A stretch of DNA of 64,000 bases from Pseudotamlana agarivorans. GTDB taxonomy: Bacteria > Bacteroidota > Bacteroidia > Flavobacteriales > Flavobacteriaceae. A program made the position numbers and the translations under genes. How positions within the stretch are numbered: the stretch's first letter is position 1; each line of letters starts with the position of its first letter. A model generated the notes under the pieces. It had not been told where the DNA came from, ran no database searches, and saw only the letters and a list, made by a program, of their open reading frames with translations. Positions 1 to 64,000 of the stretch are shown here, piece after piece. The DNA lies in assembly GCF_001642835.1 (NCBI RefSeq), contig NZ_LXEI01000014.1, forward strand, positions 62,001-126,000. Reading direction: 5' to 3'.

Positions 1-515
1 CCTATATCTTCTATAAGTTGTATGGCTAATTTTTTTCCTTGTGACTCCTGAGTCGCAAACGGAATAGCCATTTTATGTTTACTTCGGAAAGCTTTCTGCT
101 CCAAATCTTCAGGATTTAAAGAATTAAAAGCCTTAACCGTTTTGGCCGTTCCAAACTTAATGGCTGTATACTCTGAAGCATTGTAATTCGCGTTTAACAC
201 TTCTGTCGCCAACTCGCCATCGTTTTCAGGGTCTGGGTTTGTGGCATCAATAATTACATTATTTTCATAATTACCGGCATACAATTCGGCTATTTGATGC
301 ATAGTGTGAAATGGCATGGCCAATAAATAGGCATCCGTTTGGGCTTTAAAAATAGCATTCAAACTCAACCCTACAGCATCATGCCCCGCATTTTCCACCA
401 ATCCTCGTAACTCATCCGGATGTTTAGAACCAAACAATATCTCATGGCCTGCTTTCGCCCAATGTTTTCCTAAACTCCCTGCAATCTTTCCTTTTCCTAT
501 AATGCCTATTGTCAT
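1..515 (-). CDS. NADP-binding oxidoreductase, F420 reductase-like (3' end cut by window)
   Basis: This is the first 171 codons of a gene that runs off the left edge, starting with ATG at 513-515. The protein opens with a Rossmann dinucleotide motif (G7-x-G9-x3-G13 in IGKGKIAGSLG), followed by FGSKHP, where NADPH-dependent F420 reductase-like proteins bind the cofactor phosphate. A DATNPDP segment follows near residue 95. The family is NAD(P)-binding domain 2 (pyrroline-5-carboxylate reductase / F420-dependent NADP reductase-like). Flavobacteria are not known to make F420, so the true substrate is probably different. The missing C-terminus prevents a finer call. Confidence 0.75.
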   Translation of the reverse strand, partial: MTIGIIGKGKIAGSLGKHWAKAGHEILFGSKHPDELRGLVENAGHDAVGLSLNAIFKAQTDAYLLAMPFHTMHQIAELYAGNYENNVIIDATNPDPENDGELATEVLNANYNASEYTAIKFGTAKTVKAFNSLNPEDLEQKAFRSKHKMAIPFATQESQGKKLAIQLIEDI

Positions 516-622
516 GATTTCTTTTCTAAAAATTACGCTCATAAAAGTTAATCATCATCTCTTAATCCCATTAGCTTGATGCCTTAAAATCTTAGTCCAA
601 AAGAAGCATGCGATTTAAGTTT

Positions 623-1648
623 CTACAACGTATGCTCCTCACCTTTACCATATTCCTTCTTATAAATTCGAACAATAATTAAAAACAAGCTAATTAATAA
701 TGGTCCGAAAATTAATCCCACAAAACCAAATAATGGTAATCCAATTATAACCCCTAGAAGGGTAATTAAAGGATGCACATCGTCTAACCTTCTTAGCACG
801 AATAAGCGAATTAAATTATCGGTAGACCCAACTACCACAATACCATAAATTAAAATACCCCAAGCTTGAAATGGACTTCCATTAGATAACATTAATATAA
901 AAACAGGTAGTGTTCCCAACATACTACCAATAAAAGGAACCATAGATCCAAAAGTGACAATAGCACCCCAAAAAAACGGATTTTCAACACCAAAAATAAA
1001 AAAACCAACAAGGGCTACTACCCCTTGTGCTAAGGCTACTAATGGAATTCCTAAGGCATTGGCCTTAACCATTTGACGGGTTTCTGTTCCTATAATTTTC
1101 AGACTAGAATCACTAATAGGAATATAATCATACAAGGATTCTCTTAATTGTTTTCTATTGGTTAACATGTAATACAACAAAAAATACATGATGGAAATGG
1201 TGATAAACGTATTGAAGGTCCCGCCTACTAAACCTTGTAGGTTTTCAGAAAGCCAACCTGAGACCGCTTGAGGATCAAACTGTGAGGTTATGTCGTAACC
1301 AAATCGCGTTTCGATGGCATCTAATTGGGATTCAACAACAGCAATAACTTTCTCTGAATTATCTACAGCCGCACCAATTTTATTACCCAACATCATCACG
1401 ATACCAGCTACTGGAAGTAAAATAACCATAAAAGACATAAACATGAGTAATCCTGCCGCCCAATTAGGAGACCAGCCCTTCTTTTTTACAAGTGTGGACA
1501 TGAGTTTCCTAAGCAAAACATGCATGATAATTGCGCCCAAAACGCCTGACAAATAAGGCGCCATTTCTTTAAAAATTAAGCCCCCAATAAGCAGTATGAG
1601 AAGCAAAATAAAAATTTGACGAATTATTCTTGGTTGTATCATATTCAT
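623..1648 (-). CDS. AI-2E family transporter (PerM/YdiK-like permease)
   Basis: A 341-residue polytopic inner-membrane protein. It has paired hydrophobic helices at the N-terminus (about 10-90), a soluble stretch at about 95-140, and a run of helices to about 330 ending in a basic tail. The segment GAIVTFGSMVPFIGSMLGTLP is typical of the AI-2 exporter-like superfamily (TqsA/PerM). Members export small molecules or ions, and AI-2 transport is proven for only a few, so the substrate here is unknown. ATG at 1646-1648 and a second ATG two codons later are both possible starts. It lies just upstream of the small Rho-N gene on the same strand. Confidence 0.85.
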   Translation of the reverse strand: MNMIQPRIIRQIFILLLILLIGGLIFKEMAPYLSGVLGAIIMHVLLRKLMSTLVKKKGWSPNWAAGLLMFMSFMVILLPVAGIVMMLGNKIGAAVDNSEKVIAVVESQLDAIETRFGYDITSQFDPQAVSGWLSENLQGLVGGTFNTFITISIMYFLLYYMLTNRKQLRESLYDYIPISDSSLKIIGTETRQMVKANALGIPLVALAQGVVALVGFFIFGVENPFFWGAIVTFGSMVPFIGSMLGTLPVFILMLSNGSPFQAWGILIYGIVVVGSTDNLIRLFVLRRLDDVHPLITLLGVIIGLPLFGFVGLIFGPLLISLFLIIVRIYKKEYGKGEEHTL

Positions 1649-1671
1649 ATATATGTGGTTAGTACTATTAA

Positions 1672-1908
1672 TTAATGGTTTCTTAAAGCCTTTATAAGTT
1701 GTTGTTTATTCATTTTAGAACGCCCTTCGATGCCTATTTTTTTAGCTTGTTCATATAAATCTGCTTTGGTACGTTCCTCATAAGCCTTGGCTTTACCTCC
1801 CTTTACGCCAGCATCGGGAGTGTTGGCTATTCTTGCCGACTTTTCTTTACTGTACCCCTTTTCTCGTAAGGCTTCATATTGTGCTTCATTTTTTATAATC
1901 GCTGCCAT
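1672..1908 (-). CDS. Small basic Rho-N domain protein
   Basis: A 78-residue, lysine-rich soluble protein. The N-terminal half (EALREKGYSKEKSARIAN) resembles the short domain found in plasmid- and stress-associated small proteins. The C-terminal half (KADLYEQAKKIGIEGRSKMNKQQLIKAL) is a Rho termination factor N-terminal (SAP-like) helical domain, which binds nucleic acid. Such stand-alone Rho-N proteins are common in Bacteroidota and are not the termination factor itself. It sits 23 nt upstream of the AI-2E exporter gene on the same strand, so the two may be cotranscribed. A link to general stress response is inferred from the CsbD gene nearby. Confidence 0.75.
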   Translation of the reverse strand: MAAIIKNEAQYEALREKGYSKEKSARIANTPDAGVKGGKAKAYEERTKADLYEQAKKIGIEGRSKMNKQQLIKALRNH

Positions 1909-2121
1909 ATCGCTTCGTTTTTTAGTTCTTTTTAAGCTCGTAACTACAAATATTCATTTAAAATAGAAACCGCCTTAACCTTATCACACAAAACATGAAC
2001 TGCCTTCAATATTCATGGCCATTAATTTTTTAGATTAAGATATTATTTTTTTGAGTCAATACAAGCATCTCTATGCAAGTAATTTAGCCCTAAACGAATA
2101 TTAAACTAAAAGTTAGAAATT

Positions 2122-2307
2122 ATGAACAGAGATCAGTTAGAAGGTAAGTGGAAACAAATTAAAGGTAACTTCAAACAAAAATATGGTGAAATTACCGACG
2201 ATGACATTACCTATTCAGAAGGTAAATTTGATGAGATGTTAGGTAAACTACAAGAAAAAACAGGAAAGGAAAGAGAAGCTATTGAAAAAGAAATTGCCGA
2301 GTGGTAA
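2122..2307 (+). CDS. CsbD family stress-response protein
   Basis: A 61-residue hydrophilic protein with the CsbD signature (MNRDQLEGKWKQIKGNFKQKYG, then a second helical copy ending with REAIEKEIAEW). CsbD in Bacillus belongs to the sigma-B general stress regulon, and its biochemical role is not known. The gene is monocistronic: it has its own ATG with an AT-rich leader and is followed 34 nt later by a strong terminator. Length and motif match the family well. Confidence 0.93.
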   Translation: MNRDQLEGKWKQIKGNFKQKYGEITDDDITYSEGKFDEMLGKLQEKTGKEREAIEKEIAEW

Positions 2308-2341
2308 ACCTCTCAACAACATGCAAATTAATTAATCCTAG

Positions 2342-2378
2342 AGGCCATCTAAACATGATTTAGATGGCCTTATTTTTT
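2342..2378 (+). terminator. Rho-independent terminator of csbD-like gene
   Basis: A perfect 12-bp inverted repeat (AGGCCATCTAAA, 5-nt loop, TTTAGATGGCCT) at 2342-2370 is followed by a T-rich tail. It ends the CsbD transcript on the plus strand. Confidence 0.93.
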
Positions 2379-2429
2379 TATTGCAACATTAGTAATCCTA
2401 AACTGTAAGTTTACTAAGCTTTTAAATCA

Positions 2430-3341
2430 CTACGAATTCTCAATTATTTTAGCATTTGCATTTGGCTGTATACCTAAACCATAGCGTTTGGCATATACAT
2501 AAGTAAACTCGGCGCCAAAAAACAAAATCAAACACGAATAGGACGCCCATAGTAAAATTAATACGATAGTTCCTGCTGCACCATAAGTCGATCCTGGATT
2601 AGCCGTCCCCAAATACAAACCAAGAATAAACTCTCCAAAAACAAAAAGTATGGCCGTTATGAGTCCGCCAATCCAAACGGTTTTCCATCTAATCTTCGCG
2701 TCTGGTAAATACTGAAACAACAGCGCAAACAAGACGGTTATAATACTAATAGACAAAACCGCATCCAATACAAAAGCGATATACACAATAAAATCGGGCA
2801 TAAAACTTTGGATGTAATTATTTAATGAAGAAATCGCTGTAGTGATTAAAAAACTAATCAGTAACAAAAACCCAATCACTAAAATGAACGCAAAACTTCG
2901 TGTACGATCGAGAAGCATCTTCGTGAAACCAGAATCTTTATCTGGAACAATATTCCAAATTTGATTCAGTGAAAGTTGTAAATGGTAAAAAACACCTGTA
3001 GCGCCAAACAATAGCGACCCAATACCTGCAAGTGTTGCGGCAGTACTTTTTTCTTTGTTCTGCGTTTCAACCATCATAGTTTTAATGGCATCGGCAGCAT
3101 CATGCCCTAAAGCATTCGATATTTCTTGGGTAAGCTTTCCTTGCACGATATCGGCACCCCAAAAATAACCAACCGTATTAACAATAATCACTAAAAGCCC
3201 AGGAAGCGATAAGACGGCATAATAAGCAACGACAGCACTTAATCGAAAAGGATCATCGGCGGTCCATGCTTTATAGGTATCTACTATAAGCGATGGAAAA
3301 TGTTTTAATTTAAATTTTTCTGTAGTTTCTTGAGGCATCAT
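2430..3341 (-). CDS. YihY/BrkB family inner-membrane protein
   Basis: A 303-residue protein with about six membrane helices. The N-terminal signature (AWTADDPFRLSAVVAYYAVLSLPGLLV) and the later block (GSTYGAAGTIVLILLWASYSCLILFFGAEFTYVYAKRYG) are the two conserved segments of the YihY/virulence factor BrkB family, formerly misnamed RNase BN. The function is uncertain; it may be a transporter or envelope protein. It reads toward the CsbD terminator, with no obvious operon partner. Confidence 0.92.
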   Translation of the reverse strand: MMPQETTEKFKLKHFPSLIVDTYKAWTADDPFRLSAVVAYYAVLSLPGLLVIIVNTVGYFWGADIVQGKLTQEISNALGHDAADAIKTMMVETQNKEKSTAATLAGIGSLLFGATGVFYHLQLSLNQIWNIVPDKDSGFTKMLLDRTRSFAFILVIGFLLLISFLITTAISSLNNYIQSFMPDFIVYIAFVLDAVLSISIITVLFALLFQYLPDAKIRWKTVWIGGLITAILFVFGEFILGLYLGTANPGSTYGAAGTIVLILLWASYSCLILFFGAEFTYVYAKRYGLGIQPNANAKIIENS

Positions 3342-3391
3342 AAATCACTATATCTTTTTATTTTCATTCCGACTACGAAGGCAACTAAAAA

Positions 3392-4396
3392 TCACTTTCC
3401 TTCAAAAGGCAGCTTCAACTTTTTCTTAGAATTAAGCTTGTAACCAATGGCTATTTTAGCTTTGGTATTGCTAAACACATAGTCTAACCCATGGTCCAAA
3501 CTACTCGTATAAACACAACTTCCGTACACAAACGTCACATAAAACCGTTTATAAACATAACCAACCCCAGCATTATAATCCAGCTTATAGATAAGCGGAT
3601 TTGAAACGGTGTGTTTGTCTTCTTCGGTGAAGGTTCTTTTGTGCATCAAACCAATTCCCGGAATAACATTAAGAGTTACAAAAAAATTAGCTGGAAGTAC
3701 GAAAACAGATAACACGCCAGCGGAAACGCCTACCCCCACACCTTTAAACTCATTTATATACGCATCACTGTCAAAAAAATCACGATCAGGAATAAGCGCA
3801 TCGTTTGCTGAGAAATTATCGTAAATCATAAATCCACCTACACCATATGAGATGTAGTGTTTTTTTTCAGCTTTCATAAGGCCTGCTCTTAATGTAGCGG
3901 TGGAAAAGGAAATTTCATCAAAAGTATGCAAATAATTAACCCCCATAGAAAAGGAGGTGATATCACGGCTAAAAAACTCCGGTTCCCCAAAGTTATTGGT
4001 CACATTAAAACCCTTATAATGTTGAACATATAAACCAACCAAGTGATTATTACCTACAATAACTGCACCTTGTAAATCAAAACGTTCTGTAGGATTTTCT
4101 TCAAGCCCCTTTAAATTAAAAGCAACATCTACAATCAGCTTACTCGTCCCTAACCCTACACCAACCCCAGCCCTGTTATTGGGTTTAAATGACAATTTAT
4201 TTTCACCATTTTTAAGATTAAAACTTTGCCCTTTATAGTTGGTAAACAACCGGATGGACCAATTTTTCAATTCTCTATCGATAAGTAAAGTATCTATGAT
4301 CTGTTTGGTACTTAAAGAATCTAACTTCTTTGTTTGCGCGTTAGAAAACGGCACAAAAATGATCAAACAAAGCATGATAAGAAACGGCTTAAGCAT
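3392..4396 (-). CDS. Outer-membrane protein, DUF4421-like
   Basis: A 334-residue protein with a Sec signal peptide (hydrophobic residues 4-18, SNAQ cleavage site at 18-21). An acidic/amphipathic start (LIDRELKNWSIRLFTNYKG) leads into alternating short beta segments such as AGVGVGLGTSKLIVDVAF and NAGVGYVYKRFYVTFVYG. It ends in a basic tail (SKKKLKLPFEGK). The layout resembles the Bacteroidota-specific DUF4421 family of predicted beta-barrel proteins, whose function is unknown. It may share a transcript with the YihY gene 50 nt downstream. Confidence 0.65.
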   Translation of the reverse strand: MLKPFLIMLCLIIFVPFSNAQTKKLDSLSTKQIIDTLLIDRELKNWSIRLFTNYKGQSFNLKNGENKLSFKPNNRAGVGVGLGTSKLIVDVAFNLKGLEENPTERFDLQGAVIVGNNHLVGLYVQHYKGFNVTNNFGEPEFFSRDITSFSMGVNYLHTFDEISFSTATLRAGLMKAEKKHYISYGVGGFMIYDNFSANDALIPDRDFFDSDAYINEFKGVGVGVSAGVLSVFVLPANFFVTLNVIPGIGLMHKRTFTEEDKHTVSNPLIYKLDYNAGVGYVYKRFYVTFVYGSCVYTSSLDHGLDYVFSNTKAKIAIGYKLNSKKKLKLPFEGK

Positions 4397-4645
4397 AAAG
4401 ATTGAGGTTGTTTTTTAAAATTTCAATGAAATTAATATTAATTTTTATTGTTAAGAAATAAAACAAGTGCTCTTTTAATCGGGGTTTACATTATTATTAA
4501 CTCAAATAATGATTTTTGAAATGAAAATGCCATCCAAATTGACTGTTGAAATCCAACAATTGCCTGAAATGATTTTAAATTTTCCTATATTAAATTGTAT
4601 TTTTAGTCACTAAAAATATTAAATAGCTAAAACAAAACATTAAAT

Positions 4646-5650
4646 ATGAATAAAAAACTGGTAACCTTTGGAGAAGTCATGATGCGCTTATCGCCTCCTG
4701 GATATTTAAAATTTTCACAAGCCAACTCTTTCGAATTGGTTTACGGTGGTGGTGAAGCAAATGTAGCTATATCATGTGCTTACCTAGGTATGAAAGCGGC
4801 ACACATGACACGATTTCCTGATAATGCCTTAGGACGTGCGGCTACACAGTTTTTACGAAAAAACTGGTTGAGTAGTGATCAAATAATATATGGTGATGAC
4901 AAACTAGGCATGTATTTCTTAGAAAAAGGTGCCGTGCATAGACCTAGTGTGGTTGTGTATGAAAGAGAAGGTTCGGCATTTTCCAAAATACAACCTGGCA
5001 TGGTCGATTGGGAAGATGTTTTAAAAGACGCCGATTGGTTTCATTGGACAGGGATTACCCCTGCCATTTCTGAAGGTGCGGCCCAATGCTGCTTGGAGGC
5101 CATAAAAACGGCTAACAAAATGGGCATCATGGTTTCTGGCGATATTAACTCGCGAAAAAACATGTGGAAATATGGCAAAACCATGCAAGAAGTTATGCCT
5201 GAACTGGTACAACATTGTGATATTGTAATTACTAGTCCGCGTGGTATCAATGAAATGTTCGGACTTGGAGAAGTTGGTGGAAAGCTAAAAAATTCGGCTC
5301 AAGAACTTATGGACGCTTTTCCTAGAATTAAAAAAGTTGTAGGTAAAAAACGAAAATCTATAAGCGCATCCGAGCAGGAAATACAAGGTAGAATATGGAC
5401 GGGCACCGAATACATTAAAACAGAAACCTTAAACATTTCACATGTGATTGATCGTGTTGGTACAGGCGATGCCTTTGCTGCCGGACTCATCTATGGCTTA
5501 CTTCATTATGATACTGATCTTGAAGCCTTAGACTTTGCTACCGCTGCATGTGCCTTAAAACATACGGTAATCGGAGATGTTAATATGGTCTCATTAGAAA
5601 ACATAAAAAGTTTAATGGGAGGTGATACCTCTGGAGCATTGAAACGATAA
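4646..5650 (+). CDS. kdgK: 2-keto-3-deoxygluconate kinase (PfkB family)
   Basis: A 334-residue cytoplasmic sugar kinase that phosphorylates 2-keto-3-deoxygluconate (KDG) to KDPG, feeding the Entner-Doudoroff aldolase. The PfkB N-terminal motif GGGEANVA (34-41) binds the sugar. The C-terminal motif GTGDAF (272-277) carries the catalytic base D275 and the anion hole. The DINSR/KNMWK stretch near 166-175 is typical of KDG kinases. A near-consensus -7 box (TATTTTTA, 4598-4605) lies 40 nt upstream. No KDPG aldolase or uronate dehydrogenase is adjacent, so the source of KDG (alginate, pectin or agar anhydrogalactose) cannot be told. A perfect-stem terminator follows, so it is monocistronic. Confidence 0.85.
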   Translation: MNKKLVTFGEVMMRLSPPGYLKFSQANSFELVYGGGEANVAISCAYLGMKAAHMTRFPDNALGRAATQFLRKNWLSSDQIIYGDDKLGMYFLEKGAVHRPSVVVYEREGSAFSKIQPGMVDWEDVLKDADWFHWTGITPAISEGAAQCCLEAIKTANKMGIMVSGDINSRKNMWKYGKTMQEVMPELVQHCDIVITSPRGINEMFGLGEVGGKLKNSAQELMDAFPRIKKVVGKKRKSISASEQEIQGRIWTGTEYIKTETLNISHVIDRVGTGDAFAAGLIYGLLHYDTDLEALDFATAACALKHTVIGDVNMVSLENIKSLMGGDTSGALKR

Positions 5651-5700
5651 TTGCACAAAAAGTTATGTAAAATGACTTAGTTTGACACCCATATTTTAAG

Positions 5701-5742
5701 AAAGCAGTTTAAAAAATAATGAATTTTAAACTGCTTTTTTTT
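5701..5742 (+). terminator. Terminator after kdgK
   Basis: The inverted repeat AAAGCAGTTTAAAA ... TTTTAAACTGCTTT (5701-5736) runs into eight T residues. It ends the kdgK transcript. Confidence 0.92.
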
Positions 5743-5830
5743 AAACAAAATTGTAAATTACCACAAACATAACCACTTGAAAATGTTTCAATTAAAACAT
5801 TCACTAAACAATCCCAAAAACCAAATTTAT

Positions 5831-5838
5831 TATTTTTG
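5831..5838 (+). promoter_or_regulatory. -7 promoter box (TAnnTTTG) of the export operon
   Basis: TATTTTTG is a full match to the Bacteroidota -7 box. No clear TTG -33 box lies 17-23 nt upstream. The box is inside the longest open frame (which opens at 5777), so the ATG at 5855 is favoured as the real start of the DUF3302 gene. Confidence 0.5.
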
Positions 5839-5854
5839 TTTAAAACTGAATACC

Positions 5855-6322
5855 ATGCTCTTTCAACCCTCAAAAAGAAGACACCTTAGTATTTTATTAT
5901 TTTTACTGCCTCTCTTAATTTCAGCCAACAATCAAGAAGGTGGTGTAGAAGACACCATAGCCGAAGTTGTTAGTTGGATAGTTATTATTATTGTGCCTTT
6001 CGTTTGTATAGGCTTATTTCTTTTTGTTCACGTACTTCCAGAAAAAATCGCCGAAAAAAGAAATCATCCACAAGCTGAAGCTATAAAAGTCCTTTGTATC
6101 CTGTCCTTATTTTTTGGAGGACTGCTTTGGCCACTTGCATGGCTATGGGCTTACAGCAAACCTGTATTTTACAAAATGGCATATGGCACGGATAAAGGAG
6201 ACTATCACGAGACCACTTTAAAAGAGTTTAAAAAAGGGAAAAGCCCCCAAGCAGAGACACAAAGTGACAAAAACGAAATATCCGAAACCGAAACAAATAA
6301 CGAGCAACAAAAAAAATCTTAA
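5855..6322 (+). CDS. DUF3302 membrane protein (YibI/YiaW-like)
   Basis: A 155-residue protein from the ATG at 5855; the frame stays open to an ATG at 5777, but a -7 promoter box lies between the two. It has a signal or anchor helix (residues about 12-25), a second helix (AEVVSWIVIIIVPFVCIGLFLF), an amphipathic link (HVLPEKIAEKRNHPQAEAIK) and a third helix (ILSLFFGGLLWPLAWLWAYS). The tail is polar and Lys/Glu-rich. DUF3302 proteins are encoded immediately before HlyD-type adaptors, as in yibI-yibH of E. coli, and the same holds here: its TAA touches the adaptor's ATG. It is probably an inner-membrane partner of that adaptor, with molecular role unknown. Confidence 0.8.
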   Translation: MLFQPSKRRHLSILLFLLPLLISANNQEGGVEDTIAEVVSWIVIIIVPFVCIGLFLFVHVLPEKIAEKRNHPQAEAIKVLCILSLFFGGLLWPLAWLWAYSKPVFYKMAYGTDKGDYHETTLKEFKKGKSPQAETQSDKNEISETETNNEQQKKS

Positions 6323-7504
6323 ATGGAAATACTATTACTCCTTATATACGGTGGCATTGTTTGGCTTATCTTTTTCAAATTTAAATTATTACCTTGGAAT
6401 ACAGTTACACAAGTCATAGCTTATATCATTCCTGTAGCAGCTATAACCCTACTTATACTTTTTCTTAATATTTTTGCACCTTCTTCACATGACGTTCGTG
6501 TTATGAATTACAATGTAGAAGTTGTACCTGCAGTTACTGGTCAGGTTACAGAAGTTCCTATTAAACCCAACCAGCATGTAAAAAAAGGAGACGTTTTATT
6601 CAAAATAGATCCCGAACCCTTCTTACTTAAGGTTAAAAACCTAAAATCTAAAATTCCTCTTTTAGAAGCCAAAGTAGTAAGTGCCAAAGCTTACGACCGA
6701 GAATTAGAAGATCAAATTACTACTGCAGAAAATAAAATCCAAGTTATTGATGCACAACTAAACTTAGCCATAAAAAGACAGCAACAAACTAAAGAATTAG
6801 CAGATTTAGGAGCGGGTTCAAAATTTGACTACGAACAAGCTCAAGCTAATCTGCAAAATTTACAAGCCCAAAAGGCCATGGCCCAATCTGAAAAATCTCA
6901 ATATCTACAAAAAATTTCAGCAATTTCTTCGGAAGGAGAGCTATCGGAAATTACGCAAGCCAGAGCAGATTTAGAACAAGCCAAAGTTCAGCTAAAAGAA
7001 GCCGAATGGCATTTAGAACAAACCGTATATCGTGCCCCTGCCGATGGTCGCGTAATAAATTTACAATTACGTCCAGGAGCTATGGCGGTGCAGTTTCCCA
7101 TTAAACCTGTATTAACTTTTATAGAAGATGAACAATGGCTAATTGCCTTGTTTAAACAAAATGAAATTCGCTATGTAAAAGATGGTGACCATGCTGAAAT
7201 CGCCTTAAAAACACATCCTAATCACATCATTAAATGCGAAGTTGATCACATCGTTTGGGCCAACGCTCAAGGCCAATTAACAGCAAGTGGTAGATTGCCG
7301 GACACACAAGCAGATCACTCAGAAGAAGGGCGGTTTGCAGTGAGACTAAAAGTATCAGAATCTGATAAGGATATATTTCTAGCCCCTGGAGCAGTAGGTG
7401 TTGGCGCCATTTACACAGAAAGAGGCACTATCATTCACTTGGTTAGAAAGGTCATAATGCGTATAAACACGAAATTAGATTGGATCGTTCCTAAACTTCA
7501 CTAA
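6323..7504 (+). CDS. HlyD family periplasmic adaptor (YibH-like)
   Basis: A 393-residue membrane fusion protein. It has two N-terminal membrane helices (about 2-20 and 28-50). The first biotinyl-lipoyl half (VEVVPAVTGQVTEVPIKPNQHVKKGDVLFKIDP) follows, then a long coiled-coil hairpin (about 105-225), the second lipoyl half (VYRAPADGRVINLQLRPGAMA) and a beta-barrel region. It would bridge an inner-membrane partner and the outer-membrane channel encoded 3 nt downstream. No RND, MFS or ABC pump gene is adjacent. The start codon directly abuts the DUF3302 stop codon (TAAATG), indicating coupled expression. Confidence 0.9.
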   Translation: MEILLLLIYGGIVWLIFFKFKLLPWNTVTQVIAYIIPVAAITLLILFLNIFAPSSHDVRVMNYNVEVVPAVTGQVTEVPIKPNQHVKKGDVLFKIDPEPFLLKVKNLKSKIPLLEAKVVSAKAYDRELEDQITTAENKIQVIDAQLNLAIKRQQQTKELADLGAGSKFDYEQAQANLQNLQAQKAMAQSEKSQYLQKISAISSEGELSEITQARADLEQAKVQLKEAEWHLEQTVYRAPADGRVINLQLRPGAMAVQFPIKPVLTFIEDEQWLIALFKQNEIRYVKDGDHAEIALKTHPNHIIKCEVDHIVWANAQGQLTASGRLPDTQADHSEEGRFAVRLKVSESDKDIFLAPGAVGVGAIYTERGTIIHLVRKVIMRINTKLDWIVPKLH

Positions 7505-7506
7505 AA

Positions 7507-8898
7507 ATGCAAGTTATTTTAAGAAACCTTTGTTTGATTACCCTCCTATTATCAAATTTTTGTTTGGTACAAAGTTGCGCTGTTAAAGCCCCTCCAACGG
7601 GTGAAGATTTACAGGAACTAGCTTATGCAAATTTCATTTTACCTTCTACGTGGCAAAACAGTGCCGATACAACAGCGGTAAACAACAATTGGCTCGATTC
7701 TTTTAATGATCCTGTCTTAGATACCTTAGTAAAAGAAGCCCTGCATTACAATCCCGACCTGCGCATTAGCAGCGCTCGTATAGAAGAAGCTATTGGTCAT
7801 GTTGAAGTAGCTCAGGCTGCGTTACGACCAGCACTTTCTATTTTTGGACGAGAAACCACGAAATTAGGAGGCAACCTAGGCGGTGGCTTAAATGGTGCTA
7901 TTTTCGAGGCTTCGTGGGAAATCGATATTTGGGGAAAATTACGTAACGCGCGAAACGCCGAACAAGCAAACCTTGCAGCTATTAAAAGTCAATATTCCTT
8001 TGCTAGACTTTCAATTGCTGCGCATGTAACCCGTACTTATTTTTTGGCTTCTTCAACATTTTTACAATTACAACTTGCACAACAAATGGTGATGTCTTCT
8101 GAAAATTTAAAAACCATCGCCCAACATAGATTAGATATTGGTACCGGAACTGAAATAGATGTCGTTATCGCTAAAGCAAACTTAAACCAGATTAAAGACG
8201 CTTATAAGCAATTAGAGTTGGCCTATAGTAACCAATTACGCGCACTGGAACTTTTACTTGGCAGATATCCCAAAGCTGAAATAGAAGTCAAAAACAAATT
8301 AATTGAACTTCATTCTAAAATACCCAATGGCATCCCATTACAAATTTTAGAACGCAGACCAGATGTCCTTGCAGCCCAATATCAATTTAATAGTTCCTTC
8401 TATCGCGTAGGTGAAGCTAAGGCTGCCAGATTACCTAGCCTCAATATAACGGCAGGTTTTGGTATATTAGATAGTCCTTTAATCCAACTTGCGGATGACT
8501 TTTCTAATCCGATTAGAAGTCTCGGTGGCGAATTAATAGCACCAGTTTATTTTGGAGGTCAATTAAAAGCTAATGTTACCATAAGAACAGCTCAGCAAAA
8601 ACAAGCGGTAGAAAACTATGCTAGAACCGTTTTAAACGCCATGGCCGATGTGGAGAACACCTTAGATGCTGTTAAAAATATAGAGCAACGTGAAAATTAT
8701 ATTTTTGCTGCCACGAGTAGTAACAAAAGGGCTTTCGAGTTGGAAGAAATTAGATTTAAGGTTGGTAAAAGCGACATGAGGGATCTTTTAGATCAACAAA
8801 TGGATTTATATAAAAGTGAAACAGACTTACTTCATCTTCAAACACAAAAAATTATTCAACGTGTAAATCTTTTTGTAGCCCTTGGAGGTAACATGTAA
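7507..8898 (+). CDS. TolC-like outer-membrane efflux lipoprotein (NodT family)
   Basis: A 463-residue outer-membrane factor. The lipobox LVQSC puts the acylated Cys at residue 24. Two outer membrane efflux protein (OEP) repeats follow, each a long helical pair. NodT-type motifs include WLDSFNDPVLDTLVKEAL, NPDLRISSARIEEA and ILERRPDVLAAQYQF. The family forms trimeric channels through the outer membrane. It is the third gene of the DUF3302-HlyD-OMF operon and would complete a tripartite exporter. The ATG lies 2 nt after the adaptor stop codon. Confidence 0.92.
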   Translation: MQVILRNLCLITLLLSNFCLVQSCAVKAPPTGEDLQELAYANFILPSTWQNSADTTAVNNNWLDSFNDPVLDTLVKEALHYNPDLRISSARIEEAIGHVEVAQAALRPALSIFGRETTKLGGNLGGGLNGAIFEASWEIDIWGKLRNARNAEQANLAAIKSQYSFARLSIAAHVTRTYFLASSTFLQLQLAQQMVMSSENLKTIAQHRLDIGTGTEIDVVIAKANLNQIKDAYKQLELAYSNQLRALELLLGRYPKAEIEVKNKLIELHSKIPNGIPLQILERRPDVLAAQYQFNSSFYRVGEAKAARLPSLNITAGFGILDSPLIQLADDFSNPIRSLGGELIAPVYFGGQLKANVTIRTAQQKQAVENYARTVLNAMADVENTLDAVKNIEQRENYIFAATSSNKRAFELEEIRFKVGKSDMRDLLDQQMDLYKSETDLLHLQTQKIIQRVNLFVALGGNM

Positions 8899-9061
8899 TT
8901 AGATAGCAAAACCCTATAACGTCTTAAAATACTTCCGGCAAGAAATTCATAAAACCAATACCTTAAATATTTCTTAAATCATCCTATGCTTCTAAATAGG
9001 AAAGGCTTCTTTACTATTTTTACCTAAAACTTACCGTTACATATTTAAACAAGCCAGACGC

Positions 9062-10075
9062 ATGCAAGATAAAAATATCGCCTACTCCATATTAGAACTC
9101 GCTATAGTATCCAAAGGCAGCACTTTAGCCGAAACTTTCGAGCATTCATTAGCTTTAGCACAAACAGCCGAAAAAGCAGGATACAAGCGCTTTTGGCTCG
9201 CCGAGCACCATAATTCTGATGCCATTGGCAGTAGTGCGTCATCCATTTTAATCGGTAAAATTGCTGAAGGCACGCAACACATACGCGTTGGTTCCGGTGG
9301 TATTATGTTACCCAACCACTCCCCTCTAATCATTGCTGAGCAATTTGGAACCTTAGGTATTTTGTACCCAGACCGCATTGACTTAGGCCTAGGGCGTGCC
9401 CCGGGAACAGATAGAGAAACGGCGAATGCCATTCGGTCGGACTTTTATCAAGCCGCTTTATCATTTCCTGAAGAAGTTCAAAAATTACAAGATTATTTTT
9501 CACCTTATAGTGCGTCTAAAAATGTACGCGCCAATGTTGCCGAAGGCATTAACGTTCCGTTATATATCTTAGGCTCTAGTCATGACAGCGCACATTTAGC
9601 AGCAAAAAAAGGCCTGCCTTATGCCTTTGCTAGCCACTTTGCTACGCCCCTACTTTATAGTGCCCTTGATGTTTATCGTAAGGAATTTAAGCCATCAGAT
9701 GCTTTACAACAACCCTATACCTTGGCTGGGGTTAACATTATAATCGCCGATACCGATGAAGAAGCAGAACGCATTTCTACGTCACTCTATAAAATGATTA
9801 TCAATTTAATTACAGGAAAACGTAATTATATGCAACCACCTTCTGATATGACCGAAGAACTTCGCAGTATGAGTAATCACCCCACCGTTCAACAAATGCT
9901 TAAGTATACTTTTATAGGGAGTAAAGCTACCGTTAAAAATAAAGTAAAAGCCTTTATTGCAGAAACACAAATAGACGAACTTATTGCCGTTTCTCATATT
10001 TATGATCATCAAGATCGCATAAAATCTTATGTTTTATTTGCTGAAATCATAAATGAAATAAATGATGCAAAATAA
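9062..10075 (+). CDS. Luciferase-like (LLM class) flavin monooxygenase
   Basis: A 337-residue TIM-barrel protein of the bacterial luciferase-like superfamily, MsnO8/YhbW subgroup. Diagnostic segments are RFWLAEHHNSDAIGSSA (around 43-59), IRVGSGGIMLPNHSPLIIAEQFGTL and RIDLGLGRAPGTD. Members use FMNH2 or F420 to oxidise small organic substrates; FMN is more likely in this phylum. A GIN-VPLYILGSSHDSA block in the middle matches the subgroup. It stands alone between the export operon and tRNA-Ser. The substrate is not predictable. Confidence 0.9.
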   Translation: MQDKNIAYSILELAIVSKGSTLAETFEHSLALAQTAEKAGYKRFWLAEHHNSDAIGSSASSILIGKIAEGTQHIRVGSGGIMLPNHSPLIIAEQFGTLGILYPDRIDLGLGRAPGTDRETANAIRSDFYQAALSFPEEVQKLQDYFSPYSASKNVRANVAEGINVPLYILGSSHDSAHLAAKKGLPYAFASHFATPLLYSALDVYRKEFKPSDALQQPYTLAGVNIIIADTDEEAERISTSLYKMIINLITGKRNYMQPPSDMTEELRSMSNHPTVQQMLKYTFIGSKATVKNKVKAFIAETQIDELIAVSHIYDHQDRIKSYVLFAEIINEINDAK

Positions 10076-10220
10076 CAAAGGTTTACAGCTGATGTTTCGA
10101 AAAGACAAGGCTTAGCGTTTTAATTTTAATCTATCACTGCAAAATTACATAAGAACAACCTTTTCTATGCTCAACCTAAAAAGCTGAATGAAAGAAGTGA
10201 AACATTTTAAAACTTATTAC

Positions 10221-10260
10221 AAAAAAAGAAACCCCATAAACATGATGTTTACGGGATTTT
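10221..10260 (-). terminator. Terminator after tRNA-Ser
   Basis: Read on the minus strand, CCCGTAAAC ... GTTTATGGGG forms a stem with one G-U pair, followed by TTTCTTTTTTT. It lies directly after the 3' end of the tRNA gene. Confidence 0.85.
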
Positions 10261-10263
10261 TTG

Positions 10264-10348
10264 CGGAGAAAGAGGGATTCGAACCCCCGGAGGTGTGACC
10301 CTCAACAGTTTTCAAGACTGCCGCATTCGACCACTCTGCCATTTCTCC
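10264..10348 (-). tRNA. tRNA-Ser (anticodon UGA)
   Basis: The minus-strand sequence folds as a class II tRNA. The acceptor stem is GGAGAAA/TTTCTCC. The anticodon arm CAGTCT-TGA-AAACTG carries anticodon TGA, there is a long variable arm, and the T-arm is GGGGGTTCGAATCCCTC. The discriminator base is G (from C10264), and the CCA end is not encoded. The length of 85 nt suits serine tRNA. Confidence 0.96.
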
Positions 10349-10506
10349 TGAGTGCCTCATCAGGTATTCCCTGAATGCGGGTGCAAATATAGAAACCTTT
10401 TTCAAATCTGTCAAACAAAAAATCATTTTTTTTAAAAATATTGATTCAGGCGCGAACTCACTTGTATTTTTTCGCTTTAATATGGTAAAATGCCATGTGC
10501 ATATCT

Positions 10507-10514
10507 TATTTTTG
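10507..10514 (+). promoter_or_regulatory. -7 promoter box upstream of nitroreductase
   Basis: TATTTTTG matches TAnnTTTG exactly and ends 19 nt before the ATG. A -33 TTG at normal spacing is not evident. Confidence 0.45.
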
Positions 10515-10533
10515 CTCAAATTATTAAGCCAAA

Positions 10534-11163
10534 ATGGATACGATAAAGCAGCTACAATGGCGATATGCTACCAAAAAATTTAATACAGAAAAAAAGCTTT
10601 CCGAAGAAAAATTAAACCTCATTAAGCAAGCTTTCAACCTAACAGCAACATCTTATGGGTTGCAAACCATTAAACTGGTGGTTGTAAAAGACCCAGAAAC
10701 ACGCCAATCACTTGTAAAAGCCTCTTTCAATCAAAAACAAGTCGTAGATGCGTCACATTTACTCGTAATCTGTGTGCAAACAGATATTACTAGCACCGAT
10801 ATCGATAATTATTACAAAAATATCAAAGGCATTCGCCAAACCTCCGAAACCATTTTAAAACCTTATCGCGAGGATTTGGTCAATATGATGTCCAATAAAA
10901 CCATAGATCAACGTCTGCAATGGTCGGCCAACCAAGCCTACATCGCCCTAGGAAATTTAATGACGGTATGCGCCATGGAAGGCATCGATTCTTGCCCTAT
11001 GGAAGGTTTCATACCTCAAGAATACGATCGTATTTTAGACCTCGAAAAACAAGGTTTAAAATCGGTTTTACTGTTACCTATTGGCTATCGCGCCGACGAC
11101 GATATGTTTTCAACTTTTAAAAAAGTAAGACGCCCATTAAGCGAGGCGATTATAGAATTATAA
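10534..11163 (+). CDS. NAD(P)H-dependent nitroreductase (NfsB-like)
   Basis: A 209-residue flavoprotein of the nitroreductase family. The N-terminal RYATKKFNTEKKLSEEKL binds the FMN phosphate through the R-x2-T/S-K pattern. The later motif QWSANQAYIALGNLMTVCAMEGIDSCPMEGF is the conserved NfsB/YfkO-type core. The C-terminus (FKKVRRPLSEAIIEL) carries the usual K-x-R flavin contact. Enzymes of this type reduce nitroaromatics, quinones or dihydropteridines; the physiological substrate is unknown. It is preceded by its own -7 box and appears monocistronic. Confidence 0.93.
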   Translation: MDTIKQLQWRYATKKFNTEKKLSEEKLNLIKQAFNLTATSYGLQTIKLVVVKDPETRQSLVKASFNQKQVVDASHLLVICVQTDITSTDIDNYYKNIKGIRQTSETILKPYREDLVNMMSNKTIDQRLQWSANQAYIALGNLMTVCAMEGIDSCPMEGFIPQEYDRILDLEKQGLKSVLLLPIGYRADDDMFSTFKKVRRPLSEAIIEL

Positions 11164-11168
11164 ATGAT

Positions 11169-11292
11169 TAGGGCGTTACCACAAGGGTCGGGCTCTCGGC
11201 CGTCGCTTTTTTGTATGTCATACCTACCTATCGGCAGGCAGGCCACACAAAAAGAGCTCCAACAAGGCCTCCATCCCTAACGCAGCGCACCG
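11169..11292 (+). repeat. Intergenic repeat-like sequence
   Basis: The gap between the nitroreductase and the aminotransferase is unusually GC-rich for this window. It contains a C/G-rich imperfect palindrome (11223-11242, CCTACCTATCGGCAGGCAGG) and flanking text (GGGTCGGGCTCTCGGCCG, CCATCCCTAACGC). I recall similar text as dispersed intergenic sequence in flavobacterial genomes. The family assignment is from memory and unverified; no open frame is supported. Confidence 0.45.
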
Positions 11293-11329
11293 TACCTTAG
11301 AAACAAACCTTTAAGAATTAAATAAAATT

Positions 11330-12520
11330 ATGCCAGGATTCGAATTATTTGGAGATTTAGAACGAAAAGAAGTAAACGATGTATTAGACAATGGCGTGCT
11401 CATGCGTTACGGATTCGACGGCATGCGTAATGGCCATTGGAAAGCTAAGGAACTAGAAAGCGCTTTACAAACGACACTTCAAACCAATCACGTACAACTT
11501 GTTTCCAGCGGAACGGCAGCCTTATCAGTAGCATTAGCTTCTGCCGGCATAGGCGCTGGCGATGAGGTTATTTTACCAACCTTTACTTTTGTGGCAAGTT
11601 TCGAAGCCGTGATGCAAGTTGGAGCAACACCAGTACTTGTAGATATCGATGACACATTAGGCCTCGATCCCGAAGCCATACAAAAAGCACTTACCCCAAA
11701 TACAAAATGTATTATGGTAGTACAAATGTGTGGTGGTATGGCTGATATGCAAGCCATTCTAGATATCTGTAAAACGAATAACCTTTTACTTATAGAGGAT
11801 GCCTGCCAAGCTATTGGAGCCACGTTCAATAATAAACCATTGGGAAGTATTGGCGATTTAGGGTGTTTTTCATTCGATTTTGTAAAAACCATTACTTGTG
11901 GTGAAGGTGGAGCCGTGATTACTAATAATGAATACTATTATGTAAATGCCGATCATTATAGCGATCATGGTCACGATCATGTTGGAAATGATAGAGGCGC
12001 CGAAACACATCCGTTTTTAGGTTACAATTATAGAATTTCAGAGCTTCATGCCGCTGTAGGTTTGGCTCAAGTTAAACGCCTTCCTGAAATTTTAAATATT
12101 CAAGAACGACACTTCAACATCATAAAAGAATCTTTAAAAAGCGTTTCCGGACTTACCTTCCGAACGGTACCGCAAGGTGGTGTAGAAAACTATTCTTTTT
12201 TAAGTTTCTTCTTAAAAGACTTGGAAACCACGCAAAAGGCGATGACTTTATTTAAAGAAAATGGCATTGATGGATGTTTCCATTATTTCGATAATAACTG
12301 GCATTATGTGAGAAGATGGCAGCATTTAACACAACAGAAATCATTGTTCCCGTTATCTCAAGAAATTAAAAATGGCTTACAAGATTTAGAAAATAAAACT
12401 TTCGAAGCTTCCGATGCGATTATAGCACGTAATATTTCCTGCTTAATTAAATTGTCATGGACTGAGGATGAAGTTAAAGCGCGTGCCCAAAAAATGGCCG
12501 AACTTTTAGGGAGTCTATAG
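11330..12520 (+). CDS. DegT/DnrJ/EryC1/StrS aminotransferase, KdnA-like
   Basis: A 396-residue PLP-dependent sugar aminotransferase. The PLP lysine is K186 in SFDFVKTITCGEGG, the cofactor-contacting Asp is in IEDACQAIG (D157), and the substrate loop is FLGYNYRISELHAAVGLAQ. The opening (MPGFELFGDLERKEV) and YGFDGMRNGHW segment resemble KdnA. KdnA makes 8-amino-3,8-dideoxy-manno-octulosonate (Kdo8N) for lipopolysaccharide in Shewanella. The partner oxidase kdnB is not adjacent. If the call is right, the lipid A-core linker sugar of this organism is the 8-amino form. Otherwise it is another nucleotide- or free-sugar transaminase. Confidence 0.72.
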   Translation: MPGFELFGDLERKEVNDVLDNGVLMRYGFDGMRNGHWKAKELESALQTTLQTNHVQLVSSGTAALSVALASAGIGAGDEVILPTFTFVASFEAVMQVGATPVLVDIDDTLGLDPEAIQKALTPNTKCIMVVQMCGGMADMQAILDICKTNNLLLIEDACQAIGATFNNKPLGSIGDLGCFSFDFVKTITCGEGGAVITNNEYYYVNADHYSDHGHDHVGNDRGAETHPFLGYNYRISELHAAVGLAQVKRLPEILNIQERHFNIIKESLKSVSGLTFRTVPQGGVENYSFLSFFLKDLETTQKAMTLFKENGIDGCFHYFDNNWHYVRRWQHLTQQKSLFPLSQEIKNGLQDLENKTFEASDAIIARNISCLIKLSWTEDEVKARAQKMAELLGSL

Positions 12521-12573
12521 TATTGTAAAACAAAATATTGAGGCTTTTCAAAAAGTCTTTTAATATTGTATTT

Positions 12574-12598
12574 GTCAGGTTGAGCCTGTCGAAACCCT
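12574..12598. repeat. Short intergenic repeat-like motif
   Basis: GTCAGGTTGAGCCTGTCGAAACCCT belongs to the 'TTGAGC..TGTCGAAA' type of short dispersed motif often seen between genes in environmental bacteria. It lies at the left edge of the accessory island. Only one copy is evident in the window. Confidence 0.4.
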
Positions 12599-12655
12599 TA
12601 TGTTGTATACAATTAAAGAATAATATTATCAAAACAACGAACTAAAACAAAAAAT

Positions 12656-12955
12656 ATGATTTCAAGAGTAAAAGTTGATGGAAATTATCTCGAAACAATA
12701 GACGAAAAAGGTAAACGAATTAAAAGGTCATACAACAATGGCGATTTTTTAGGAAACTCATCTGAAATAGTTGTCGTTCAAGATGGAAATTATCTTGAAG
12801 TATTTGATGAAGATTTAAAAAGAATTTCAAGAACTTATCAGAAAATAGATAGATTTTTAGGTGCTTCGGGAACGACTTTTTCTGTTCAAGTTGGAAATTA
12901 TGCAGAAACTTATGATGAAAAGGGTAAGAGAATTAGTCGCCAATACTCAAAATAG
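12656..12955 (+). CDS. Small three-repeat protein, first gene of the KAP island
   Basis: A 99-residue soluble protein made almost wholly of three imperfect repeats of about 35 residues. Each follows the pattern [DV]-GNY-x-E-[TV]-x-DE-x-x-KRI-[KS]-R-x-Y and starts near residues 8, 43 and 78. The first two repeats are followed by a F-L-G linker. The pattern looks like short beta-hairpin repeats, and no catalytic residues are evident. I do not recognise a named family. The stop codon is 2 nt before the KAP NTPase ATG, so the two are probably cotranslated. A role as a sensor or binding partner for the NTPase is a guess from position only. Confidence 0.7.
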   Translation: MISRVKVDGNYLETIDEKGKRIKRSYNNGDFLGNSSEIVVVQDGNYLEVFDEDLKRISRTYQKIDRFLGASGTTFSVQVGNYAETYDEKGKRISRQYSK

Positions 12956-12957
12956 TT

Positions 12958-14859
12958 ATGATAAAATCAAGCATTACAGATAGTCCAAGAAACCTATCAA
13001 ATGGAGAATTAGATAATTTTGGAATTGAACCTTTTGAGAACGGACTCACCAAATTCATAAACCTTACTAATACACCAATTACAATAGCACTTCAAGGAGA
13101 ATGGGGAAGCGGAAAAACCTCATTAATGAATAGTTTGAAAAAGAATTTAAGTGATAGTAATGATTCAAAATATTTTTCGATTTGGCTAAATACTTGGGAA
13201 TATGCTTTAATGAAAGATGCGTCTTCTACCTTAATTGACATAATTTCTAAACTAATTGATGAAGTTTCTAAAATTGCAAACGTAGAAAAGGAAAGAAAAA
13301 ACAAAATGCTTAAAAGCATCAGAAATATTGGTTTTTCAACACTAAAGGTTGCGAGTTCCTTAAATAGCATAACTAACTCTGCAATGAACGAGATTGAAAA
13401 ATCTCTAAATCAAGAAGAAGATATTACAATAAGTCAAATTAGAGATGAACTCGAACAAATCATTGAAAAATGTATTCAAGATAAAAACAAACAAGGTATT
13501 ATTTTCTTTATTGATGATTTGGACAGAATTGACCCACCAGTTGCAGTTCAACTTTTAGAGCTTTTAAAAAATATATTTACACTAAAAAATTGTGTTTTTG
13601 TTTTAGCAATAGATTATGACGTTGTAATAAAAGGATTAGAACCAAAATTTGGTAAATTATCAGAATTAAACGAAAGAGAATTTAGGTCTTTTTTCGATAA
13701 AATAATTCAAGTTCCTTTTTCTATGCCAGTTTCTAGGTATGAAACTGATAAATTTTTAAAAGAAAGTTTATTGTCAACTAACTACATTAATGAAGAAAAT
13801 GCAAGTAACGTTGAGTTAATTGCAAAATTTTCGGAAATTTCAAATTTATCAGTTGGAAAAAACCCAAGAGCTTTGAAAAGGTTAATGAACTCCCTTTCAT
13901 TAATTAGCTGTATAAATTCAACTAAAGTACTAACAGAAGAAAATGACCAGCTAAATAATGAATTAGAATTATTAGTAAACTTTGCTTTAGTAAGTATTCA
14001 GATTGCTTATCCTCCAGTTTACAGACTTTTATCACTTCATTCTGGCTTTGACAAATGGAACGAAAGTGTTGCGTTACAAATGAATTTAAAAGAGCTTGAC
14101 CAACAAAGCATTGACAAATTAAATCAATCGGAAGAGTTTGATGAAGAATGGGAGAAAATTTTATTTCGTCTATGCGAGAATGACCATTATTTAAAAAAAC
14201 GAGCTTTAAATATTTCAAGACTGTTAAATAGTTTAAAAAAATCAATAACGGAAAAAGAAGAAGAGATTGAAGATATTATTGGAGCAGTAATCTCTCTTTC
14301 ATCTGTTACAAATCTTGAAGCGTTTGACAAGCCTGTTGTAGATTACCACAAAGGTTGGTTATTAAAAGAAATAAGGAATAGACTTTTTCCAGTTTTAAAG
14401 AAAAAAATACCAAATGCTAACGACATAAAACAGATTGGTACGAGAATACAAAGTAACTTTAAATTCTACATAAACAAGGGCGTTAACTTTCATATGAGTT
14501 CTTATCCAAAGGATGGGAAAATAAATCTATATATTAACACAAACGTTTGGTACGGAAATGATATTAATGATTTCAGAAAAGATTTAGAAAACAACAATTT
14601 ACTTGCTGAATTTGAATCAATAAAAAATGAATTCGATACATACTCTAAAACAAGCAGTGATTTTATAACACAAAATTTATTTGATTTAGGAAATTGGAAA
14701 AATCACTATTATATTAATTTTCATAGCGACTTAATTCTGTCTAAACCAGAAGATTTTTTCACAGAAGAAACCATCGAAAAAATTAGTGATCATATTATTA
14801 AATTAAAGGAGTTTAGAACTAAAGTGCTGGTAATATCAAATAAAAGGAATAATAAATGA
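12958..14859 (+). CDS. KAP family P-loop NTPase
   Basis: A 633-residue protein. Walker A is GEWGSGKTS (47-55). Walker B is IIFFIDDLDRIDPP (181-194), the FIDDLDR form characteristic of KAP NTPases. A segment of about 85-175, rich in Lys, Glu and Ile, is inserted between them, as in other KAP proteins. KNPRALKRLMNSL near 300 is the usual sensor-like block. The C-terminal half (about 330-633) has no domain I recognise. Known KAP members include the phage T7 exclusion protein PifA and eukaryotic KIDINS220; many are patchily distributed and linked to mobile DNA. The stop codon overlaps the next start (ATGA). Codon use is notably AT-rich, which suggests transfer. Confidence 0.9.
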   Translation: MIKSSITDSPRNLSNGELDNFGIEPFENGLTKFINLTNTPITIALQGEWGSGKTSLMNSLKKNLSDSNDSKYFSIWLNTWEYALMKDASSTLIDIISKLIDEVSKIANVEKERKNKMLKSIRNIGFSTLKVASSLNSITNSAMNEIEKSLNQEEDITISQIRDELEQIIEKCIQDKNKQGIIFFIDDLDRIDPPVAVQLLELLKNIFTLKNCVFVLAIDYDVVIKGLEPKFGKLSELNEREFRSFFDKIIQVPFSMPVSRYETDKFLKESLLSTNYINEENASNVELIAKFSEISNLSVGKNPRALKRLMNSLSLISCINSTKVLTEENDQLNNELELLVNFALVSIQIAYPPVYRLLSLHSGFDKWNESVALQMNLKELDQQSIDKLNQSEEFDEEWEKILFRLCENDHYLKKRALNISRLLNSLKKSITEKEEEIEDIIGAVISLSSVTNLEAFDKPVVDYHKGWLLKEIRNRLFPVLKKKIPNANDIKQIGTRIQSNFKFYINKGVNFHMSSYPKDGKINLYINTNVWYGNDINDFRKDLENNNLLAEFESIKNEFDTYSKTSSDFITQNLFDLGNWKNHYYINFHSDLILSKPEDFFTEETIEKISDHIIKLKEFRTKVLVISNKRNNK

Positions 14860-15359
14860 TAAATTCTTTTGCAGCCATAGATTTTGAAAAAGCAACAAGA
14901 CATCATGTTTGCTCTGTTGGAATAGTAACTGTAGAAAATGGAGAAATTATTGATGAATATCACGCATTAATAAAACCACCTAACAACGAGTATAATTGGC
15001 ATAATGTCCAAGTTCACGGAATAACCGAAAATGACACTTTAAGCGTTCCGTTTTTTCCCGAAATATTTCCTGAAATAAAAAAACGTATTTATGGTAAAAC
15101 ACTAGTTGCACACAATGAAAGTTTTGATTGAAGTGTTTTATTTAAAACAATGCAAGATTATAATATCGCATATTCAGAGTTAAATATTTCAACTAAATGG
15201 GAATGTACTTTAAAAATATATAGAGCAAAAGGATATAATTCAGCAAGGTTAAATTCTTGTTGTGAAGTTCATAACATAGAATTAAAACATCACGAAGCAT
15301 TATCTGACGCTCGTGCTTGTGCTTAACTTTTTCTAATTGCTCAACAAAACATAATATAA
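14856..15359 (+). pseudogene. DEDDh 3'-5' exonuclease (DnaQ-like) with two in-frame stops
   Basis: One reading frame encodes a complete DnaQ-fold exonuclease. Motif ExoI is AAIDFEKA (D9, E11), ExoII is VAHNESFD (D91) and ExoIIIe is HHEALSDA (H146-x4-D151). The frame is broken by TGA at 15129-15131 (codon 92, where relatives often have Arg, so CGA to TGA is likely). It is broken again by TAA at 15324-15326 (codon 157, probably AAA to TAA). Without them it would end at 15357-15359, overlapping the next ATG by one base. Its ATG overlaps the KAP stop codon. The frame and all motifs survive, so inactivation looks recent. The first 91 codons alone lack the third motif and should be inactive. Confidence 0.85.
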
Positions 15360-16672
15360 TGAACAGTCATTTAAATATCTTCAAATCCTACACGAATACT
15401 AACCGTACTTACCAATTAGAAAATGATTTAACAAGAGCTTTAGCAATATCACTTCAAGAAGATTCTCTGTTTTTTCATGAAGTTTTTAAAGAAATATTAA
15501 AAGGCACGAATTTTTATAATCAGCTTTTTGAATCATTAGAAAGTGAAACTAATGTCAATATAAATATTCAAAAAAGAGCAAGTCAAATATCTAACTTTGA
15601 CCATGTTTTCGCTATTTCCTTAAGTGAATCTGAAATTTCTGATTTTTGGGAACAAAATTATAATAAGAATTATGACCCAATTTGTGATTTAGTAATTCAT
15701 ATTAACAATATCGTACTTGTTTTTGAGGCAAAACGAGATAATGTTAACTGTACTGCTCAACTTTATAACCAAATACTAAATATTACAAATACAGAAAACG
15801 AACCACAAGAATTCAATAAAGCAAACTATGGAAAAGTAATTACACCATTTGATTTTAATTGGCCAAGACTTATGGCAATTGCTGTTAAAGTTTCGAGCTT
15901 TGAAAAAACTATGAATAGTCAGAATAGATTTTTATCTGACTTTATATCTTTAGTAAAACAACATAATTTCAGATGGCTACCAGAACCTTCAATATCTGCT
16001 CTACAACCGACAAATAAACATGCAATTTTAAGAAGACTTGAATCAACAATTGAGGAAGTTGCGAAAACTACGGAAATAAGTAAATTAAATTACAATGATA
16101 GACTAGGTCTTGAATTTTACAGAAATTGGGCAAAAGAAATTCTTTTCAGCATTAATGATAAGGGTAATTTAGGTGTTAGCATATATCCAGGAAATACAAA
16201 AGGTCAAGGATATAGTCTTTTTGAAAATAATCCAAAATTTAGTGAAAAGCTAAATATTTTAGGAAATGAATACAAAACTAAATACAGCTATCACGTTAAA
16301 TTAACGAGTTTTCAAAAATATTTTCAAGGACTTTGGTTTTCAGAAACGGATTTAAAAAAACCACTTTACACAAAAGAGAATTTCAATAAATATACTGGAC
16401 GCAAAAAAAGAGGGCATCAATGGGAACAATTATCATCATTATTGGATGAAAGTCTAAATTATGATTGGAAAAAACAATGCGATTGGGAAAATTCCGTAAT
16501 AGGTTCAGGCAAAAATCAATTTGACATTTCATTCGGATATGAAGTTCATATTGAGATTCCATTCCAAAAGCTAAAAGAATTAGACCAAAAACAATCTGAA
16601 TTGAATAATTTGATAAATTTAATAAAGGAAATACATAAAAGTTTCAGTAATGAATTATTATTGAGGAACTAA
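15359..16672 (+). CDS. PD-(D/E)XK nuclease-like protein of the KAP island
   Basis: A 437-residue soluble protein from the ATG at 15359; the frame opens earlier, but this ATG overlaps the exonuclease frame's TAA, a typical coupling arrangement. D110 in YDPICDLVI, followed 13 residues later by E123-x-K125 in LVFEAKR, is a canonical PD-(D/E)XK active site. It is preceded by a helical block (ENDLTRALAISLQED) like the first helix of that fold. The remaining ~300 residues carry no motif I know. It is the last gene of the four-gene run and is followed by non-coding structured DNA. It is probably a nuclease effector; its target is unknown. Confidence 0.72.
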   Translation: MNSHLNIFKSYTNTNRTYQLENDLTRALAISLQEDSLFFHEVFKEILKGTNFYNQLFESLESETNVNINIQKRASQISNFDHVFAISLSESEISDFWEQNYNKNYDPICDLVIHINNIVLVFEAKRDNVNCTAQLYNQILNITNTENEPQEFNKANYGKVITPFDFNWPRLMAIAVKVSSFEKTMNSQNRFLSDFISLVKQHNFRWLPEPSISALQPTNKHAILRRLESTIEEVAKTTEISKLNYNDRLGLEFYRNWAKEILFSINDKGNLGVSIYPGNTKGQGYSLFENNPKFSEKLNILGNEYKTKYSYHVKLTSFQKYFQGLWFSETDLKKPLYTKENFNKYTGRKKRGHQWEQLSSLLDESLNYDWKKQCDWENSVIGSGKNQFDISFGYEVHIEIPFQKLKELDQKQSELNNLINLIKEIHKSFSNELLLRN

Positions 16673-16848
16673 AGCAACTGCACACAACAATGCATATCCA
16701 TGATAGTTAGTCAGTTGCTTAATCGGAAGTTCAGACATGTTTGCGAAGTCCGCCAAATTTTTTAATTGGCTTATTGAAAAGAAAAGGTAATAAAAAAATT
16801 CGGCTCGTGCTTAATCGAAAAATATCGCTAATTTAAACGCTACGAGCC
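16672..16848. other. Structured non-coding block after the island
   Basis: The 257-nt gap between the nuclease-like gene and the APC permease holds three stem-loops. AAGCAACTG/CAGTTGCTT lies at 16672-16680 and 16712-16720, perfect with a 31-nt loop. GCCAA/TTGGC is at 16752-16770. GGCTCGT/ACGAGCC is at 16802-16808 and 16842-16848, also perfect. Text such as GCTACGAGCCATATACAA resembles sequences I recall downstream of accessory genes in other Bacteroidota. That suggests a recurring boundary or recombination element, but it is unverified. Confidence 0.5.
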
Positions 16849-16929
16849 ATATACAAGACCGGCAAATACCTACTTTAAGCTCAATACGACAATAATTATA
16901 ACTTTTTCAAACCGCCTTTTTCTTAAAAA

Positions 16930-18690
16930 CTAAATTATCAATCGCACCCCTCCTAATTCTTCCACTTTATAAGGGAAACGGTCTCCAGGAGAGCCAATAA
17001 ACATAAAGTTGATTGGAATTCCCCATTCTTTAGACAGTCGGTTGATGAGTTGTGGTCCAAATTTATCGTCAATTTCTACGAAATCGATACTAATAGCAGG
17101 GTATTCCCGATCTACCACCCGAATATCATTTCTAAATTGGTCGTTTATTTCATTGCCATGTCCTGTAACGGTAACCACTTTTATCTTTTTAGTATGTTCG
17201 TTTTTCTGAATATAAAGTAATACTTTGTTTAAAGTAGCAACGTCATCGTTTTTAGTGAAATACACAAATTCCTGGGAGTTAATCGTGTGTATTAAGGATA
17301 GAATTTTTTTATCAGATTTAAAGACAAAATTTCTAAAAGGATCGAATATCGAATGGATAAGTTTGAGTACGAATTTCAGTAATACGGTTCTATTTAGCAT
17401 AATCACGATAAACAAGATCGAAGGCACAAAATACTCAAGGAATACCGATAAATTGCTAGGGACACCCTCTGCAGGCTTCATAATAATATTACCTATTAAA
17501 GCGACGATTACAGCAATAATGGCAAATATAATAGCGCCCCAACTGGCTTTTTCTGGGCGTGGTAAACGGTTTCTTTTAACTTTTAGTAGAATGTTTCCAA
17601 TGCCAAATAGCGCCATCACCGATAAAAATGAAATCGTATAAACCCCTGCAAGAAGCTTAACGTTGCCATTTGTAATTAATAATACCGAAACGGTTAAAAG
17701 TAAAAAGACTAAAATGATACGGTACGAACTTCCTTTTTTGTTTTTCTTTAAAAAAAACTGAGGTAAAATTCTATCTAAAGCCATACGTTCCAATAAACCG
17801 GAAACACCAACAAAACTGGTTAATACGGCACCACTTAATACTAAAAAAGCATCTACGCCAATTACTATGGCTAACCAATCGCCACCTACATACGATGCCA
17901 TTTCTATTAAAAGGGTGTTTTGGTAGGCATCACTTTGTAATACAGGTAAAGTGAATAAGGCCAAAGCAAAAATTGCTGTTAGCGGATTGATAACACTTAC
18001 TACAATCCACATATTTTTAAGGGTTTTAGGGAATACCCCTTTTTTCTGTTCTTCAACAAAATTTGCCGAACTTTCAAAACCAGAAACTCCTAACATAGAA
18101 GCTGCAAAACCAAGAAAAATGGCATTGGTGATGCTACCCCCTGTCGTTGGTAAATGCCAGTTTTCAAAAAACAATCCGAAACCATTCTTTACAAGGAAAA
18201 ACACTATAAACCCGCTTAATAAAATAAAAGAACCTAGGTGAAAAAGAAAAATACCTATGGCTACTTTAGCCGATTCTGAAACCCCTCCTATAGTTAATAG
18301 AGCAAAAATACTAAGTAGAACAATAGTGGCTAAAATGATTGGAATGGCTGGAATAAGATGATGTAAATAATGTATCGCTTCATTAGCAGAAATTACAGCT
18401 GTAGCCATATAAGAGAGTAAAGTTAAAGTAGCCGCAAAGGAGGCTACAGATTTACTTGTTGTATTCAATAAAGCGTTATAAGCACCACCATTAAGAGGTA
18501 AAGCACCAACTACTTCGCCATAAATTTTTCTGAATAGAAACAAAACCAGTGAAACAATTAATAAAGTGATCCAGGCATACTGTCCTGCAAAAGCAATAGC
18601 TAAGGCTGAAACATATAATACAGAAGAACTGATATCATTACCACAAATGGCAGTGGAAGCTAATTCAGAAAGTTTATTGTGTTTTTTCAT
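16930..18690 (-). CDS. APC family amino-acid/polyamine permease
   Basis: A 586-residue inner-membrane protein with about 12 hydrophobic helices up to residue ~440. A ~140-residue cytoplasmic C-terminal domain (about 445-586, KFVLKLIHSIFDPFRN onwards) follows. The family signature in the first helices (STAICGNDISSSVLYVSALA, then LPLNGGAYNALL) is that of the amino acid-polyamine-organocation superfamily. It also has GFESSANFVEEQKKGVFPKTLKN. The C-terminal domain with its KKIKVVTVTGHGNE block resembles a regulatory nucleotide-binding fold and is larger than in simple permeases. The substrate is unknown. It is monocistronic, reading toward the island. Confidence 0.88.
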   Translation of the reverse strand: MKKHNKLSELASTAICGNDISSSVLYVSALAIAFAGQYAWITLLIVSLVLFLFRKIYGEVVGALPLNGGAYNALLNTTSKSVASFAATLTLLSYMATAVISANEAIHYLHHLIPAIPIILATIVLLSIFALLTIGGVSESAKVAIGIFLFHLGSFILLSGFIVFFLVKNGFGLFFENWHLPTTGGSITNAIFLGFAASMLGVSGFESSANFVEEQKKGVFPKTLKNMWIVVSVINPLTAIFALALFTLPVLQSDAYQNTLLIEMASYVGGDWLAIVIGVDAFLVLSGAVLTSFVGVSGLLERMALDRILPQFFLKKNKKGSSYRIILVFLLLTVSVLLITNGNVKLLAGVYTISFLSVMALFGIGNILLKVKRNRLPRPEKASWGAIIFAIIAVIVALIGNIIMKPAEGVPSNLSVFLEYFVPSILFIVIMLNRTVLLKFVLKLIHSIFDPFRNFVFKSDKKILSLIHTINSQEFVYFTKNDDVATLNKVLLYIQKNEHTKKIKVVTVTGHGNEINDQFRNDIRVVDREYPAISIDFVEIDDKFGPQLINRLSKEWGIPINFMFIGSPGDRFPYKVEELGGVRLII

Positions 18691-18913
18691 TTATTATGAG
18701 GGTTAGTTATTGTGGTTAGCTAAAGGTTTTTCATAATACAAGTAAGTTTAATGGTATCGTGGTTTGGGATAAGCACCTAAGTGGTTAATATTCATAACTA
18801 ATATAGTAAAACTAAAAAGAAGATAATGGTTTTGGCTATAAGCTATAGGTTTTATGTATTATACCTACCGCTTAAAGCCTATAACATAAAGCTTACTGCC
18901 TACTGCCTTCATT

Positions 18914-19816
18914 TTACAACGGATCCGCATTAAAAGTATCACCTTGAGAAAGATCACCGGTATCAAACCCTTTTTTAAACCAACGCATACGCTGCGCCGA
19001 GGTACCGTGGGTAAAAGAGTCGGGAACCACACGTCCTGATGCATTTTTCTGTAAACGATCGTCGCCAATGGCATTTGCTGCATTTAAGGCTTCTTCCAAA
19101 TCACCTACTTCCATCATTTTTGTCATTTCTTGTGAGTGGTGTGCCCAAACCCCAGCTAGGAAATCAGCTTGAAGCTCTAATCTAACCGAGTATTTGTTGT
19201 ATTCGGTCTGACTTATTGTTCCGCGTAAGCGATCTACTTTTTCGGTAATTCCCATAATTTTTTGAATGTGGTGTCCTACCTCGTGGGCAATAACATAAGC
19301 CTGCGCAAAATCACCCGGCGCGTTAAGCTGACGTTCCATATCACTAAAAAAGCTTAAATCGAGATAGAGTTTTTCATCTCCAGGGCAGTAAAAAGGTCCC
19401 GTAGCACTAGAGGCCGATCCGCAGGCAGAAGACACAGCTCCAGTAAAAAGCACAAGCGTAGGATTGCGGTAATTTTCTAACTGGGCATTCCAAACATCTT
19501 CGGTATTGGCTAAAATCGTAGCACTAAATGCGGCTAATTCGTTTTCCTTTTCGGTGCCTTGGTATGGAGCCGAATTTTCAGTTTGAATAGGAGCTCCGGT
19601 GAAAAACTGACTGATAATATTTAATGGATTGTTTCCTGTTAGAAAGGACCCAATTAGAAAGATACCAACAATAATTAAACCTGTTTTAGAAAATAAGAGT
19701 CTAATTAAAGGCCCTAAAATCATGGGATTAAATCCGCCAATTCCGCGACTAGAACCGCCGCCTTGGCCTCTGCGATCTTCAACATTAGAGCTTTGTCTTC
19801 TACCTTTCCATTTCAT
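18914..19816 (-). CDS. Neutral zinc metallopeptidase (YpfJ/KPN_02809 family)
   Basis: A 300-residue membrane-anchored protein. The cytoplasmic N-terminus is basic and Gly/Arg/Ser-rich (NVEDRRGQGGGSSRG), followed by one membrane helix (about 45-60) and a soluble domain. The zinc motif HEVGH is at residues 178-182, with the family block LELQADFLAGVWAHH about 40 residues later supplying the third ligand (Glu). The family is predicted to be peptidases; substrates are not established. Length and order of motifs are normal. It is monocistronic. Confidence 0.93.
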   Translation of the reverse strand: MKWKGRRQSSNVEDRRGQGGGSSRGIGGFNPMILGPLIRLLFSKTGLIIVGIFLIGSFLTGNNPLNIISQFFTGAPIQTENSAPYQGTEKENELAAFSATILANTEDVWNAQLENYRNPTLVLFTGAVSSACGSASSATGPFYCPGDEKLYLDLSFFSDMERQLNAPGDFAQAYVIAHEVGHHIQKIMGITEKVDRLRGTISQTEYNKYSVRLELQADFLAGVWAHHSQEMTKMMEVGDLEEALNAANAIGDDRLQKNASGRVVPDSFTHGTSAQRMRWFKKGFDTGDLSQGDTFNADPL

Positions 19817-20137
19817 AACTGTATTTTTATAAGTAAAAATTAACGATTCAATTTACTCATAAATTTAGTAAATATACAGTATGTTTTACATCTTTTTTTT
19901 TGAGTGTGTATCGATGGTTTTTGCTAATAAGCTAACTGTGAGCAAGATTAAAAGGCATCATAAGGTGTCAACTATGACATTAGCCAATTAAAGAAGGTTA
20001 AAAGCTGAATGGAATTATTTCATCTGAATTTATGCATATTCAATGTGACGAAAGATTTAAGAGTAACGGATGAATGCGCCTTAAAAAGACTAAATATTTC
20101 TAAAATGCAAAATCAAGAAACTCATAAACCTAATTAA
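19817..20137. other. Intergenic region, no gene seen
   Basis: 321 nt between the zinc peptidase and the Sel1 protein, both on the minus strand. It must hold the zinc peptidase promoter, but I see no clear TAnnTTTG box, no terminator and no supported open frame. Confidence 0.5.
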
Positions 20138-20911
20138 CTATCCTGAAATATTTAAATAGTTATCAAGAGGCCCTAAAATATTATTGGTATCACTCATTTC
20201 AGCTGAAAGTGCTTGAGCCTCGGAAACCATCTCTGGGGTTAAACCTTGAGTAGATGAAATATTTTTTCGTGCTTGATTTTGAGGTGAAGTATCCATGCTT
20301 GATGACATGAGTAAAAGAGCAATGCCTGCAATTTTATTCACTTTAACACCCTGCCCACGAATATACAACATGCCTAAGTTACCAACAGCTAAGCCGTCAC
20401 CTTGCTCGGATGCTTTTCTATACCATTCGTTGGCTTTACTAAAATCTACTGCGGTGCCTATACCATTTTCATAACATACACCAAGATTAAATTGTGCCGC
20501 CGAGTTTCCTTGCTCGGCAGATTTTTTATACCAGTTGACCGCTTGTTCGGCATTTTTGTCAATGCCCAGTCCCTGCTCGTACATGAGGCCGATGTTATAT
20601 TGTGCAAACACATGACCTTCGTTTGCTGCTTCTAAAAACTCTTTATAAGCTAGTGGCATATTATTAGCATTAGCGGCTTCTAGACCTGCTTCAAAATGCG
20701 CGACAGCTTTATCGGAACTTACAGGAGTTTCTTCGGCAACACTAGAATGAGGTGTATTTGTTGTAGCTGGAGCAGATGAAGTTTCTTGTGTAGTATTAGC
20801 ATCTTTAATTTTGTCTACAGGCGATTGGTCTTTACATGCCGTTATGCCTAGAAGTGCCGCAGAAAGCAAAAAAGTTTTAAATGTGATTGGTGGGATATTC
20901 AATGGTTTCAT
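20138..20911 (-). CDS. Sel1-repeat lipoprotein
   Basis: A 257-residue lipoprotein: signal peptide with lipobox GITAC (Cys26). A Ser/Thr/Pro/Ala-rich linker follows (about 35-62), then at least four Sel1-like repeats (SLR). Each has the A-x-Y-N-L-G-x-x-Y-x-x-G-x-G core, for example AQYNIGLMYEQGLGIDKN, AQFNLGVCYENGIGTAVD and AVGNLGMLYIRGQGVKVN. SLR proteins act as protein-protein interaction scaffolds in the periplasm or at the outer membrane. Nothing in the neighbourhood points to a partner. Confidence 0.9.
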   Translation of the reverse strand: MKPLNIPPITFKTFLLSAALLGITACKDQSPVDKIKDANTTQETSSAPATTNTPHSSVAEETPVSSDKAVAHFEAGLEAANANNMPLAYKEFLEAANEGHVFAQYNIGLMYEQGLGIDKNAEQAVNWYKKSAEQGNSAAQFNLGVCYENGIGTAVDFSKANEWYRKASEQGDGLAVGNLGMLYIRGQGVKVNKIAGIALLLMSSSMDTSPQNQARKNISSTQGLTPEMVSEAQALSAEMSDTNNILGPLDNYLNISG

Positions 20912-21111
20912 TAATGATGCGTTTTAATAATGATTCTAATGATTGATGTTGGACTATTTTTATTATTGAGAACAAAATCAGTGTTAACTCATTAATCAAA
21001 AGTAATTATTTTAAAACTAATTAAAGCGGTTAGGATATGCTTGTTTTTGAAGTTGGTTGAGAAATCCACCTTGATTTTTACTCATACCATCGATTGGATA
21101 TTACGTATGTT

Positions 21112-21171
21112 TTCAAAAAAAAGCACTAGAATATAAAATGGTTATTCAAACACATTCTACATTCTAGTGCT
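21112..21171 (-). terminator. Terminator after the M3 peptidase gene
   Basis: AGCACTAGAAT/ATTCTAGTGCT (21122-21132 and 21161-21171) forms an 11-bp stem with a 28-nt loop. On the minus strand it is followed by eight T residues. The rest of the 310-nt gap (20912-21221) holds no gene that I can see. Confidence 0.8.
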
Positions 21172-21221
21172 ATAAATTTTCAATGGAAATCTTTGAAAAT
21201 AAAGCTAAAACAACCTTAAGG

Positions 21222-23366
21222 TTATTCGGTTACAGGAAATCCGCGATCTCTCATTAAAGCTTCAATTTTAGCATCACGGCCTCTAAATTGTCTGTAAGCT
21301 TCAGCCGGATCAACAGCATTTCTTGGAGCGAATAAGTACTTCACTAGTTTTTCAGCTAAAGCTTTATCGTAAAAGCCACCTTCCGATTCTTTAAACGCTT
21401 CCGAGGCATCGCTAGTTAAAACATCAGCCCACATATAACCGTAATATGCCGTAGCATAACCTTCGCCTGAAAACACATGACTAAATTGTGGCGTTCTGTG
21501 GCGCATAGGTAGTTCTTTAGGCATGTTTAAAGCATCTAAAGTTTCACTTTCAAATTTATCTACATCTAAATTTGAAGGATCTGCTAAATGAATTTTCATA
21601 TCGATTAAGGCAGAAGCCAAATACTCGGTGGTACTAAATCCTTGATTAAAGGTTGACGCTTTCTTTATTTTTTCAACTAAACTAGCTGGAATAGGTTCCC
21701 CTGTTTTATAATGAACTAAGTAATTATTAATCACTTTATCGGTAGACAACCAACGTTCTAATAATTGCGATTGAAACTCGGTATAATCTCTAACACCGCC
21801 GTTTAAAGTTGGATACTTTACATCGGCAGAGAAGAAGTGTAAGGCATGTCCGAATTCATGAAAAAACGTGGTTGCATCATCCCAAGAAACCAAAACAGCT
21901 TCTCCAGGTGCTGGTTTAACAAAGTTTGAATTATTGGAAGCCAATACGTTGGTGTCGCCTTCAAAAGAAGATGAACTTCTATAAGTGGTTGCCCAAGCTC
22001 CTGAGCGTTTTCCTTGTCTGGCGTATGGATCCAAATACCAGAGTCCGATATTTTTTCCAGAATCCTTATCGGTAACTTCCCAAACTTTTACATCTTCTTG
22101 AAAAACAGGAACCGTACCTGCTTCGATAGGTGTGAAATTATAGTTGAATAATTCGCCAGCAACAAAAAACATGGCTTCTCTTAATTTATCCAATTGTAAG
22201 TACTGCTTAACTTCATCGCTATCTAAATCGTATTTCTTTTGACGCACTTTTTCGGCATAATATCTATAATCCCAAGGTTCTATAGTGATTTTGTCTCCAA
22301 GTTCGTTGGCAACCGTTTGCATGTCTTCAACCTCCTCATGCACTCTCGCAATGGCAGCTGGCCAAACAGCCATCATTAAATTCATTGCGTTTTCTGGTGT
22401 TTTGGCCATACGATCTTGTAAACGCCATTCGGCATAATTTTCGTAGCCCATTAAGCCCACGCGCTCTTTACGAAGTTGTAAAATTTTGGTGATAATCGCG
22501 TTGTTATCGTATTGATCACCATTGTCGCCACGCGAGTAATAGTTTTCCCAAACTTGTTTACGTAGCTCACGATTTGTAGAGTAAGTAAGGAATGGATCTA
22601 TAGAGGAGCGGGTATTGGTAATGGCGTACTTGCCGTCTTCACCCTTATCGGAAGCTATTTTTGCGGCCGATTTTATAAATCCGTCCGATAAACCACCTAG
22701 TTGGTCTTCGTTTAAATAGGTGATGTAGTTTTCTTCGTCGTGTAAAACGTTGTTTGCAAAATCGGTGTAAAGTGAAGAGAGTTCCTTATTAATTTCAGCA
22801 AATCGTTTTTTCTTTTCGGCATCGAGATTAGCACCATTCATTTCGAAACCTTTATAGGTTAAATCGACCACACGTTGTGCTTGCGCTTCAAGAGGTGTTT
22901 TTTGTGAAGCTTCGTATACGGTTTTTATACGTTGAAAAAGTTTTTCGTTTTGTGAAATTTTAGATCTAAATTCTGAGAGTTTCGGTGCTAATTCAGCTTG
23001 AACATCACGAAATTCTGGCGTTGAAACATTAGATCCCATAACGCCATAATAAGCAAAAACACGATTTAGAGTTTTGCCAGCGCTTTCCATAGCTACGATC
23101 GTATTTTCGAAAGTAGGAGGTTCGGGGTTATTAGCAATGTTTTCAATCTCACTAAGATTCATAGCCATAGCTTCCTCAAGGGCAGGTTTTATGGCTTCAA
23201 CAGACATTTTGTCGAAGGCAGGAACACCTCCGTAGGGCCCTGTCCATTCTTGAATAAGCACGTTGTCACTCATAGCTGTTTCTGTTTTTTTAGAGCTGTC
23301 CTCTTTACAGCTCGCAAATAAAATAATGCTACAACATAAGGTAGCTTTTAGAGAATTAGATATCAT
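21222..23366 (-). CDS. M3 family metallopeptidase (peptidyl-dipeptidase Dcp-like lipoprotein)
   Basis: A 714-residue enzyme with a lipoprotein signal peptide (ILFASC, Cys20). The M3 zinc motif H503-E-F-G-H507 (FFHEFGHALH) is complete, with a downstream Glu (about 530) in YTEFQSQLLERW as third ligand. The Dcp-type C-terminal end (YGYMWADVLTSDASEAFKESEGGF, then NAVDPAEAYRQFRGRDAKIEALMRDRGF) fits peptidyl-dipeptidases, which remove dipeptides from peptide C-termini. The lipobox places it at the periplasmic face or on the surface. Monocistronic, with a terminator downstream. Confidence 0.94.
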   Translation of the reverse strand: MISNSLKATLCCSIILFASCKEDSSKKTETAMSDNVLIQEWTGPYGGVPAFDKMSVEAIKPALEEAMAMNLSEIENIANNPEPPTFENTIVAMESAGKTLNRVFAYYGVMGSNVSTPEFRDVQAELAPKLSEFRSKISQNEKLFQRIKTVYEASQKTPLEAQAQRVVDLTYKGFEMNGANLDAEKKKRFAEINKELSSLYTDFANNVLHDEENYITYLNEDQLGGLSDGFIKSAAKIASDKGEDGKYAITNTRSSIDPFLTYSTNRELRKQVWENYYSRGDNGDQYDNNAIITKILQLRKERVGLMGYENYAEWRLQDRMAKTPENAMNLMMAVWPAAIARVHEEVEDMQTVANELGDKITIEPWDYRYYAEKVRQKKYDLDSDEVKQYLQLDKLREAMFFVAGELFNYNFTPIEAGTVPVFQEDVKVWEVTDKDSGKNIGLWYLDPYARQGKRSGAWATTYRSSSSFEGDTNVLASNNSNFVKPAPGEAVLVSWDDATTFFHEFGHALHFFSADVKYPTLNGGVRDYTEFQSQLLERWLSTDKVINNYLVHYKTGEPIPASLVEKIKKASTFNQGFSTTEYLASALIDMKIHLADPSNLDVDKFESETLDALNMPKELPMRHRTPQFSHVFSGEGYATAYYGYMWADVLTSDASEAFKESEGGFYDKALAEKLVKYLFAPRNAVDPAEAYRQFRGRDAKIEALMRDRGFPVTE

Positions 23367-23731
23367 AGGTTGTGGATTTGATATGTAAATACAATTGGTT
23401 TTTTGATGATTTGCAAGGTACTCAAATTAATGACTACCCTTGGTTGTGGGACGAGGTGATAGCTTAATTTTATGAAAATTTTATGAAGTTTTTCTCCTTA
23501 TAACGAGTCTGTATTTTGGGGTAAAGTAAAGTGAGTTTGCTTAAATCTAAAGTTATGGAATTGATATAAATATTAATAAAATTGATTGTCAATTGATTTC
23601 ACAAGTACTAATTGGGGGTGATTTCTATTTTTTAGATTCTTTTTGGGAAGATTTTAAATTATTATTCCATAAATTAATAGGACAATTTTGACCATCATGA
23701 TTTGGAGATTGAAAGGTAAGTAATAAGACAC
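23367..23731. other. Intergenic region, no gene seen
   Basis: About 365 AT-rich nt between the terminator of the small T9SS gene and the start of the M3 peptidase gene. It should contain the M3 promoter, but no convincing -7 box, repeat or open frame is visible. Confidence 0.5.
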
Positions 23732-23767
23732 AAAAAAAACGGTTTAGCAGACACTAAACCGTTTTAA
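23732..23767 (-). terminator. Terminator after the small T9SS protein gene
   Basis: AAAACGGTTTAG/CTAAACCGTTTT is a perfect 12-bp stem with a 6-nt loop. On the minus strand a run of T residues follows. Confidence 0.93.
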
Positions 23768-23789
23768 TCCAATTGATGAATTTATGTTT

Positions 23790-24482
23790 TTACTTGGCAA
23801 ATTTTAATACACCACTTTTAGTAGCAAAAACATATATACTGCCACTTTTTAATGTATTCAGACTAATTTGATTAGAGATAATACCTTTAGAAATTAATTT
23901 TCCGGTTAAACTATAAATCGCATAGTCTCCACTTATTTTGCTATCAACTACTAAAGCATCACTACTAGCGTTGTAGTAAGCTGCTAGTTTGTCTTTGTTA
24001 AAGTTGTTGGTAGATAAAGTAGATTGATCAAAATGGATAGTTACTGCTTCATTTCCATTAGCAGAACCTCCATTTAATGTCAGCACTATAAATTCAGAAA
24101 CCGTTTGGCCACCACCAGTAAAAGTAAAATCAGAAGGCACAGTTACATTAAGAGTAACGGTACCCGATTGAACCGTACGACCAGCAAGGTTAATAAACGT
24201 ATTGGTTGAACTAGAAGTATCTCCAAAAGCGCCTACAAATGCATTTAATTCAGCAGTAGTATTCGCTGCATCAATAGATACGGCACTACCCGCCAAATCA
24301 GGTCCGCCTGTAAAACCAACTTCGAAATTGCCATCGATACCAGTTAATGCTATTTCCAATGAAATAGTTTGACCTTGATAGAATTCTGTTCCAATAGTAC
24401 CTAAATTGTTTAGGCTAATAGTTTGAGCAAATGTTACTGTGTTAATAACTAAAGCAACAAGTAATAAAGTAATTTTTTTCAT
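23790..24482 (-). CDS. Small secreted T9SS protein, function unknown
   Basis: A 230-residue protein with a Sec signal peptide (cleavage after TFAQ, residue 20). The Ser/Thr/Gly-rich beta domain (about 21-150) has no catalytic motif I recognise. The last ~70 residues form a type A T9SS sorting domain (GDYAIYSLTGKLISKG ... LKSGSIYVFATKSGVLKFAK). The mature domain, with phrases such as GIDGNFEVGFTGGPDL, resembles the N-terminal fibronectin/immunoglobulin-like modules of flavobacterial polysaccharide-degrading proteins. It would be secreted across the outer membrane. It is transcribed away from the 25013 gene and may share regulation with it. Confidence 0.75.
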   Translation of the reverse strand: MKKITLLLVALVINTVTFAQTISLNNLGTIGTEFYQGQTISLEIALTGIDGNFEVGFTGGPDLAGSAVSIDAANTTAELNAFVGAFGDTSSSTNTFINLAGRTVQSGTVTLNVTVPSDFTFTGGGQTVSEFIVLTLNGGSANGNEAVTIHFDQSTLSTNNFNKDKLAAYYNASSDALVVDSKISGDYAIYSLTGKLISKGIISNQISLNTLKSGSIYVFATKSGVLKFAK

Positions 24483-25012
24483 AAGAATTTAAGTTTAGAA
24501 TTATTAGTTCTTAAAACTACTGTTTAGTTCTTGTTTAGAAATAAGAAGGAACTAGACTTAAACTGCACAATATTGATTTTCATTACTTAATTAAAATTTT
24601 GATGTGACATTTATTAATTGGTTTTTGTTTCATATTTATAAAAACCAAATGTGTATTGGCTTAGTTTTAAATCAAACTTTCAAGCGCCTTTAATTTTGGT
24701 TTTTTATTCCCGGTCTAGCTCATGCATTGTTTTATTTAATGAATATGGTGTTTCTATAGTGATCGATAATTTTTACTAAAAAAAAGATGAAACTACCGTT
24801 ATTAAGGAGGTGTGAGTATTTAATTTTTCGATTTTTTATTGAAGATTTGATAAAACTGACAATGAGTTTGTGTCAAGTTTTTATCGCGTAATAAAATTTG
24901 CGTTTAGAAATAAAAATGCGCTGTACAGTTTTAGTCAAGTTTGTATTCATGCGAATAATAATGGTTAACTATAAATTTAGGACAGAGAATACTAACTAAA
25001 TTATTTACCATT
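24483..25012. other. Divergent intergenic region between two T9SS genes
   Basis: 530 nt holding both divergent promoters. A perfect inverted repeat TTGGTTTTT/AAAAACCAA lies at 24618-24626 and 24640-24648. With no T-run tail it could be an operator or simply AT-rich structure. No open frame is supported and no full TAnnTTTG box stands out. Confidence 0.45.
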
Positions 25013-26254
25013 ATGAAAAAAACATTACTACTATTATTACTTCCCTTAGGTGTATTGGGGCAAGTTAACCACCCCGTAACAAATGGGGATTTCGAAACAT
25101 CAACGGGAGGTGTTCCTGATAGCTGGACAGCGGGATTAGGAACTTTAACAGATGGCGATGCTTATGCTGGTGCTAATGGCGCCTTGCTAACGAGTTCTTC
25201 GGGGAGTCCGAATAACCATATTATAAACGATGAGACTTATAGTTTAACAGCTGGACTGCCAACTTATTTAACGGTATGGGTGAAGCCTACAGCTAATAAC
25301 GACAGATCTGCTTTAAGGTTGATGGAATCCGACGGGACTACCGACCTGATTGGAGGACAAGCTGTAGTGTGGAATAATGCAGAATATATAGATTCATGGA
25401 ATAAAATAATGATGATTCAGTATACGCCTGCATCAGACATTGATGTGAAAGTTCGTGTTGATAATCCTATAGCAAACGATATTATTAATTATGATGATGT
25501 TGAACTCGTTCAAAACCCATTAACAGTAAATGGCGATATGGAGATTCAGTTTTTGTCCAATAGTGCAACGACGTCTTATACACAGGTATATCAAAAGAAT
25601 CAAATCAATCCTGTTTCTCGAGTAACTACCAATTTTAGAAGTGGAAGACATGCTTTGATGTGTAATACCGTTGGAGCTACTGCAACATTTAATCAAGGTC
25701 CAGCCTTTCGACATGTAAGAGAGTCAGCAGCTATGGATTACCAAGGCTCAATATGGGTACAATTAGATGCGGCATCCCCTACGGCAGATTTTTTTGCTGA
25801 ATTATGGGTAGACAATGCTAAAGTAGCTACTGGCGCAATAACTACAATTGACTATGCTACAGAATCGGGATGGGTAGAAATAGAATCACCCACTTATACC
25901 TCTGATGATATAGGCGGAGGCAGTGTTTACTTGAGGTTAGTCTGTAAAAACAATGGTACAGATAGAGCGGTTTTTTATGTTGATGACTACACGCTTAATA
26001 AAGCACCGGCTAACAGTTTAACTACAGCTTCTAACGATTTTATTAAAAACAATTTTACAGTTTCTAAAACTGGCGTTAGCTTAAAATCTCTATCTGGAAA
26101 TGTACAAGTATTTGATTTGCTAGGAAGACGTTTAGCGTCAAAGCAAGTAAGAGCTCAAGAAACTTTGGATTTTAATTTTGAAGAAGGAACAATTTATATT
26201 GTGGAAGTTACTGCAAAAGAAGGAACAGCTTCGAGAAAAGTTGTTTTTAATTAA
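25013..26254 (+). CDS. Secreted two-module carbohydrate-binding-like T9SS protein
   Basis: A 413-residue protein. It has a signal peptide (MKKTLLLLLLPLGVLGQ) and two similar jelly-roll modules of the CBM4/9-like type. The first spans about 18-165 (VTNGDFETSTGGVPDSW ... DDVELVQN) and the second about 167-325 (LTVNGDMEIQF ... FYVDDYTLNK). A type A T9SS sorting domain (about 340-413) ends it. No catalytic residues or enzyme domain are seen, so it looks like a stand-alone binding protein displayed or released by T9SS. Position between another T9SS protein and the GH86 enzyme suggests an algal glycan ligand; that is inference. Confidence 0.75.
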   Translation: MKKTLLLLLLPLGVLGQVNHPVTNGDFETSTGGVPDSWTAGLGTLTDGDAYAGANGALLTSSSGSPNNHIINDETYSLTAGLPTYLTVWVKPTANNDRSALRLMESDGTTDLIGGQAVVWNNAEYIDSWNKIMMIQYTPASDIDVKVRVDNPIANDIINYDDVELVQNPLTVNGDMEIQFLSNSATTSYTQVYQKNQINPVSRVTTNFRSGRHALMCNTVGATATFNQGPAFRHVRESAAMDYQGSIWVQLDAASPTADFFAELWVDNAKVATGAITTIDYATESGWVEIESPTYTSDDIGGGSVYLRLVCKNNGTDRAVFYVDDYTLNKAPANSLTTASNDFIKNNFTVSKTGVSLKSLSGNVQVFDLLGRRLASKQVRAQETLDFNFEEGTIYIVEVTAKEGTASRKVVFN

Positions 26255-26276
26255 CAGATATAAAAATCAAAAATTA

Positions 26277-26312
26277 AAGGCTGTATAATAATTTTATGCA
26301 GCCTTATTTTTT
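26277..26312 (+). terminator. Terminator after the two-module T9SS gene
   Basis: AAGGCTGTATAA pairs with TATGCAGCCTT with a G-U/mismatch interruption, and ATTTTTT follows. It is 22 nt after the stop codon of the 25013 gene. Confidence 0.8.
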
Positions 26313-26512
26313 GGAATTAATCATAAGGCTACTAGACGATTTTAGTCTTTACGAGATAACAACCATAGAAACTATTAAAGTTGTATTTACTTTATAGAAA
26401 TTTTAAAAAATAGTCTGCAGTTTTATTTTAGATCATCATAAGTTACCGCATGATATAAAGTAACTTTAAAAGAAAGTGGTTCAACTATTAATAGTATGAA
26501 TATTTATAAATA

Positions 26513-26647
26513 AAGAGGCTGCCTATAAAGTTGTAATTACGTCAATCTGAATTTATTTCAGATTCTCATTATCATTGAATTTCAATGTGATGAGATTCTG
26601 TGTCGAGCACAGAATGACGACTGTTTTAACTTTTCAGACAGCCTCTT
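26513..26647. repeat. Nested 135-bp imperfect palindrome (repetitive extragenic element)
   Basis: Outer arms AAGAGGCTGCCT (26513-26524) and AGACAGCCTCTT (26636-26647) pair with one G-T mismatch. Inside, CGTCAATCTG pairs with CAGAATGACG, and a central CATTGAATTTCAATG is almost self-complementary. The nested form and the wording are those of dispersed palindromic elements I recall in flavobacterial genomes. The surrounding 443-nt gap (26255-26697) has no gene that I can see. Confidence 0.65.
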
Positions 26648-26668
26648 GTTTTGAAATAATTATAAATG

Positions 26669-26688
26669 GACACCCATCTTTTGGGTGT
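26669..26688 (-). terminator. Hairpin after the GH86 gene
   Basis: ACACCCA/TGGGTGT is a 7-bp stem with a 6-nt loop just beyond the GH86 stop codon on the minus strand. The downstream T-run is weak, so its activity as a terminator is uncertain. Confidence 0.5.
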
Positions 26689-26697
26689 TCAAGTTCA

Positions 26698-29265
26698 CTA
26701 GTTTTTAATCAGCTTAGCAACACCGCCAGTATTTGTTTTTATAAAATAGATTCCTGCTTCTAAGTTGGAAATATCCATATCTTTTAGGTTTGTGAATTTT
26801 TTTACTTCAACTCCTGAGATGGTGTAAATTTTAACTTCTGTTGTGTTATGTATGGCCGAAAGGTTAAAAATACCTTTTGTTGGGTTTGGGTAAATCTTCA
26901 CCTGCTTTAGTTTCCCGTTGCCTTCTACGCTTGCTGTATTTGGTGTGCGAATATCTCGATTGAAATTGAAGATTTGCATGGTTACACTACTTATATGTCC
27001 TCCTGCATCTGGATAAGTTACCTCAATCGTGTTATTAGCTTGAATCAGGTTAAATGGCACTGGTATTTCCAATACACCAAAAAAGCGTTCTCTTTGAGCT
27101 TGGTCGTATCCTCTCCAATCAGAAGGAATCGTAATTGCCGTATTATTAACGGTAATTGTAGAAGGATAAACAAGTCTGCTATGCGGTCTTCCAACACCTA
27201 AGCGTAAAACGGCTTCTCCATAAGTGTTTTTTGACACACCGTTAACTTGAAAAGTTTCAGTTTGATTAGCGACGATTGGTTTTAAATAGTCTGTTGCATA
27301 GTATTTCGTTTCTGTATTCGAGTCGTTAAGGGTTATTGCATTGTCAAAAGTAACCTCTAAAATCATGGTGCCTTCAGCTCCTACAGTTACTGTTGAAGTG
27401 GTTGTTGGAATGGATTCCTCCAATAAAACAGGAGTTACATTATTTAAATAAAAGTGTTTTTTATTTATGGAATTTATAGTACCGTATTGCGTGTCAATAA
27501 ATTTTAAATCCACATCTTTTGAAACAAATTCTAAATTATTAAGAATAATGTAAGCCTTATTGCCATCAACATAGGCATCTACCTGAATATCTAAATCATC
27601 AGTCGTGGTATCTACTCTTGTACCTTTTACATCACTCCATAGTTGATAGAATTTAATCATATCAGAATACACCCAATTCCCAGTATATCCATAACCAGGT
27701 ACAAAAGTAGCAGGTTCATTTTCTTGCCTCATTAACCTATTGTTATAAGGATTTCCTTGTGGTGTGCTTCCCCATTGTGCTTTTAAAACTAAAAACGGTA
27801 GTGCTTTAGCAATAATATTTGGGCGTTCCATCATAGACATGAGTTGCGCGTTAGCACTCTTCACCCAAAGCCAATCCCTGTATGGAGACCAATCTTGGTT
27901 TCTTTGACCATTCATAACACCACCCATTTCAGATACTATAATAGGCTTTACATTATTAAATAACATGGTGCTGTATTGCTCCATCATATCAAAAGTAGCC
28001 TCAATATTACTACCACTTCTTAAATCAATCGTGCCATCGGGTTTCGAAGCAATATCGTATAAATGAATTGAAAAGAAATCCATGTTAGCTCCGGCTACAT
28101 CCATAAACAGTTTCCATCGTTTATTCCAACGTTGAAAATCTCCTTTTTCGAAATTAGGGAAAGCCGTTGTATAGCCACCAACCAAAGCGTTTGGTGTTTG
28201 TGTTTTAATAGCAGCAGCAACCTCATTATGAAAATCGGCAATATCTTGAATATCATGAGTAAAGTCTCCCGGACCACCGTACCCTTCATAAGCAGGTTCA
28301 TTAATAACCTCTACCCAACTAGGTGCAGGTTCGCCATTTCCGCTGTGGAATTCATTAATATAGCGTCCCATATACTCGCCTGTTGCAGTTCCGTTTGCCA
28401 AAAGCCAGCCTTGCCCAGTTGGAACCTGATCATGACCTGTCCAAAACGGATTTAATTGTCCTGCAAGAATAAGCTCGTTTCTACTTTCATAAGGGTGTAT
28501 AGCTGTTTTTGAAGCATAAGAATTTCTTGCGTTCAATCCTCTCGAAGCGATACTATTGGTACCAGTAGGCTTAGCAAATCCTGTTCGTGCAGGATCTTCA
28601 TCCACTTGATTTAAATTATAGGTAATACCTCCAGTATCTCTACCCAAATACACATCTAAACCATTTAAAAGATCATCGCGTAAATCAATCGGGTTACCAT
28701 TAGCATCAACGTTGTTACCGTCCCATTCTGCTTCCCCTTGGTTAGCATGAATACCAATATATTTCGATCGTTCGAAGGTTTCTTTTCCACCTACGATGTG
28801 TTTAGCATTTAGAGTAATGCTTACATTGGTATTAACCGTGTTTTCAGTGGTTAAATTAACATTTCTACTGTCATTTGCGCCACCATTACTTACAGTCCAC
28901 ATAAACATGTGTAAAAAGTAATAGTTCCCTGCAGGTAATGTTGTTGGCGCATTTGCAGCTATGGTATAGGTTGTAGAAAATGAATCTGAATCAGGTTGTT
29001 GTCCTGAATTTTCATTTCGTACATAATCACTGCCATAACTGTTTACAATGACATTTGATGAATTTTTTTCCTGTAATATCACCTGTATATAACTAAAGTC
29101 ACCTGGGGTGCTATAGGACAAGGTCATATTTATTACTTGCCCAGGATAAAAGTTTTGTGAGCCCTTAGGGCCATAATCTGAGGAATTGTCCCAAGAAAAT
29201 GTGTTTTGTCCATAACTAAAGACAGTAAATAATAATAGAGCTACTAGTAGTTTAATTTTTTTCAT
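26698..29265 (-). CDS. GH86 family beta-agarase/beta-porphyranase with T9SS sorting domain
   Basis: An 855-residue secreted enzyme. It has a Sec signal peptide (cleavage near SYGQ, residue 20). A beta-sandwich module (about 22-150) precedes the (beta/alpha)8 catalytic domain (about 160-560). The acid/base candidate is E323 in SWVEVINEPAY and the nucleophile candidate is E446 in PIIVSEMGG. The KYIGIHANQGEAEW opening fits GH86. Beta-sandwich domains follow (about 570-780), then a type A T9SS sorting signal (TKGIFNLSAIHNTTEVKIYTISG to the end). GH86 cleaves agarose or porphyran from red algae; sequence alone does not separate the two. It acts outside the cell. No SusCD pair is adjacent. Confidence 0.85.
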   Translation of the reverse strand: MKKIKLLVALLLFTVFSYGQNTFSWDNSSDYGPKGSQNFYPGQVINMTLSYSTPGDFSYIQVILQEKNSSNVIVNSYGSDYVRNENSGQQPDSDSFSTTYTIAANAPTTLPAGNYYFLHMFMWTVSNGGANDSRNVNLTTENTVNTNVSITLNAKHIVGGKETFERSKYIGIHANQGEAEWDGNNVDANGNPIDLRDDLLNGLDVYLGRDTGGITYNLNQVDEDPARTGFAKPTGTNSIASRGLNARNSYASKTAIHPYESRNELILAGQLNPFWTGHDQVPTGQGWLLANGTATGEYMGRYINEFHSGNGEPAPSWVEVINEPAYEGYGGPGDFTHDIQDIADFHNEVAAAIKTQTPNALVGGYTTAFPNFEKGDFQRWNKRWKLFMDVAGANMDFFSIHLYDIASKPDGTIDLRSGSNIEATFDMMEQYSTMLFNNVKPIIVSEMGGVMNGQRNQDWSPYRDWLWVKSANAQLMSMMERPNIIAKALPFLVLKAQWGSTPQGNPYNNRLMRQENEPATFVPGYGYTGNWVYSDMIKFYQLWSDVKGTRVDTTTDDLDIQVDAYVDGNKAYIILNNLEFVSKDVDLKFIDTQYGTINSINKKHFYLNNVTPVLLEESIPTTTSTVTVGAEGTMILEVTFDNAITLNDSNTETKYYATDYLKPIVANQTETFQVNGVSKNTYGEAVLRLGVGRPHSRLVYPSTITVNNTAITIPSDWRGYDQAQRERFFGVLEIPVPFNLIQANNTIEVTYPDAGGHISSVTMQIFNFNRDIRTPNTASVEGNGKLKQVKIYPNPTKGIFNLSAIHNTTEVKIYTISGVEVKKFTNLKDMDISNLEAGIYFIKTNTGGVAKLIKN

Positions 29266-29711
29266 AGTTTTTATAATGTAGTTGAAAATGGGGTTTATTA
29301 GGTGTTAAAATGACTTACAAGTTGTGGTGGTTTTTAAACACCTTTAAGTTCATTTTTTATAACTCAAAATGTGAAATTACCCTTTTTCATGCCTGAGTCG
29401 TGGATTACCTACTCGATTTAAACTTGACATGCCCAATATTTGTTGAGTGATGATATTATTTTACGCCATAGAAATGGCATTTTTAAGAATTAGGAGAATA
29501 TAGAGTTGGTAGGCTTAATTTAAGTTTTCAAGTCTCAAATGTACCATGGGTATTGAGAAACTTCAATAGTGTATAGTTTAAATCTAGTTGATTTTGAGAG
29601 CAGGTTATGTTTTATTAAATATATTATAATTATGAAAAAAAAGTTCAGACATTCCTCGATAAATTTAGTGCATCATGCGGTTGAAACTTTTAAAAAGGGA
29701 TAAATTATGAC
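29266..29711. other. Intergenic region upstream of the GH86 gene
   Basis: 446 nt that must carry the GH86 promoter on the minus strand; no exact TAnnTTTG box was found. A 23-codon frame (29632-29703, MKKKFRHSSINLVHHAV...) precedes the broken Crp/Fnr gene. It is too short and unsupported to call a gene and may be the remains of one. Confidence 0.45.
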
Positions 29712-29906
29712 ATGGAAAACGATGTATTAATTCAAAATATCGAAAAAAGCATACAACTTTCTAAGTCAGAGTTGGAGCAATTATGTAGCTATTTTAAACC
29801 CAAGGTGATTCAGAAAAAAGAGTTTTTATTAACTCAGGGTAGTGTTTGTAAATTTGAAGGTTTTGTGTTAGATGGTTGTTTTAGGGTTTTTGTATTAGAA
29901 AATTAA
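29712..29906 (+). pseudogene. Truncated Crp/Fnr family regulator
   Basis: A 64-codon frame matching the N-terminal start of Bacteroidota Crp/Fnr-type regulators: a helical leader, then the beginning of the cyclic-nucleotide-binding roll (SELEQLCSYFKPKVIQKKEFLLTQGSVCKFEGFVLDGCFRVFVLEN). Full proteins are about 190 residues. The rest of the sensor domain and the whole helix-turn-helix are missing, and the following sequence (terminator and tRNA) cannot encode them. It is therefore a gene remnant rather than a frameshifted gene. The 3' break lies about 70 nt from the tRNA-Pro end. Confidence 0.75.
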
Positions 29907-29935
29907 GGCAACGCAAATAACAATATACCCTTAAA

Positions 29936-29979
29936 GCAAAAAACACCAATAATCTTTTAAGACTATTAGTGTTTTTTTG
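29936..29979 (-). terminator. Terminator after tRNA-Pro
   Basis: AACACcAATAaTC pairs with GAcTATTaGTGTT using G-U pairs. A-runs on the plus strand give a T-run on the minus strand directly downstream of the tRNA. Confidence 0.8.
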
Positions 29980-30054
29980 TCGGGGTGGCAGGATTCGAAC
30001 CTGCGACCTCCGCGTCCCAAACGCGGCGCGATAACCGGGCTACGCTACACCCCG
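29980..30054 (-). tRNA. tRNA-Pro (anticodon UGG)
   Basis: The minus strand folds as a cloverleaf: acceptor CGGGGTG/CACCCCG, D-arm GCCCGGTTATCGCGC, anticodon arm CCGCGTT-TGG-GACGCGG with anticodon TGG, T-arm GCAGGTTCGAATCCTGC and discriminator A. The CCA is not encoded. Confidence 0.96.
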
Positions 30055-30241
30055 AATCATTGGTTATCTCTAACGGGATGCAAATATACTCTTTTTATTT
30101 GTTTCACAAATGTTTTTTTATATTTTATTTACTGTTTTAATTCCAGTCTAAAGCTCCAACTTTTTTAAACATGGTTACCATCAAATTCTCGCAAAATAAT
30201 TTACTAAATTGCTTAACCTAGAACCGCACAAAATAGTCCAT

Positions 30242-31372
30242 ATGAAAAAGCAGCACATCACGTTCTTAATTATACTACTACTCACGCTCACCGCATGTTC
30301 GCAGCAAAAAGAGTCGATTCCCGCAACCACATCCCATTACAATTATAAAACCGAATTGATAGTCCCAGATTTAGACATCCCATGGGGCATGACTTTTCTT
30401 CCAGATGGCAGCATGCTCATCACCGAAAAATCGGGTGAGCTCATTCATTTTAAAGATAACACAAAACATAAAGTTTCAGGGGTCCCAGACATTTATGTGC
30501 GTGGCCAAGGCGGATTTTTAGACATTCAATTACATCCCAATTACGAGGAAACCGATTGGATTTATTTCTCTTACGCTTCCGCGGAAGGCGAAGGTGATGG
30601 AGGAAACACCGCCATTATGAGAGCCCATTTCGAAGCTGCCAACCATAAATTATTCGGAAACGAACGCTTATATAAAGCAGAACCCAATACTAGAAAAGGT
30701 CAGCACTGGGGTTCCCGAATCGCTTTCGACGACGACGGCTATCTGTACTTTTCAATTGGCGAACGCGGCCAACGCGATGTAAACCCTCAAGACATCACTA
30801 AAGATGGCGGCAAAATTTACCGTCTTCATGACGATGGACGCATCCCTTCAGACAATCCTTTCATAAATTCCAAACAAGCCAAAACAGCCATTTACAGTTA
30901 CGGGCATCGCAATCCGCAAGGCCTTATTAAAAACCCTTTAACTGGCGAACTCTGGTCTCACGAACACGGTCCGCAAGGCGGAGACGAAATTAATATCATT
31001 AAAAAAGGCAAAAATTACGGCTGGCCGGTTATTTCATACGGAGTTAATTATGGTGGCACCTCTTTTACCGAGCTCACTCATAAAGACGGCATGGAACAAC
31101 CACTTTTTTATTGGACGCCATCTATAGCTCCTAGTGGCATGACTTTAGTGACTTCGGATAAATATCCCGAATGGAAAAACCATCTGTTAGTTGGATCTTT
31201 AAAATTCAGCTATTTAGAACTACTTACTTTAAAAGACCAAAAAGTGATAAAACGCGAAAAATTATTTGAAGACATCGGACGATTACGCCATGTCGTACAA
31301 GATCCAGATGGGTACATTTATATAGCGGTAGAAGGTCAAGGCATTTATAAAATCATTCCTGAAAAAAAATAA
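30242..31372 (+). CDS. PQQ-dependent aldose sugar dehydrogenase (YliI/Asd-like lipoprotein)
   Basis: A 376-residue six-bladed propeller of the glucose/sorbosone dehydrogenase family. The start at MKKQHITF (30242) is preferred because it begins a lipoprotein signal (LTLTACS). Family landmarks are WGMTFLPDGSMLITEKSG, GQGGFLDIQLHPNY, KGQHWGSRIAFDDDGYLYFSIGERG, YSYGHRNPQGL and HEHGPQGGDEINIIKKGKNYGWP. These supply the catalytic His (WG) and PQQ/calcium ligands. It oxidises aldose sugars in the periplasm with PQQ. The cytochrome c gene 8 nt downstream is the obvious electron acceptor. No PQQ synthesis genes are in the window. Confidence 0.9.
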   Translation: MKKQHITFLIILLLTLTACSQQKESIPATTSHYNYKTELIVPDLDIPWGMTFLPDGSMLITEKSGELIHFKDNTKHKVSGVPDIYVRGQGGFLDIQLHPNYEETDWIYFSYASAEGEGDGGNTAIMRAHFEAANHKLFGNERLYKAEPNTRKGQHWGSRIAFDDDGYLYFSIGERGQRDVNPQDITKDGGKIYRLHDDGRIPSDNPFINSKQAKTAIYSYGHRNPQGLIKNPLTGELWSHEHGPQGGDEINIIKKGKNYGWPVISYGVNYGGTSFTELTHKDGMEQPLFYWTPSIAPSGMTLVTSDKYPEWKNHLLVGSLKFSYLELLTLKDQKVIKREKLFEDIGRLRHVVQDPDGYIYIAVEGQGIYKIIPEKK

Positions 31373-31380
31373 TCATACAT

Positions 31381-31782
31381 ATGAGAACCATTCTAGTAAG
31401 CATTTTAACTTTTACTACCTTTTTAACGGTGCATCTTACAGGCCAAGATCCGTTGGAAGTGAGTATCCAACGCGGAGAAGTGATATACGAAGACTTCTGT
31501 GTTACGTGTCACCTCCCCAATGGTCAAGGTATTAAAAACACCTATCCGCCTCTAGCAAAATCTGATTTTCTTATGGAAAACAGAAAGACGAGTATTCACC
31601 TTCTTAAATACGGCATCAATAAGAAAATTAAAGTAAATGGCATAACTTATAATGGTAATATGCCTGCTATGGGTTTAGACAATGATGAGATTGCCGATGT
31701 TATGAACTACATCACCAATTCATGGAGTAATACCAATTCTAAAATGATTACCGAAGCCGAAGTTGAATCTGTTAAAAAGTAA
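31381..31782 (+). CDS. Periplasmic class I cytochrome c
   Basis: A 133-residue secreted protein with signal peptide and one haem site, C40-V-T-C-H44. The likely axial Met is M94 in NGNMPAMG, with a following helix (NDEIADVMNYITNSW). The order CxxCH ... NGxMPxMG ... D(E)EIADV-x-Y matches small monohaem cytochromes that accompany PQQ dehydrogenases and sugar or formaldehyde oxidation. It is 8 nt downstream of the PQQ sugar dehydrogenase gene and surely cotranscribed. It would pass electrons on to a terminal oxidase. Confidence 0.92.
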   Translation: MRTILVSILTFTTFLTVHLTGQDPLEVSIQRGEVIYEDFCVTCHLPNGQGIKNTYPPLAKSDFLMENRKTSIHLLKYGINKKIKVNGITYNGNMPAMGLDNDEIADVMNYITNSWSNTNSKMITEAEVESVKK

Positions 31783-31976
31783 ACATTTGCCCAATTTCAT
31801 TTTTACATTTGAACGGATTTAACCTTTTTGCGTTTAAGCGAAAATTAGACATTTTTTGATAATTTGAACGTTTTTTTGAGTTCCATAGCTGAGCTACGGA
31901 AAGAAAAAAAGATGAAAAACAGGTGAAAAAGGACCATTTTTTAACAAATGGAAAAAGTTTCAATCAGTACTTTAAC

Positions 31977-31984
31977 TAACTTTG
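31977..31984 (+). promoter_or_regulatory. -7 promoter box of the udk operon
   Basis: TAACTTTG matches TAnnTTTG and ends 26 nt before the udk start codon. The -33 element is not clear. Confidence 0.5.
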
Positions 31985-32010
31985 CAAACTAGGGAACAAA
32001 ACTAAAAATT

Positions 32011-32616
32011 ATGCTTTTAATAGGAATTGCTGGCGGCACCGGTTGTGGAAAAACAACGGTTGTCAATAAAATACTTAACGAACTTCCCGATGGTGAGGTA
32101 GGCGTTATTTCTCAGGATTCTTACTATAAAGACACCACGCATTTAAGTTATGATGAGCGTGTTACCATTAATTTTGACCACCCCCGCTCTATCGATTTTG
32201 ACCTGCTAACCAAGCATCTCAAAGATTTAAAAGACAATAAAGTTATTGAGCAGCCCATGTATTCTTTTGTGAAACACAATAGGACAGGCGACACCATTTT
32301 AACCCACCCTAGAAAGGTGATGATTGTAGAAGGCATTTTAATATTAACCAATCCAGAATTAAGAGATTTGTGCGATATTAAAATTTATGTACATGCCGAT
32401 AGCGACGAACGCCTAATACGCCGATTAAAACGCGATATTGCCGAGCGTGGTCGTGATCTCGACGAGGTTTTAGCACGATACCAAAATACCCTAAAACCCA
32501 TGCATACCCAATTTATAGAACCCACTAAGGAGTATGCCGATATAATAATACCAAACAACAAACACAACATTGTGGCTGTAGATATCATTAAAAACATTAT
32601 TGCCCAAAAATTGTAG
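32011..32616 (+). CDS. udk: Uridine kinase
   Basis: A 201-residue cytoplasmic enzyme that phosphorylates uridine and cytidine with ATP or GTP in pyrimidine salvage. The P-loop GGTGCGKTT is at 8-16. The nucleoside-binding DSYYKD follows at about 36-41, then NFDHPRSIDFDLL and the basic lid RRLKRDIAERGRD. The length equals the family norm. It opens an operon with the FtsB/DivIC-like gene (1 nt gap) and mutA, preceded by a -7 box. Confidence 0.96.
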   Translation: MLLIGIAGGTGCGKTTVVNKILNELPDGEVGVISQDSYYKDTTHLSYDERVTINFDHPRSIDFDLLTKHLKDLKDNKVIEQPMYSFVKHNRTGDTILTHPRKVMIVEGILILTNPELRDLCDIKIYVHADSDERLIRRLKRDIAERGRDLDEVLARYQNTLKPMHTQFIEPTKEYADIIIPNNKHNIVAVDIIKNIIAQKL

Positions 32617-32617
32617 A

Positions 32618-32941
32618 ATGAAACTCAAAAAAAACAAATATTTAAAACCCTTTAAAAATGTCTACCTCCTTATTGGAGCCGTTTTCATTGTTTGGATGCT
32701 TTTTTTTGATGCCAATTCATGGATCATTCACAGTGAATTAAACGAGGAAATAGACGACCTAGAAAACGAGAAGGAGTATTACAAAAAAGAAATTATAAAA
32801 GATAAAAAAGCCCTAAAAGAATTAGAAACAGCTAATGGTTTAGAAAAATTTGCTCGCGAAAAGTATTATATGAAATATGACAATGAAGAAATTTATATCA
32901 TTGAATACGAAGACAGTTTAAAAACCAATGCAGATGACTAA
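32618..32941 (+). CDS. Septum formation initiator (FtsB/DivIC family)
   Basis: A 107-residue bitopic membrane protein: short basic cytoplasmic N-terminus, one membrane helix (about 15-33) and a leucine/Glu/Lys coiled coil (HSELNEEIDDLENEKEYYKKEIIKDKKALKEL). The C-terminal ANGLEKFAREKYYMKYDNEEIYIIEYE is the DivIC signature. It would act in the divisome with FtsL/FtsQ. The start at 32618 (ATG after the udk TAG) is chosen over an upstream start inside udk. The 3' end overlaps the mutA start. Confidence 0.9.
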   Translation: MKLKKNKYLKPFKNVYLLIGAVFIVWMLFFDANSWIIHSELNEEIDDLENEKEYYKKEIIKDKKALKELETANGLEKFAREKYYMKYDNEEIYIIEYEDSLKTNADD

Positions 32942-34295
32942 AGGGCTATTCAGCGAATTCGAACCTGTATCTTCCAAACAATGGAAACAAAAAATACAGT
33001 ATGATTTAATGGGCGCCGACTATAACAGCGCACTCATTTGGAATTCCAATGAAGATATTGCCGTAAAACCCTTTTATCATGCTGATGATTTTAGCGATTT
33101 CCCTGAAATTTCAAACACCAAAGCCACCGCTTGGAAAATAGCGCAGCAAATTTTTGTTGCCGATGTTGAAAAATCCAATCTTCATGCTATTGATGTATTA
33201 AATCGAGGAGCTGATAGCATAACTTTTATAATCCCTTCAGACAGCATTTCAGTTGAAAGATTAATTGAAAATATCGACACAGAAACCACAACAATTCTTT
33301 TTCAGCTTCAATTTCTTTCAGAATCTTACATTGATAACCTGCTAAAAATATGTCCTAACAGTAGTATTGACATAGACATTATCAATCGGCTTGCTGAAAC
33401 AGGAAATTGGTTTGAAAATCTCCAATCGGACTTTCAGTCATTCAGAAAAATATCACCCAAAACCGCATCATTTTCAGTAGATGCATCGCTTTATCAAAAT
33501 GCGGGTGCCAATATGGTACAGCAACTGGCCTACGCCTTAGCGCATGCTCATGAATACCTAACAAACCTTGACAACAATCAGGTTGACTTAACAAATTACC
33601 AAGTCACTTTCAAGGTTGCTATAGGGAGCAATTACTTTTTTGAAATCGCCAAGCTTAAAGCACTACGCCTACTTTGGGAAAGCCTCGCTTTAGAATACGG
33701 GATGACAAGCACATGTAAAATTACAGCAACCCCTACAAAGCGCAATAAAACCATATACGAAGCCTACAATAATTTACTACGAAGTACCACTGAATGCATG
33801 AGTGCCATATTGGGTGGCGCAGATACGATTTACAACCTACCCTATGACGATCTTTTTAAAAAAACCAATGAATTTAGCGAACGTATTGCTAGAAATCAAT
33901 TGCTTATTTTAAAACACGAAAGTTATTTTAATGCGGTAAACAACCCTTCTGATGGCGCTTATTACGTAGAAAGTCTGACAAATCAACTTGCTGAAAAAGC
34001 CTTAAACTTATTTAAAGACATCGAAAGAAATGGCGGCTTTTTAAAACAGCTAAAAGCAGGAACGATTCAAAGAAAAATTAAAGAAAGTGAGCAAAAAGAA
34101 GTTCAGCAATTCGATGAAGGAGATCGTATTTTAATTGGCAGTAATTTACACCCAAACTCTGAGGATAAAATGAAGGATAAACTAGAACTTTATCCTTTTG
34201 TAAAAACAAATCCCAGAAAAACGCTAATTGAACCTATCATAGAAAAACGATTAGCAGCTTTGCATGAGCATAAACGTCTAAAAAATGAAAATTAA
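32934..34295 (+). CDS. mutA: Methylmalonyl-CoA mutase small subunit
   Basis: A 453-residue protein homologous to the mutase barrel domain but without the cobalamin-binding domain, as expected of the small (beta) subunit. Start codons at 32928 and 32934 are both possible; MTKGLFSEF is like the family start. The family-typical opening is FEPVSSKQWKQKIQYDLMGADYNSALIW. SIDASLY-like (FSVDASLYQNAG) and GGADTIYNLPYDDLFKKTNEFSERIARNQLLILKHES are also conserved. It pairs with MutB to interconvert methylmalonyl-CoA and succinyl-CoA. It overlaps the FtsB-like gene by 8 nt. Confidence 0.93.
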   Translation: MTKGLFSEFEPVSSKQWKQKIQYDLMGADYNSALIWNSNEDIAVKPFYHADDFSDFPEISNTKATAWKIAQQIFVADVEKSNLHAIDVLNRGADSITFIIPSDSISVERLIENIDTETTTILFQLQFLSESYIDNLLKICPNSSIDIDIINRLAETGNWFENLQSDFQSFRKISPKTASFSVDASLYQNAGANMVQQLAYALAHAHEYLTNLDNNQVDLTNYQVTFKVAIGSNYFFEIAKLKALRLLWESLALEYGMTSTCKITATPTKRNKTIYEAYNNLLRSTTECMSAILGGADTIYNLPYDDLFKKTNEFSERIARNQLLILKHESYFNAVNNPSDGAYYVESLTNQLAEKALNLFKDIERNGGFLKQLKAGTIQRKIKESEQKEVQQFDEGDRILIGSNLHPNSEDKMKDKLELYPFVKTNPRKTLIEPIIEKRLAALHEHKRLKNEN

Positions 34296-34392
34296 AAACA
34301 TCTTAAACCTGATATTATTGACTTTATTTAATAGCGTAACCTATAGCTTTGCATACAAAAGCATGAAACACAAAATCAATCAAACCAAATAA
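34285..34392 (+). CDS. Possible 35-residue small membrane or secreted peptide
   Basis: A short frame overlapping the mutA stop codon, with ATG at 34285: a basic start (MKIKN), a hydrophobic core (ILNLILLTLFNSVTYSFAY) and a polar tail rich in Lys (KSMKHKINQTK). This is signal-peptide or small-membrane-peptide like. It sits in the 180-nt gap between mutA and mutB, where no other frame explains the sequence. It may be a genuine small protein, the residue of a lost gene, or chance. Low confidence. Confidence 0.3.
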   Translation: MKIKNILNLILLTLFNSVTYSFAYKSMKHKINQTK

Positions 34393-34474
34393 TGGTTTAG
34401 ATTTGTCCTATACCCAACTGATAGACGCGAATTTAAATCAAATACAATAACAAAGACCTTGTAACAGCACCGTT

Positions 34475-36613
34475 TTGAGAAAAAACCTTCAACATATTAC
34501 CATAAACAGAAAAGTATCTAGCGACACAAAAGGCGCAAACGATACTTTTAATACCCCTGAAGGCATTCCTCTAAAATCTCAATATACCAAAACGGACGTT
34601 GAATCATTAGAATTAAATTTCGCCGCTGGCCTCTCCCCATATCTTCGTGGACCTTACAGCACTATGTACGTCCATAAACCTTGGACTATCAGGCAATACG
34701 CTGGATTTTCTACAGCAGAAGAAAGTAATGCTTTTTACTTACGAAACTTAAAAGCGGGACAAAAAGGACTATCTGTAGCTTTTGATTTAGCGACACACCG
34801 CGGTTACGACTCCGATCATGAACGCGTCATTGGAGATGTTGGCAAGGCAGGTGTCGCCATTGATACGGTTGAAGACATGAAGCGCCTTTTCGACCAAATT
34901 CCTTTGGATAAAATATCGGTTTCTATGACTATGAATGGGGCTGTTTTACCCATTTTAGCCTTCTATATTGTAGCCGCTCAAGAGCAAGGCGTGGCTTTAA
35001 ATGCATTAGAAGGCACCATTCAAAATGATATTCTCAAGGAATTTATGGTGCGTAACACGTACATCTATCCGCCGGAACCTTCCATGAAAATCATTTCAGA
35101 TATTTTTGAGTACACCAGTAAACACATGCCTAAATTTAACAGCATTAGCATTTCTGGTTACCACATGCAAGAGGCTGGGGCCACCTGCGATATCGAACTG
35201 GCTTACACCCTAGCCGATGGTTTAGAATATGTAAGAACAGGCTTGGCTACTGGTATGAATATTGATGATTTCGCGCCGCGATTATCCTTCTTTTGGGGTA
35301 TTGGCTTAAACCATTTCATGGAAATAGCCAAAATGCGAGCCGCAAGAATGTTGTGGGCCAAATTGATGAAACCTTTCAATCCGAAAAACCCAAAATCACT
35401 CATGCTTCGCACGCATTGTCAGACTTCGGGTTGGAGTTTAACCGAGCAAGACCCGTTTAATAATGTTACAAGAACCACAATTGAAGCGGCATCAACAGTT
35501 TTTGGAGGCACACAAAGTTTACATACCAACGCCTTGGATGAGGCTATGGCCTTACCCACCGATTTTTCGGCCCGAATAGCTAGAAATACCCAGTTATTTC
35601 TTCAAGAAGAAACACAAATTACCAAAACAGTTGATCCTTGGGCTGGTAGTTACTTTGTTGAAAAGCTAACCCATGATATTGCCGAAAAAGCTTGGCAACA
35701 TATTGAAGAAATTGAAGCGCTAGGTGGTATGACCAAGGCTATTGAAGCCGGAATTCCAAAGATTAGGATTCAAGAAGCCGCTGCAAAAAAGCAAGCACGC
35801 ATCGATTCGCAACAAGATATTATTGTTGGAGTGAACCAATACCAACCAAAAGTGGACACGCCTATTTCTACTTTAGAAGTAGATAACCACATGGTACGTG
35901 AGGCCCAAATTGAGCGGTTAAAAAAAATAAAAGCTGAAAGAAATTCTGAAAAAGTAGAAACCGCCCTATCCCAATTAACGGAAGCTGCAAAATTTTCAGT
36001 AAACTCGGAAAAACCGAAAACTTCAAACTTACTAGCCTTGGCGATTGAAGCCAGTAAAGCTAGAGCCACTTTAGGCGAAATAAGCGACGCTTTAGAAAGT
36101 GTTTTCGGCCGACATAAAGCAGAAACAAAATCATTTTCAGGCGTGTATAGCAAAGCCATAAATAACGACGTATCATTTTTAGAGGCACAAAAATTAGCCG
36201 ACAAGTTTGCAGAACAGGACGGCAGACGCCCGCGTATTATGATTGCTAAAATAGGTCAAGACGGTCATGATCGCGGCGCAAGAGTTGTTGCCACAGCTTA
36301 CGCCGATATAGGTTTTGATGTGGATATTGGCCCTTTATTCCAAACTCCAGAGGAAGCCGCCAAACAAGCCGTTGAAAATGATGTGCATATTTTAGGAATT
36401 TCATCCTTAGCTGCTGGACACAAAACCCTCGTACCTCAAGTTATTGACGCCTTAAAAAAATATGGCCGCGATGACATCATGGTTATTGTAGGTGGGGTGG
36501 TACCAAAGCTAGATTACCCGTTTTTATTTGAAGCAGGCACTGTAGCTGTTTTTGGTCCAGGCACTAAAATTAGTGATGCAGCCATAAATATTTTAAATAT
36601 TTTAATTGATTAG
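34475..36613 (+). CDS. mutB: Methylmalonyl-CoA mutase large (B12-binding) subunit
   Basis: A 712-residue adenosylcobalamin enzyme. The barrel domain includes [28 protein letters not shown] and [19 protein letters not shown]. The C-terminal cobalamin domain has the cobalt-ligand motif D596-G-H598-D-R-G and [15 protein letters not shown]. The start is TTG at 34475: no in-frame ATG lies between the upstream stop (34448-34450) and residues conserved in the family, and MRKNLQHI matches the usual opening. It converts succinyl-CoA to (R)-methylmalonyl-CoA or the reverse, in propionate metabolism. No meaB or epimerase gene is adjacent. Confidence 0.95.
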
Positions 36614-36694
36614 CCTTTAATTATTCAAAAAAAAGCGCGAATTCTACTTACAATTTGTTAATAAGTTCAATTTTTATTCCTAATTAAATAATCG

Positions 36695-36702
36695 TATTTT
36701 TG
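36695..36702 (+). promoter_or_regulatory. -7 promoter box of the parAB operon
   Basis: TATTTTTG matches TAnnTTTG and ends 24 nt before the parA ATG (36727). It overlaps the upstream start at 36700, which is therefore unlikely to be used. Confidence 0.5.
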
Positions 36703-36726
36703 GCGCTAATAAAACCAAATCACTTT

Positions 36727-37491
36727 ATGGGTAAAATCATAGCGATCGCTAATCAAAAAGGAGGCGTAGGTAAAACAACGACTTCTATAAATTTAGCAGC
36801 TTCATTAGGCGTGCTTGAAAAAAAAGTATTATTAATTGATGCAGACCCTCAGGCAAACGCCACGTCTGGAATTGGTATAAACGTAGAAACCGTTGAAATC
36901 GGTACTTATCAACTTCTTGAGCACTCAAATATTGCGAAAGATGCCGTTGTAAAAACCGAAACGCCCAATTTAGACATTATTCCCGCACACATTGATTTGG
37001 TAGCCATCGAAATCGAACTTGTAGATAAAGATCAGCGTGAATACATGCTGAAAAATGCGCTACAAAACATTAGAGAAGATTACGATTATATCTTAATTGA
37101 TTGCGCGCCTTCCCTAGGTTTATTAACCTTAAATGCGCTTACTGCTGCAGATTCGGTTATTATTCCAATTCAGTGTGAGTATTTTGCATTGGAAGGTTTA
37201 GGCAAACTTTTAAACACGATAAAAAGTGTTCAAAAAATACACAATTCAGAATTAGATATCGAAGGCCTTTTACTCACCATGTACGATGCTCGTTTACGAT
37301 TATCGAACCAGGTGGTAGAAGAAGTTCAAAAACATTTCAACGATATGGTTTTCCAAACCATCATTCAAAGAAATGTACGTTTAAGTGAGGCACCTAGTTA
37401 CGGCGAAAGCATCATTAATTATGACGCTGGCAGTAAAGGTGCTACAAATTACTTAAGTTTAGCAAAGGAAATTATCAATAAAAACTCTTAA
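36727..37491 (+). CDS. parA: Chromosome partitioning ATPase ParA (Soj)
   Basis: A 254-residue deviant Walker ATPase. The motif KGGVGKTT (11-18) carries the signature Lys, and LLIDADPQANATSGIG and YILIDCAPSLGLLTLNAL are the other nucleotide motifs. It binds DNA non-specifically with ATP and works with ParB to segregate chromosome origins. The chosen start MGKIIAIANQ is the family norm, and a -7 box lies upstream. It heads the conserved flavobacterial run parA-parB-DUF5683-dapB-lepB-WbqC. Confidence 0.96.
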   Translation: MGKIIAIANQKGGVGKTTTSINLAASLGVLEKKVLLIDADPQANATSGIGINVETVEIGTYQLLEHSNIAKDAVVKTETPNLDIIPAHIDLVAIEIELVDKDQREYMLKNALQNIREDYDYILIDCAPSLGLLTLNALTAADSVIIPIQCEYFALEGLGKLLNTIKSVQKIHNSELDIEGLLLTMYDARLRLSNQVVEEVQKHFNDMVFQTIIQRNVRLSEAPSYGESIINYDAGSKGATNYLSLAKEIINKNS

Positions 37492-37497
37492 AAAATT

Positions 37498-38415
37498 ATG
37501 GCTAAGGCAACAAAAAAACAGGCTTTAGGAAGAGGTTTATCTGCTCTTTTAAACGATCCTAGTAACGATATACAATCGGCACAAGATAAAAACGCAGATA
37601 AAGTTGTTGGTAATATAGTGGAATTAGACATCGATTTTATTGAAGTCAACCCATTCCAGCCTAGAACCAATTTTAGCGAAGAGTCATTACGTGAATTAGC
37701 GTCTTCGATAAAAGAACTAGGGATTATTCAACCGATAACGGTTAGAAAATTAGATAGAAACGCCTACCAATTGGTGTCGGGTGAACGTCGTTTTAGAGCT
37801 TCTAAATTATTAGGTTTAGAAACCATTCCTGCCTATGTAAGAATTGCAAACGACCAGGAATCTTTAGAAATGGCTTTAGTTGAAAATATTCAACGCCAAG
37901 ATTTAGACCCGATAGAAATTGCCTTGTCATACCAACGTTTAATCGATGAGATTAACTTAACGCAAGAGCAAATGAGTGAGCGTGTTGGAAAAAAGCGTTC
38001 TACCATTGCTAACTATTTACGTCTTTTAAAATTAGATCCTATTATTCAAACGGGCATGCGCGATGGTTTTCTTTCCATGGGTCATGGTCGTGCTTTAATT
38101 ACAGTTGAAGATCAAAACATTCAACTCGATATTTACGAAAAAATTCTAGCCAATAAACTGTCTGTTCGAGAAACAGAACAATTGGTTCGAGATTATAATA
38201 CTTCCGAACAAACTGAAACACCAGCCGCAAAACCTGTCAACAAAGATGGCATGCCAGATTTCGTAAAAACTGGGGTTAAGGCCTTTTCAGAATACTTTGG
38301 ACATAAAATTGACGTTAAAGTCTCAAGAAATGGTAAAGGAAAAATCACTATTCCGTTTCATTCCGAAGAAGATTTTAACCGCATTAAAAAATTAGTTCAA
38401 GGTGATTCCAAATAA
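37498..38415 (+). CDS. parB: Chromosome partitioning protein ParB
   Basis: A 305-residue DNA-binding CTPase. The N-terminal KKQALGRGLSALLND tail stimulates ParA. The ParB/Srx domain contains NPFQPRTNFSEESLRELASSI and YQLVSGERRFRASKLLG, with the CTP-binding GERR. The helix-turn-helix region is MSERVGKKRSTIANYLRLLKLDP. A dimerisation domain lies at the C-terminus (about 245-305). It binds parS sites and spreads as a clamp. No TGTTNCACGTGAAACA-type parS was recognised within this window. It begins 6 nt after parA and overlaps the next gene. Confidence 0.96.
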   Translation: MAKATKKQALGRGLSALLNDPSNDIQSAQDKNADKVVGNIVELDIDFIEVNPFQPRTNFSEESLRELASSIKELGIIQPITVRKLDRNAYQLVSGERRFRASKLLGLETIPAYVRIANDQESLEMALVENIQRQDLDPIEIALSYQRLIDEINLTQEQMSERVGKKRSTIANYLRLLKLDPIIQTGMRDGFLSMGHGRALITVEDQNIQLDIYEKILANKLSVRETEQLVRDYNTSEQTETPAAKPVNKDGMPDFVKTGVKAFSEYFGHKIDVKVSRNGKGKITIPFHSEEDFNRIKKLVQGDSK

Positions 38416-39046
38416 ATCTCTATTAGTTTGTGCTTTCCTTTTTTTGTGCTGTTTTTCAATATTACAAGCTCAGGAAGAAAAAGACACAGCTATAAAAGAA
38501 CCTACCAAAAAAAAATCGGAAGCCCCTAAAATTATTGCAACCGATTCTATTGTAGAAATTAGAGCCCCTATTAATCCTCTCGCTCCTGCCAAAGCTGCAT
38601 TTTATTCGGCCATACTTCCTGGTTTAGGACAAGCTTACAATAAAAAGTACTGGAAAATCCCAATTGTTTGGGGAGCCATAGGTACTGGAATCTACTTTTA
38701 CGTCGATAATAATAAAGAGTACCACCGTTACCGCGACGCCTATAAAAGTAGATTAGCAGGTTTTACAAACGATGAGTTTTACTATGACGGCAACGGCAAT
38801 AAATTAACAACCCCAACAGTAACCGACGATGGTCTGGAACGCGGACAAAAATTCTACCGTCGTAACAAAGAGATATCACTTTTAGTTACCCTCGGTTTAT
38901 ACGCTTTAAATATCATAGATGCTAACGTAGACGCACACCTCATGCAATATAATATTGACGAAAACTTGTCGTTAGCGCCACATTATAGAATAAACGAATT
39001 TGATGCGTCTAGTAACCTCGGACTTACCCTTAATTTTAATTTTTAA
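38402..39046 (+). CDS. DUF5683 membrane protein
   Basis: A 214-residue protein with a signal peptide (LLVCAFLFLCCFSILQAQ), a charged linker (about 24-60), then the DUF5683 core APAKAAFYSAILPGLGQAYNKKYWKIPIVWGAIGTGIYFYVDNNKEYHRYRDAY. A second hydrophobic stretch lies near 160-175. Its start is GTG at 38402, inside the parB stop region (14-nt overlap), so it is coupled to parB. DUF5683 is Bacteroidota-specific, and it is found next to parB/dapB by habit. Function unknown, probably envelope. Confidence 0.9.
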   Translation: MIPNKSLLVCAFLFLCCFSILQAQEEKDTAIKEPTKKKSEAPKIIATDSIVEIRAPINPLAPAKAAFYSAILPGLGQAYNKKYWKIPIVWGAIGTGIYFYVDNNKEYHRYRDAYKSRLAGFTNDEFYYDGNGNKLTTPTVTDDGLERGQKFYRRNKEISLLVTLGLYALNIIDANVDAHLMQYNIDENLSLAPHYRINEFDASSNLGLTLNFNF

Positions 39047-39134
39047 TATGAAAAAGGCCAAAAACACACCTGTTTAAAGGAGACGATTTAGGCCAATATG
39101 CATCCACTGTGATGTCTAATAAATAATATAACAC

Positions 39135-39839
39135 ATGAAAATAGCACTTTTAGGATACGGAAAAATGGGAAAAACAATTGAGCAAATCGCGATTAGTCGT
39201 GGGCATGAAATCGTTTTAACCATAGATAAAAACGACAGCGATTATGATATTACAAAAGCAGATGTCGCCATTGATTTTAGCATCCCTAATGTAGCCTTTA
39301 ACAATATTTCTAATTGTTTAAACAATAACGTTCCTGTGATTTCTGGAACAACAGGTTGGCTAGACCGCTATGATGAAGCCGTAGCTTTATGTGAAGAAAA
39401 AAAGGGTGCTTTCATCTATGCGTCTAACTACAGTTTAGGTGTGAATATCTTTTTCGAACTGAATAAGACCCTAGCTAAAATGATGAGTTCTTTAAAGCAG
39501 TATAATGTGTCTATGGAAGAAATTCATCATACTCAAAAGCTTGATGCTCCTAGCGGAACAGCTATTTCATTGGCAAACGATGTGATTGAACAGAATGCGA
39601 ACTATAGCCAATGGAAACTTGATGAAGGCGACGAAACAACCATTCCTATTGTAGCAAAACGTATTGAAGATGTTCCAGGAACGCATACCGTAACTTACGA
39701 AAGTGAGGTAGACACTATAAACATAGAGCATGTGGCTCACACACGTCAAGGTTTTGCTTTAGGCGCTGTCGTTGCCGCTGAATGGATTTTCGGAAAATCT
39801 GGTGTATTCACTATGAAAGACGTGTTAAACATAAGTTAA
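39135..39839 (+). CDS. dapB: 4-hydroxy-tetrahydrodipicolinate reductase
   Basis: A 234-residue enzyme of lysine and meso-diaminopimelate synthesis, reducing the DapA product with NAD(P)H. The nucleotide motif is G7-Y-G9-K-M-G12, the catalytic block EEIHHTQKLDAPSGTA has the active-site His pair, and FALGAVVAAEWIFGKSGVFTMKDVL closes the C-terminus. It is shorter than the E. coli enzyme (273), as usual for Bacteroidota. It is transcribed with lepB downstream (65-nt gap). Confidence 0.95.
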   Translation: MKIALLGYGKMGKTIEQIAISRGHEIVLTIDKNDSDYDITKADVAIDFSIPNVAFNNISNCLNNNVPVISGTTGWLDRYDEAVALCEEKKGAFIYASNYSLGVNIFFELNKTLAKMMSSLKQYNVSMEEIHHTQKLDAPSGTAISLANDVIEQNANYSQWKLDEGDETTIPIVAKRIEDVPGTHTVTYESEVDTINIEHVAHTRQGFALGAVVAAEWIFGKSGVFTMKDVLNIS

Positions 39840-39904
39840 TCACTTCTCATCCTGTAACATAAAGCAAGCGACATCTACCTACATAAAATAAAAACATTTA
39901 GATT

Positions 39905-41485
39905 ATGACATTAACACAGTGGTTTATTTTCATCTTAATTATTCAGGTTATTCACGGCTTAGGCACCTGGAAATTATACATTAAAGCAGGAAGACAAGCT
40001 TGGGAGGCTTTTGTACCTATTTACAATGGCATCGTTTTAATGAAAATCATTAACCGACCTGTGTGGTGGGTTATTTTGCTATTCTTACCTATTGTAAACC
40101 TCATTATGTTCCCGGTGATTTGGGTAGAAACCGCTAGAAGTTTTGGCAAGAACCAAACCGTAGACACCTTTTTAGCTGTTATTTCGCTAGGTTTTTATAA
40201 CTACTATTTAAACTATGTTGCCGATGTTAACTATATAGAAAACCGAAGCCTTACACCTAAAACAGGATCAGGCGATTGGATTAGCTCTATTTTGTTTGCT
40301 ATTGTTGCTGCAACTATAGTTCACACGTATATTATTCAACCTTTTACTATTCCTTCGTCCTCTTTAGAGAAATCTTTATTAGTTGGTGACTTTCTGTTTG
40401 TTAGTAAATTTCACTACGGAGCTCGTGTGCCTATGACAACGGTAGCCGCTCCTATGGTTCATGATACCATTCCTGTTATTGGATCAAAATCGTATTTATT
40501 TGACGATCATTACGAAGATCGTAAAACGTCATTTAAAAATAAGTTTCAACTGCCTTATCTAAGGTTTCCAGGTTTTGAAGATATTGAACGTAACGACATT
40601 GTTGTGTTCAATCAACCAGCCGATACCTTGTTGGACATGAATAAATTCAAACCAGACAGAAACTACTACAAACCTATCGATAAAAAAACCAATTTGGTAA
40701 AACGTTGTGTTGGTGTAGCTGGTGACACTTTAGAAGTACGCAATGGGTTTGTTTATATTAACGGTAAGAAAAATGAATTACCTGATCGTGCACACTTACA
40801 ATTCAGTTATTTTGTACAACCTAAAACCAATCAGTTTAATCCAGCTTACTTAAAAGAACGCTATGATATTACCGATGGTTTTGGCATTATAAACAATGAA
40901 AACACCTATTATTTCTCAGCCATTTCAGATGAAGCCTTAGCGAAGTTTAAAAACAACCCAAATGTGGCTAGTATTACGCCTAACATTCAGGAAAAAGGAT
41001 TAAGAGACCCGAATATATTCCCTCATGATCCTGCGTACAACTGGAATGTAGATTTTTTCGGTCCGCTATACATTCCGGAGCAAGGCAAAAGCATCGCTAT
41101 AACTGTAGAAAACTTACCACTTTACAAACGTGTTATCACGGAGTATGAAGGAAACGATTTGAAAGTTCAAGGCAATCAGATTTTAATTAATGGTGAAGTC
41201 GCTACAAATTATACCTTCAAGCAAAATTACTATTGGATGATGGGTGATAACCGCCACAACTCTATTGATGCTCGAGCTTGGGGCTTTGTTCCTTTCGATC
41301 ACGTGGTAGGAAAACCGGTGTTTATTTGGATGAGCTGGGACGGTTCGAAACCAAGATGGGAGCGTTTCTTTACAACCGTTTGCGGTGAAGGAAAAGCGAC
41401 CTCTTATTTAATTCCTTTCCTTATCCTACTTTTAGGTTGGTTCGGATTTAGCAAATGGCGTAATCATAAAAAATTAAATAGCTAA
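39905..41485 (+). CDS. lepB: Signal peptidase I with an N-terminal membrane extension
   Basis: A 526-residue type I signal peptidase. The catalytic Ser is S153 in IPSSSLEKSLLVGD and the general-base Lys is K266 in LVKRCVGVAGDTLEVRNG. The family's box E is YWMMGDNRHNSIDARAWGFVP. An N-terminal ~110-residue DUF5684-like part has three hydrophobic segments (about 5-20, 52-72, 85-103), and there is a C-terminal membrane helix near 500. A ~120-residue insertion separates the Lys motif from box E. This large form is typical of Bacteroidota. It removes signal peptides on the outer face of the inner membrane. Confidence 0.95.
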   Translation: MTLTQWFIFILIIQVIHGLGTWKLYIKAGRQAWEAFVPIYNGIVLMKIINRPVWWVILLFLPIVNLIMFPVIWVETARSFGKNQTVDTFLAVISLGFYNYYLNYVADVNYIENRSLTPKTGSGDWISSILFAIVAATIVHTYIIQPFTIPSSSLEKSLLVGDFLFVSKFHYGARVPMTTVAAPMVHDTIPVIGSKSYLFDDHYEDRKTSFKNKFQLPYLRFPGFEDIERNDIVVFNQPADTLLDMNKFKPDRNYYKPIDKKTNLVKRCVGVAGDTLEVRNGFVYINGKKNELPDRAHLQFSYFVQPKTNQFNPAYLKERYDITDGFGIINNENTYYFSAISDEALAKFKNNPNVASITPNIQEKGLRDPNIFPHDPAYNWNVDFFGPLYIPEQGKSIAITVENLPLYKRVITEYEGNDLKVQGNQILINGEVATNYTFKQNYYWMMGDNRHNSIDARAWGFVPFDHVVGKPVFIWMSWDGSKPRWERFFTTVCGEGKATSYLIPFLILLLGWFGFSKWRNHKKLNS

Positions 41486-41496
41486 AATGACCTTCG

Positions 41497-41542
41497 GTTA
41501 TGATGCTGCTGCACTGATTCAGCATCATAACTGTATTTTATA
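41497..41542 (+). terminator. Inverted repeat after lepB
   Basis: GTTATGATGCTG (41497-41508) and CAGCATCATAAC (41520-41531) are perfect 12-nt arms with an 11-nt loop, followed by a short T-rich tail. It is probably a terminator; attenuation before the WbqC gene is also possible. Confidence 0.7.
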
Positions 41543-41546
41543 AGCC

Positions 41547-42173
41547 ATGTCTGTACTCATTCACCCAACATATTTTCCGAATATCGCGCAGTGCGTAGCC
41601 ATGGCCAATACCGATCTTGTCGTTTTTGAAACTGCCGATAATTTCCTAAAACAAACCTATAGAAATCGTACTTACATTTACGGAGCTAACGGAAAACTCA
41701 CCTTGAACATCCCGGTGATACACAGCCAAAAAAATCGTCAGCTCTACAAAGATGTCCGCATTTTTAATGAAGAAAACTGGCAAAGTCTACATTGGAAATC
41801 CCTTTTATCGGCCTATCGTACTTCGCCCTTTTTTGAATATTATGAAGATGAACTTCAGCCTTTATTCACTACAAAATCGGAGTTCATTTTAGACCATAAC
41901 CTTAAGTGTTTAGAGGTTATTTCAGACTGTTTACAACTCTATTTAAATACGACTAAAACGGAGGTTTACCACCCTGTTGAAGAGCAGCATGAAGACTTTC
42001 GGTTCTTAGTGCATGCTAAAAAAGAAATCCCTCAAGAGCTTGAAACATACACCCAGGTTTTTGCCGACAAACATGGTTTTATTCCTAATTTGAGTATTTT
42101 AGATTTACTTTTTAATGAAGGTCCAAACGCATTAAATTATTTAGAATCACAGACTGTTATAACACCTAAATGA
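41547..42173 (+). CDS. WbqC family protein
   Basis: A 208-residue cytoplasmic protein. The motifs are LIHPTYFPNIAQCVAMANTDLVVFETADNFLKQTYRNRTYIYGANGKLTLNIPV and YRTSPFFEYYEDELQPLF, the standard WbqC-like (DUF) core. In some species WbqC-type genes lie in surface-polysaccharide loci and are thought to take part in acyl- or aminosugar transfer. Here the context is the parAB-lepB cluster, so the link is weak. The 3' end overlaps the next ATG by 4 nt (ATGA). Confidence 0.92.
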   Translation: MSVLIHPTYFPNIAQCVAMANTDLVVFETADNFLKQTYRNRTYIYGANGKLTLNIPVIHSQKNRQLYKDVRIFNEENWQSLHWKSLLSAYRTSPFFEYYEDELQPLFTTKSEFILDHNLKCLEVISDCLQLYLNTTKTEVYHPVEEQHEDFRFLVHAKKEIPQELETYTQVFADKHGFIPNLSILDLLFNEGPNALNYLESQTVITPK

Positions 42174-42478
42174 TTCAGCCTTTTATACATTACGGTTGTC
42201 ATTTTTTACTACCACTTGCCGTAGCACTCATTTGGTATAAACCACAATGGAAAATGGCTTATATCATCATGATTTGTGGGATGCTTATCGACTTAGACCA
42301 TCTCTTAGCCACCCCTATTTTTGAACCAAATCGCTGTAGTATTAATTTTCATCCGCTTCACTCCTATTATGCTATAGTCGTTTATGTGCTTTTACTTCTT
42401 CCGAAGAAAACCCGCTTAATAGGTTTGGGCTTAGTCATTCACATCATTTCCGATGCTGTTGATTGTGCTTTAATGTAA
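42170..42478 (+). CDS. Small multi-spanning membrane protein (DUF6122-like)
   Basis: A 102-residue integral membrane protein with three to four hydrophobic segments. It shows a metal-like HYGCHFLLPLAVALIWY opening and a DLDHLLATPIFEPNRCSINFHPLHSYYAIVVYVLLLLP block rich in His and Asp. The layout matches a small Bacteroidota family that I believe is DUF6122. DLDH and HPLHS resemble the metal-dependent LexA/YdjM-type membrane hydrolase (DUF457) pattern, which is only an analogy. It is coupled to the WbqC gene by an ATGA overlap. Confidence 0.65.
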   Translation: MIQPFIHYGCHFLLPLAVALIWYKPQWKMAYIIMICGMLIDLDHLLATPIFEPNRCSINFHPLHSYYAIVVYVLLLLPKKTRLIGLGLVIHIISDAVDCALM

Positions 42479-42510
42479 CAATTTTACATCTGCTGAAACT
42501 AAAAATTGCT

Positions 42511-42610
42511 ACACAAAGATGCGCGGAGTTTCACAGAGACGCACAGAGAGAAAAGTATTAAATTCTAAAACTAGATTTTCAAAACTGTAAACTGTAAACT
42601 GTGACTGAGC
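42511..42610. repeat. Intergenic repeat-like sequence
   Basis: ACACAAAGATGCGCGGAGTTTCACAGAGAC is a CACAGAG-type motif often seen as intergenic repeats. A short direct repeat of CTGTAAA units follows near 42585-42602. No gene is present in the 139-nt gap. Confidence 0.35.
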
Positions 42611-42617
42611 CTAAAAT

Positions 42618-43643
42618 CTACTCCTCCAAACTCAAAGTCGCCATAATGGGATAATGATCGGAATAATGCACATCGTAGTTCTTAAAACCATTAATTTTAA
42701 AGGCTTTATCGGTTAAAATAAAATCGATTCGAATGGGGAAAAATCGAAAATCATAACTACGTCCGAAACCATTTCCAGCCTCATCAAAAGTATCATTTAA
42801 ATCCCCTTTAATCGTTCGGTACACATACGAAAAGGCCGTATTATTAAAATCACCACAAATAACCACTTTATAGTGACATTGTTTTTGATGTTCTAAAATC
42901 AATTCGGCCTGAGATTGTTGCATTTTAAAACTCGTGCCTACCCGCTTTAGAAGTTTTTCGGAAGTTTCTTTGCGTAAACTATCCACTTGAGTATTGATAT
43001 GCATAGATTCTAAATGCACATTATAAACACGAAAAGTATCTATACCCTTCACAATATCAGCAAAAATAGCATTGTTAGAGGTATTTGGAAATCCTAAAGA
43101 GCCCGAATTTATTATTGGAAATTTTGAAAAAATGGCTTGACCATGTTTAACCTTTTTTCCTGCTATTTTTTTATACTGATAATCATAAAAAGAAAAATCC
43201 AGGTTTTCACGCGGATGAAATTCTTCTATACAAATAATATCAGGAGATTCTTTTTTAATAAAAGCGACAATATTATCTGATGTATTATCTTCAGGAATCC
43301 AATCATACAAATCAAAGAGCCGCACATTATAATTCATGATTTTAATGTTTCCAGGGCTCTCTACTTCTGTAGTAGATGAAAATCGATATAAGGAACCGTA
43401 TAAAAAATACCCTAAAAGCAGAATGATCATTGACATAAAACACTGGCGTTTTAATTTGATCAGCCAGTATAACACAAACAGAAAATTAATACCAATAAGG
43501 AAGCTAACACCAAGATTAAGCACCGCTAGCACGGCAAAAGTTTTGGGAGGCAAATAAGGTAAAATGAAAGACGACAAAAGCAATACAGCAAAAATCACAT
43601 TGATGAAATAGATGATTTTATTTATAAAACTTAAGTTTTTCAT
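42618..43643 (-). CDS. Endonuclease/exonuclease/phosphatase family membrane protein
   Basis: A 341-residue protein: three N-terminal membrane helices (about 10-32, 40-62, 68-86), then an EEP-fold domain. Its motifs are IKIMNYNVRLFD, DIICIEEFH, RVYNVHLES, VVICGDFNNTAFSYVYRTI and YDFRFFPIRIDFILTDKAF with HYSDHYPIMATLSLE at the end. All metal and catalytic residues of the fold (N, E, D-x-N, D, SDH) are present. Such membrane-tethered EEP proteins may cleave phosphodiesters of lipids, nucleic acids or other substrates; the target is unknown. Immediately downstream of the rhomboid genes on the same strand. Confidence 0.92.
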   Translation of the reverse strand: MKNLSFINKIIYFINVIFAVLLLSSFILPYLPPKTFAVLAVLNLGVSFLIGINFLFVLYWLIKLKRQCFMSMIILLLGYFLYGSLYRFSSTTEVESPGNIKIMNYNVRLFDLYDWIPEDNTSDNIVAFIKKESPDIICIEEFHPRENLDFSFYDYQYKKIAGKKVKHGQAIFSKFPIINSGSLGFPNTSNNAIFADIVKGIDTFRVYNVHLESMHINTQVDSLRKETSEKLLKRVGTSFKMQQSQAELILEHQKQCHYKVVICGDFNNTAFSYVYRTIKGDLNDTFDEAGNGFGRSYDFRFFPIRIDFILTDKAFKINGFKNYDVHYSDHYPIMATLSLEE

Positions 43644-43647
43644 CTGA

Positions 43648-44496
43648 TTATTTTTCAGCTCTAAATAAAAATTCTTTCTCTTCAGCAGTTAAACTCTCAT
43701 AACCACTTTTGCTAATTTTATCTAAAATAACATCAATTTTCTTTTGGTTATTAAAGGCATTAAAATCAGATTTGGAATAGCCACCAATTTTACTTTTATT
43801 TTTATGAACCGTTTTTAAAGGCCCTTTTTTAGAACTTTTAAACCAGCCAGAAACAGTATCGGCCATACTTTCGAAACCTTTTCCGATATCATTTCCTTTT
43901 AGTAGTTGTTGTGCATAAGCATAACCCAATAGCGATCCACCTAAATGCGCTAAACTACCGCCCGAATTGGCTCCAAAAAGTCCTAGAACATCTAAAGCAA
44001 CGATAACCGCCCCGACATGCCATAATTTGATATTAAAAACAAACAAACGCACTTCTTGCTTAGGCATATATGCACAAAGGAAAATTAAAAGGGCGCGTAC
44101 CGCACCAGAGGCCCCGACCAAAGTTGGGTTCCCTTTAAAAACAGTAGGTAACAAGCTGTAACAAACCACAAACAAAAAACCACCAGAAATAGCACCTAAA
44201 AAATAAACGTTTAAAGCCAGTTTGGGGTTAAACAAGTTTAAAAACATACGGCCTAAAAAGTAGAGCCATAACATATTAAACAGCAGGTGAATAAAATCGT
44301 AATGCAAAAAAGCATAGGTCATTATCGTCCACGGTACTGCAATAAACTCGAAAAATTGACTAGGAAGTTCAAACCAAACTAAAAAAGGTTTAAGTAATAA
44401 AGACAATACAAAGACCACCACATTAATGGCTATAATTTTCTCTAACACGTTTAGGTTAGAAAGCTTATATTTTATGTCGTCTACTAAGGTATTCAT
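43648..44496 (-). CDS. Rhomboid family intramembrane serine protease (with DUF6576-like tail)
   Basis: A 282-residue protein from the ATG at 44494-44496, whose last base overlaps the stop of the upstream rhomboid gene (TAATG). The nucleophile is S130 in VGASGA and the general base is H184 in LAHLGGSLLGYAY, between six membrane helices. A soluble tail (about 200-282) contains YSKSDFNAFNNQKKIDVILDKISKSGYESLTAEEKEFL, a short domain seen in many Bacteroidota rhomboids. It cleaves membrane proteins within the bilayer; substrates unknown. Confidence 0.92.
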   Translation of the reverse strand: MNTLVDDIKYKLSNLNVLEKIIAINVVVFVLSLLLKPFLVWFELPSQFFEFIAVPWTIMTYAFLHYDFIHLLFNMLWLYFLGRMFLNLFNPKLALNVYFLGAISGGFLFVVCYSLLPTVFKGNPTLVGASGAVRALLIFLCAYMPKQEVRLFVFNIKLWHVGAVIVALDVLGLFGANSGGSLAHLGGSLLGYAYAQQLLKGNDIGKGFESMADTVSGWFKSSKKGPLKTVHKNKSKIGGYSKSDFNAFNNQKKIDVILDKISKSGYESLTAEEKEFLFRAEK

Positions 44497-45242
44497 TAAT
44501 ACCAACGGTTTTGGTTAAACTGATTTTTTTTCCAGTACCACATTATAAAAAAGCCTGTTAATGCACCACCAACGTGTGCCATGTATGCGGTATTACTCGG
44601 ACTAAAAAATGATTGTCCTGTGAGTCCTGAAATAAGATCTAAAATAATAATACCTGGAATAAAATACTTCGCTTTTATTGGGATAGGCAAAAATATCATC
44701 ATGAGTTTAGCCTCTGGGTTCATCATACCAAAAGCGGCCATAATACCCATAATACAACCCGACGCACCAACCATACTGGCGTTATACGCTGAAAACACCG
44801 CTTTTAATGACTCCAACTGTGCTTGAGACACGCCGCTAGCTTGACCAGAAACAAGCGCACTTTTAATGTTTTCTGGAGAAAGACCAGACGCTATCAAAGC
44901 ATTGTAATTGGGAATATATTGAAAATAATAAAAGCCTACTTGCAGTAAGACGGCTCCCAATCCTGCAGAAAGGTAAATAAAAAGAAACTTTTTAGAACCT
45001 AAAACCTGCTCTACCGGGGTTCCAAACATCCAAAGCGCAAACATATTAAACAAAATATGTGTCACGCTACCATGCATAAACATATGTGTAAAAATCTGCC
45101 ATGGTTGAAAGGCATCATTTTTGGGAAAATACATAGCAAACCATTCGTAAAACAAATTTCCCTGACCAATAAACTTGGTTCCTAGAAACATAATCACGTT
45201 TATGATTATTAAATGCTTTACCGTTTCAGAAATCCTCATCAT
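44496..45242 (-). CDS. Rhomboid family intramembrane serine protease
   Basis: A 248-residue polytopic protease with six helices. The nucleophile is S161 in MVGASGCIMG and the base is H223 in AYMAHVGGALTGF. The loop between helices 3 and 4 is unusually long (about 105-155, LIASGLSPENIKSALVSGQASGVSQAQ). The His-rich opening FTHMFMHGSVTHILFNMFALWMFG matches the GlpG/rhomboid first motif. It is the first gene of a coupled rhomboid pair; the two proteins share only fold-level similarity. Confidence 0.93.
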   Translation of the reverse strand: MMRISETVKHLIIINVIMFLGTKFIGQGNLFYEWFAMYFPKNDAFQPWQIFTHMFMHGSVTHILFNMFALWMFGTPVEQVLGSKKFLFIYLSAGLGAVLLQVGFYYFQYIPNYNALIASGLSPENIKSALVSGQASGVSQAQLESLKAVFSAYNASMVGASGCIMGIMAAFGMMNPEAKLMMIFLPIPIKAKYFIPGIIILDLISGLTGQSFFSPSNTAYMAHVGGALTGFFIMWYWKKNQFNQNRWY

Positions 45243-45326
45243 AATTTAAAATCTTAGTTATTAAAAGTACTGGCTGTTACAAAAGTGATAACATCTAAAT
45301 AGACAACCAATAATTTTAGTATAATA

Positions 45327-47210
45327 TTATATAAACTTTTTGTCTAACTCATCGACACTCATCGTTACAAAAGTAACACGATTACCGGGCGAAACATTGG
45401 GATCTTTACAAGCAAAAAGCTTGTTAACTAAATGTTCTTGCTCGTCTTTTTGTAAAGACTGTCCCGTTTTTATGGCTAAACTTTTTGCCATGGATTTCGC
45501 TAATAAATCGGTAGCACTAAAGTTACTATCAGGCACTTCGTGTTCTACATCGCTAATAAGCTGTTCTAATATGATAGACACTTCGCTTTCAGGAACGTTA
45601 ACAGGAACACCCGTAATTTCAACCAATTCTTCATCAACGTTAGAAAACACAAATCCAGTATGTTCTAAATCGGCTTTTAGTTGGTTGACAATGTCGATAT
45701 CTTGAGGCGAAAAATGGAGCTGTAATGGAAATAATAATTGCTGACTTACCCCTTCTCTACTCGTCATGTTTCTTAAAAACTCCTCATACAAAACACGTTG
45801 ATGCGCTCGAAATTGATCGATAATTAACATGCCTGACTTTATCGTACTTACAATGTATTTATTGTGTAACTGATAGGTCGTGTGGGTTTGTTCAACCTGA
45901 TGATCGCCATTAAAAATTGACAGTGTTTCTTCTTCACTCTCAAATTCCACTTCGCTAAAATCGACTTCACTCTCATTACTTTTGGATTCCAGTCCTACAT
46001 ACAAGCCTTCCCAATCGGATGAGCTTTTATGCCCCTCTTGACGACTAAACGACGAGGTATGGCTTGAGCGCTGCGTACTAGACACCGAAGGTTGTGACGC
46101 ATCATTAAAGGGATTGAAACTTCTATCCACTTCAACCTTTGGCGTACTTATTACGGTTTCTTTGTAATTATAAGGTGTATCTAAATTAGGATCTCTTTCA
46201 AAATCAAGAACCGGCGCAATATTAAATTGCCCTAGACTGTGTTTTACAGCGGCTCTTAAAATGGCATAAAGTGTATGCTCATCATCAAATTTGATCTCCG
46301 TTTTTGTGGGATGAATATTAATATCAATAGACTGTGGGTCTACCTGTAAATTTAAAAAGTAACTGGCATGCATGCCTGGTTTTAACAAACCTTCAAAAGC
46401 TGAGGCAATGGCATGGTTTAGATAAGCGCTTTTAATAAAACGATCGTTCACAAAAAAATACTGCTCGCCTCTACTTTTTTTAGCGAATTCAGGTTTTCCT
46501 ACAAACCCTGATATTTTAAGCACTTCGGTATCTTCATCAACAGGAACCAATTTTTCATTGGTTTTATTACCAAATATGTTGACAATACGTTGGCGGTAGT
46601 TGCTAATAGGCAAATTAAAGGATTCGCTCCCATTATTATACATCACAAAACTAATACTAGGATGTGCGAGGGCTACACGATAAAATTCATCGACAACATG
46701 GCGTAACTCCACCGTGTCAGACTTTAAAAAATTACGTCGAGCCGGAATATTAAAAAACAAGTTTTTAACAGCAACCGAAGTTCCAGTAGGTGTCACCACA
46801 ACATCTTGTGAAACGACGTGACTACCTTCAATAACCAGTGTGTTTCCTACATCGTTGGATGCTTGTTTGGTTTTTAATTCTACATGTGCGATGGCCGCGA
46901 TACTAGCAAGTGCTTCACCACGAAACCCTTTAGTATGCAGTTGAAATAAATCTTCTGCGCTTTTGATTTTAGAAGTCGCATGACGCTCAAAGCTCAGTCG
47001 TGCATCGGTAGGACTCATGCCTTTACCGTTGTCGATAACTTGAACGAGCGTTTTTCCTGCATCTTTAATAATAAGTTTTATCGTATCTGCACCAGCATCA
47101 ATGGCATTTTCAAGAAGTTCCTTGACTACTGAAGCTGGGCGTTGTACAACTTCTCCTGCGGCAATTTGGTTTGCAACATGATCGGGTAAAAGCTGTATAA
47201 TGTCTGCCAT
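45327..47210 (-). CDS. mutL: DNA mismatch repair protein MutL
   Basis: A 627-residue protein. The N-terminal GHKL ATPase domain includes VVKELLENAIDAGAD, IDNGKGMSP, HTKGFRGEALASIAA and PARRNFLKS. The linker is Ser/Glu-rich (about 340-440) and the C-terminal dimerisation domain runs from about 440 to 627. The usual endonuclease motif DQHA-x2-E-x4-E appears as IIDQFRAHQRVLYEE, with changes at the third, fourth and seventh positions. The C-terminal CPHGRP-type motif is also absent (ACKDPNVSPGNRVTF). It coordinates mismatch repair with MutS; endonuclease activity is doubtful from the motifs. The stop lies near the rhomboid genes. Confidence 0.96.
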   Translation of the reverse strand: MADIIQLLPDHVANQIAAGEVVQRPASVVKELLENAIDAGADTIKLIIKDAGKTLVQVIDNGKGMSPTDARLSFERHATSKIKSAEDLFQLHTKGFRGEALASIAAIAHVELKTKQASNDVGNTLVIEGSHVVSQDVVVTPTGTSVAVKNLFFNIPARRNFLKSDTVELRHVVDEFYRVALAHPSISFVMYNNGSESFNLPISNYRQRIVNIFGNKTNEKLVPVDEDTEVLKISGFVGKPEFAKKSRGEQYFFVNDRFIKSAYLNHAIASAFEGLLKPGMHASYFLNLQVDPQSIDINIHPTKTEIKFDDEHTLYAILRAAVKHSLGQFNIAPVLDFERDPNLDTPYNYKETVISTPKVEVDRSFNPFNDASQPSVSSTQRSSHTSSFSRQEGHKSSSDWEGLYVGLESKSNESEVDFSEVEFESEEETLSIFNGDHQVEQTHTTYQLHNKYIVSTIKSGMLIIDQFRAHQRVLYEEFLRNMTSREGVSQQLLFPLQLHFSPQDIDIVNQLKADLEHTGFVFSNVDEELVEITGVPVNVPESEVSIILEQLISDVEHEVPDSNFSATDLLAKSMAKSLAIKTGQSLQKDEQEHLVNKLFACKDPNVSPGNRVTFVTMSVDELDKKFI

Positions 47211-47213
47211 AAA

Positions 47214-47504
47214 TTATTTTGAAAAGAAAATAGATAAATCGAATTCGATGATGAATAAAAATATTAAAACTAAAATGGCAATGATAATGATAAGGCGTCT
47301 GTTAACTTCTTTATCGCGATTGTTTTTTAAATCGTCTAAAGCATCAACAAACTTAGCTTTTAAGCCTTTATTATCACCAACGGTTTTTCGGTAATCATCG
47401 AACTTATGTTTAATTTCAAACGGACTCCCATCCTCTCCTTTATTATCGTAATAACGCGGGGTGTAGCTAAATTTTTTATTCTTACGTGTCTTTAAAATTC
47501 CCAT
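47214..47504 (-). CDS. Small C-terminal-anchored membrane protein
   Basis: A 96-residue protein. The basic N-terminus (MGILKTRKNKKFSYTPRYYDNKGE) leads into a charged middle section (about 25-65) and one C-terminal membrane helix (RRLIIIIAILVLIFLFIIEF). The N-terminal motif K-x-R-K-x-K-x-F-x-Y-x-P-R is shared with the next gene upstream on the same strand. It is only 3 nt from mutL, so it is part of that operon. No named domain is recognised; it seems a Flavobacteriaceae-specific family. Confidence 0.75.
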   Translation of the reverse strand: MGILKTRKNKKFSYTPRYYDNKGEDGSPFEIKHKFDDYRKTVGDNKGLKAKFVDALDDLKNNRDKEVNRRLIIIIAILVLIFLFIIEFDLSIFFSK

Positions 47505-47515
47505 GAGTTTTTAGT

Positions 47516-47752
47516 TTAGAGGTATTTTTTATCTAATATGTACATACAAATCAATAATAATACCAAGATTAAAACTAATATTTTCGTGGACATTGCCCCA
47601 CGCATTTTAGGCTTAGAGCCACTGGATTTGCGCCATTTTGAAACAAAATCACGCGACGCATCAGCGTCTTTAGAATCAGACAAATCGCCTTGATTTTCTT
47701 TTGAAAACCTAGGCTGATAGTTGAACGTTTTATGTTTGCGTTGTTTAAACAA
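47516..47752 (-). CDS. Small membrane protein, paralogue of the adjacent gene
   Basis: A protein of about 78 residues from a likely TTG start at 47750-47752 (MFKQRKHKTFNYQPRF); the frame stays open to 47776. A -7 box at 47774-47781 argues against the upstream start. The N-terminus aligns with MGILKTRKNKKFSYTPRYY of the neighbour. The acidic/Ser-rich middle and single C-terminal helix (STKILVLILVLLLICMYIL) give the same layout. It is 11 nt upstream of its paralogue and probably arose by tandem duplication. Function unknown. Confidence 0.65.
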   Translation of the reverse strand: MFKQRKHKTFNYQPRFSKENQGDLSDSKDADASRDFVSKWRKSSGSKPKMRGAMSTKILVLILVLLLICMYILDKKYL

Positions 47753-47773
47753 AATAAGGATACCGTTATCCTT

Positions 47774-47781
47774 CAAAAGTA
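47774..47781 (-). promoter_or_regulatory. -7 promoter box for the small membrane gene-mutL operon
   Basis: On the minus strand TACTTTTG matches TAnnTTTG, about 22 nt before the favoured TTG start. The upstream TTG -33 element is at an atypical distance. Confidence 0.45.
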
Positions 47782-47931
47782 CTTAAAAATAGACAGATAA
47801 TATGAACTGCAATGCTAAAAATTGTTAACAACAGCACATAAGTGAAGGGCATGACCTCATTCTAAAATCATTAAAATCAAACTACTGAAGTTACAAACCA
47901 ATAGGCTTGAAAAATACTTTTAGTAAGGTGC

Positions 47932-48417
47932 TTAGTGATCTTGACGTAATTTCGCCATTTTAATAGCCGCAATAGCAGCTTCTGTTCCTTTGTTACCATG
48001 AATTCCGCCGGAGCGCTCTATAGATTGCTGCATGTTATTATCGGTAAGTACACAGAAAATAACAGGCGTTTCATGTAAAACATTAAGATCTTTAATCCCT
48101 TGAGTTACCCCTTCGCATACGAAGTCGAAGTGTTTGGTTTCCCCTTGAATAACGCTTCCAATAGCAATAACAGCATTAACCATCTGCTCTTGCATTTTTT
48201 TGCATCCATAGATCAACTCAAAACTCCCTGGCACATCCCAACGAATGATATTTTGGGCATCTACACCATTATCAATTAGCGCATCGTAAGCCCCTTTATA
48301 AAGTCCTTCAGTAATGGTATCGTTCCATTCTGAAACAACAATCCCAAACCGAAAGTTACTCGCGTTTGGGATTGTTGCTTTATCGTATTCTGATAAATTT
48401 TTATTTGCCGTAGCCAT
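47932..48417 (-). CDS. ribH: 6,7-dimethyl-8-ribityllumazine synthase
   Basis: A 161-residue enzyme of riboflavin synthesis that condenses the RibA/B product with 5-amino-6-ribitylaminouracil. The motifs are FRFGIVVSEWN, VPGSFELIYGCKKM, AVIAIGSVIQGETKHFDFVCEGVTQGI and FCVLTDNNMQQSIERSGG, with the catalytic His in TKHFD. It is 11 nt downstream of the TPR membrane gene on the same strand, and probably cotranscribed. No FMN riboswitch leader is seen. Confidence 0.97.
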   Translation of the reverse strand: MATANKNLSEYDKATIPNASNFRFGIVVSEWNDTITEGLYKGAYDALIDNGVDAQNIIRWDVPGSFELIYGCKKMQEQMVNAVIAIGSVIQGETKHFDFVCEGVTQGIKDLNVLHETPVIFCVLTDNNMQQSIERSGGIHGNKGTEAAIAAIKMAKLRQDH

Positions 48418-48428
48418 ATAATAGCAAT

Positions 48429-49199
48429 TTATTTGTTTGCCAACACTTCTGCTTTTCCAATAAACACTTCTACTTTAGCAGCTTCAGAAGAATTTGAATA
48501 ATCATCTTTAATTCTTTCGAAGTAAGTTAAAGCTTTATCGGCTTGACCTAAATCTAAAGCGATAGTTCCAGCTTTAAATAAGTACATTGGCGTCGTGTAT
48601 TCGTTGTCACGCATTTCAGCAGCTTCTTCATAATAACCTAAAGCATCTTCTTTTTGTCCTAATTGAACAAAAGCGTCACCAATATTACCTTTAGCTAAAG
48701 GTGCTAAAATTTCATCTTCACTATTAAAGTCATTTAAATACTTTACAGCATTCTTGTAATCCTTTAATCTTAGGTAAGCTGTACCTGCGTAATAGTTTGC
48801 TAAATTAGCAGAAGGCGTTCCACTGTATTGGTCGATAATATCAAGCATTCCAAATTTACCTTCACCACCGTTAAGTGCTAAATTGTATAAAGAATCTTTT
48901 TTTGTTCCTGTAACCGCCTGATCAAAATACTTTTGAGCTTGGAACATATCGTTCATTGCCGAAGTTTGCTTAGGCTTAGAAATAAATTCTTTATATCCTA
49001 AAGAACCCAAAACCACGATAGCTACTAAACCGATAATAATGAAAATGTATTTTTGATTTTTCGCAACAAAGTCTTCCGTTTTAGAAGCTGACTCATCAAG
49101 GGCGTTAAATACCTCGGCTGTAGTTGATTCTTCCTCAATATTCGTTTGCTTCTCTTCCTTTGTTTTTGGTTTGTAACCTCTTTTGTTATAAGTTGCCAT
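48429..49199 (-). CDS. TPR membrane protein (YfgM-like)
   Basis: A 256-residue protein. The basic-acidic N-terminus (about 1-47) precedes a single membrane helix (YIFIIIGLVAIVVLGSLGY, about 50-68). A periplasmic set of tetratricopeptide repeats follows (about 85-256), including AYLRLKDYKNAVKYLNDF, AFVQLGQKEDALGYYEEAAEM and TIALDLGQADKALTYFERI. This architecture resembles YfgM, an ancillary SecYEG partner, though the ribH linkage is the regular flavobacterial context. Role not firmly known. A -7 box lies 26 nt upstream. Confidence 0.88.
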   Translation of the reverse strand: MATYNKRGYKPKTKEEKQTNIEEESTTAEVFNALDESASKTEDFVAKNQKYIFIIIGLVAIVVLGSLGYKEFISKPKQTSAMNDMFQAQKYFDQAVTGTKKDSLYNLALNGGEGKFGMLDIIDQYSGTPSANLANYYAGTAYLRLKDYKNAVKYLNDFNSEDEILAPLAKGNIGDAFVQLGQKEDALGYYEEAAEMRDNEYTTPMYLFKAGTIALDLGQADKALTYFERIKDDYSNSSEAAKVEVFIGKAEVLANK

Positions 49200-49224
49200 G
49201 TATTCCGTCTAATTTAATGTCGCG

Positions 49225-49232
49225 CAAAAATA
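49225..49232 (-). promoter_or_regulatory. -7 promoter box of the TPR-ribH operon
   Basis: On the minus strand TATTTTTG matches TAnnTTTG, 25 nt upstream of the ATG. The region is the divergent gap with recF. Confidence 0.5.
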
Positions 49233-49336
49233 TAATTTTTCTTTATAACTAAAAGCGTATTTATTTGATATTTTTCAATAATTTGCACTTCTTTTTATCG
49301 GTAAAGCTCCAAAACCTTCGTTAAGTTGCTATTTAT

Positions 49337-50416
49337 ATGATTTTAAAATCACTTTCTCTTCTCAATTATAAAAATTTCGACAGCAAATCGTTTGTTTTCA
49401 ACGACAAAATAAATTGTATTGTTGGAAATAATGGTATTGGAAAAACAAATGTGTTGGATGCTATTTATCATTTATCCTTTGGAAAAAGTTATTTTAACCC
49501 TATTGCTTCACAAAATATTAAGCATGACGAAGCCTTTTTTGTGATTAATGGGGATTATGAAAAGGATGATAAAGTTGAAAAAATTGCCATTAGCTTAAAA
49601 CGCGGTCAAAAAAAAGTGATTAAGCGTAACGGTAAAGTTTACGATAAGTTTAGTGAGCATATTGGCTTTTTGCCTTTAGTTATTATTTCGCCAGCCGATA
49701 GAGACCTTATTATTGAAGGCAGCGACACACGCAGAAAATTTATTGACAGTGTTATATCGCAAAGCGACAAAAACTACCTCAACCAATTAATAAGCTACAA
49801 CAAAACCCTAGCACAGCGCAACGCTCTCCTAAAATATTTTGCTCTAAACCACACCTTTAACACAGACACCTTAGAAGTTTACAACGAACAGCTTAATAAT
49901 TTTGGCGCCCAGATTTACGAAAAGCGCAAGCATTTTTTAGAAACCTTTATTCCGATATTTAAATCGCGTTACGAGGCCATAAGCAACGGGAAGGAACTCG
50001 TCAATTTAGTATATAGCAGTCAATTAGAAGAAAACGATTTACAAACACTTTTAAAAACAGCTTTAAGTAAGGACCGAGCACTACAATACACCAGTGTTGG
50101 CATTCATAAAGATGATTTAAATTTTAACATCGAGGAGCACCCTATTAAAAAGTTTGGTAGCCAAGGCCAACAAAAATCATTCTTAATCGCCCTAAAATTA
50201 GCGCAGTTCGATTTTTTAAAAAACCTAAGTGGTGTAAATCCCATTTTACTTTTAGATGATATTTTTGATAAACTTGACGAACAACGTGTCTCACAAATCA
50301 TTAAATTAGTAGATGATGAAAATTTCGGACAGTTGTTTATTAGTGACACCCATGCTGATCGCACGGAAAAAGCCGTAAAACAAGTACATCAATCTTACGA
50401 AATATTTAAATTATAA
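49337..50416 (+). CDS. recF: DNA replication and repair protein RecF
   Basis: A 359-residue SMC-like ATPase. Walker A is G30-N-N-G-I-G-K-T, the signature is [20 protein letters not shown] and Walker B is [15 protein letters not shown]. The D-loop ISDTHADRT follows. It loads RecA at single-stranded gaps with RecO/RecR. It begins a two-gene unit with the DUF721 gene (2 nt gap). The length is normal. It diverges from the TPR-ribH operon. Confidence 0.96.
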
Positions 50417-50418
50417 TC

Positions 50419-50715
50419 ATGGCCAAACGCAACAACGAACACCTGAGTATTTCTGACGCCCTAAAAGAATTTGTAGAAACCAACAGATTAGAAAAAGGGC
50501 TAAACAAAGTAAATGTTGCCGATGCTTGGGCAAAACTTATGGGCAACGGCGTTAATAATTATACCTCTTCTGTAAACCTTGAACGAGACACGCTTTACAT
50601 TCAACTGAACTCGAGTGTATTAAGAGAAGAATTAAGTTACGGCAAACAAAAAATAATTACCATGCTTAATGAAGAATTAGGGAAAGAAATAATTAAAAAA
50701 TTGATTTTAAGATAA
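50419..50715 (+). CDS. DUF721 (DciA-like) protein
   Basis: A 98-residue protein. SISDALKEFVETNRLEKGLNKVNVADAWAKLMG and TLYIQLNSSVLREELSYGKQKIITMLNEELG are the DUF721 core. DciA-type DUF721 proteins help load or regulate the replicative helicase DnaB in bacteria that lack the DnaC loader. Position directly after recF is the usual one. Length is normal for the family. Confidence 0.92.
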   Translation: MAKRNNEHLSISDALKEFVETNRLEKGLNKVNVADAWAKLMGNGVNNYTSSVNLERDTLYIQLNSSVLREELSYGKQKIITMLNEELGKEIIKKLILR

Positions 50716-50758
50716 TTACACAAAATAATAAATTTCAAAATATTTGATAAAAAACATC

Positions 50759-50785
50759 TTGGTACAATTATTTACATTATCTTTG
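50759..50785 (+). promoter_or_regulatory. Promoter of the cold-shock gene
   Basis: TTG (50759-50761) and TATCTTTG (50778-50785) form a -33/-7 pair with 16 nt between. The -7 box is an exact TAnnTTTG and lies 28 nt before the ATG. Confidence 0.7.
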
Positions 50786-50813
50786 AAACTTAAATTATTT
50801 TAATACAAATACA

Positions 50814-51005
50814 ATGAGTAAAGGTACCGTAAAATTTTTCAACGATTCTAAAGGATTTGGTTTCATCGTTGAAGAAGACAACAACAAAGAACATTTCGTA
50901 CACATTTCAGGACTTATCGATGAAATTCGTGAAGGTGATGTTGTAGAATTCGATCTTCAAGAAGGAAGAAAAGGATTAAACGCCGTAAACGTAAAAGTAG
51001 TCTAA
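50814..51005 (+). CDS. Cold-shock protein (CspA family)
   Basis: A 63-residue single OB-fold protein. The RNA-binding motifs RNP1 (KGFGFI) and RNP2 (EHFVHIS) are intact in GTVKFFNDSKGFGFIVEEDNNKEHFVHISGL. It binds single-stranded RNA and DNA and acts as an RNA chaperone. It has its own promoter and terminator. The leader is short (~20 nt), unlike the long, structured leader of E. coli cspA. Confidence 0.96.
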   Translation: MSKGTVKFFNDSKGFGFIVEEDNNKEHFVHISGLIDEIREGDVVEFDLQEGRKGLNAVNVKVV

Positions 51006-51030
51006 CGATATACTATTTAACAATTACAAT

Positions 51031-51064
51031 AAAAGCCTATCAAATTTTGATAGGCTTTTTTTAT
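51031..51064 (+). terminator. Terminator after the cold-shock gene
   Basis: AAAGCCTATCAAA and TTTGATAGGCTTT pair over 13 bp with a minimal loop, followed by TTTTT. Confidence 0.94.
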
Positions 51065-51099
51065 GGACGCTTCTTCCCTAGATTATTTTTATCAGGCAC

Positions 51100-51131
51100 A
51101 AAAAAAAATCCGAAACCAACTGGCTTCGGAC
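51100..51131 (-). terminator. Terminator after ndk
   Basis: On the minus strand TCCGAAGCC-AGTT-GGTTTCGGA forms a stem with one mismatch, followed by nine T residues, 29 nt beyond the ndk stop codon. Confidence 0.88.
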
Positions 51132-51159
51132 TTTCAATATCTTTAGAGTTTTATTTATA

Positions 51160-51579
51160 CTAAAACTGCTCTCTTCCTGCAAAGTGAAAAGCACCTTCAA
51201 TAGCAGCGTTTTCATCGCTATCACTACCGTGAACGGCATTTTCTCCAATAGAGGCTGCGTATAATTTTCTAATAGTTCCTTCAGCAGCTTCAGCTGGGTT
51301 TGTTGCACCAATTAAAGTTCTAAAATCATCAACAGCATTTTCCTTTTCTAAAATGGCAGCTACAATAGGGCCACGAGTCATGAACTCTACCAACTCACCG
51401 AAAAACGGACGCTCACTATGAATAGCATAAAAAGCTTCGGCATCAGCCTTTGTCATTTGTGTTAATTTTAAGGCTGCAATTTTAAAGCCCGCAGAAGAAA
51501 TTTTTTCTAAGATTGCTCCAATGTGTCCTTTTTCAACCGCATCTGGCTTAATCATTGTAAATGTTCTATTTGTTGCCAT
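51160..51579 (-). CDS. ndk: Nucleoside diphosphate kinase
   Basis: A 139-residue enzyme balancing nucleoside triphosphate pools by ping-pong phosphotransfer. The opening [20 protein letters not shown], the middle [15 protein letters not shown] and the active-site block [15 protein letters not shown] (phosphorylated His in HGSDS) are all present. The length is normal. It has a perfect -33/-7 promoter about 95 nt upstream and a terminator downstream, so it is monocistronic. Confidence 0.97.
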
Positions 51580-51678
51580 TTTTTAAATTTTATTTTTATT
51601 AATTTCTATGTAAATATGCTTTCATTAAATGATAATTTCCTGAAAACAAACCGATAAACCTTCTTACCGTTTCGGCTG

Positions 51679-51708
51679 CAAAAGTAACCTATTTATATAA
51701 AAAAGCAA
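51679..51708 (-). promoter_or_regulatory. Promoter of ndk with full -33/-7 elements
   Basis: On the minus strand TTG (51706-51708) is separated by 19 nt from TACTTTTG (51679-51686), the exact Bacteroidota consensus spacing. It implies a leader of about 95 nt before the ATG. Confidence 0.75.
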
Positions 51709-51744
51709 TAAATCCAGTTTTAAAAAATCGTATCTTCGCCCCCT

Positions 51745-52764
51745 ATGAACAATCAAGATATTTCAAGCATAAAACAATTACTAGCAACCCCAAAAAAAAT
51801 AGTCATTGTTGCCCATAAAAACCCTGATGGTGACGCTATTGGATCCACATTAGGACTTTACCATTATTTATTAAAGCACCAGCATAAAGCGCAAGTTATC
51901 GTACCAAACGACTACCCTAATTTTTTAAAATGGGTACCTGGAAATGATCATATCCTAATTTACGATGCGCAAACCAGTGCTTCCGAAGCTCTCATTAATG
52001 AGGCTGATATTATTTTTACTTTAGACTTCAATGCCTTTCATCGCACAGGAAACATGGAGCAGGTTTTATCTGAAAGTAAGGCTTTAAAAATTATGATTGA
52101 CCACCACCAAGCGCCAGACGATTACGCCACTTATATGTATAGTGATGTTAGTATGAGTTCTACTTGCGAGATGGTTTACCATTTTATTGATTTATTAGGA
52201 GACGCAAACCTCATTGATGCCCAAATCGCAACTTGTTTATATGTAGGTATTATGACGGATACGGGATCATTTAGATTTTCATGTACGACGAGTACAACCC
52301 ACCGTATTATTGCTGAGCTTATTGATAAAGGCGCACAAAACTCAGACATTCACAACAATGTATACGACACCAACAGCTACGAGCGCCTACAACTATTAGG
52401 CTGCGCTTTAACCAACTTAAAAGTGATTCCTGAATCGCGAGCGGCTTATATTACTTTATCTCAAGAGGAACTTAACCGTTTCAATTACAAAAAGGGCGAT
52501 ACCGAAGGCATTGTAAACTATGCACTATCTTTAGACGGCATCATCCTCGCAGCTATTTTCATTGAAGATAAACAGGAGGGTATTATAAAAATCTCGTTAC
52601 GATCTAAAGGTGATTTTTCAGTAAACGATATGTCACGTACTCATTTTAACGGAGGTGGCCATACCAATGCTGCCGGTGGACGAAGTGAGATATCATTAAA
52701 TAAAACAATTGAAAAATTTATTAGTATATTGCCTAGTTATAACCAAGCTTTAAACCATGCATAA
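51745..52764 (+). CDS. DHH family phosphoesterase (NrnA-like)
   Basis: A 339-residue protein. The DHH domain begins with IVIVAHKNPDGDAIGSTLGLY and has DFNAFHRTG, the catalytic DHHQAP, and DTGSFRFSCTTSTTH. The DHHA1 domain ends with FNGGGHTNAAGG. Homologues are nano-RNases and pAp or cyclic-dinucleotide phosphodiesterases. A near -7 box (TATCTTCG, 51731-51738) stands only 6 nt from the ATG, so transcription may start almost at the start codon. The 3' end overlaps gldI by 8 nt, making it the first gene of the envelope-maturation run. Confidence 0.92.
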   Translation: MNNQDISSIKQLLATPKKIVIVAHKNPDGDAIGSTLGLYHYLLKHQHKAQVIVPNDYPNFLKWVPGNDHILIYDAQTSASEALINEADIIFTLDFNAFHRTGNMEQVLSESKALKIMIDHHQAPDDYATYMYSDVSMSSTCEMVYHFIDLLGDANLIDAQIATCLYVGIMTDTGSFRFSCTTSTTHRIIAELIDKGAQNSDIHNNVYDTNSYERLQLLGCALTNLKVIPESRAAYITLSQEELNRFNYKKGDTEGIVNYALSLDGIILAAIFIEDKQEGIIKISLRSKGDFSVNDMSRTHFNGGGHTNAAGGRSEISLNKTIEKFISILPSYNQALNHA

Positions 52765-53293
52765 ACTTCTAATATTCGCTTTAGCACTCACTGTTTTAGG
52801 CTGCAAAACACCTGAACCACGTCGACCTGTTTCAGTAAAATCAGGTTCATTTATTAATGCCTCTGTAGAACGTAATAAAAAACTGAATGCTAAAGAACAC
52901 GCTACTATCGAGAACCTTTTAAAGCAACAAGAACAAGACTATCTGGCTTCTGACAGCGGTTTTTGGTACTATTACAACAATAAAATTGAGGCCGATACTT
53001 TAGCAACACCCGATTTTGGTGATTTAGTGAATTATAACTACAATGTAAAAGCCCTAAATGGTAAGTTAATTTATTCTGCTGAAGAATTACGCACACAAAA
53101 TTACGCCATGGATAAAGAAGAGCTATTCACAGGACTTCGTGAAGGTTTGAAGCTTATGAAGACAGGCGAAACCGTAACCTTTTACTTCCCTTCTCAAAAA
53201 GCATATGGTTATTATGGCGATAACAATAAAATTGGTAGCAATGTGCCACTAGTTTGTGAAGTCACTGTAAATTCAATCACCCAAAACGAATGA
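52757..53293 (+). CDS. gldI: Gliding-motility lipoprotein GldI (FKBP-type PPIase)
   Basis: A 178-residue lipoprotein (lipobox TVLGC, Cys16). A short coiled region (about 35-60) precedes an FKBP-type peptidyl-prolyl isomerase domain (YYYNNKIEADTLATPDFGDLVNYNYNVKALNGKLIYS ... GLREGLKLMKTGETVTFYFPSQKAYGYYGDNNKIGSNVPLVCEVTV). GldI is needed for gliding in Flavobacterium johnsoniae. It presumably folds periplasmic gliding or T9SS parts. It overlaps the DHH gene and the next PPIase gene (ATGA), a strongly coupled order. Confidence 0.85.
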   Translation: MHKLLIFALALTVLGCKTPEPRRPVSVKSGSFINASVERNKKLNAKEHATIENLLKQQEQDYLASDSGFWYYYNNKIEADTLATPDFGDLVNYNYNVKALNGKLIYSAEELRTQNYAMDKEELFTGLREGLKLMKTGETVTFYFPSQKAYGYYGDNNKIGSNVPLVCEVTVNSITQNE

Positions 53294-54420
53294 ATCTCTT
53301 AAAAAAATCCATTAAAGTTTTCCTATTACTCCTTTGCATAGGCTTGAGTTCTTGCAAGGATCATTCCTACCCAGAACTTGAAGATGGCCTGTATGCGGAG
53401 CTTGAAACTTCAAAAGGAACCATGTTAGCGAAGCTTAGTTTTGAAAAAACACCTGTAACTGTAGCCAATTTCGTTTCACTTGCCGAAGGCACGAACACCT
53501 TGGTGAAAGCACCTTACAAAGACAAAAAATATTATGATGGCACCATTTTTCATCGTGTCATGAACGACTTTATCATTCAAGGGGGCGATCCAACCGGTAC
53601 TGGTAAAGGAAATCCAGGTTACCGTTTTATGGATGAATTTCACTCCGATTTAAAACATGACAAACCTGGCATGCTTTCCATGGCCAATCCTGGAAAGAAC
53701 AGCAATGGGAGTCAGTTTTTCATCACCGATATTGCCAAACCGCATCTAGACCATGTGCATACTGTTTTTGGTGAAGTGATAGAAGGTCTTGATGTTTTAG
53801 ATTCTATTTCGAATGTTAAAACTAACGACAAGCACAGCCCCCTAACTGATGTGGTTTTAAAGCATGTTAGAATTATTCGAAAAGGAAAAGCTGCAGAATC
53901 GTTTAATGCACCAAAAGTTTTTCAAAAACATTTTGCTGAGCAAGAACGTCTCGAAAAGGAGAAAATTGAAAAAGCAGCTGCTATCTTAAAGGCTACTCAC
54001 GATAAATTTGAAGCTCAAAAAGCAAAAGCGACTACCCTTGATTCTGGATTACAGTTTTATATCTCTGAAAAAGGCGAAGGAAAAAAACTTCCTAAAAACT
54101 CCAAAGCACTCGTGGACTATTCGGTGTTTTTTGTTGACGGAAAATTAATTGGCACTAGTAAATTAGATGTCGCTGAAGCCCTTGGTGCCGTAAATAAAAA
54201 ACGTAAATTTGCCAACAAATATCATCCTATCACTGCCGAACTAAAACCCAATGCTCACATGATTCCCGGATTTAAAGAAGGTTTACAACAATTACATGTT
54301 GGCGATAAAGCTACTTTATTTATTCCGTATCATTTAGCATATGGCGATAGCGGTACTAAAGGGATCCCTGGTAAATCAAACCTCATTTTTGAAGTTGAAG
54401 TTTTAGAACTTTTAAAATAA
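53290..54420 (+). CDS. Cyclophilin-FKBP fusion peptidyl-prolyl isomerase lipoprotein
   Basis: A 376-residue lipoprotein (IGLSSC, Cys22). It joins two unrelated isomerase folds. A cyclophilin domain spans about 30-200, with ETSKGTMLAKLSFEKTPVTVANFVSLAEG, FHRVMNDFIIQGGDPTGTG and GSQFFITDIAKPHLDHVHTVFGEV. A helical linker spans about 205-240. An FKBP domain spans about 255-376, with LVDYSVFFVDGKLIGTS and MIPGFKEGLQQLHVGDKATLFIPYHLAYGD. It would act as a periplasmic chaperone on membrane-associated substrates. It is directly coupled to gldI by a 4-nt overlap. Confidence 0.92.
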   Translation: MNLLKKSIKVFLLLLCIGLSSCKDHSYPELEDGLYAELETSKGTMLAKLSFEKTPVTVANFVSLAEGTNTLVKAPYKDKKYYDGTIFHRVMNDFIIQGGDPTGTGKGNPGYRFMDEFHSDLKHDKPGMLSMANPGKNSNGSQFFITDIAKPHLDHVHTVFGEVIEGLDVLDSISNVKTNDKHSPLTDVVLKHVRIIRKGKAAESFNAPKVFQKHFAEQERLEKEKIEKAAAILKATHDKFEAQKAKATTLDSGLQFYISEKGEGKKLPKNSKALVDYSVFFVDGKLIGTSKLDVAEALGAVNKKRKFANKYHPITAELKPNAHMIPGFKEGLQQLHVGDKATLFIPYHLAYGDSGTKGIPGKSNLIFEVEVLELLK

Positions 54421-54436
54421 AATAAGCTCAAAATCT

Positions 54437-55366
54437 ATGCATGCATTAAAATTTGATTGGAATCCTATTTCTGGAATAGATATCGCAGGAAGTTTCAAAA
54501 TTCACTTTTACAGCCTCATGTGGGTTACTGCGTTTATTCTAGGATGGTATATCATGAAACGCATTTTTACCAAAGAAAAAGTATCTCTAACTTATCTAGA
54601 TCCGCTTTTTATTTACACGGTTTTAGCCACCATGATTGGGGCTCGATTAGGCCACGTATTATTTTATCAATCGGAATTGATATCAGAAGACTTTTTTAGC
54701 ATCTTTTTACCTTTCAAGTTCAAGGGTGGTTTTGAGTTTACAGGGTTTCAAGGACTTGCTAGTCATGGTGCTGCAATTGGAATTATTATTGGCATGTATC
54801 TATACCGTAAAAAGTATAACTACAAGTCACTGCTTTGGATTTTAGACCGCGTTGTAATTCCTGTAGCGTCTGGAGCCATTTTTATTCGTATTGGAAACTT
54901 TATAAACTCTGAAATTATAGGTAAGGTAACCGATTCTAATTTTGGAGTACGCTTTATTCAAGACCAATATTACAAGAGAGAAGTAATGCAGCTTACAGGT
55001 ATCAATGACGTACAAAAAGCCTATGATGCCGTTGCCACGGACCCTAAATTCCAAAACTTATTAGATGCTGTGCCTTACAGACACCCTTCGCAACTTTACG
55101 AGTCGTTTTGTTACATTTTTGTCTTTTTAATTTTATGGTATTTCTATTCTAAAACCACTAAAAAAGATCAAACAGGATTTTTATTCGGCTTGTTTTTAGT
55201 CCTTTTATGGAGCATCCGATTCTTTATTGAGTTCACCAAAGAGCCTCAAGGCGAAGAATACATTAATTGGTTGAACCTTAACACAGGACAATGGTTAAGT
55301 ATCCCGTTTGTATTAATAGGACTCTATTTCATGTTTGTTTACAAGCCAAAATCTCAAGTAAAATAA
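54437..55366 (+). CDS. lgt: Prolipoprotein diacylglyceryl transferase
   Basis: A 309-residue inner-membrane enzyme that adds diacylglycerol to the lipobox Cys of prolipoproteins. The conserved SHGAAIGIIIGMYLY and RIGNFINSEIIGKVTD blocks, seven hydrophobic helices and YRHPSQLYESFCYIFVFLILW with the final RFFIEFTKEPQ are typical. It follows two lipoprotein genes in the same operon, a logical arrangement. The length is slightly above the E. coli Lgt (291). Confidence 0.96.
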   Translation: MHALKFDWNPISGIDIAGSFKIHFYSLMWVTAFILGWYIMKRIFTKEKVSLTYLDPLFIYTVLATMIGARLGHVLFYQSELISEDFFSIFLPFKFKGGFEFTGFQGLASHGAAIGIIIGMYLYRKKYNYKSLLWILDRVVIPVASGAIFIRIGNFINSEIIGKVTDSNFGVRFIQDQYYKREVMQLTGINDVQKAYDAVATDPKFQNLLDAVPYRHPSQLYESFCYIFVFLILWYFYSKTTKKDQTGFLFGLFLVLLWSIRFFIEFTKEPQGEEYINWLNLNTGQWLSIPFVLIGLYFMFVYKPKSQVK

Positions 55367-55367
55367 T

Positions 55368-55847
55368 ATGTTCCTCAAAAGACACCTTTGTTTTGTATTA
55401 GCTTTATTAGTCCTTTCAGCATGTAAAGACCAAAAAAAAGACATTAAACAAACCGAGGTGTCGTTTAGCAAAGAAGGTGAACTCACTATTTTTAGCACGG
55501 AAAACACACCAAAAACCACTTTGGACATAGAAATTGCAGACACCGATTTTGATATTCAAACTGGATTAATGTATAGAAATTCTATGCAAAAAAACCAAGG
55601 CATGCTTTTTGTTTTTGATGATGAACAAGAGCGCTTTTTTTACATGAAAAACACTAAGATCCCATTAGACTTAGTTTATATCGCCGCGAACAAAAAAATT
55701 GTAAGTTTTCAAGAAAACGCCAAGCCATTCGATGAATCTTCATTACCATCTAATGTTCCTGCACAGTTTGTTTTAGAAATTAATGCGGGATTGGTCAACA
55801 TCTGGAATCTTAAAATTGGTGACAGCATTCAGTTCACTACAAAATAG
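55368..55847 (+). CDS. DUF192 family lipoprotein
   Basis: A 159-residue lipoprotein (VLSAC, Cys19). The DUF192 core is TLDIEIADTDFDIQTGLMYRNSMQKNQGMLFVFDDEQERFFYMKNTKIPLDLVYIAANKKIVSFQENA. The family is widespread and of unknown function. It is the last gene of the lgt run; its ATG is 1 nt after the lgt TAA. The following 220 nt (55848-56067) hold no gene. Confidence 0.93.
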   Translation: MFLKRHLCFVLALLVLSACKDQKKDIKQTEVSFSKEGELTIFSTENTPKTTLDIEIADTDFDIQTGLMYRNSMQKNQGMLFVFDDEQERFFYMKNTKIPLDLVYIAANKKIVSFQENAKPFDESSLPSNVPAQFVLEINAGLVNIWNLKIGDSIQFTTK

Positions 55848-56067
55848 CATTGAGACTACTAAAACAAACCTCTTTATCCTTTCAAAACACCGTTTATTGC
55901 CTTAAGCGGTAATTAAAGCTTTACATATCACGATTTTTCTTATATTTACAATACGCCATGGCTGTATGTCTACTATTTAATTTACAATCATTTAACAAGC
56001 TTTAGCACATGGCTTCAAATTAATTCATTAAAGTTGTTCATAAAACACTAAAAAACCTTCAAAAATT

Positions 56068-56802
56068 ATGAAAAACCATTTATTCGCGCTTACCCTCCTC
56101 CTTATCACCTCCTTGGGGTTTGCTCAAACCACCAAAGAAATTGACTCGACAGCCATCTTCATTCTTGACAAAATGAGTGCTGTTATCGGGGATTTAGAGT
56201 CTGTTAATTTTCATTTAAGCAGTTCTAACGATAAAATTAATGAGGACAAAGACATTATAAAAGAATATCACGAAAGTAATATTTCAATTTCTGGACCAGA
56301 CAAACTTCATATTCGTGTCAATGGGTCAGATGAAGACCTAGCTTATTGGTATGATGGCTCATTCATTACTTATTACAACTACAATGAAAACAACTATGTG
56401 ACCTTAGAAGCTCCAGAAACCACACTAGAAATGATAGATGACATGCACCATCAATATGATTTCCAGTTTCCTGCAGCCGATTTTTTCTATCCTGCCTTTA
56501 CTGATGACTTAATAGAAGCCTTTGATAGTATTAAATTCTTAGGAAGAAAAACATTAAAAGGAGAAGACTGCTACCACATTCAGGCCATCAATAAAAATTT
56601 AAATGTGCAAATATGGGTTTCAGCTCAACCCGACGTTTTACCAAAACACTTTGTTATTATTTATAAAAACAAATCTAATTTGCAATATGAGTCTACTTTT
56701 AGCAACTGGACATTAAATCCCGTTATCCCAGAATCGAAGTTTCATTTCTTAGCGCCTCCAAATGCAAAACTAATTAGCATATTAAAAAAGGGGAATTCTT
56801 AA
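56068..56802 (+). CDS. DUF2092 family secreted protein
   Basis: A 244-residue protein with a signal peptide (LFALTLLLITSLGFAQ) and the DUF2092 pattern: an early AIFILDKMSAVIGDLESVNFHLSS, a central DKLHIRVNGSDEDLAYWYDGSFITYYNYNENNYVTLEAP, and a C-terminal DCYHIQAINKNLNVQIWVSAQPDVLPKHFVIIYKN. The fold is LolA/LppX-like, as in outer-membrane lipid carriers, but its substrate is unknown. It precedes the DUF6515 gene by 19 nt, a pairing that suggests a joint envelope function. Confidence 0.82.
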   Translation: MKNHLFALTLLLITSLGFAQTTKEIDSTAIFILDKMSAVIGDLESVNFHLSSSNDKINEDKDIIKEYHESNISISGPDKLHIRVNGSDEDLAYWYDGSFITYYNYNENNYVTLEAPETTLEMIDDMHHQYDFQFPAADFFYPAFTDDLIEAFDSIKFLGRKTLKGEDCYHIQAINKNLNVQIWVSAQPDVLPKHFVIIYKNKSNLQYESTFSNWTLNPVIPESKFHFLAPPNAKLISILKKGNS

Positions 56803-56821
56803 TCAATAAAACATCATTATC

Positions 56822-57865
56822 ATGACCACATATTCATTAAACATAAAACATAAATTAGGCATTCTTCTCGTATTTTTAGCTTTAGCTTTTCCTACCGATC
56901 TGATAGCTCAACGCATGAGTCATGGCGCTTCACGTGGAGGCGGCAGAACCATGTCTAGAGGTGGTGGGGGTGCTAGCCACAGCATGTCGAGACCTAAAAC
57001 CACGCCAAGCAGATCCAACAATAGAGCAACAACAACCAATAGAGCCACGCCTAAAAGAACTATTAATGGTGGAAGCGCTAATAAGAGTCGAAGCTTTTCT
57101 GGAAATTCAAAGGGAAAAGTTACGAATAAATCAACTACAAGACCTAACCTTAGTACTAATAGAAAAACCTCAACTGTAAAGCGTACCTCTAACAATAAAA
57201 TAGGGAATAACAGCGGAAATAAAATTGGTAACAAAACGCATATCGGTAATAACAATGTTAATATTAACGTAAATAACAGCCACCATAACAACAATATTAG
57301 AAATACCCGTGTAAGATCAAGTCATGTGCGTTACACAAGACCTCCATATCGCTACGGTGGTCGTGGATATTATTGTCACCGACCATATTATTACCACCCT
57401 TACAGACCTTATTACTGGGGGCCTGTGTGGCATCCTTGGGGATATTTTGTAGCCTCTTTAGCAAGAACTGCTATCATTGTAGCTATTATTAGTGACAACG
57501 AAGAAGACAAAAAAGAAGAATATCATTATGATAATGGTACCTATTACCTAAAAACAGAAGAAGGCTTTGTTGCTGTTCAAGCACCTGTTGGCGCGCAAGT
57601 TCCTTCCATCCCAAAAGAAGCTCAAGAAGTTAAAGTTAACGAAACCAACAATTACTATTACGGTGGCGCTTTTTATGAGCAAAACAAAGATGGCTATATT
57701 GTAGTTCCTGCTACAGCTGGAACCATTGTTCCTGGATTACCAGAAGGTGGCGAGGAAGTAAAAATAGGTGATGTGACTTATGTACAATTTGGAGAAACCT
57801 ATTACCAACCAATACAAGTAGACGGTAAAGACATGTATGAAATTGTTGAAGTAAAAGAAGAATAA
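56822..57865 (+). CDS. DUF6515-like secreted basic protein
   Basis: A 347-residue protein with a signal peptide ending in TDLIAQ (about residue 29). A long low-complexity Gly/Arg/Ser/Asn/Thr-rich region (about 30-180) carries RGGG stretches, then His/Asn runs and a Tyr/His/Pro-rich stretch. A hydrophobic helix (VASLARTAIIVAIISD, about 210-225) and two tandem similar motifs follow: YYLKTEEGFVAVQAPVGAQVP and FYEQNKDGYIVVPATAGTIVP, then a third YVQFGETYYQ. These tandem 'Y-x-G-F/Y-x-V-V' motifs match DUF6515. Biased composition, no enzyme motif. A terminator follows. Confidence 0.72.
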   Translation: MTTYSLNIKHKLGILLVFLALAFPTDLIAQRMSHGASRGGGRTMSRGGGGASHSMSRPKTTPSRSNNRATTTNRATPKRTINGGSANKSRSFSGNSKGKVTNKSTTRPNLSTNRKTSTVKRTSNNKIGNNSGNKIGNKTHIGNNNVNINVNNSHHNNNIRNTRVRSSHVRYTRPPYRYGGRGYYCHRPYYYHPYRPYYWGPVWHPWGYFVASLARTAIIVAIISDNEEDKKEEYHYDNGTYYLKTEEGFVAVQAPVGAQVPSIPKEAQEVKVNETNNYYYGGAFYEQNKDGYIVVPATAGTIVPGLPEGGEEVKIGDVTYVQFGETYYQPIQVDGKDMYEIVEVKEE

Positions 57866-57898
57866 ATATCACTTAAATAAAGCATGCAATAGGTCAAA

Positions 57899-57942
57899 AA
57901 AAACAAGCTTATAATTATTTAAATAAGCTTGTTTTTTTTTAT
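57899..57942 (+). terminator. Terminator after the DUF6515-like gene
   Basis: ACAAGCTTAT pairs with AATAAGCTTGT (57903-57931), followed by nine T residues. Confidence 0.9.
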
Positions 57943-57992
57943 TACCAATGACTGAAAGCTTTTCTCATTTGAAATAATTCAAAAGGACTCGA

Positions 57993-60158
57993 ATGAATAA
58001 AAAAACAAAAATCGTCATTCTTTCTATTTTAGGCGTTATTCTAATTGCGCTAGCCATACTTCCTACCCTAGTGAAAAACTACGCTATAAAAAATAGTAAA
58101 GCCCTCTTAGGTAGACAAATTAACATTGGAGATTTAAAGTACAACTACTTCACAAGTACAGTTAAGGTTTACGATTTTAAACTATTTGAGGCTAACGAAC
58201 AAGATTATTTCGTTTCATTAGACACTTTTATTTTAAATTTAAACCCGCTTAAACTTATTAAAGATAAAGTTGAAATCGATAAACTTTACCTCAGCCATTT
58301 AACTGTAAATACAGTTATGAAAGATTCTACTTTTAATTTTGATGATCTTCTTGCCTTTCATTCTAGTACAGACACCATTACTGAGAAAGAAAAGGAACCA
58401 CTAAAATTTAGCGTTTCAGATATTTCATTAAAACATGCTAATTTCTATTTCGATGATCAAAACATTAATAAGGAAACCCATATTGAAGACTTCGATTTTA
58501 TCATCCCCTACGTTAGTTGGGATCAGGAAGAAAAAAGTAATGCCGACCTAAAATTCAATTTGAAAAATGGAGGTTATTTTAAATCTATATTAAATGTACA
58601 TCCTTCGAGCGGCGAATTTGATGCTCATTTCACCATTAGCGACTTACAATTAAAACCTTTTTACGAATACGTTGCCGAGCACGCTCATATTAATAGTCTA
58701 GAAGGGCTTATAAATTCTGAAATACAAATTAAAGGCAATACTAATGAAGCTTTAAAATCAATCGTATCGGGCAAGGTTGATATCAGTAATTTTGAAATGA
58801 CCGATACTTACAACAAGCCATTTTTAGCAGCAAAACACATTGCATCCGATTTAAAAGAAATCGATTATTTTAACAGCTCATACACTCTTGAAACCTTAAA
58901 AATAAACGGTTCGTATTCCTTTTTTCAACTAGATTCTACATCAAATAATTTTTTAAGAATATTTAAATTAGACACAGCAACACCTGAAGTTGTAGAAAAT
59001 AAAGGCGACACCTTATCTAATTCCAATACCTCTTCTGATAATGAATTGCATTACGCCATAAATCACCTAGTCGTTCAAAACGGCATTTTAGACTATACCG
59101 ATAATTTAACAGGAGAACCATTTAACTACCATTTAAGTGAGATTGAAATTAATTCTAAAGCCATTACAAGTAACACTAATTGGATCGATATTTATTCCAC
59201 CATGCTACTTAATAATCGAGGCACTTTAAAAGCCAATTTAGGCATTAACCCAAATGATTATTACAACTCGACATTAGATATTTCGATTGAAAACTTTCTA
59301 CTACCAGATTTAAACATCTATACAAATTATTATATGGGACATAGTATCCTACAAGGTGACATGTATTATACTTCCAAATCTAAAATAGTAGATGGCCAAA
59401 TTGAAAGTGAAAACAAATTACTGGTAAAAAATGCTTCGTTAGAAAACACTAAGGGCGGACTCTATAACTTGCCTTTAAAATTTGCCTTCTTCCTGCTTAC
59501 CGATAAAAACGGTGACATCCATCTAGATGTTCCAGTACGTGGCAATCTAAACGACCCAGATATTAACGTCGGTAAAATTGTTTGGCAGACCTTTAAAAAT
59601 GTAATTGGAAAAACCGTTGCTGCCCCTGTAAATTTTCTTGTTGGCTTAGTAGGCGGTGAAAAAAAGGACTTGGAAGAAATCGATTTGACTTATACCGACA
59701 GTATTCCTACTGAAAAAGCATATAAACAGCTAGGCAAACTCATAGAACTAGAACAGAAAAAACCAGACTTAAAAATTAATCTAACGTATTTCTCTGATAG
59801 AAACCTACAAGCTGAAGCCCTGGCTAAAGCTGAAATAGGAAAATCATTTAAACAAGAAACTGGTAAAGACTTCGAGAAACAAGAAAAAGAATTCGAAAAG
59901 TTCGTATTAAAAAAAGTAGAGTCCGATTCGTTAGATTTTAACGGCGCCATAAACAAACTGGTAAGTCAAACTCAAAAAGATAGCCTCGTTACAGCTTTTG
60001 AAACTCATTTAATTCAGAATACTGAAAGCTATATTAAAGCACAAGCCCCATTCAGCAAAATTGAAATCGAAAAAGGAAAACTTAAAGATCCCGAAAACAC
60101 CGGAACTTTCCCGAAATTTAAAATAAGTTATGGTTTAAAAGAAGAAAATGCTAATTAA
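57993..60158 (+). CDS. DUF748/AsmA-like envelope protein
   Basis: A 721-residue protein anchored by an N-terminal helix (VILSILGVILIALAILPTLV). It is rich in short beta segments with the DUF748 pattern (NIGDLKYNYFTSTVKVYDFKLFEANEQDYFVSLDTFILNLNPLKLIKDKVEIDKLYLSHLTVN). The C-terminal ~150 residues turn Lys/Glu-rich and helical. The family is related to AsmA/TAM-like proteins, which are thought to bridge or scaffold lipid transport between membranes. It is monocistronic, following a terminator. Confidence 0.8.
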   Translation: MNKKTKIVILSILGVILIALAILPTLVKNYAIKNSKALLGRQINIGDLKYNYFTSTVKVYDFKLFEANEQDYFVSLDTFILNLNPLKLIKDKVEIDKLYLSHLTVNTVMKDSTFNFDDLLAFHSSTDTITEKEKEPLKFSVSDISLKHANFYFDDQNINKETHIEDFDFIIPYVSWDQEEKSNADLKFNLKNGGYFKSILNVHPSSGEFDAHFTISDLQLKPFYEYVAEHAHINSLEGLINSEIQIKGNTNEALKSIVSGKVDISNFEMTDTYNKPFLAAKHIASDLKEIDYFNSSYTLETLKINGSYSFFQLDSTSNNFLRIFKLDTATPEVVENKGDTLSNSNTSSDNELHYAINHLVVQNGILDYTDNLTGEPFNYHLSEIEINSKAITSNTNWIDIYSTMLLNNRGTLKANLGINPNDYYNSTLDISIENFLLPDLNIYTNYYMGHSILQGDMYYTSKSKIVDGQIESENKLLVKNASLENTKGGLYNLPLKFAFFLLTDKNGDIHLDVPVRGNLNDPDINVGKIVWQTFKNVIGKTVAAPVNFLVGLVGGEKKDLEEIDLTYTDSIPTEKAYKQLGKLIELEQKKPDLKINLTYFSDRNLQAEALAKAEIGKSFKQETGKDFEKQEKEFEKFVLKKVESDSLDFNGAINKLVSQTQKDSLVTAFETHLIQNTESYIKAQAPFSKIEIEKGKLKDPENTGTFPKFKISYGLKEENAN

Positions 60159-60289
60159 CAAAAATGATAAGGGGCTCAAAACGCACAAATTAGTAGCAAA
60201 TTACATTTAATAACTATCTTTTAACACTATTTATAATCATATAATATAATCAAAATAATTACCTTTAAGCTTTAATCAATCCTTATTTT

Positions 60290-61831
60290 ATGACAAATTT
60301 ACGAAAACTTGGAGTTCTGATGATGTTCTCCCTTCTTGCATCATCTGTTACGGCTCAAAAAAAACCGAATATCCTAGTCCTTTGGGGGGATGATATTGGA
60401 CAATCCAATATTAGTGCTTATACCTTTGGAATTACGGGCTACAAGACCCCAAACATTGACCGTATCGCCAAAGAAGGCACCATGTTTACAGATTACTATG
60501 CCGAGCAAAGTTGTACTGCTGGTCGTTCATCTTTCATTTTAGGCCAGAGCGTATTTCGTACGGGCTTAAGTAAAGTTGGTATGCCAGGTGCAAAAGAAGG
60601 TATCAGTGAAAAAGACCCTACTATTGCCGAACTTCTAAAACCATTAGGTTATGCCACAGGTCAATTTGGAAAAAACCACTTAGGAGATCGTGATGAGCAC
60701 TTACCTACAAACCATGGTTTTGATGAGTTCTTCGGTAACTTATATCACTTAAATGCTGAAGAAGAACCAGAATTAAGAGATTACCCAGACCCAGCTAAAT
60801 ACCCGAATTTTAGAAAGAAATTTGGACCGCGAGGAGTGATTCACTCAACTGCTGATGGTAAAGTAGAAGATACTGGACCATTAACTAAAAAACGTATGGA
60901 AACTATTGATGACGAATCATCAAAAGCTGCCATGGACTGGATTAGAAAACAACACAAAGCAGGAAAACAATGGTTCTGCTGGTGGAATGGTACACGTATG
61001 CACTTTAGAACACACGTAAAAGCAGAGCATACAGGAATTTCTGGACAAAATGAATATGGTGACGGTATGGTTGAGCACGATATGCATATCGGTTTATTCT
61101 TAGATTTATTAGATGAATTAGGAATTGCTGACAATACCATTGTGATGTATTCTACAGATAATGGACCACACAAAAACACATGGCCAGATGCTGGTATCAA
61201 TCCGTTTAGAGGAGAAAAGAATACCAACTGGGAAGGTGGATGGAGAGTACCAGCTATGATAAGATGGCCAGGTGAAATCCCTGCAGGAACTGTAGCTAAC
61301 GATATCTTTTCTGGCATGGACTGGATGCCTACTTTCTTAGCTGCTGCTGGAGATGATAAGGTAAAAGAAAAACTATTAAAAGGTCACTCTGCAAACGGTA
61401 AAACCTTTAAAGTACACTTAGATGGTTACAACATGTTACCATACTTAAAAGGTGAGGAGAAAAAAGGAAGACGTGAAGAAATATTTTATTTCTCTGATGA
61501 TGGTGACTTAACTGCGTTACGTTACAATGATTGGAAATTAATTTTCATGGAACAAAGAAGTCCTGGAACATTACAAGTATGGGCTGAGCCATTTACTGTA
61601 TTACGTTTACCAATGATTTACAACTTAAGAAGAGACCCTTATGAGTTTGCAAGCATCACATCAAACACCTATTACGATTGGTTATTAGATCACGCATTTT
61701 TACTTGTACCGGCACAAGCTTATGTTGCTAAATTCCTAGGAACATTTAAAGATTATCCGCCTAGAGCTAAAGCAGCAAGTTTTAGTTTAGATAAAGTAAT
61801 GGATAAACTAGCCACTCCTACAAATAATTAA
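60290..61831 (+). CDS. Type I (S1) arylsulfatase with a C-T-A-G-R active site
   Basis: A 513-residue secreted sulfatase. Signal peptide: hydrophobic residues 9-20 ending SVTAQ. The formylglycine motif is C75-T-A-G-R79 (SCTAGRSSFILGQ), with Ala in place of the usual Pro of C-x-P-x-R. D34 and D35 (WGDDIG) and the TDNGPHKN block supply metal ligands. A formylglycine-generating enzyme must mature it. It would remove sulfate esters, plausibly from algal glycans or aromatic sulfates; the substrate is not readable. A -7-like box (TACCTTTA, 60260-60267) lies upstream. Confidence 0.9.
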   Translation: MTNLRKLGVLMMFSLLASSVTAQKKPNILVLWGDDIGQSNISAYTFGITGYKTPNIDRIAKEGTMFTDYYAEQSCTAGRSSFILGQSVFRTGLSKVGMPGAKEGISEKDPTIAELLKPLGYATGQFGKNHLGDRDEHLPTNHGFDEFFGNLYHLNAEEEPELRDYPDPAKYPNFRKKFGPRGVIHSTADGKVEDTGPLTKKRMETIDDESSKAAMDWIRKQHKAGKQWFCWWNGTRMHFRTHVKAEHTGISGQNEYGDGMVEHDMHIGLFLDLLDELGIADNTIVMYSTDNGPHKNTWPDAGINPFRGEKNTNWEGGWRVPAMIRWPGEIPAGTVANDIFSGMDWMPTFLAAAGDDKVKEKLLKGHSANGKTFKVHLDGYNMLPYLKGEEKKGRREEIFYFSDDGDLTALRYNDWKLIFMEQRSPGTLQVWAEPFTVLRLPMIYNLRRDPYEFASITSNTYYDWLLDHAFLLVPAQAYVAKFLGTFKDYPPRAKAASFSLDKVMDKLATPTNN

Positions 61832-61844
61832 AAATTTATAAAAT

Positions 61845-61874
61845 AAGGGGTAGACTGAGTTCTACCCTTTTTTA
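61845..61874 (+). terminator. Terminator after the arylsulfatase gene
   Basis: GGGTAGA pairs with TCTACCC (61848-61867), followed by TTTTTT, 14 nt after the stop codon. Confidence 0.88.
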
Positions 61875-61893
61875 CCAAAAAAAACAAAACAAT

Positions 61894-62259
61894 ATGAAAA
61901 AAGTTATCTGGTTAACATTAGGACTTATGTTTTCGGCATTTACAATGTCTGCACAACTTCCAATTAGTTCTTCTGATCTAAAAAGCATCAGTACAACAAC
62001 GAAATTAAGTGAATCTCAAACTGAAAAAGTTGAAAAAGCTTTACTTACTGATAAAGATTTACAATCTAAAACAATTGATTACTTAAAATCAAACCCTGAA
62101 ACGTCAAAATCTATTTTAGATTTAGCCTCTAATAGCTCAGGAAATACAGATCTTATGAAATCTATCTTAGGCGACAATGCTTTAGCTACTTATGCGATTG
62201 ATTACATTGCTAAAAACCCAAAATTACTAAAACAAGCCTTGAAGGTTGTAGGCCTTTAA
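61894..62259 (+). CDS. Small secreted helical protein of unknown function
   Basis: A 121-residue protein with a signal peptide (VIWLTLGLMFSAFTMSAQ). The mature part is helical and polar: SSSDLKSISTTTKLSESQTEKVEKALLTDKDLQSKTIDYLKSNPETSKSILDLAS, then a repeated-looking ILGDNALATYAIDYIAKNPKLLKQALKVVG. The two halves share the D-Y-[LI]-x-x-N-P pattern (IDYLKSNPE and IDYIAKNPK), so it may be an internal duplication. No named family was recognised. It follows the sulfatase terminator closely, so it has its own promoter or reads through. Confidence 0.6.
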   Translation: MKKVIWLTLGLMFSAFTMSAQLPISSSDLKSISTTTKLSESQTEKVEKALLTDKDLQSKTIDYLKSNPETSKSILDLASNSSGNTDLMKSILGDNALATYAIDYIAKNPKLLKQALKVVGL

Positions 62260-62283
62260 TTTGAGTTTATACCATTTCAATCA

Positions 62284-62325
62284 TAAAAAAACGTCTGAAA
62301 AATTAATTTCAGACGTTTTTTATTT
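62284..62325. terminator. Bidirectional terminator between two convergent genes
   Basis: AAAACGTCTGAAA/TTTCAGACGTTTT is a perfect 13-bp stem with a 6-nt loop, flanked by A and T runs. It serves both the plus-strand 61894 gene and the minus-strand mdh gene. Confidence 0.93.
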
Positions 62326-62341
62326 ATAAAGATTATTCAGC

Positions 62342-63268
62342 CTATAGCTCTAACAATCCGTTTGTTTTTGCTACACCTTCAGCACTAGCTTTCATGTGTG
62401 CTTTTTCAGCATCACTTAAAGGAATATCAACTATTTTTTCGATACCATCTTTTCCTAATACTACTGGTACACCGATACAGATATCATTTAAACCATATTC
62501 TCCTTCAAGGAAAGTAGAACAAGGGAAAATCTTTTTCGTATCACAAGCAATAGCTTGTACCATTCCTGATACAGCTGCTCCAGGTGCGTACCATGCAGAA
62601 GTACCTAATAACTTCGTTAATGTTGCTCCACCAACTTTAGTATCTTCAGCAACTTGTGCTAAACGCTCTTCACTTAAGAATTCAGAAACTTTAATACTGT
62701 TTCTAGTAGCGTGACTTGTTAATGGCACCATACCTGTGTCACTATGTCCTCCAACTACCATTCCATCTACATCACTAATAGGCGCACCTAAAGCTTCTGC
62801 TAAACGGTATTTAAAACGAGCAGAATCTAAAGCACCACCCATACCAATAATTCTATTTTTTGGCATTCCTGTAGCTTTATGTGCTAAATAGGTCATGGTA
62901 TCCATTGGATTACTAACCACAATAAGAATCATGTTTGGAGAATGCTCAAGTAAACTTTTTGATACATTTTTAACAATACCAGCATTAATACCGATAAGCT
63001 CTTCACGAGTCATACCTGGTTTACGTGGAATCCCTGAAGTAATCACACAAATATCACTATTTGCTGTTTGGCTATAATCGTTAGTTACACCAGTTATTTT
63101 AGTATCAAAACCATTTAAAGATGCACATTGCATTAAATCCATTGCTTTTCCTTCAGCAAAACCTTCTTTAATATCAAGAATTACGACTTCTGAAGCGAAA
63201 TTTTTAATAGCAATATACTCAGCACAACTAGCACCTACTGCTCCTGCTCCTACTACAGTTACTTTCAT
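62342..63268 (-). CDS. mdh: Malate dehydrogenase
   Basis: A 308-residue NAD-dependent enzyme of the citric acid cycle. It has the cofactor motif GAGAVGASCAEYIA (7-20) and ITSGIPRKPGMTREELIGINAGI. The substrate/catalytic block is IGMGGALDSARFKYRLAEALGAPISDV, with MVVGGHSDTGMVPL holding the catalytic His (H174 region). The dinucleotide-binding form is the LDH-like type, as usual in Bacteroidota. Monocistronic; gene end shares a bidirectional terminator. Confidence 0.96.
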   Translation of the reverse strand: MKVTVVGAGAVGASCAEYIAIKNFASEVVILDIKEGFAEGKAMDLMQCASLNGFDTKITGVTNDYSQTANSDICVITSGIPRKPGMTREELIGINAGIVKNVSKSLLEHSPNMILIVVSNPMDTMTYLAHKATGMPKNRIIGMGGALDSARFKYRLAEALGAPISDVDGMVVGGHSDTGMVPLTSHATRNSIKVSEFLSEERLAQVAEDTKVGGATLTKLLGTSAWYAPGAAVSGMVQAIACDTKKIFPCSTFLEGEYGLNDICIGVPVVLGKDGIEKIVDIPLSDAEKAHMKASAEGVAKTNGLLEL

Positions 63269-63596
63269 TTTTTTTATTATTTATTATTAGTATTTAATTT
63301 GTTTTTAAGCTCGAAATACAACTCATTATAGTTCAAACCGTGCTAATTTACGAATTAAAACCCTTTTAATAAAAAAGTAATAGGCAATTCAATTCTTTTT
63401 TGAGAGTACCTAAAAATTTTATGTTAAAATTTCAGAAATTATCCATTAAGCGATCAAAATGCTGATTAAACCCAAATATTTTCATCAAACCGCTTTGAAT
63501 CTAAAAAAGTATGGCAAAAAAAATAACCCCATCACAAAAGTGATAGGGCTACAAATTTATCACTAAACACAAGGCTTAGTTATTTATAGGTTTTAT
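63269..63596. other. Intergenic region between gyrB and mdh
   Basis: 328 nt, very AT-rich. It holds the mdh promoter (no clear TAnnTTTG box seen) and the gyrB terminator described separately. No open frame is supported. Confidence 0.5.
63515..63549 (-). terminator. Terminator after gyrB
   Basis: On the minus strand CCCTATCAC-TTTT-GTGATGGGG gives a 9-bp stem with one G-U pair, followed by TTATTTTTTTT. Confidence 0.9.
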
Positions 63597-64000
63597 TTAT
63601 GCATCAATGTTAGCATAAATGGCATTTTTCTCAATAAAATCTCGACGAGGCGGTACCTCATCACCCATAAGCATAGAGAAAATTCTATCGGCTTCCGTAC
63701 CGTTATCAATCTGTACTAAACGCATGGTTCTAAATTCAGGGTTCATTGTGGTATCCCAAAGTTGTTCAGCATTCATCTCTCCAAGACCTTTATAACGTTG
63801 GATTTTTGAACCATCTCCAAACTCGGCAATAATAGCATCACGCTCCTTGTCCGACCAAGCATACTGCTTTTTAGCTCCTTTTTTAACTAAATATAAAGGT
63901 GGCGTTGCAATGTAAATATGTCCGTTTTCAATAAGCTCCTTCATATATCTAAAGAAGAAGGTTAAGATTAAGGTTGCAATGTGACTACCATCAATATCGG
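63597..64000 (-). CDS. gyrB: DNA gyrase subunit B, C-terminal part (5' cut by window)
   Basis: The frame runs off the right edge, so only about 134 codons of the 3' end are present. It reads DIDGSHIATLILTFFFRYMKELIENGHIYIATPPLYLVKKGAKK, then QRYKGLGEMNAEQLWDTTMNPEFRTMRLVQI, ending with RDFIEKNA. These are the TOPRIM metal-binding DxD(G)SHI, the PPLYxxKKG and the QRYKGLGEMNxxQLWETT signatures of GyrB/ParE. The intact ending suits GyrB. An internal ATG at 63942-63944 is not the true start. The protein supercoils DNA with GyrA. Confidence 0.9.
   Translation of the reverse strand, partial: DIDGSHIATLILTFFFRYMKELIENGHIYIATPPLYLVKKGAKKQYAWSDKERDAIIAEFGDGSKIQRYKGLGEMNAEQLWDTTMNPEFRTMRLVQIDNGTEADRIFSMLMGDEVPPRRDFIEKNAIYANIDA

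Follow-up and report, generated by a model that had tools for sequence, protein, structure and literature searches.

Are the four contiguous genes described below a fixed anti-phage system or an assembly of another kind, and how did they come to lie where they do? They occur within a window of 64,000 nucleotides from Pseudotamlana agarivorans (the whole stretch of DNA that was analysed) and were initially proposed, from the sequence, to form an undescribed defence operon.

Organization of the operon

12656-12955, plus strand: REP, a 99-aa three-repeat beta protein (ORF, KAP adjacency, AlphaFold, Foldseek)
12958-14859, plus strand: KAP P-loop NTPase, 633 aa (Pfam, PADLOC and NCBIfam models)
14856-15359, plus strand: DEDDh (DnaQ-fold) exonuclease frame, broken (RNase_T and DEDDh models, in-frame stops, unbroken relative in L018)
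15359-16672, plus strand: PD-(D/E)XK-type protein, 437 aa (ORF; D110/E123/K125; no significant family match)

The ORF list agreed with the original prediction of four frames on one strand, spaced by 2 nt or joined by overlapping start and stop codons. KAP starts 2 nt downstream of REP, an ATGA overlap at 14856 connects the KAP end to the exonuclease start, and a TAATG overlap at 15357-15361 connects the latter frame to the PD-(D/E)XK gene. All four frames were found as described, except that two in-frame stops (TGA at 15129-15131 and TAA at 15324-15326) interrupt the exonuclease gene. GC content was 28-30% at the operon versus 35-39% in adjoining 2-kb segments.

The repetitive nature of REP was confirmed by a 36-residue repeat (self-repeat z 16.6). 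Structure prediction, suggested beforehand as a check, provided an AlphaFold model (pLDDT 95.7) with 11 strands and no helix. No PDB match was obtained with Foldseek at E<=0.001, the best ones being generic propellers (E 1.0e-3), and the model aligned to H. pylori IceA2 (E 4.3e-3, TM 0.64/0.67). No sequence family was matched in a Pfam profile search. REP is thus far a predicted propeller-like fragment, as judged from its model, and a putative sensor or adaptor. Strongly repetitive small proteins (z>7, 30 shuffles) represented 15 of the 62 small ORFs adjoining KAP genes versus 11 of 289 further off; eight of these 15 belonged to the REP family and the remainder to five other families. Repeat partners of the KAP proteins in L032, L024 and G184 matched Bflower_3 (E 7e-9, above its cut-off), IceA2 (E 4.4e-4, below cut-off) and Bflower_2 (E 0.0026, below cut-off), respectively.

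The NTPase matched Pfam KAP_NTPase (E 5.5e-40) as well as the PADLOC models PifA (E 2.6e-32, residues 9-315) and PDC-S20 (E 3.9e-28). Its anticipated patchy distribution was recovered: at E<=1e-20, 10 of the 397 family genomes (its own genome counted) contained a relative. Restriction genes were found beside such relatives. The REP-KAP pair of L069 adjoins HsdR and that of L101 HsdM, both genes of type I restriction, and a second KAP gene of the window's genome (L008) lies beside an HsdS-like frame, as judged by eye.

The first exonuclease piece matched RNase_T (E 1.4e-8), and DEDDh models matched both pieces, each searched apart. An unbroken homologue of 166 aa follows KAP in L018. Comparison with the latter gave dN 0.057 and dS 0.75 for the first piece and dN 0.020 and dS 0.63 for the second, values that reflect purifying selection, so that the breaks look recent; the stops are read from the assembly, where an error is possible. 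An alternative genetic code is less likely, as the stops are of two different kinds (TGA and TAA) and the remaining frames of the operon read normally; a decayed gene is the simpler account. The broken state of the exonuclease suggests that it lost its use, or turned into a burden, once the PD-(D/E)XK gene had replaced a GmrSD-like partner, and the operon may be decaying.

As predicted, the 437-aa protein displays the triad D110, E123 and K125, which is invariant in three aligned sequences. No significant family match was found in Pfam, PADLOC and NCBIfam profile searches, and its AlphaFold model, built from these three sequences only, was unusable (pLDDT 42.2).

Modularity of KAP operons

The four families were expected to co-occur, which the neighbourhood counts contradicted. 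Among 95 KAP loci, the REP family was adjacent in nine and the exonuclease was present within 7 kb in four, and a PD-(D/E)XK homologue was near KAP in the window only. A relative of this last protein in G201 (87% identical) had no KAP, REP-family or exonuclease homologue within the surrounding 18 kb. DNA breakpoints between the window operon and its relatives coincided with gene borders: the KAP-exonuclease DNA matched Polaribacter (80%), and the PD-(D/E)XK gene matched one lacking a KAP companion in another genome (84%). The succession of repeat protein, KAP and exonuclease occurred again in L018, and likewise in L027 and L028 with intervening genes. GmrSD was located downstream of KAP in L018, G184 and L028, and a PDDEXK_4 nuclease beside a KAP operon. 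The cassette adjoining the L018 operon encodes a ThsB-like TIR protein.

The small beta-repeat protein and KAP make up the steadier core, around which nuclease genes can be exchanged. The KAP operon is a modular assembly in which putative sensor, switch and nuclease of different lineages are joined at gene borders.

Insertion site and boundaries of the proposed cassette

12603-16861, plus strand: whole inserted cassette, 4259 bp, beginning directly after the left crossover and closing with the last G ahead of the right one (G004 empty site; G^TT grammar, 4/6)
12602-12603, no strand: left insertion junction (G004 alignment stops at 12602)
16861-16862, no strand: right insertion junction (the BLAST match with G004 restarts at 16877)

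The operon proved to be accessory rather than constant core genome. In G004, from the same genus, the site is empty, with about 170 bp between the flanking genes versus 4.4 kb in the window; about 13 bp of flank are missing at the right junction (by eye). The G004 site itself lies within a palindromic repeat. The window cassette ends match the cassette grammar at four of six positions, the two misses being would-be G-T wobbles on the bottom strand, which counts against the assignment. In G184, two cassettes of 4.34 kb encoding repeat protein, KAP and GmrSD are 99.7% identical and end exactly at array junctions. Judging from these sequence comparisons, the whole operon is probably one integron-type gene cassette dropped into the chromosome outside arrays, between two core genes. 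The initial picture of an anti-phage island set among housekeeping genes was right about its accessory and nuclease-linked character, and is better replaced by that of a single integron-type cassette at a secondary site.

attC-like sites and arrays

16680-16869, plus strand: attC-like site, 190 bp, with 5' arm at 16680-16688, conserved hairpin and crossover after 16861 (model R1, 65.4 bits)

The 3' repeat of the operon, itself one of the 42 sequences from which model R1 was built, was found again in the arrays of G184. In such arrays, attC-like sites separate the genes and a tyrosine recombinase is located at the head. Among 95 adjacent pairs, 79 were scored, the other 16 having one end unrecognised. 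Complementarity between the cassette start and the 5' arm of the site belonging to it reached 6/6 positions in 67 of the 79, 5/6 in nine and fewer in three, as found in integrons; in shuffled pairs, the number of cassettes at 6/6 had a mean of 2.0 and a maximum of 8 (2000 shuffles). This count includes a change of register: the first rule gave 59/79 at 6/6, after which AACAAC cases were seen and shifted by 3, in the shuffles too. Distinct cassette ends displayed 6/6 complementarity in 42 of 54. The hairpin (42 sequences) comprises 13 pairs, eight of them with double changes, and 97.6% of cells are paired; covariation was 0.430 versus 0.119 in shuffled and at most 0.107 in slid alignments. The sites thus combine arms and a covarying conserved hairpin, as expected for attC.

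Such sites were detected in 107 of 120 family genomes, 91 of which contained at least five. Genes of type IIG restriction, of PD-Lambda-2 and of toxin-antitoxin pairs are also part of the array cargo. In L018 and L020, the KAP operon has an R1 site at its 3' end together with a fitting start. Among the nine REP-family loci, the site was clear in three (window, L018 and L020), weak in L091 (E 0.016) and cut off in L021 (by eye); none was found at the operons of L069, L100, L101 and L102, which counts against a general association. In L152, three weak antisense R1 matches overlay plus-strand sites.

The head recombinase

A site-specific recombinase was found at one end of the arrays. R1 sites occurred in all 11 array-side stretches, six of which had contributed sequences to the model, versus none of nine on the other side of the recombinase; G010:C5 and G311:C9 were left out of this count as the match lies no more than about 0.25 kb from a contig end. 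In each array-side stretch the sites share a single orientation, with the recombinase at one end. The catalytic boxes are separated by 93 residues in 11/11 array recombinases versus 135 in 9/9 canonical IntI, so that the IntI-specific additional domain (about 42 residues) is absent from head recombinases. About 95-115 residues precede their recombinase core (four tested). Among four other recombinases, one displayed the 93-residue spacing and three, missed by the pattern, show the same gap. In a tree of 30 recombinases from three sampled groups, the head type, which is not a single clade, grouped with canonical IntI and was separated from the host XerC/XerD (100/99). None of 14 genomes, among them G000, G184 and that of L018, had a canonical IntI (TIGR02249) above cut-off. 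Such an enzyme does occur in other classes of the phylum (above cut-off in 105 of 395 genomes), none of the 105 being marked as the same family.

Alternative explanations

Given the insertion boundaries, the empty site in G004, the grammar of the cassettes, the covarying hairpin and the recombinase gene at the array head, we consider it quite likely that a single integron-type cassette (12603-16861) carries the four genes as its cargo, a KAP-centred and probably anti-viral module. The least probable of the alternatives is that the 3' repeats are terminators or REP/BIME-like palindromes and that the operon came by general homologous or illegitimate recombination. The repeats are indeed palindromic and intergenic, other palindromic repeats are present and the empty site lies within one; yet the complementarity of cassette starts to their own distal repeat arm, the co-orientation of sites towards one recombinase and the near-identical cassette pair stopping exactly at the crossover all speak against it. 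It is very unlikely, too, that the true integrase is a canonical IntI encoded at another chromosomal place and the head recombinase a bystander: such an enzyme does exist in other classes of the phylum, but was lacking above cut-off in the 14 genomes, none of the 105 positive genomes was marked as the same family, and the sites lie only downstream of the head recombinase.

The original prediction of a stable four-gene system (beta-repeat protein, KAP, DEDDh exonuclease, PD-(D/E)XK nuclease) drew on the tight overlaps between frames, and is backed by the recurrence of its first three members in L018 and, with interposed genes, in L027 and L028. A PD-(D/E)XK family near KAP in the window alone and KAP-free in G201, a broken exonuclease and swaps at gene borders make it improbable, and a fixed set was rejected on neighbourhood counts and breakpoints. 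Another possibility, less likely than not yet clearly more probable than the foregoing ones, is that the cassette is real and its KAP operon serves as a membrane-stress, toxin-antitoxin-like or restriction-accessory module instead of acting against phages. The type I restriction genes beside REP-KAP pairs and the HsdS-like neighbour of L008 are compatible with such a role, as is the dispensability of QatA for part of Qat defence (available part of PMC13279940). The nuclease partners of KAP operons, the PADLOC defence-family matches and the TIR gene next to the L018 operon favour the defence role that we infer for the KAP operon from its sequence.

Proposed mechanism and implications

According to the cassette reading, the attC-like site that closes a cassette at its 3' end would, once folded, be the substrate of a recombinase that excises the cassette, which would re-insert at a G^TT-like point; the window cassette would have landed in this way between two core genes. 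The head recombinase is the presumed catalyst and would act on a single strand. Within the module, the small radially symmetric beta-repeat protein may sense or tether, the KAP NTPase may be an oligomeric switch, and the effectors would be interchangeable nucleases: PD-(D/E)XK in the window and, elsewhere, GmrSD, a PDDEXK_4 nuclease, a weakly Mrr-like protein or the exonuclease.

An integron-like platform with a non-canonical, putative integrase thus appears to carry modular KAP operons. Beyond this, we regard it as rather probable that Flavobacteriaceae almost universally possess large chromosomal integrons, whose tyrosine recombinases devoid of the IntI domain would be an independent or ancestral solution to cassette recombination, and which were overlooked because searches require IntI; these would be a reservoir where modular KAP defence operons are put together before being scattered over the genome. 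Lists of integrons by phylum are given in the available parts of PMC8618304 and PMC9668308, the latter regarding integron integrases as needing the extra domain. Complete integrons are hardly reported in Bacteroidetes, IntegronFinder 2.0 naming only one in Bacteroidetes proper, in Salinibacter (PMC9024848, available part). No report of such integrons in Flavobacteriaceae was found in open-access text, and an earlier one is possible. If true, cassette recombination would have another enzymatic basis than IntI with its extra domain, the origin of IntI would become testable and the defence-gene trade among Flavobacteriaceae would be explained. The boundary rule, from G^TT to attC-like site, would let many accessory genes of these genomes be read as cassettes.

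Comparison with known systems

PifA is the KAP protein of F-plasmid phage exclusion. The window protein shares its KAP domain and differs by its location in a multi-gene operon; membership was rejected because the match spans only positions 7-315 of the 720 in the model. The QatA component of QatABCD is likewise a KAP NTPase in a defence operon, which has DNA-binding activity and seems to form heptamers or octamers (PMC13279940, available part). Membership in QatABCD was nevertheless rejected, the window NTPase scoring 91.9 bits with the QatA model for an NCBIfam cut-off of 600 bits and the QatB, QatC and QatD models being unmatched among the operon proteins. IceA2 and the beta-flower proteins (Pfam IceA2, Bflower_2 and Bflower_3; fold described in PMC10584680, available part) are, like REP, small radially symmetric beta-repeat proteins, whereas REP itself has no sequence-family match. 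The PADLOC candidates PDC-S20 (KAP) and PDC-S48 (DEDDh) matched the NTPase and the first exonuclease piece (E 1.1e-16 for the latter), yet they are separate models, neither of which describes this combination of genes, its cassette form or the exchanges at gene borders. GmrSD type IV restriction was also rejected, Pfam having detected neither GmrSD_N nor GmrSD_C in the window proteins.

Sedentary chromosomal integrons, e.g. those of Vibrio, associate IntI with attC arrays. The arrays described here resemble them in their tandem, mostly co-oriented cassettes with a 3'-end site and G^TT crossover, in the 5' arm complementary to its own start, in the hairpin with unpaired bases, in the recombinase at the array head, in toxin-antitoxin and defence cargo, and in solitary cassettes outside arrays. 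They differ in that the head recombinase is devoid of the IntI-specific domain, with about 95-115 residues ahead of its core, and in that the sites are 130-209 nt long with a 3' box composed of GTTR followed by free bases, in contrast to the attC consensus GTTRRRY.

Organization and insertion of the operon

The four frames of the original prediction, lying on the same strand with 2-nt spacing or ATGA and TAATG junctions, were recovered as follows:

12656-12955, + strand: REP, 99-aa repeat protein, no significant Pfam match
12958-14859, + strand: KAP NTPase, 633 aa (Pfam KAP_NTPase, 5.5e-40)
from 14856, + strand: DnaQ-fold exonuclease frame (Pfam RNase_T, 1.4e-8 on the first piece)
15359-16672, + strand: PDX, PD-(D/E)XK-type protein, 437 aa, no significant Pfam match

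REP was predicted to be all-beta and propeller-fragment-like (pLDDT 95.7), the nearest in size being H. pylori IceA2. The exonuclease frame is broken by in-frame TGA (15129-15131) and TAA (15324-15326) codons; an intact relative of 166 aa directly follows KAP in Polaribacter sp. Z022 (locus L018). The exonuclease had been under purifying selection (dN/dS ~0.08 and ~0.03 for the first and second pieces), so the breaks look recent. The GC content of the operon is 28-30%, versus 35-39% in its surroundings. The nearest KAPs are those of named relatives (Polaribacter, Lutibacter and Flavobacteriaceae MAGs), and the window's family is accordingly taken to be Flavobacteriaceae.

The operon block is an insertion. 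In G004, a genome of the same genus, both flanking proteins are 97% identical to those of the window and their genes lie ~170 bp apart; in the window they are 4.4 kb apart, and the alignment runs up to 12602 and again from 16877. Three other genomes of the genus (G001, G002, G005) displayed flanking genes 0.65-0.8 kb apart and aligned in the flanks only; G003 was uninformative, its flanking genes being on separate contigs. Read by eye, G004 has an unbroken palindromic repeat at this site, which the insertion has divided in the window (12565-12602 and 16862-16900) with a loss of ~13 bp from the right arm.

Cassette ends and attC-like sites

The inserted block (12603-16861) is an integron-type cassette. 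Its stretch 16676-16861 is similar to repeats that lie between array genes in another genome, G184, and that start with ...AAC and finish with G^TT.... A relative of the operon (repeat protein, KAP and GmrSD; 4.34 kb) occurs there in two copies, 99.7% identical, and both ends of the duplicated cassette fall exactly at AAC/G^TT repeat junctions. An LRR-like gene, identical over 792 bp, was also found in five copies within ~17 kb of the G184 array (L097 87-878, 6368-7159, 11667-12458 and 15669-16460; L163 19083-19874).

The starting bases of integron cassettes are complementary to the 5' arm of their own distal site. A set of 112 repeats was drawn from 17 of 26 stretches, the remaining 9 having none; 79 of the 95 neighbouring repeat pairs could be scored, at 6 free positions each. 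Complementarity was 6/6 in 67/79, 5/6 in 9/79 and lower in 3/79, whereas full matches in shuffles averaged 2.0 and never exceeded 8; the 67/79 follows a register correction chosen after viewing the data, the uncorrected first pass giving 59/79. With identical ends collapsed, 42/54 still matched fully; arms within one repeat, taken as control, did so in 4/88. An alignment of 42 sites displayed a single shared hairpin of 13 pairs, 8 of them changed on both sides, with 97.6% of cells paired and a covariation score of 0.430 (0.119 when shuffled, at most 0.107 with slid partners).

In the window cassette the match was 4/6, the two misses being would-be G-T wobbles on the bottom strand. Among the nine REP-family KAP loci, L018 and L020 likewise displayed a clear site at the 3' end of the operon and start bases that fit (ends judged by eye); in L018 the site's own G^TT is altered. 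L021 fitted with one mismatch (by eye, its site being cut off), L091 displayed a weak upstream match (E 0.016) to R1, the covariance model of attC-like sites, and no R1 site was found at the operon in L069, L100, L101 and L102.

The recombinase at array heads

The arrays are headed by tyrosine recombinases 364-406 aa long. R1 sites occurred in 11/11 array-side stretches, in a single orientation within each, and in 0/9 stretches on the recombinase's other side; the model sequences came partly from six of the 11 (L142, L144, L150, L152, L156, L158), the other five (L145, L146, L149, L153, L162) contributing none. Recombinases G010:C5 and G311:C9 are outside this count, their contigs ending just behind the gene. 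In L152, nhmmer gave three weak matches in antisense orientation, all of them on top of plus-strand sites, and 51 other loci (939 kb) gave zero R1 matches.

Alignment of the G184 recombinase with solved VchIntIA (2A3V) fell into two pieces, skipping residues 206-245. The catalytic boxes are separated by 93 residues in 11/11 array-head recombinases versus 135 in 9/9 canonical IntI; among four recombinases not seen at arrays, one had 93 residues and three, missed by the pattern, had the same gap in the alignment. The array-head recombinase, the carrier's probable integrase, lacks the domain that defines IntI. The integron-integrase model TIGR02249 matched below its cut-off in 14/14 genomes, and likewise in 14/14 control genomes. 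Matches over the cut-off occurred in 105/395 phylum genomes, one of the same class, the others of the same phylum and none of the same family. In a small tree, head-type recombinases grouped with IntI, apart from host XerC/XerD (100/99), without forming one clade. A divergent cysteine-containing frame of 123-133 aa was noticed just upstream of the head recombinase (L132 2430-2831, L137 672-1043, L131 687-1088), the product of which is perhaps its partner.

Distribution and cargo

The attC-like sites are family-wide and array-forming. With at most 26 R1 candidates scored per genome, matches were recorded in 107 of 120 family genomes (106 of 119 genera), at least 5 in 91 and 1-4 in 16; among the candidates scored, they were missing in 13 genomes of 1.3-2.8 Mb. 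Of the 55 matches in the window's own genome, two are weak. Forty cluster on contigs C23, C24, C25, C30, C32 and C2 and at the ends of C11 and C50 (e.g. C50:1-889), and 15 lie outside clusters, eight of which, including the window's, are solitary. The cargo scan covered 88 of 95 array ORFs of at least 75 aa; its matches include KAP, type IIG restriction, PD-Lambda-2, HigB, PemK and ParD. The sites may extend beyond the family. A weak R1 match (L171 4343-4478, E 7e-4) was seen in G716, a genome outside it, on a contig that also bears a distant PDX relative. According to IntegronFinder 2.0 (PMC9024848), earlier Bacteroidetes finds are In0 only, and one complete integron, from Salinibacter, is named besides those of Chlorobi and Ignavibacteriae; PMC8618304 and PMC9668308 count Bacteroidota among the phyla with integrons, giving no detail.

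KAP neighbourhoods and putative function

Ninety-five KAP loci were compared (79 kept from 197 hits plus those of our genome set, 12 superseded loci being dropped): REP was adjacent in 9, the exonuclease family near in 4 and PDX in 1. Strongly repetitive small ORFs made up 15/62 of those adjacent to KAP versus 11/289 further off, the REP family providing 8 of the 15. The small repeat protein of L032 matched Pfam Bflower_3 over cut-off (7e-9); matches in L024 (IceA2, 4.4e-4) and G184 (Bflower_2, 0.0026) were below it. Nuclease partners were GmrSD in L018, G184 and L028, and weakly Mrr-like in L020 (E 0.001, below cut-off); L069 and L101 displayed a PDDEXK_4 nuclease immediately upstream of REP and type I restriction genes (HsdR or HsdM) beside the REP-KAP pair. 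By eye, an HsdS-like frame adjoins the second KAP of the window's genome (L008, G000:C1:752751-753602), and a ThsB-like TIR gene (L018 10693-11250) occupies the cassette neighbouring the Polaribacter KAP operon.

The operon itself is composite. DNA similarity to L018 (80%) covers 12951-15356, i.e. KAP and exonuclease only, and PDX (15358-16686) shares 83.6% identity with a gene of another genome, G201, 18 kb around which held no KAP, REP or exonuclease homologue. In L170 7085-9534, that relative lies opposite a WYL-domain gene, which suggests that it acts alone or with this regulator. At the protein level, REP is 69-79% identical to those of L100, L101 and L102, the KAPs of which are 40-41% identical, and 33% identical to that of L018, the KAP of which is 80% identical. 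The putative sensor, switch and effector have thus changed partners at gene borders.

A defence role of the operon is plausible, if putative. Its carrier is the better-supported finding and the less expected one: most of the family genomes sampled have this integron-like system. Most likely, the beta-repeat protein would be a sensor or tether, KAP an oligomeric ATP switch and the nuclease the attacking component; the exonuclease may once have served a GmrSD partner, later replaced by PDX. For comparison, QatA of Qat, another KAP, is DNA-binding and apparently heptameric or octameric (PMC13279940).
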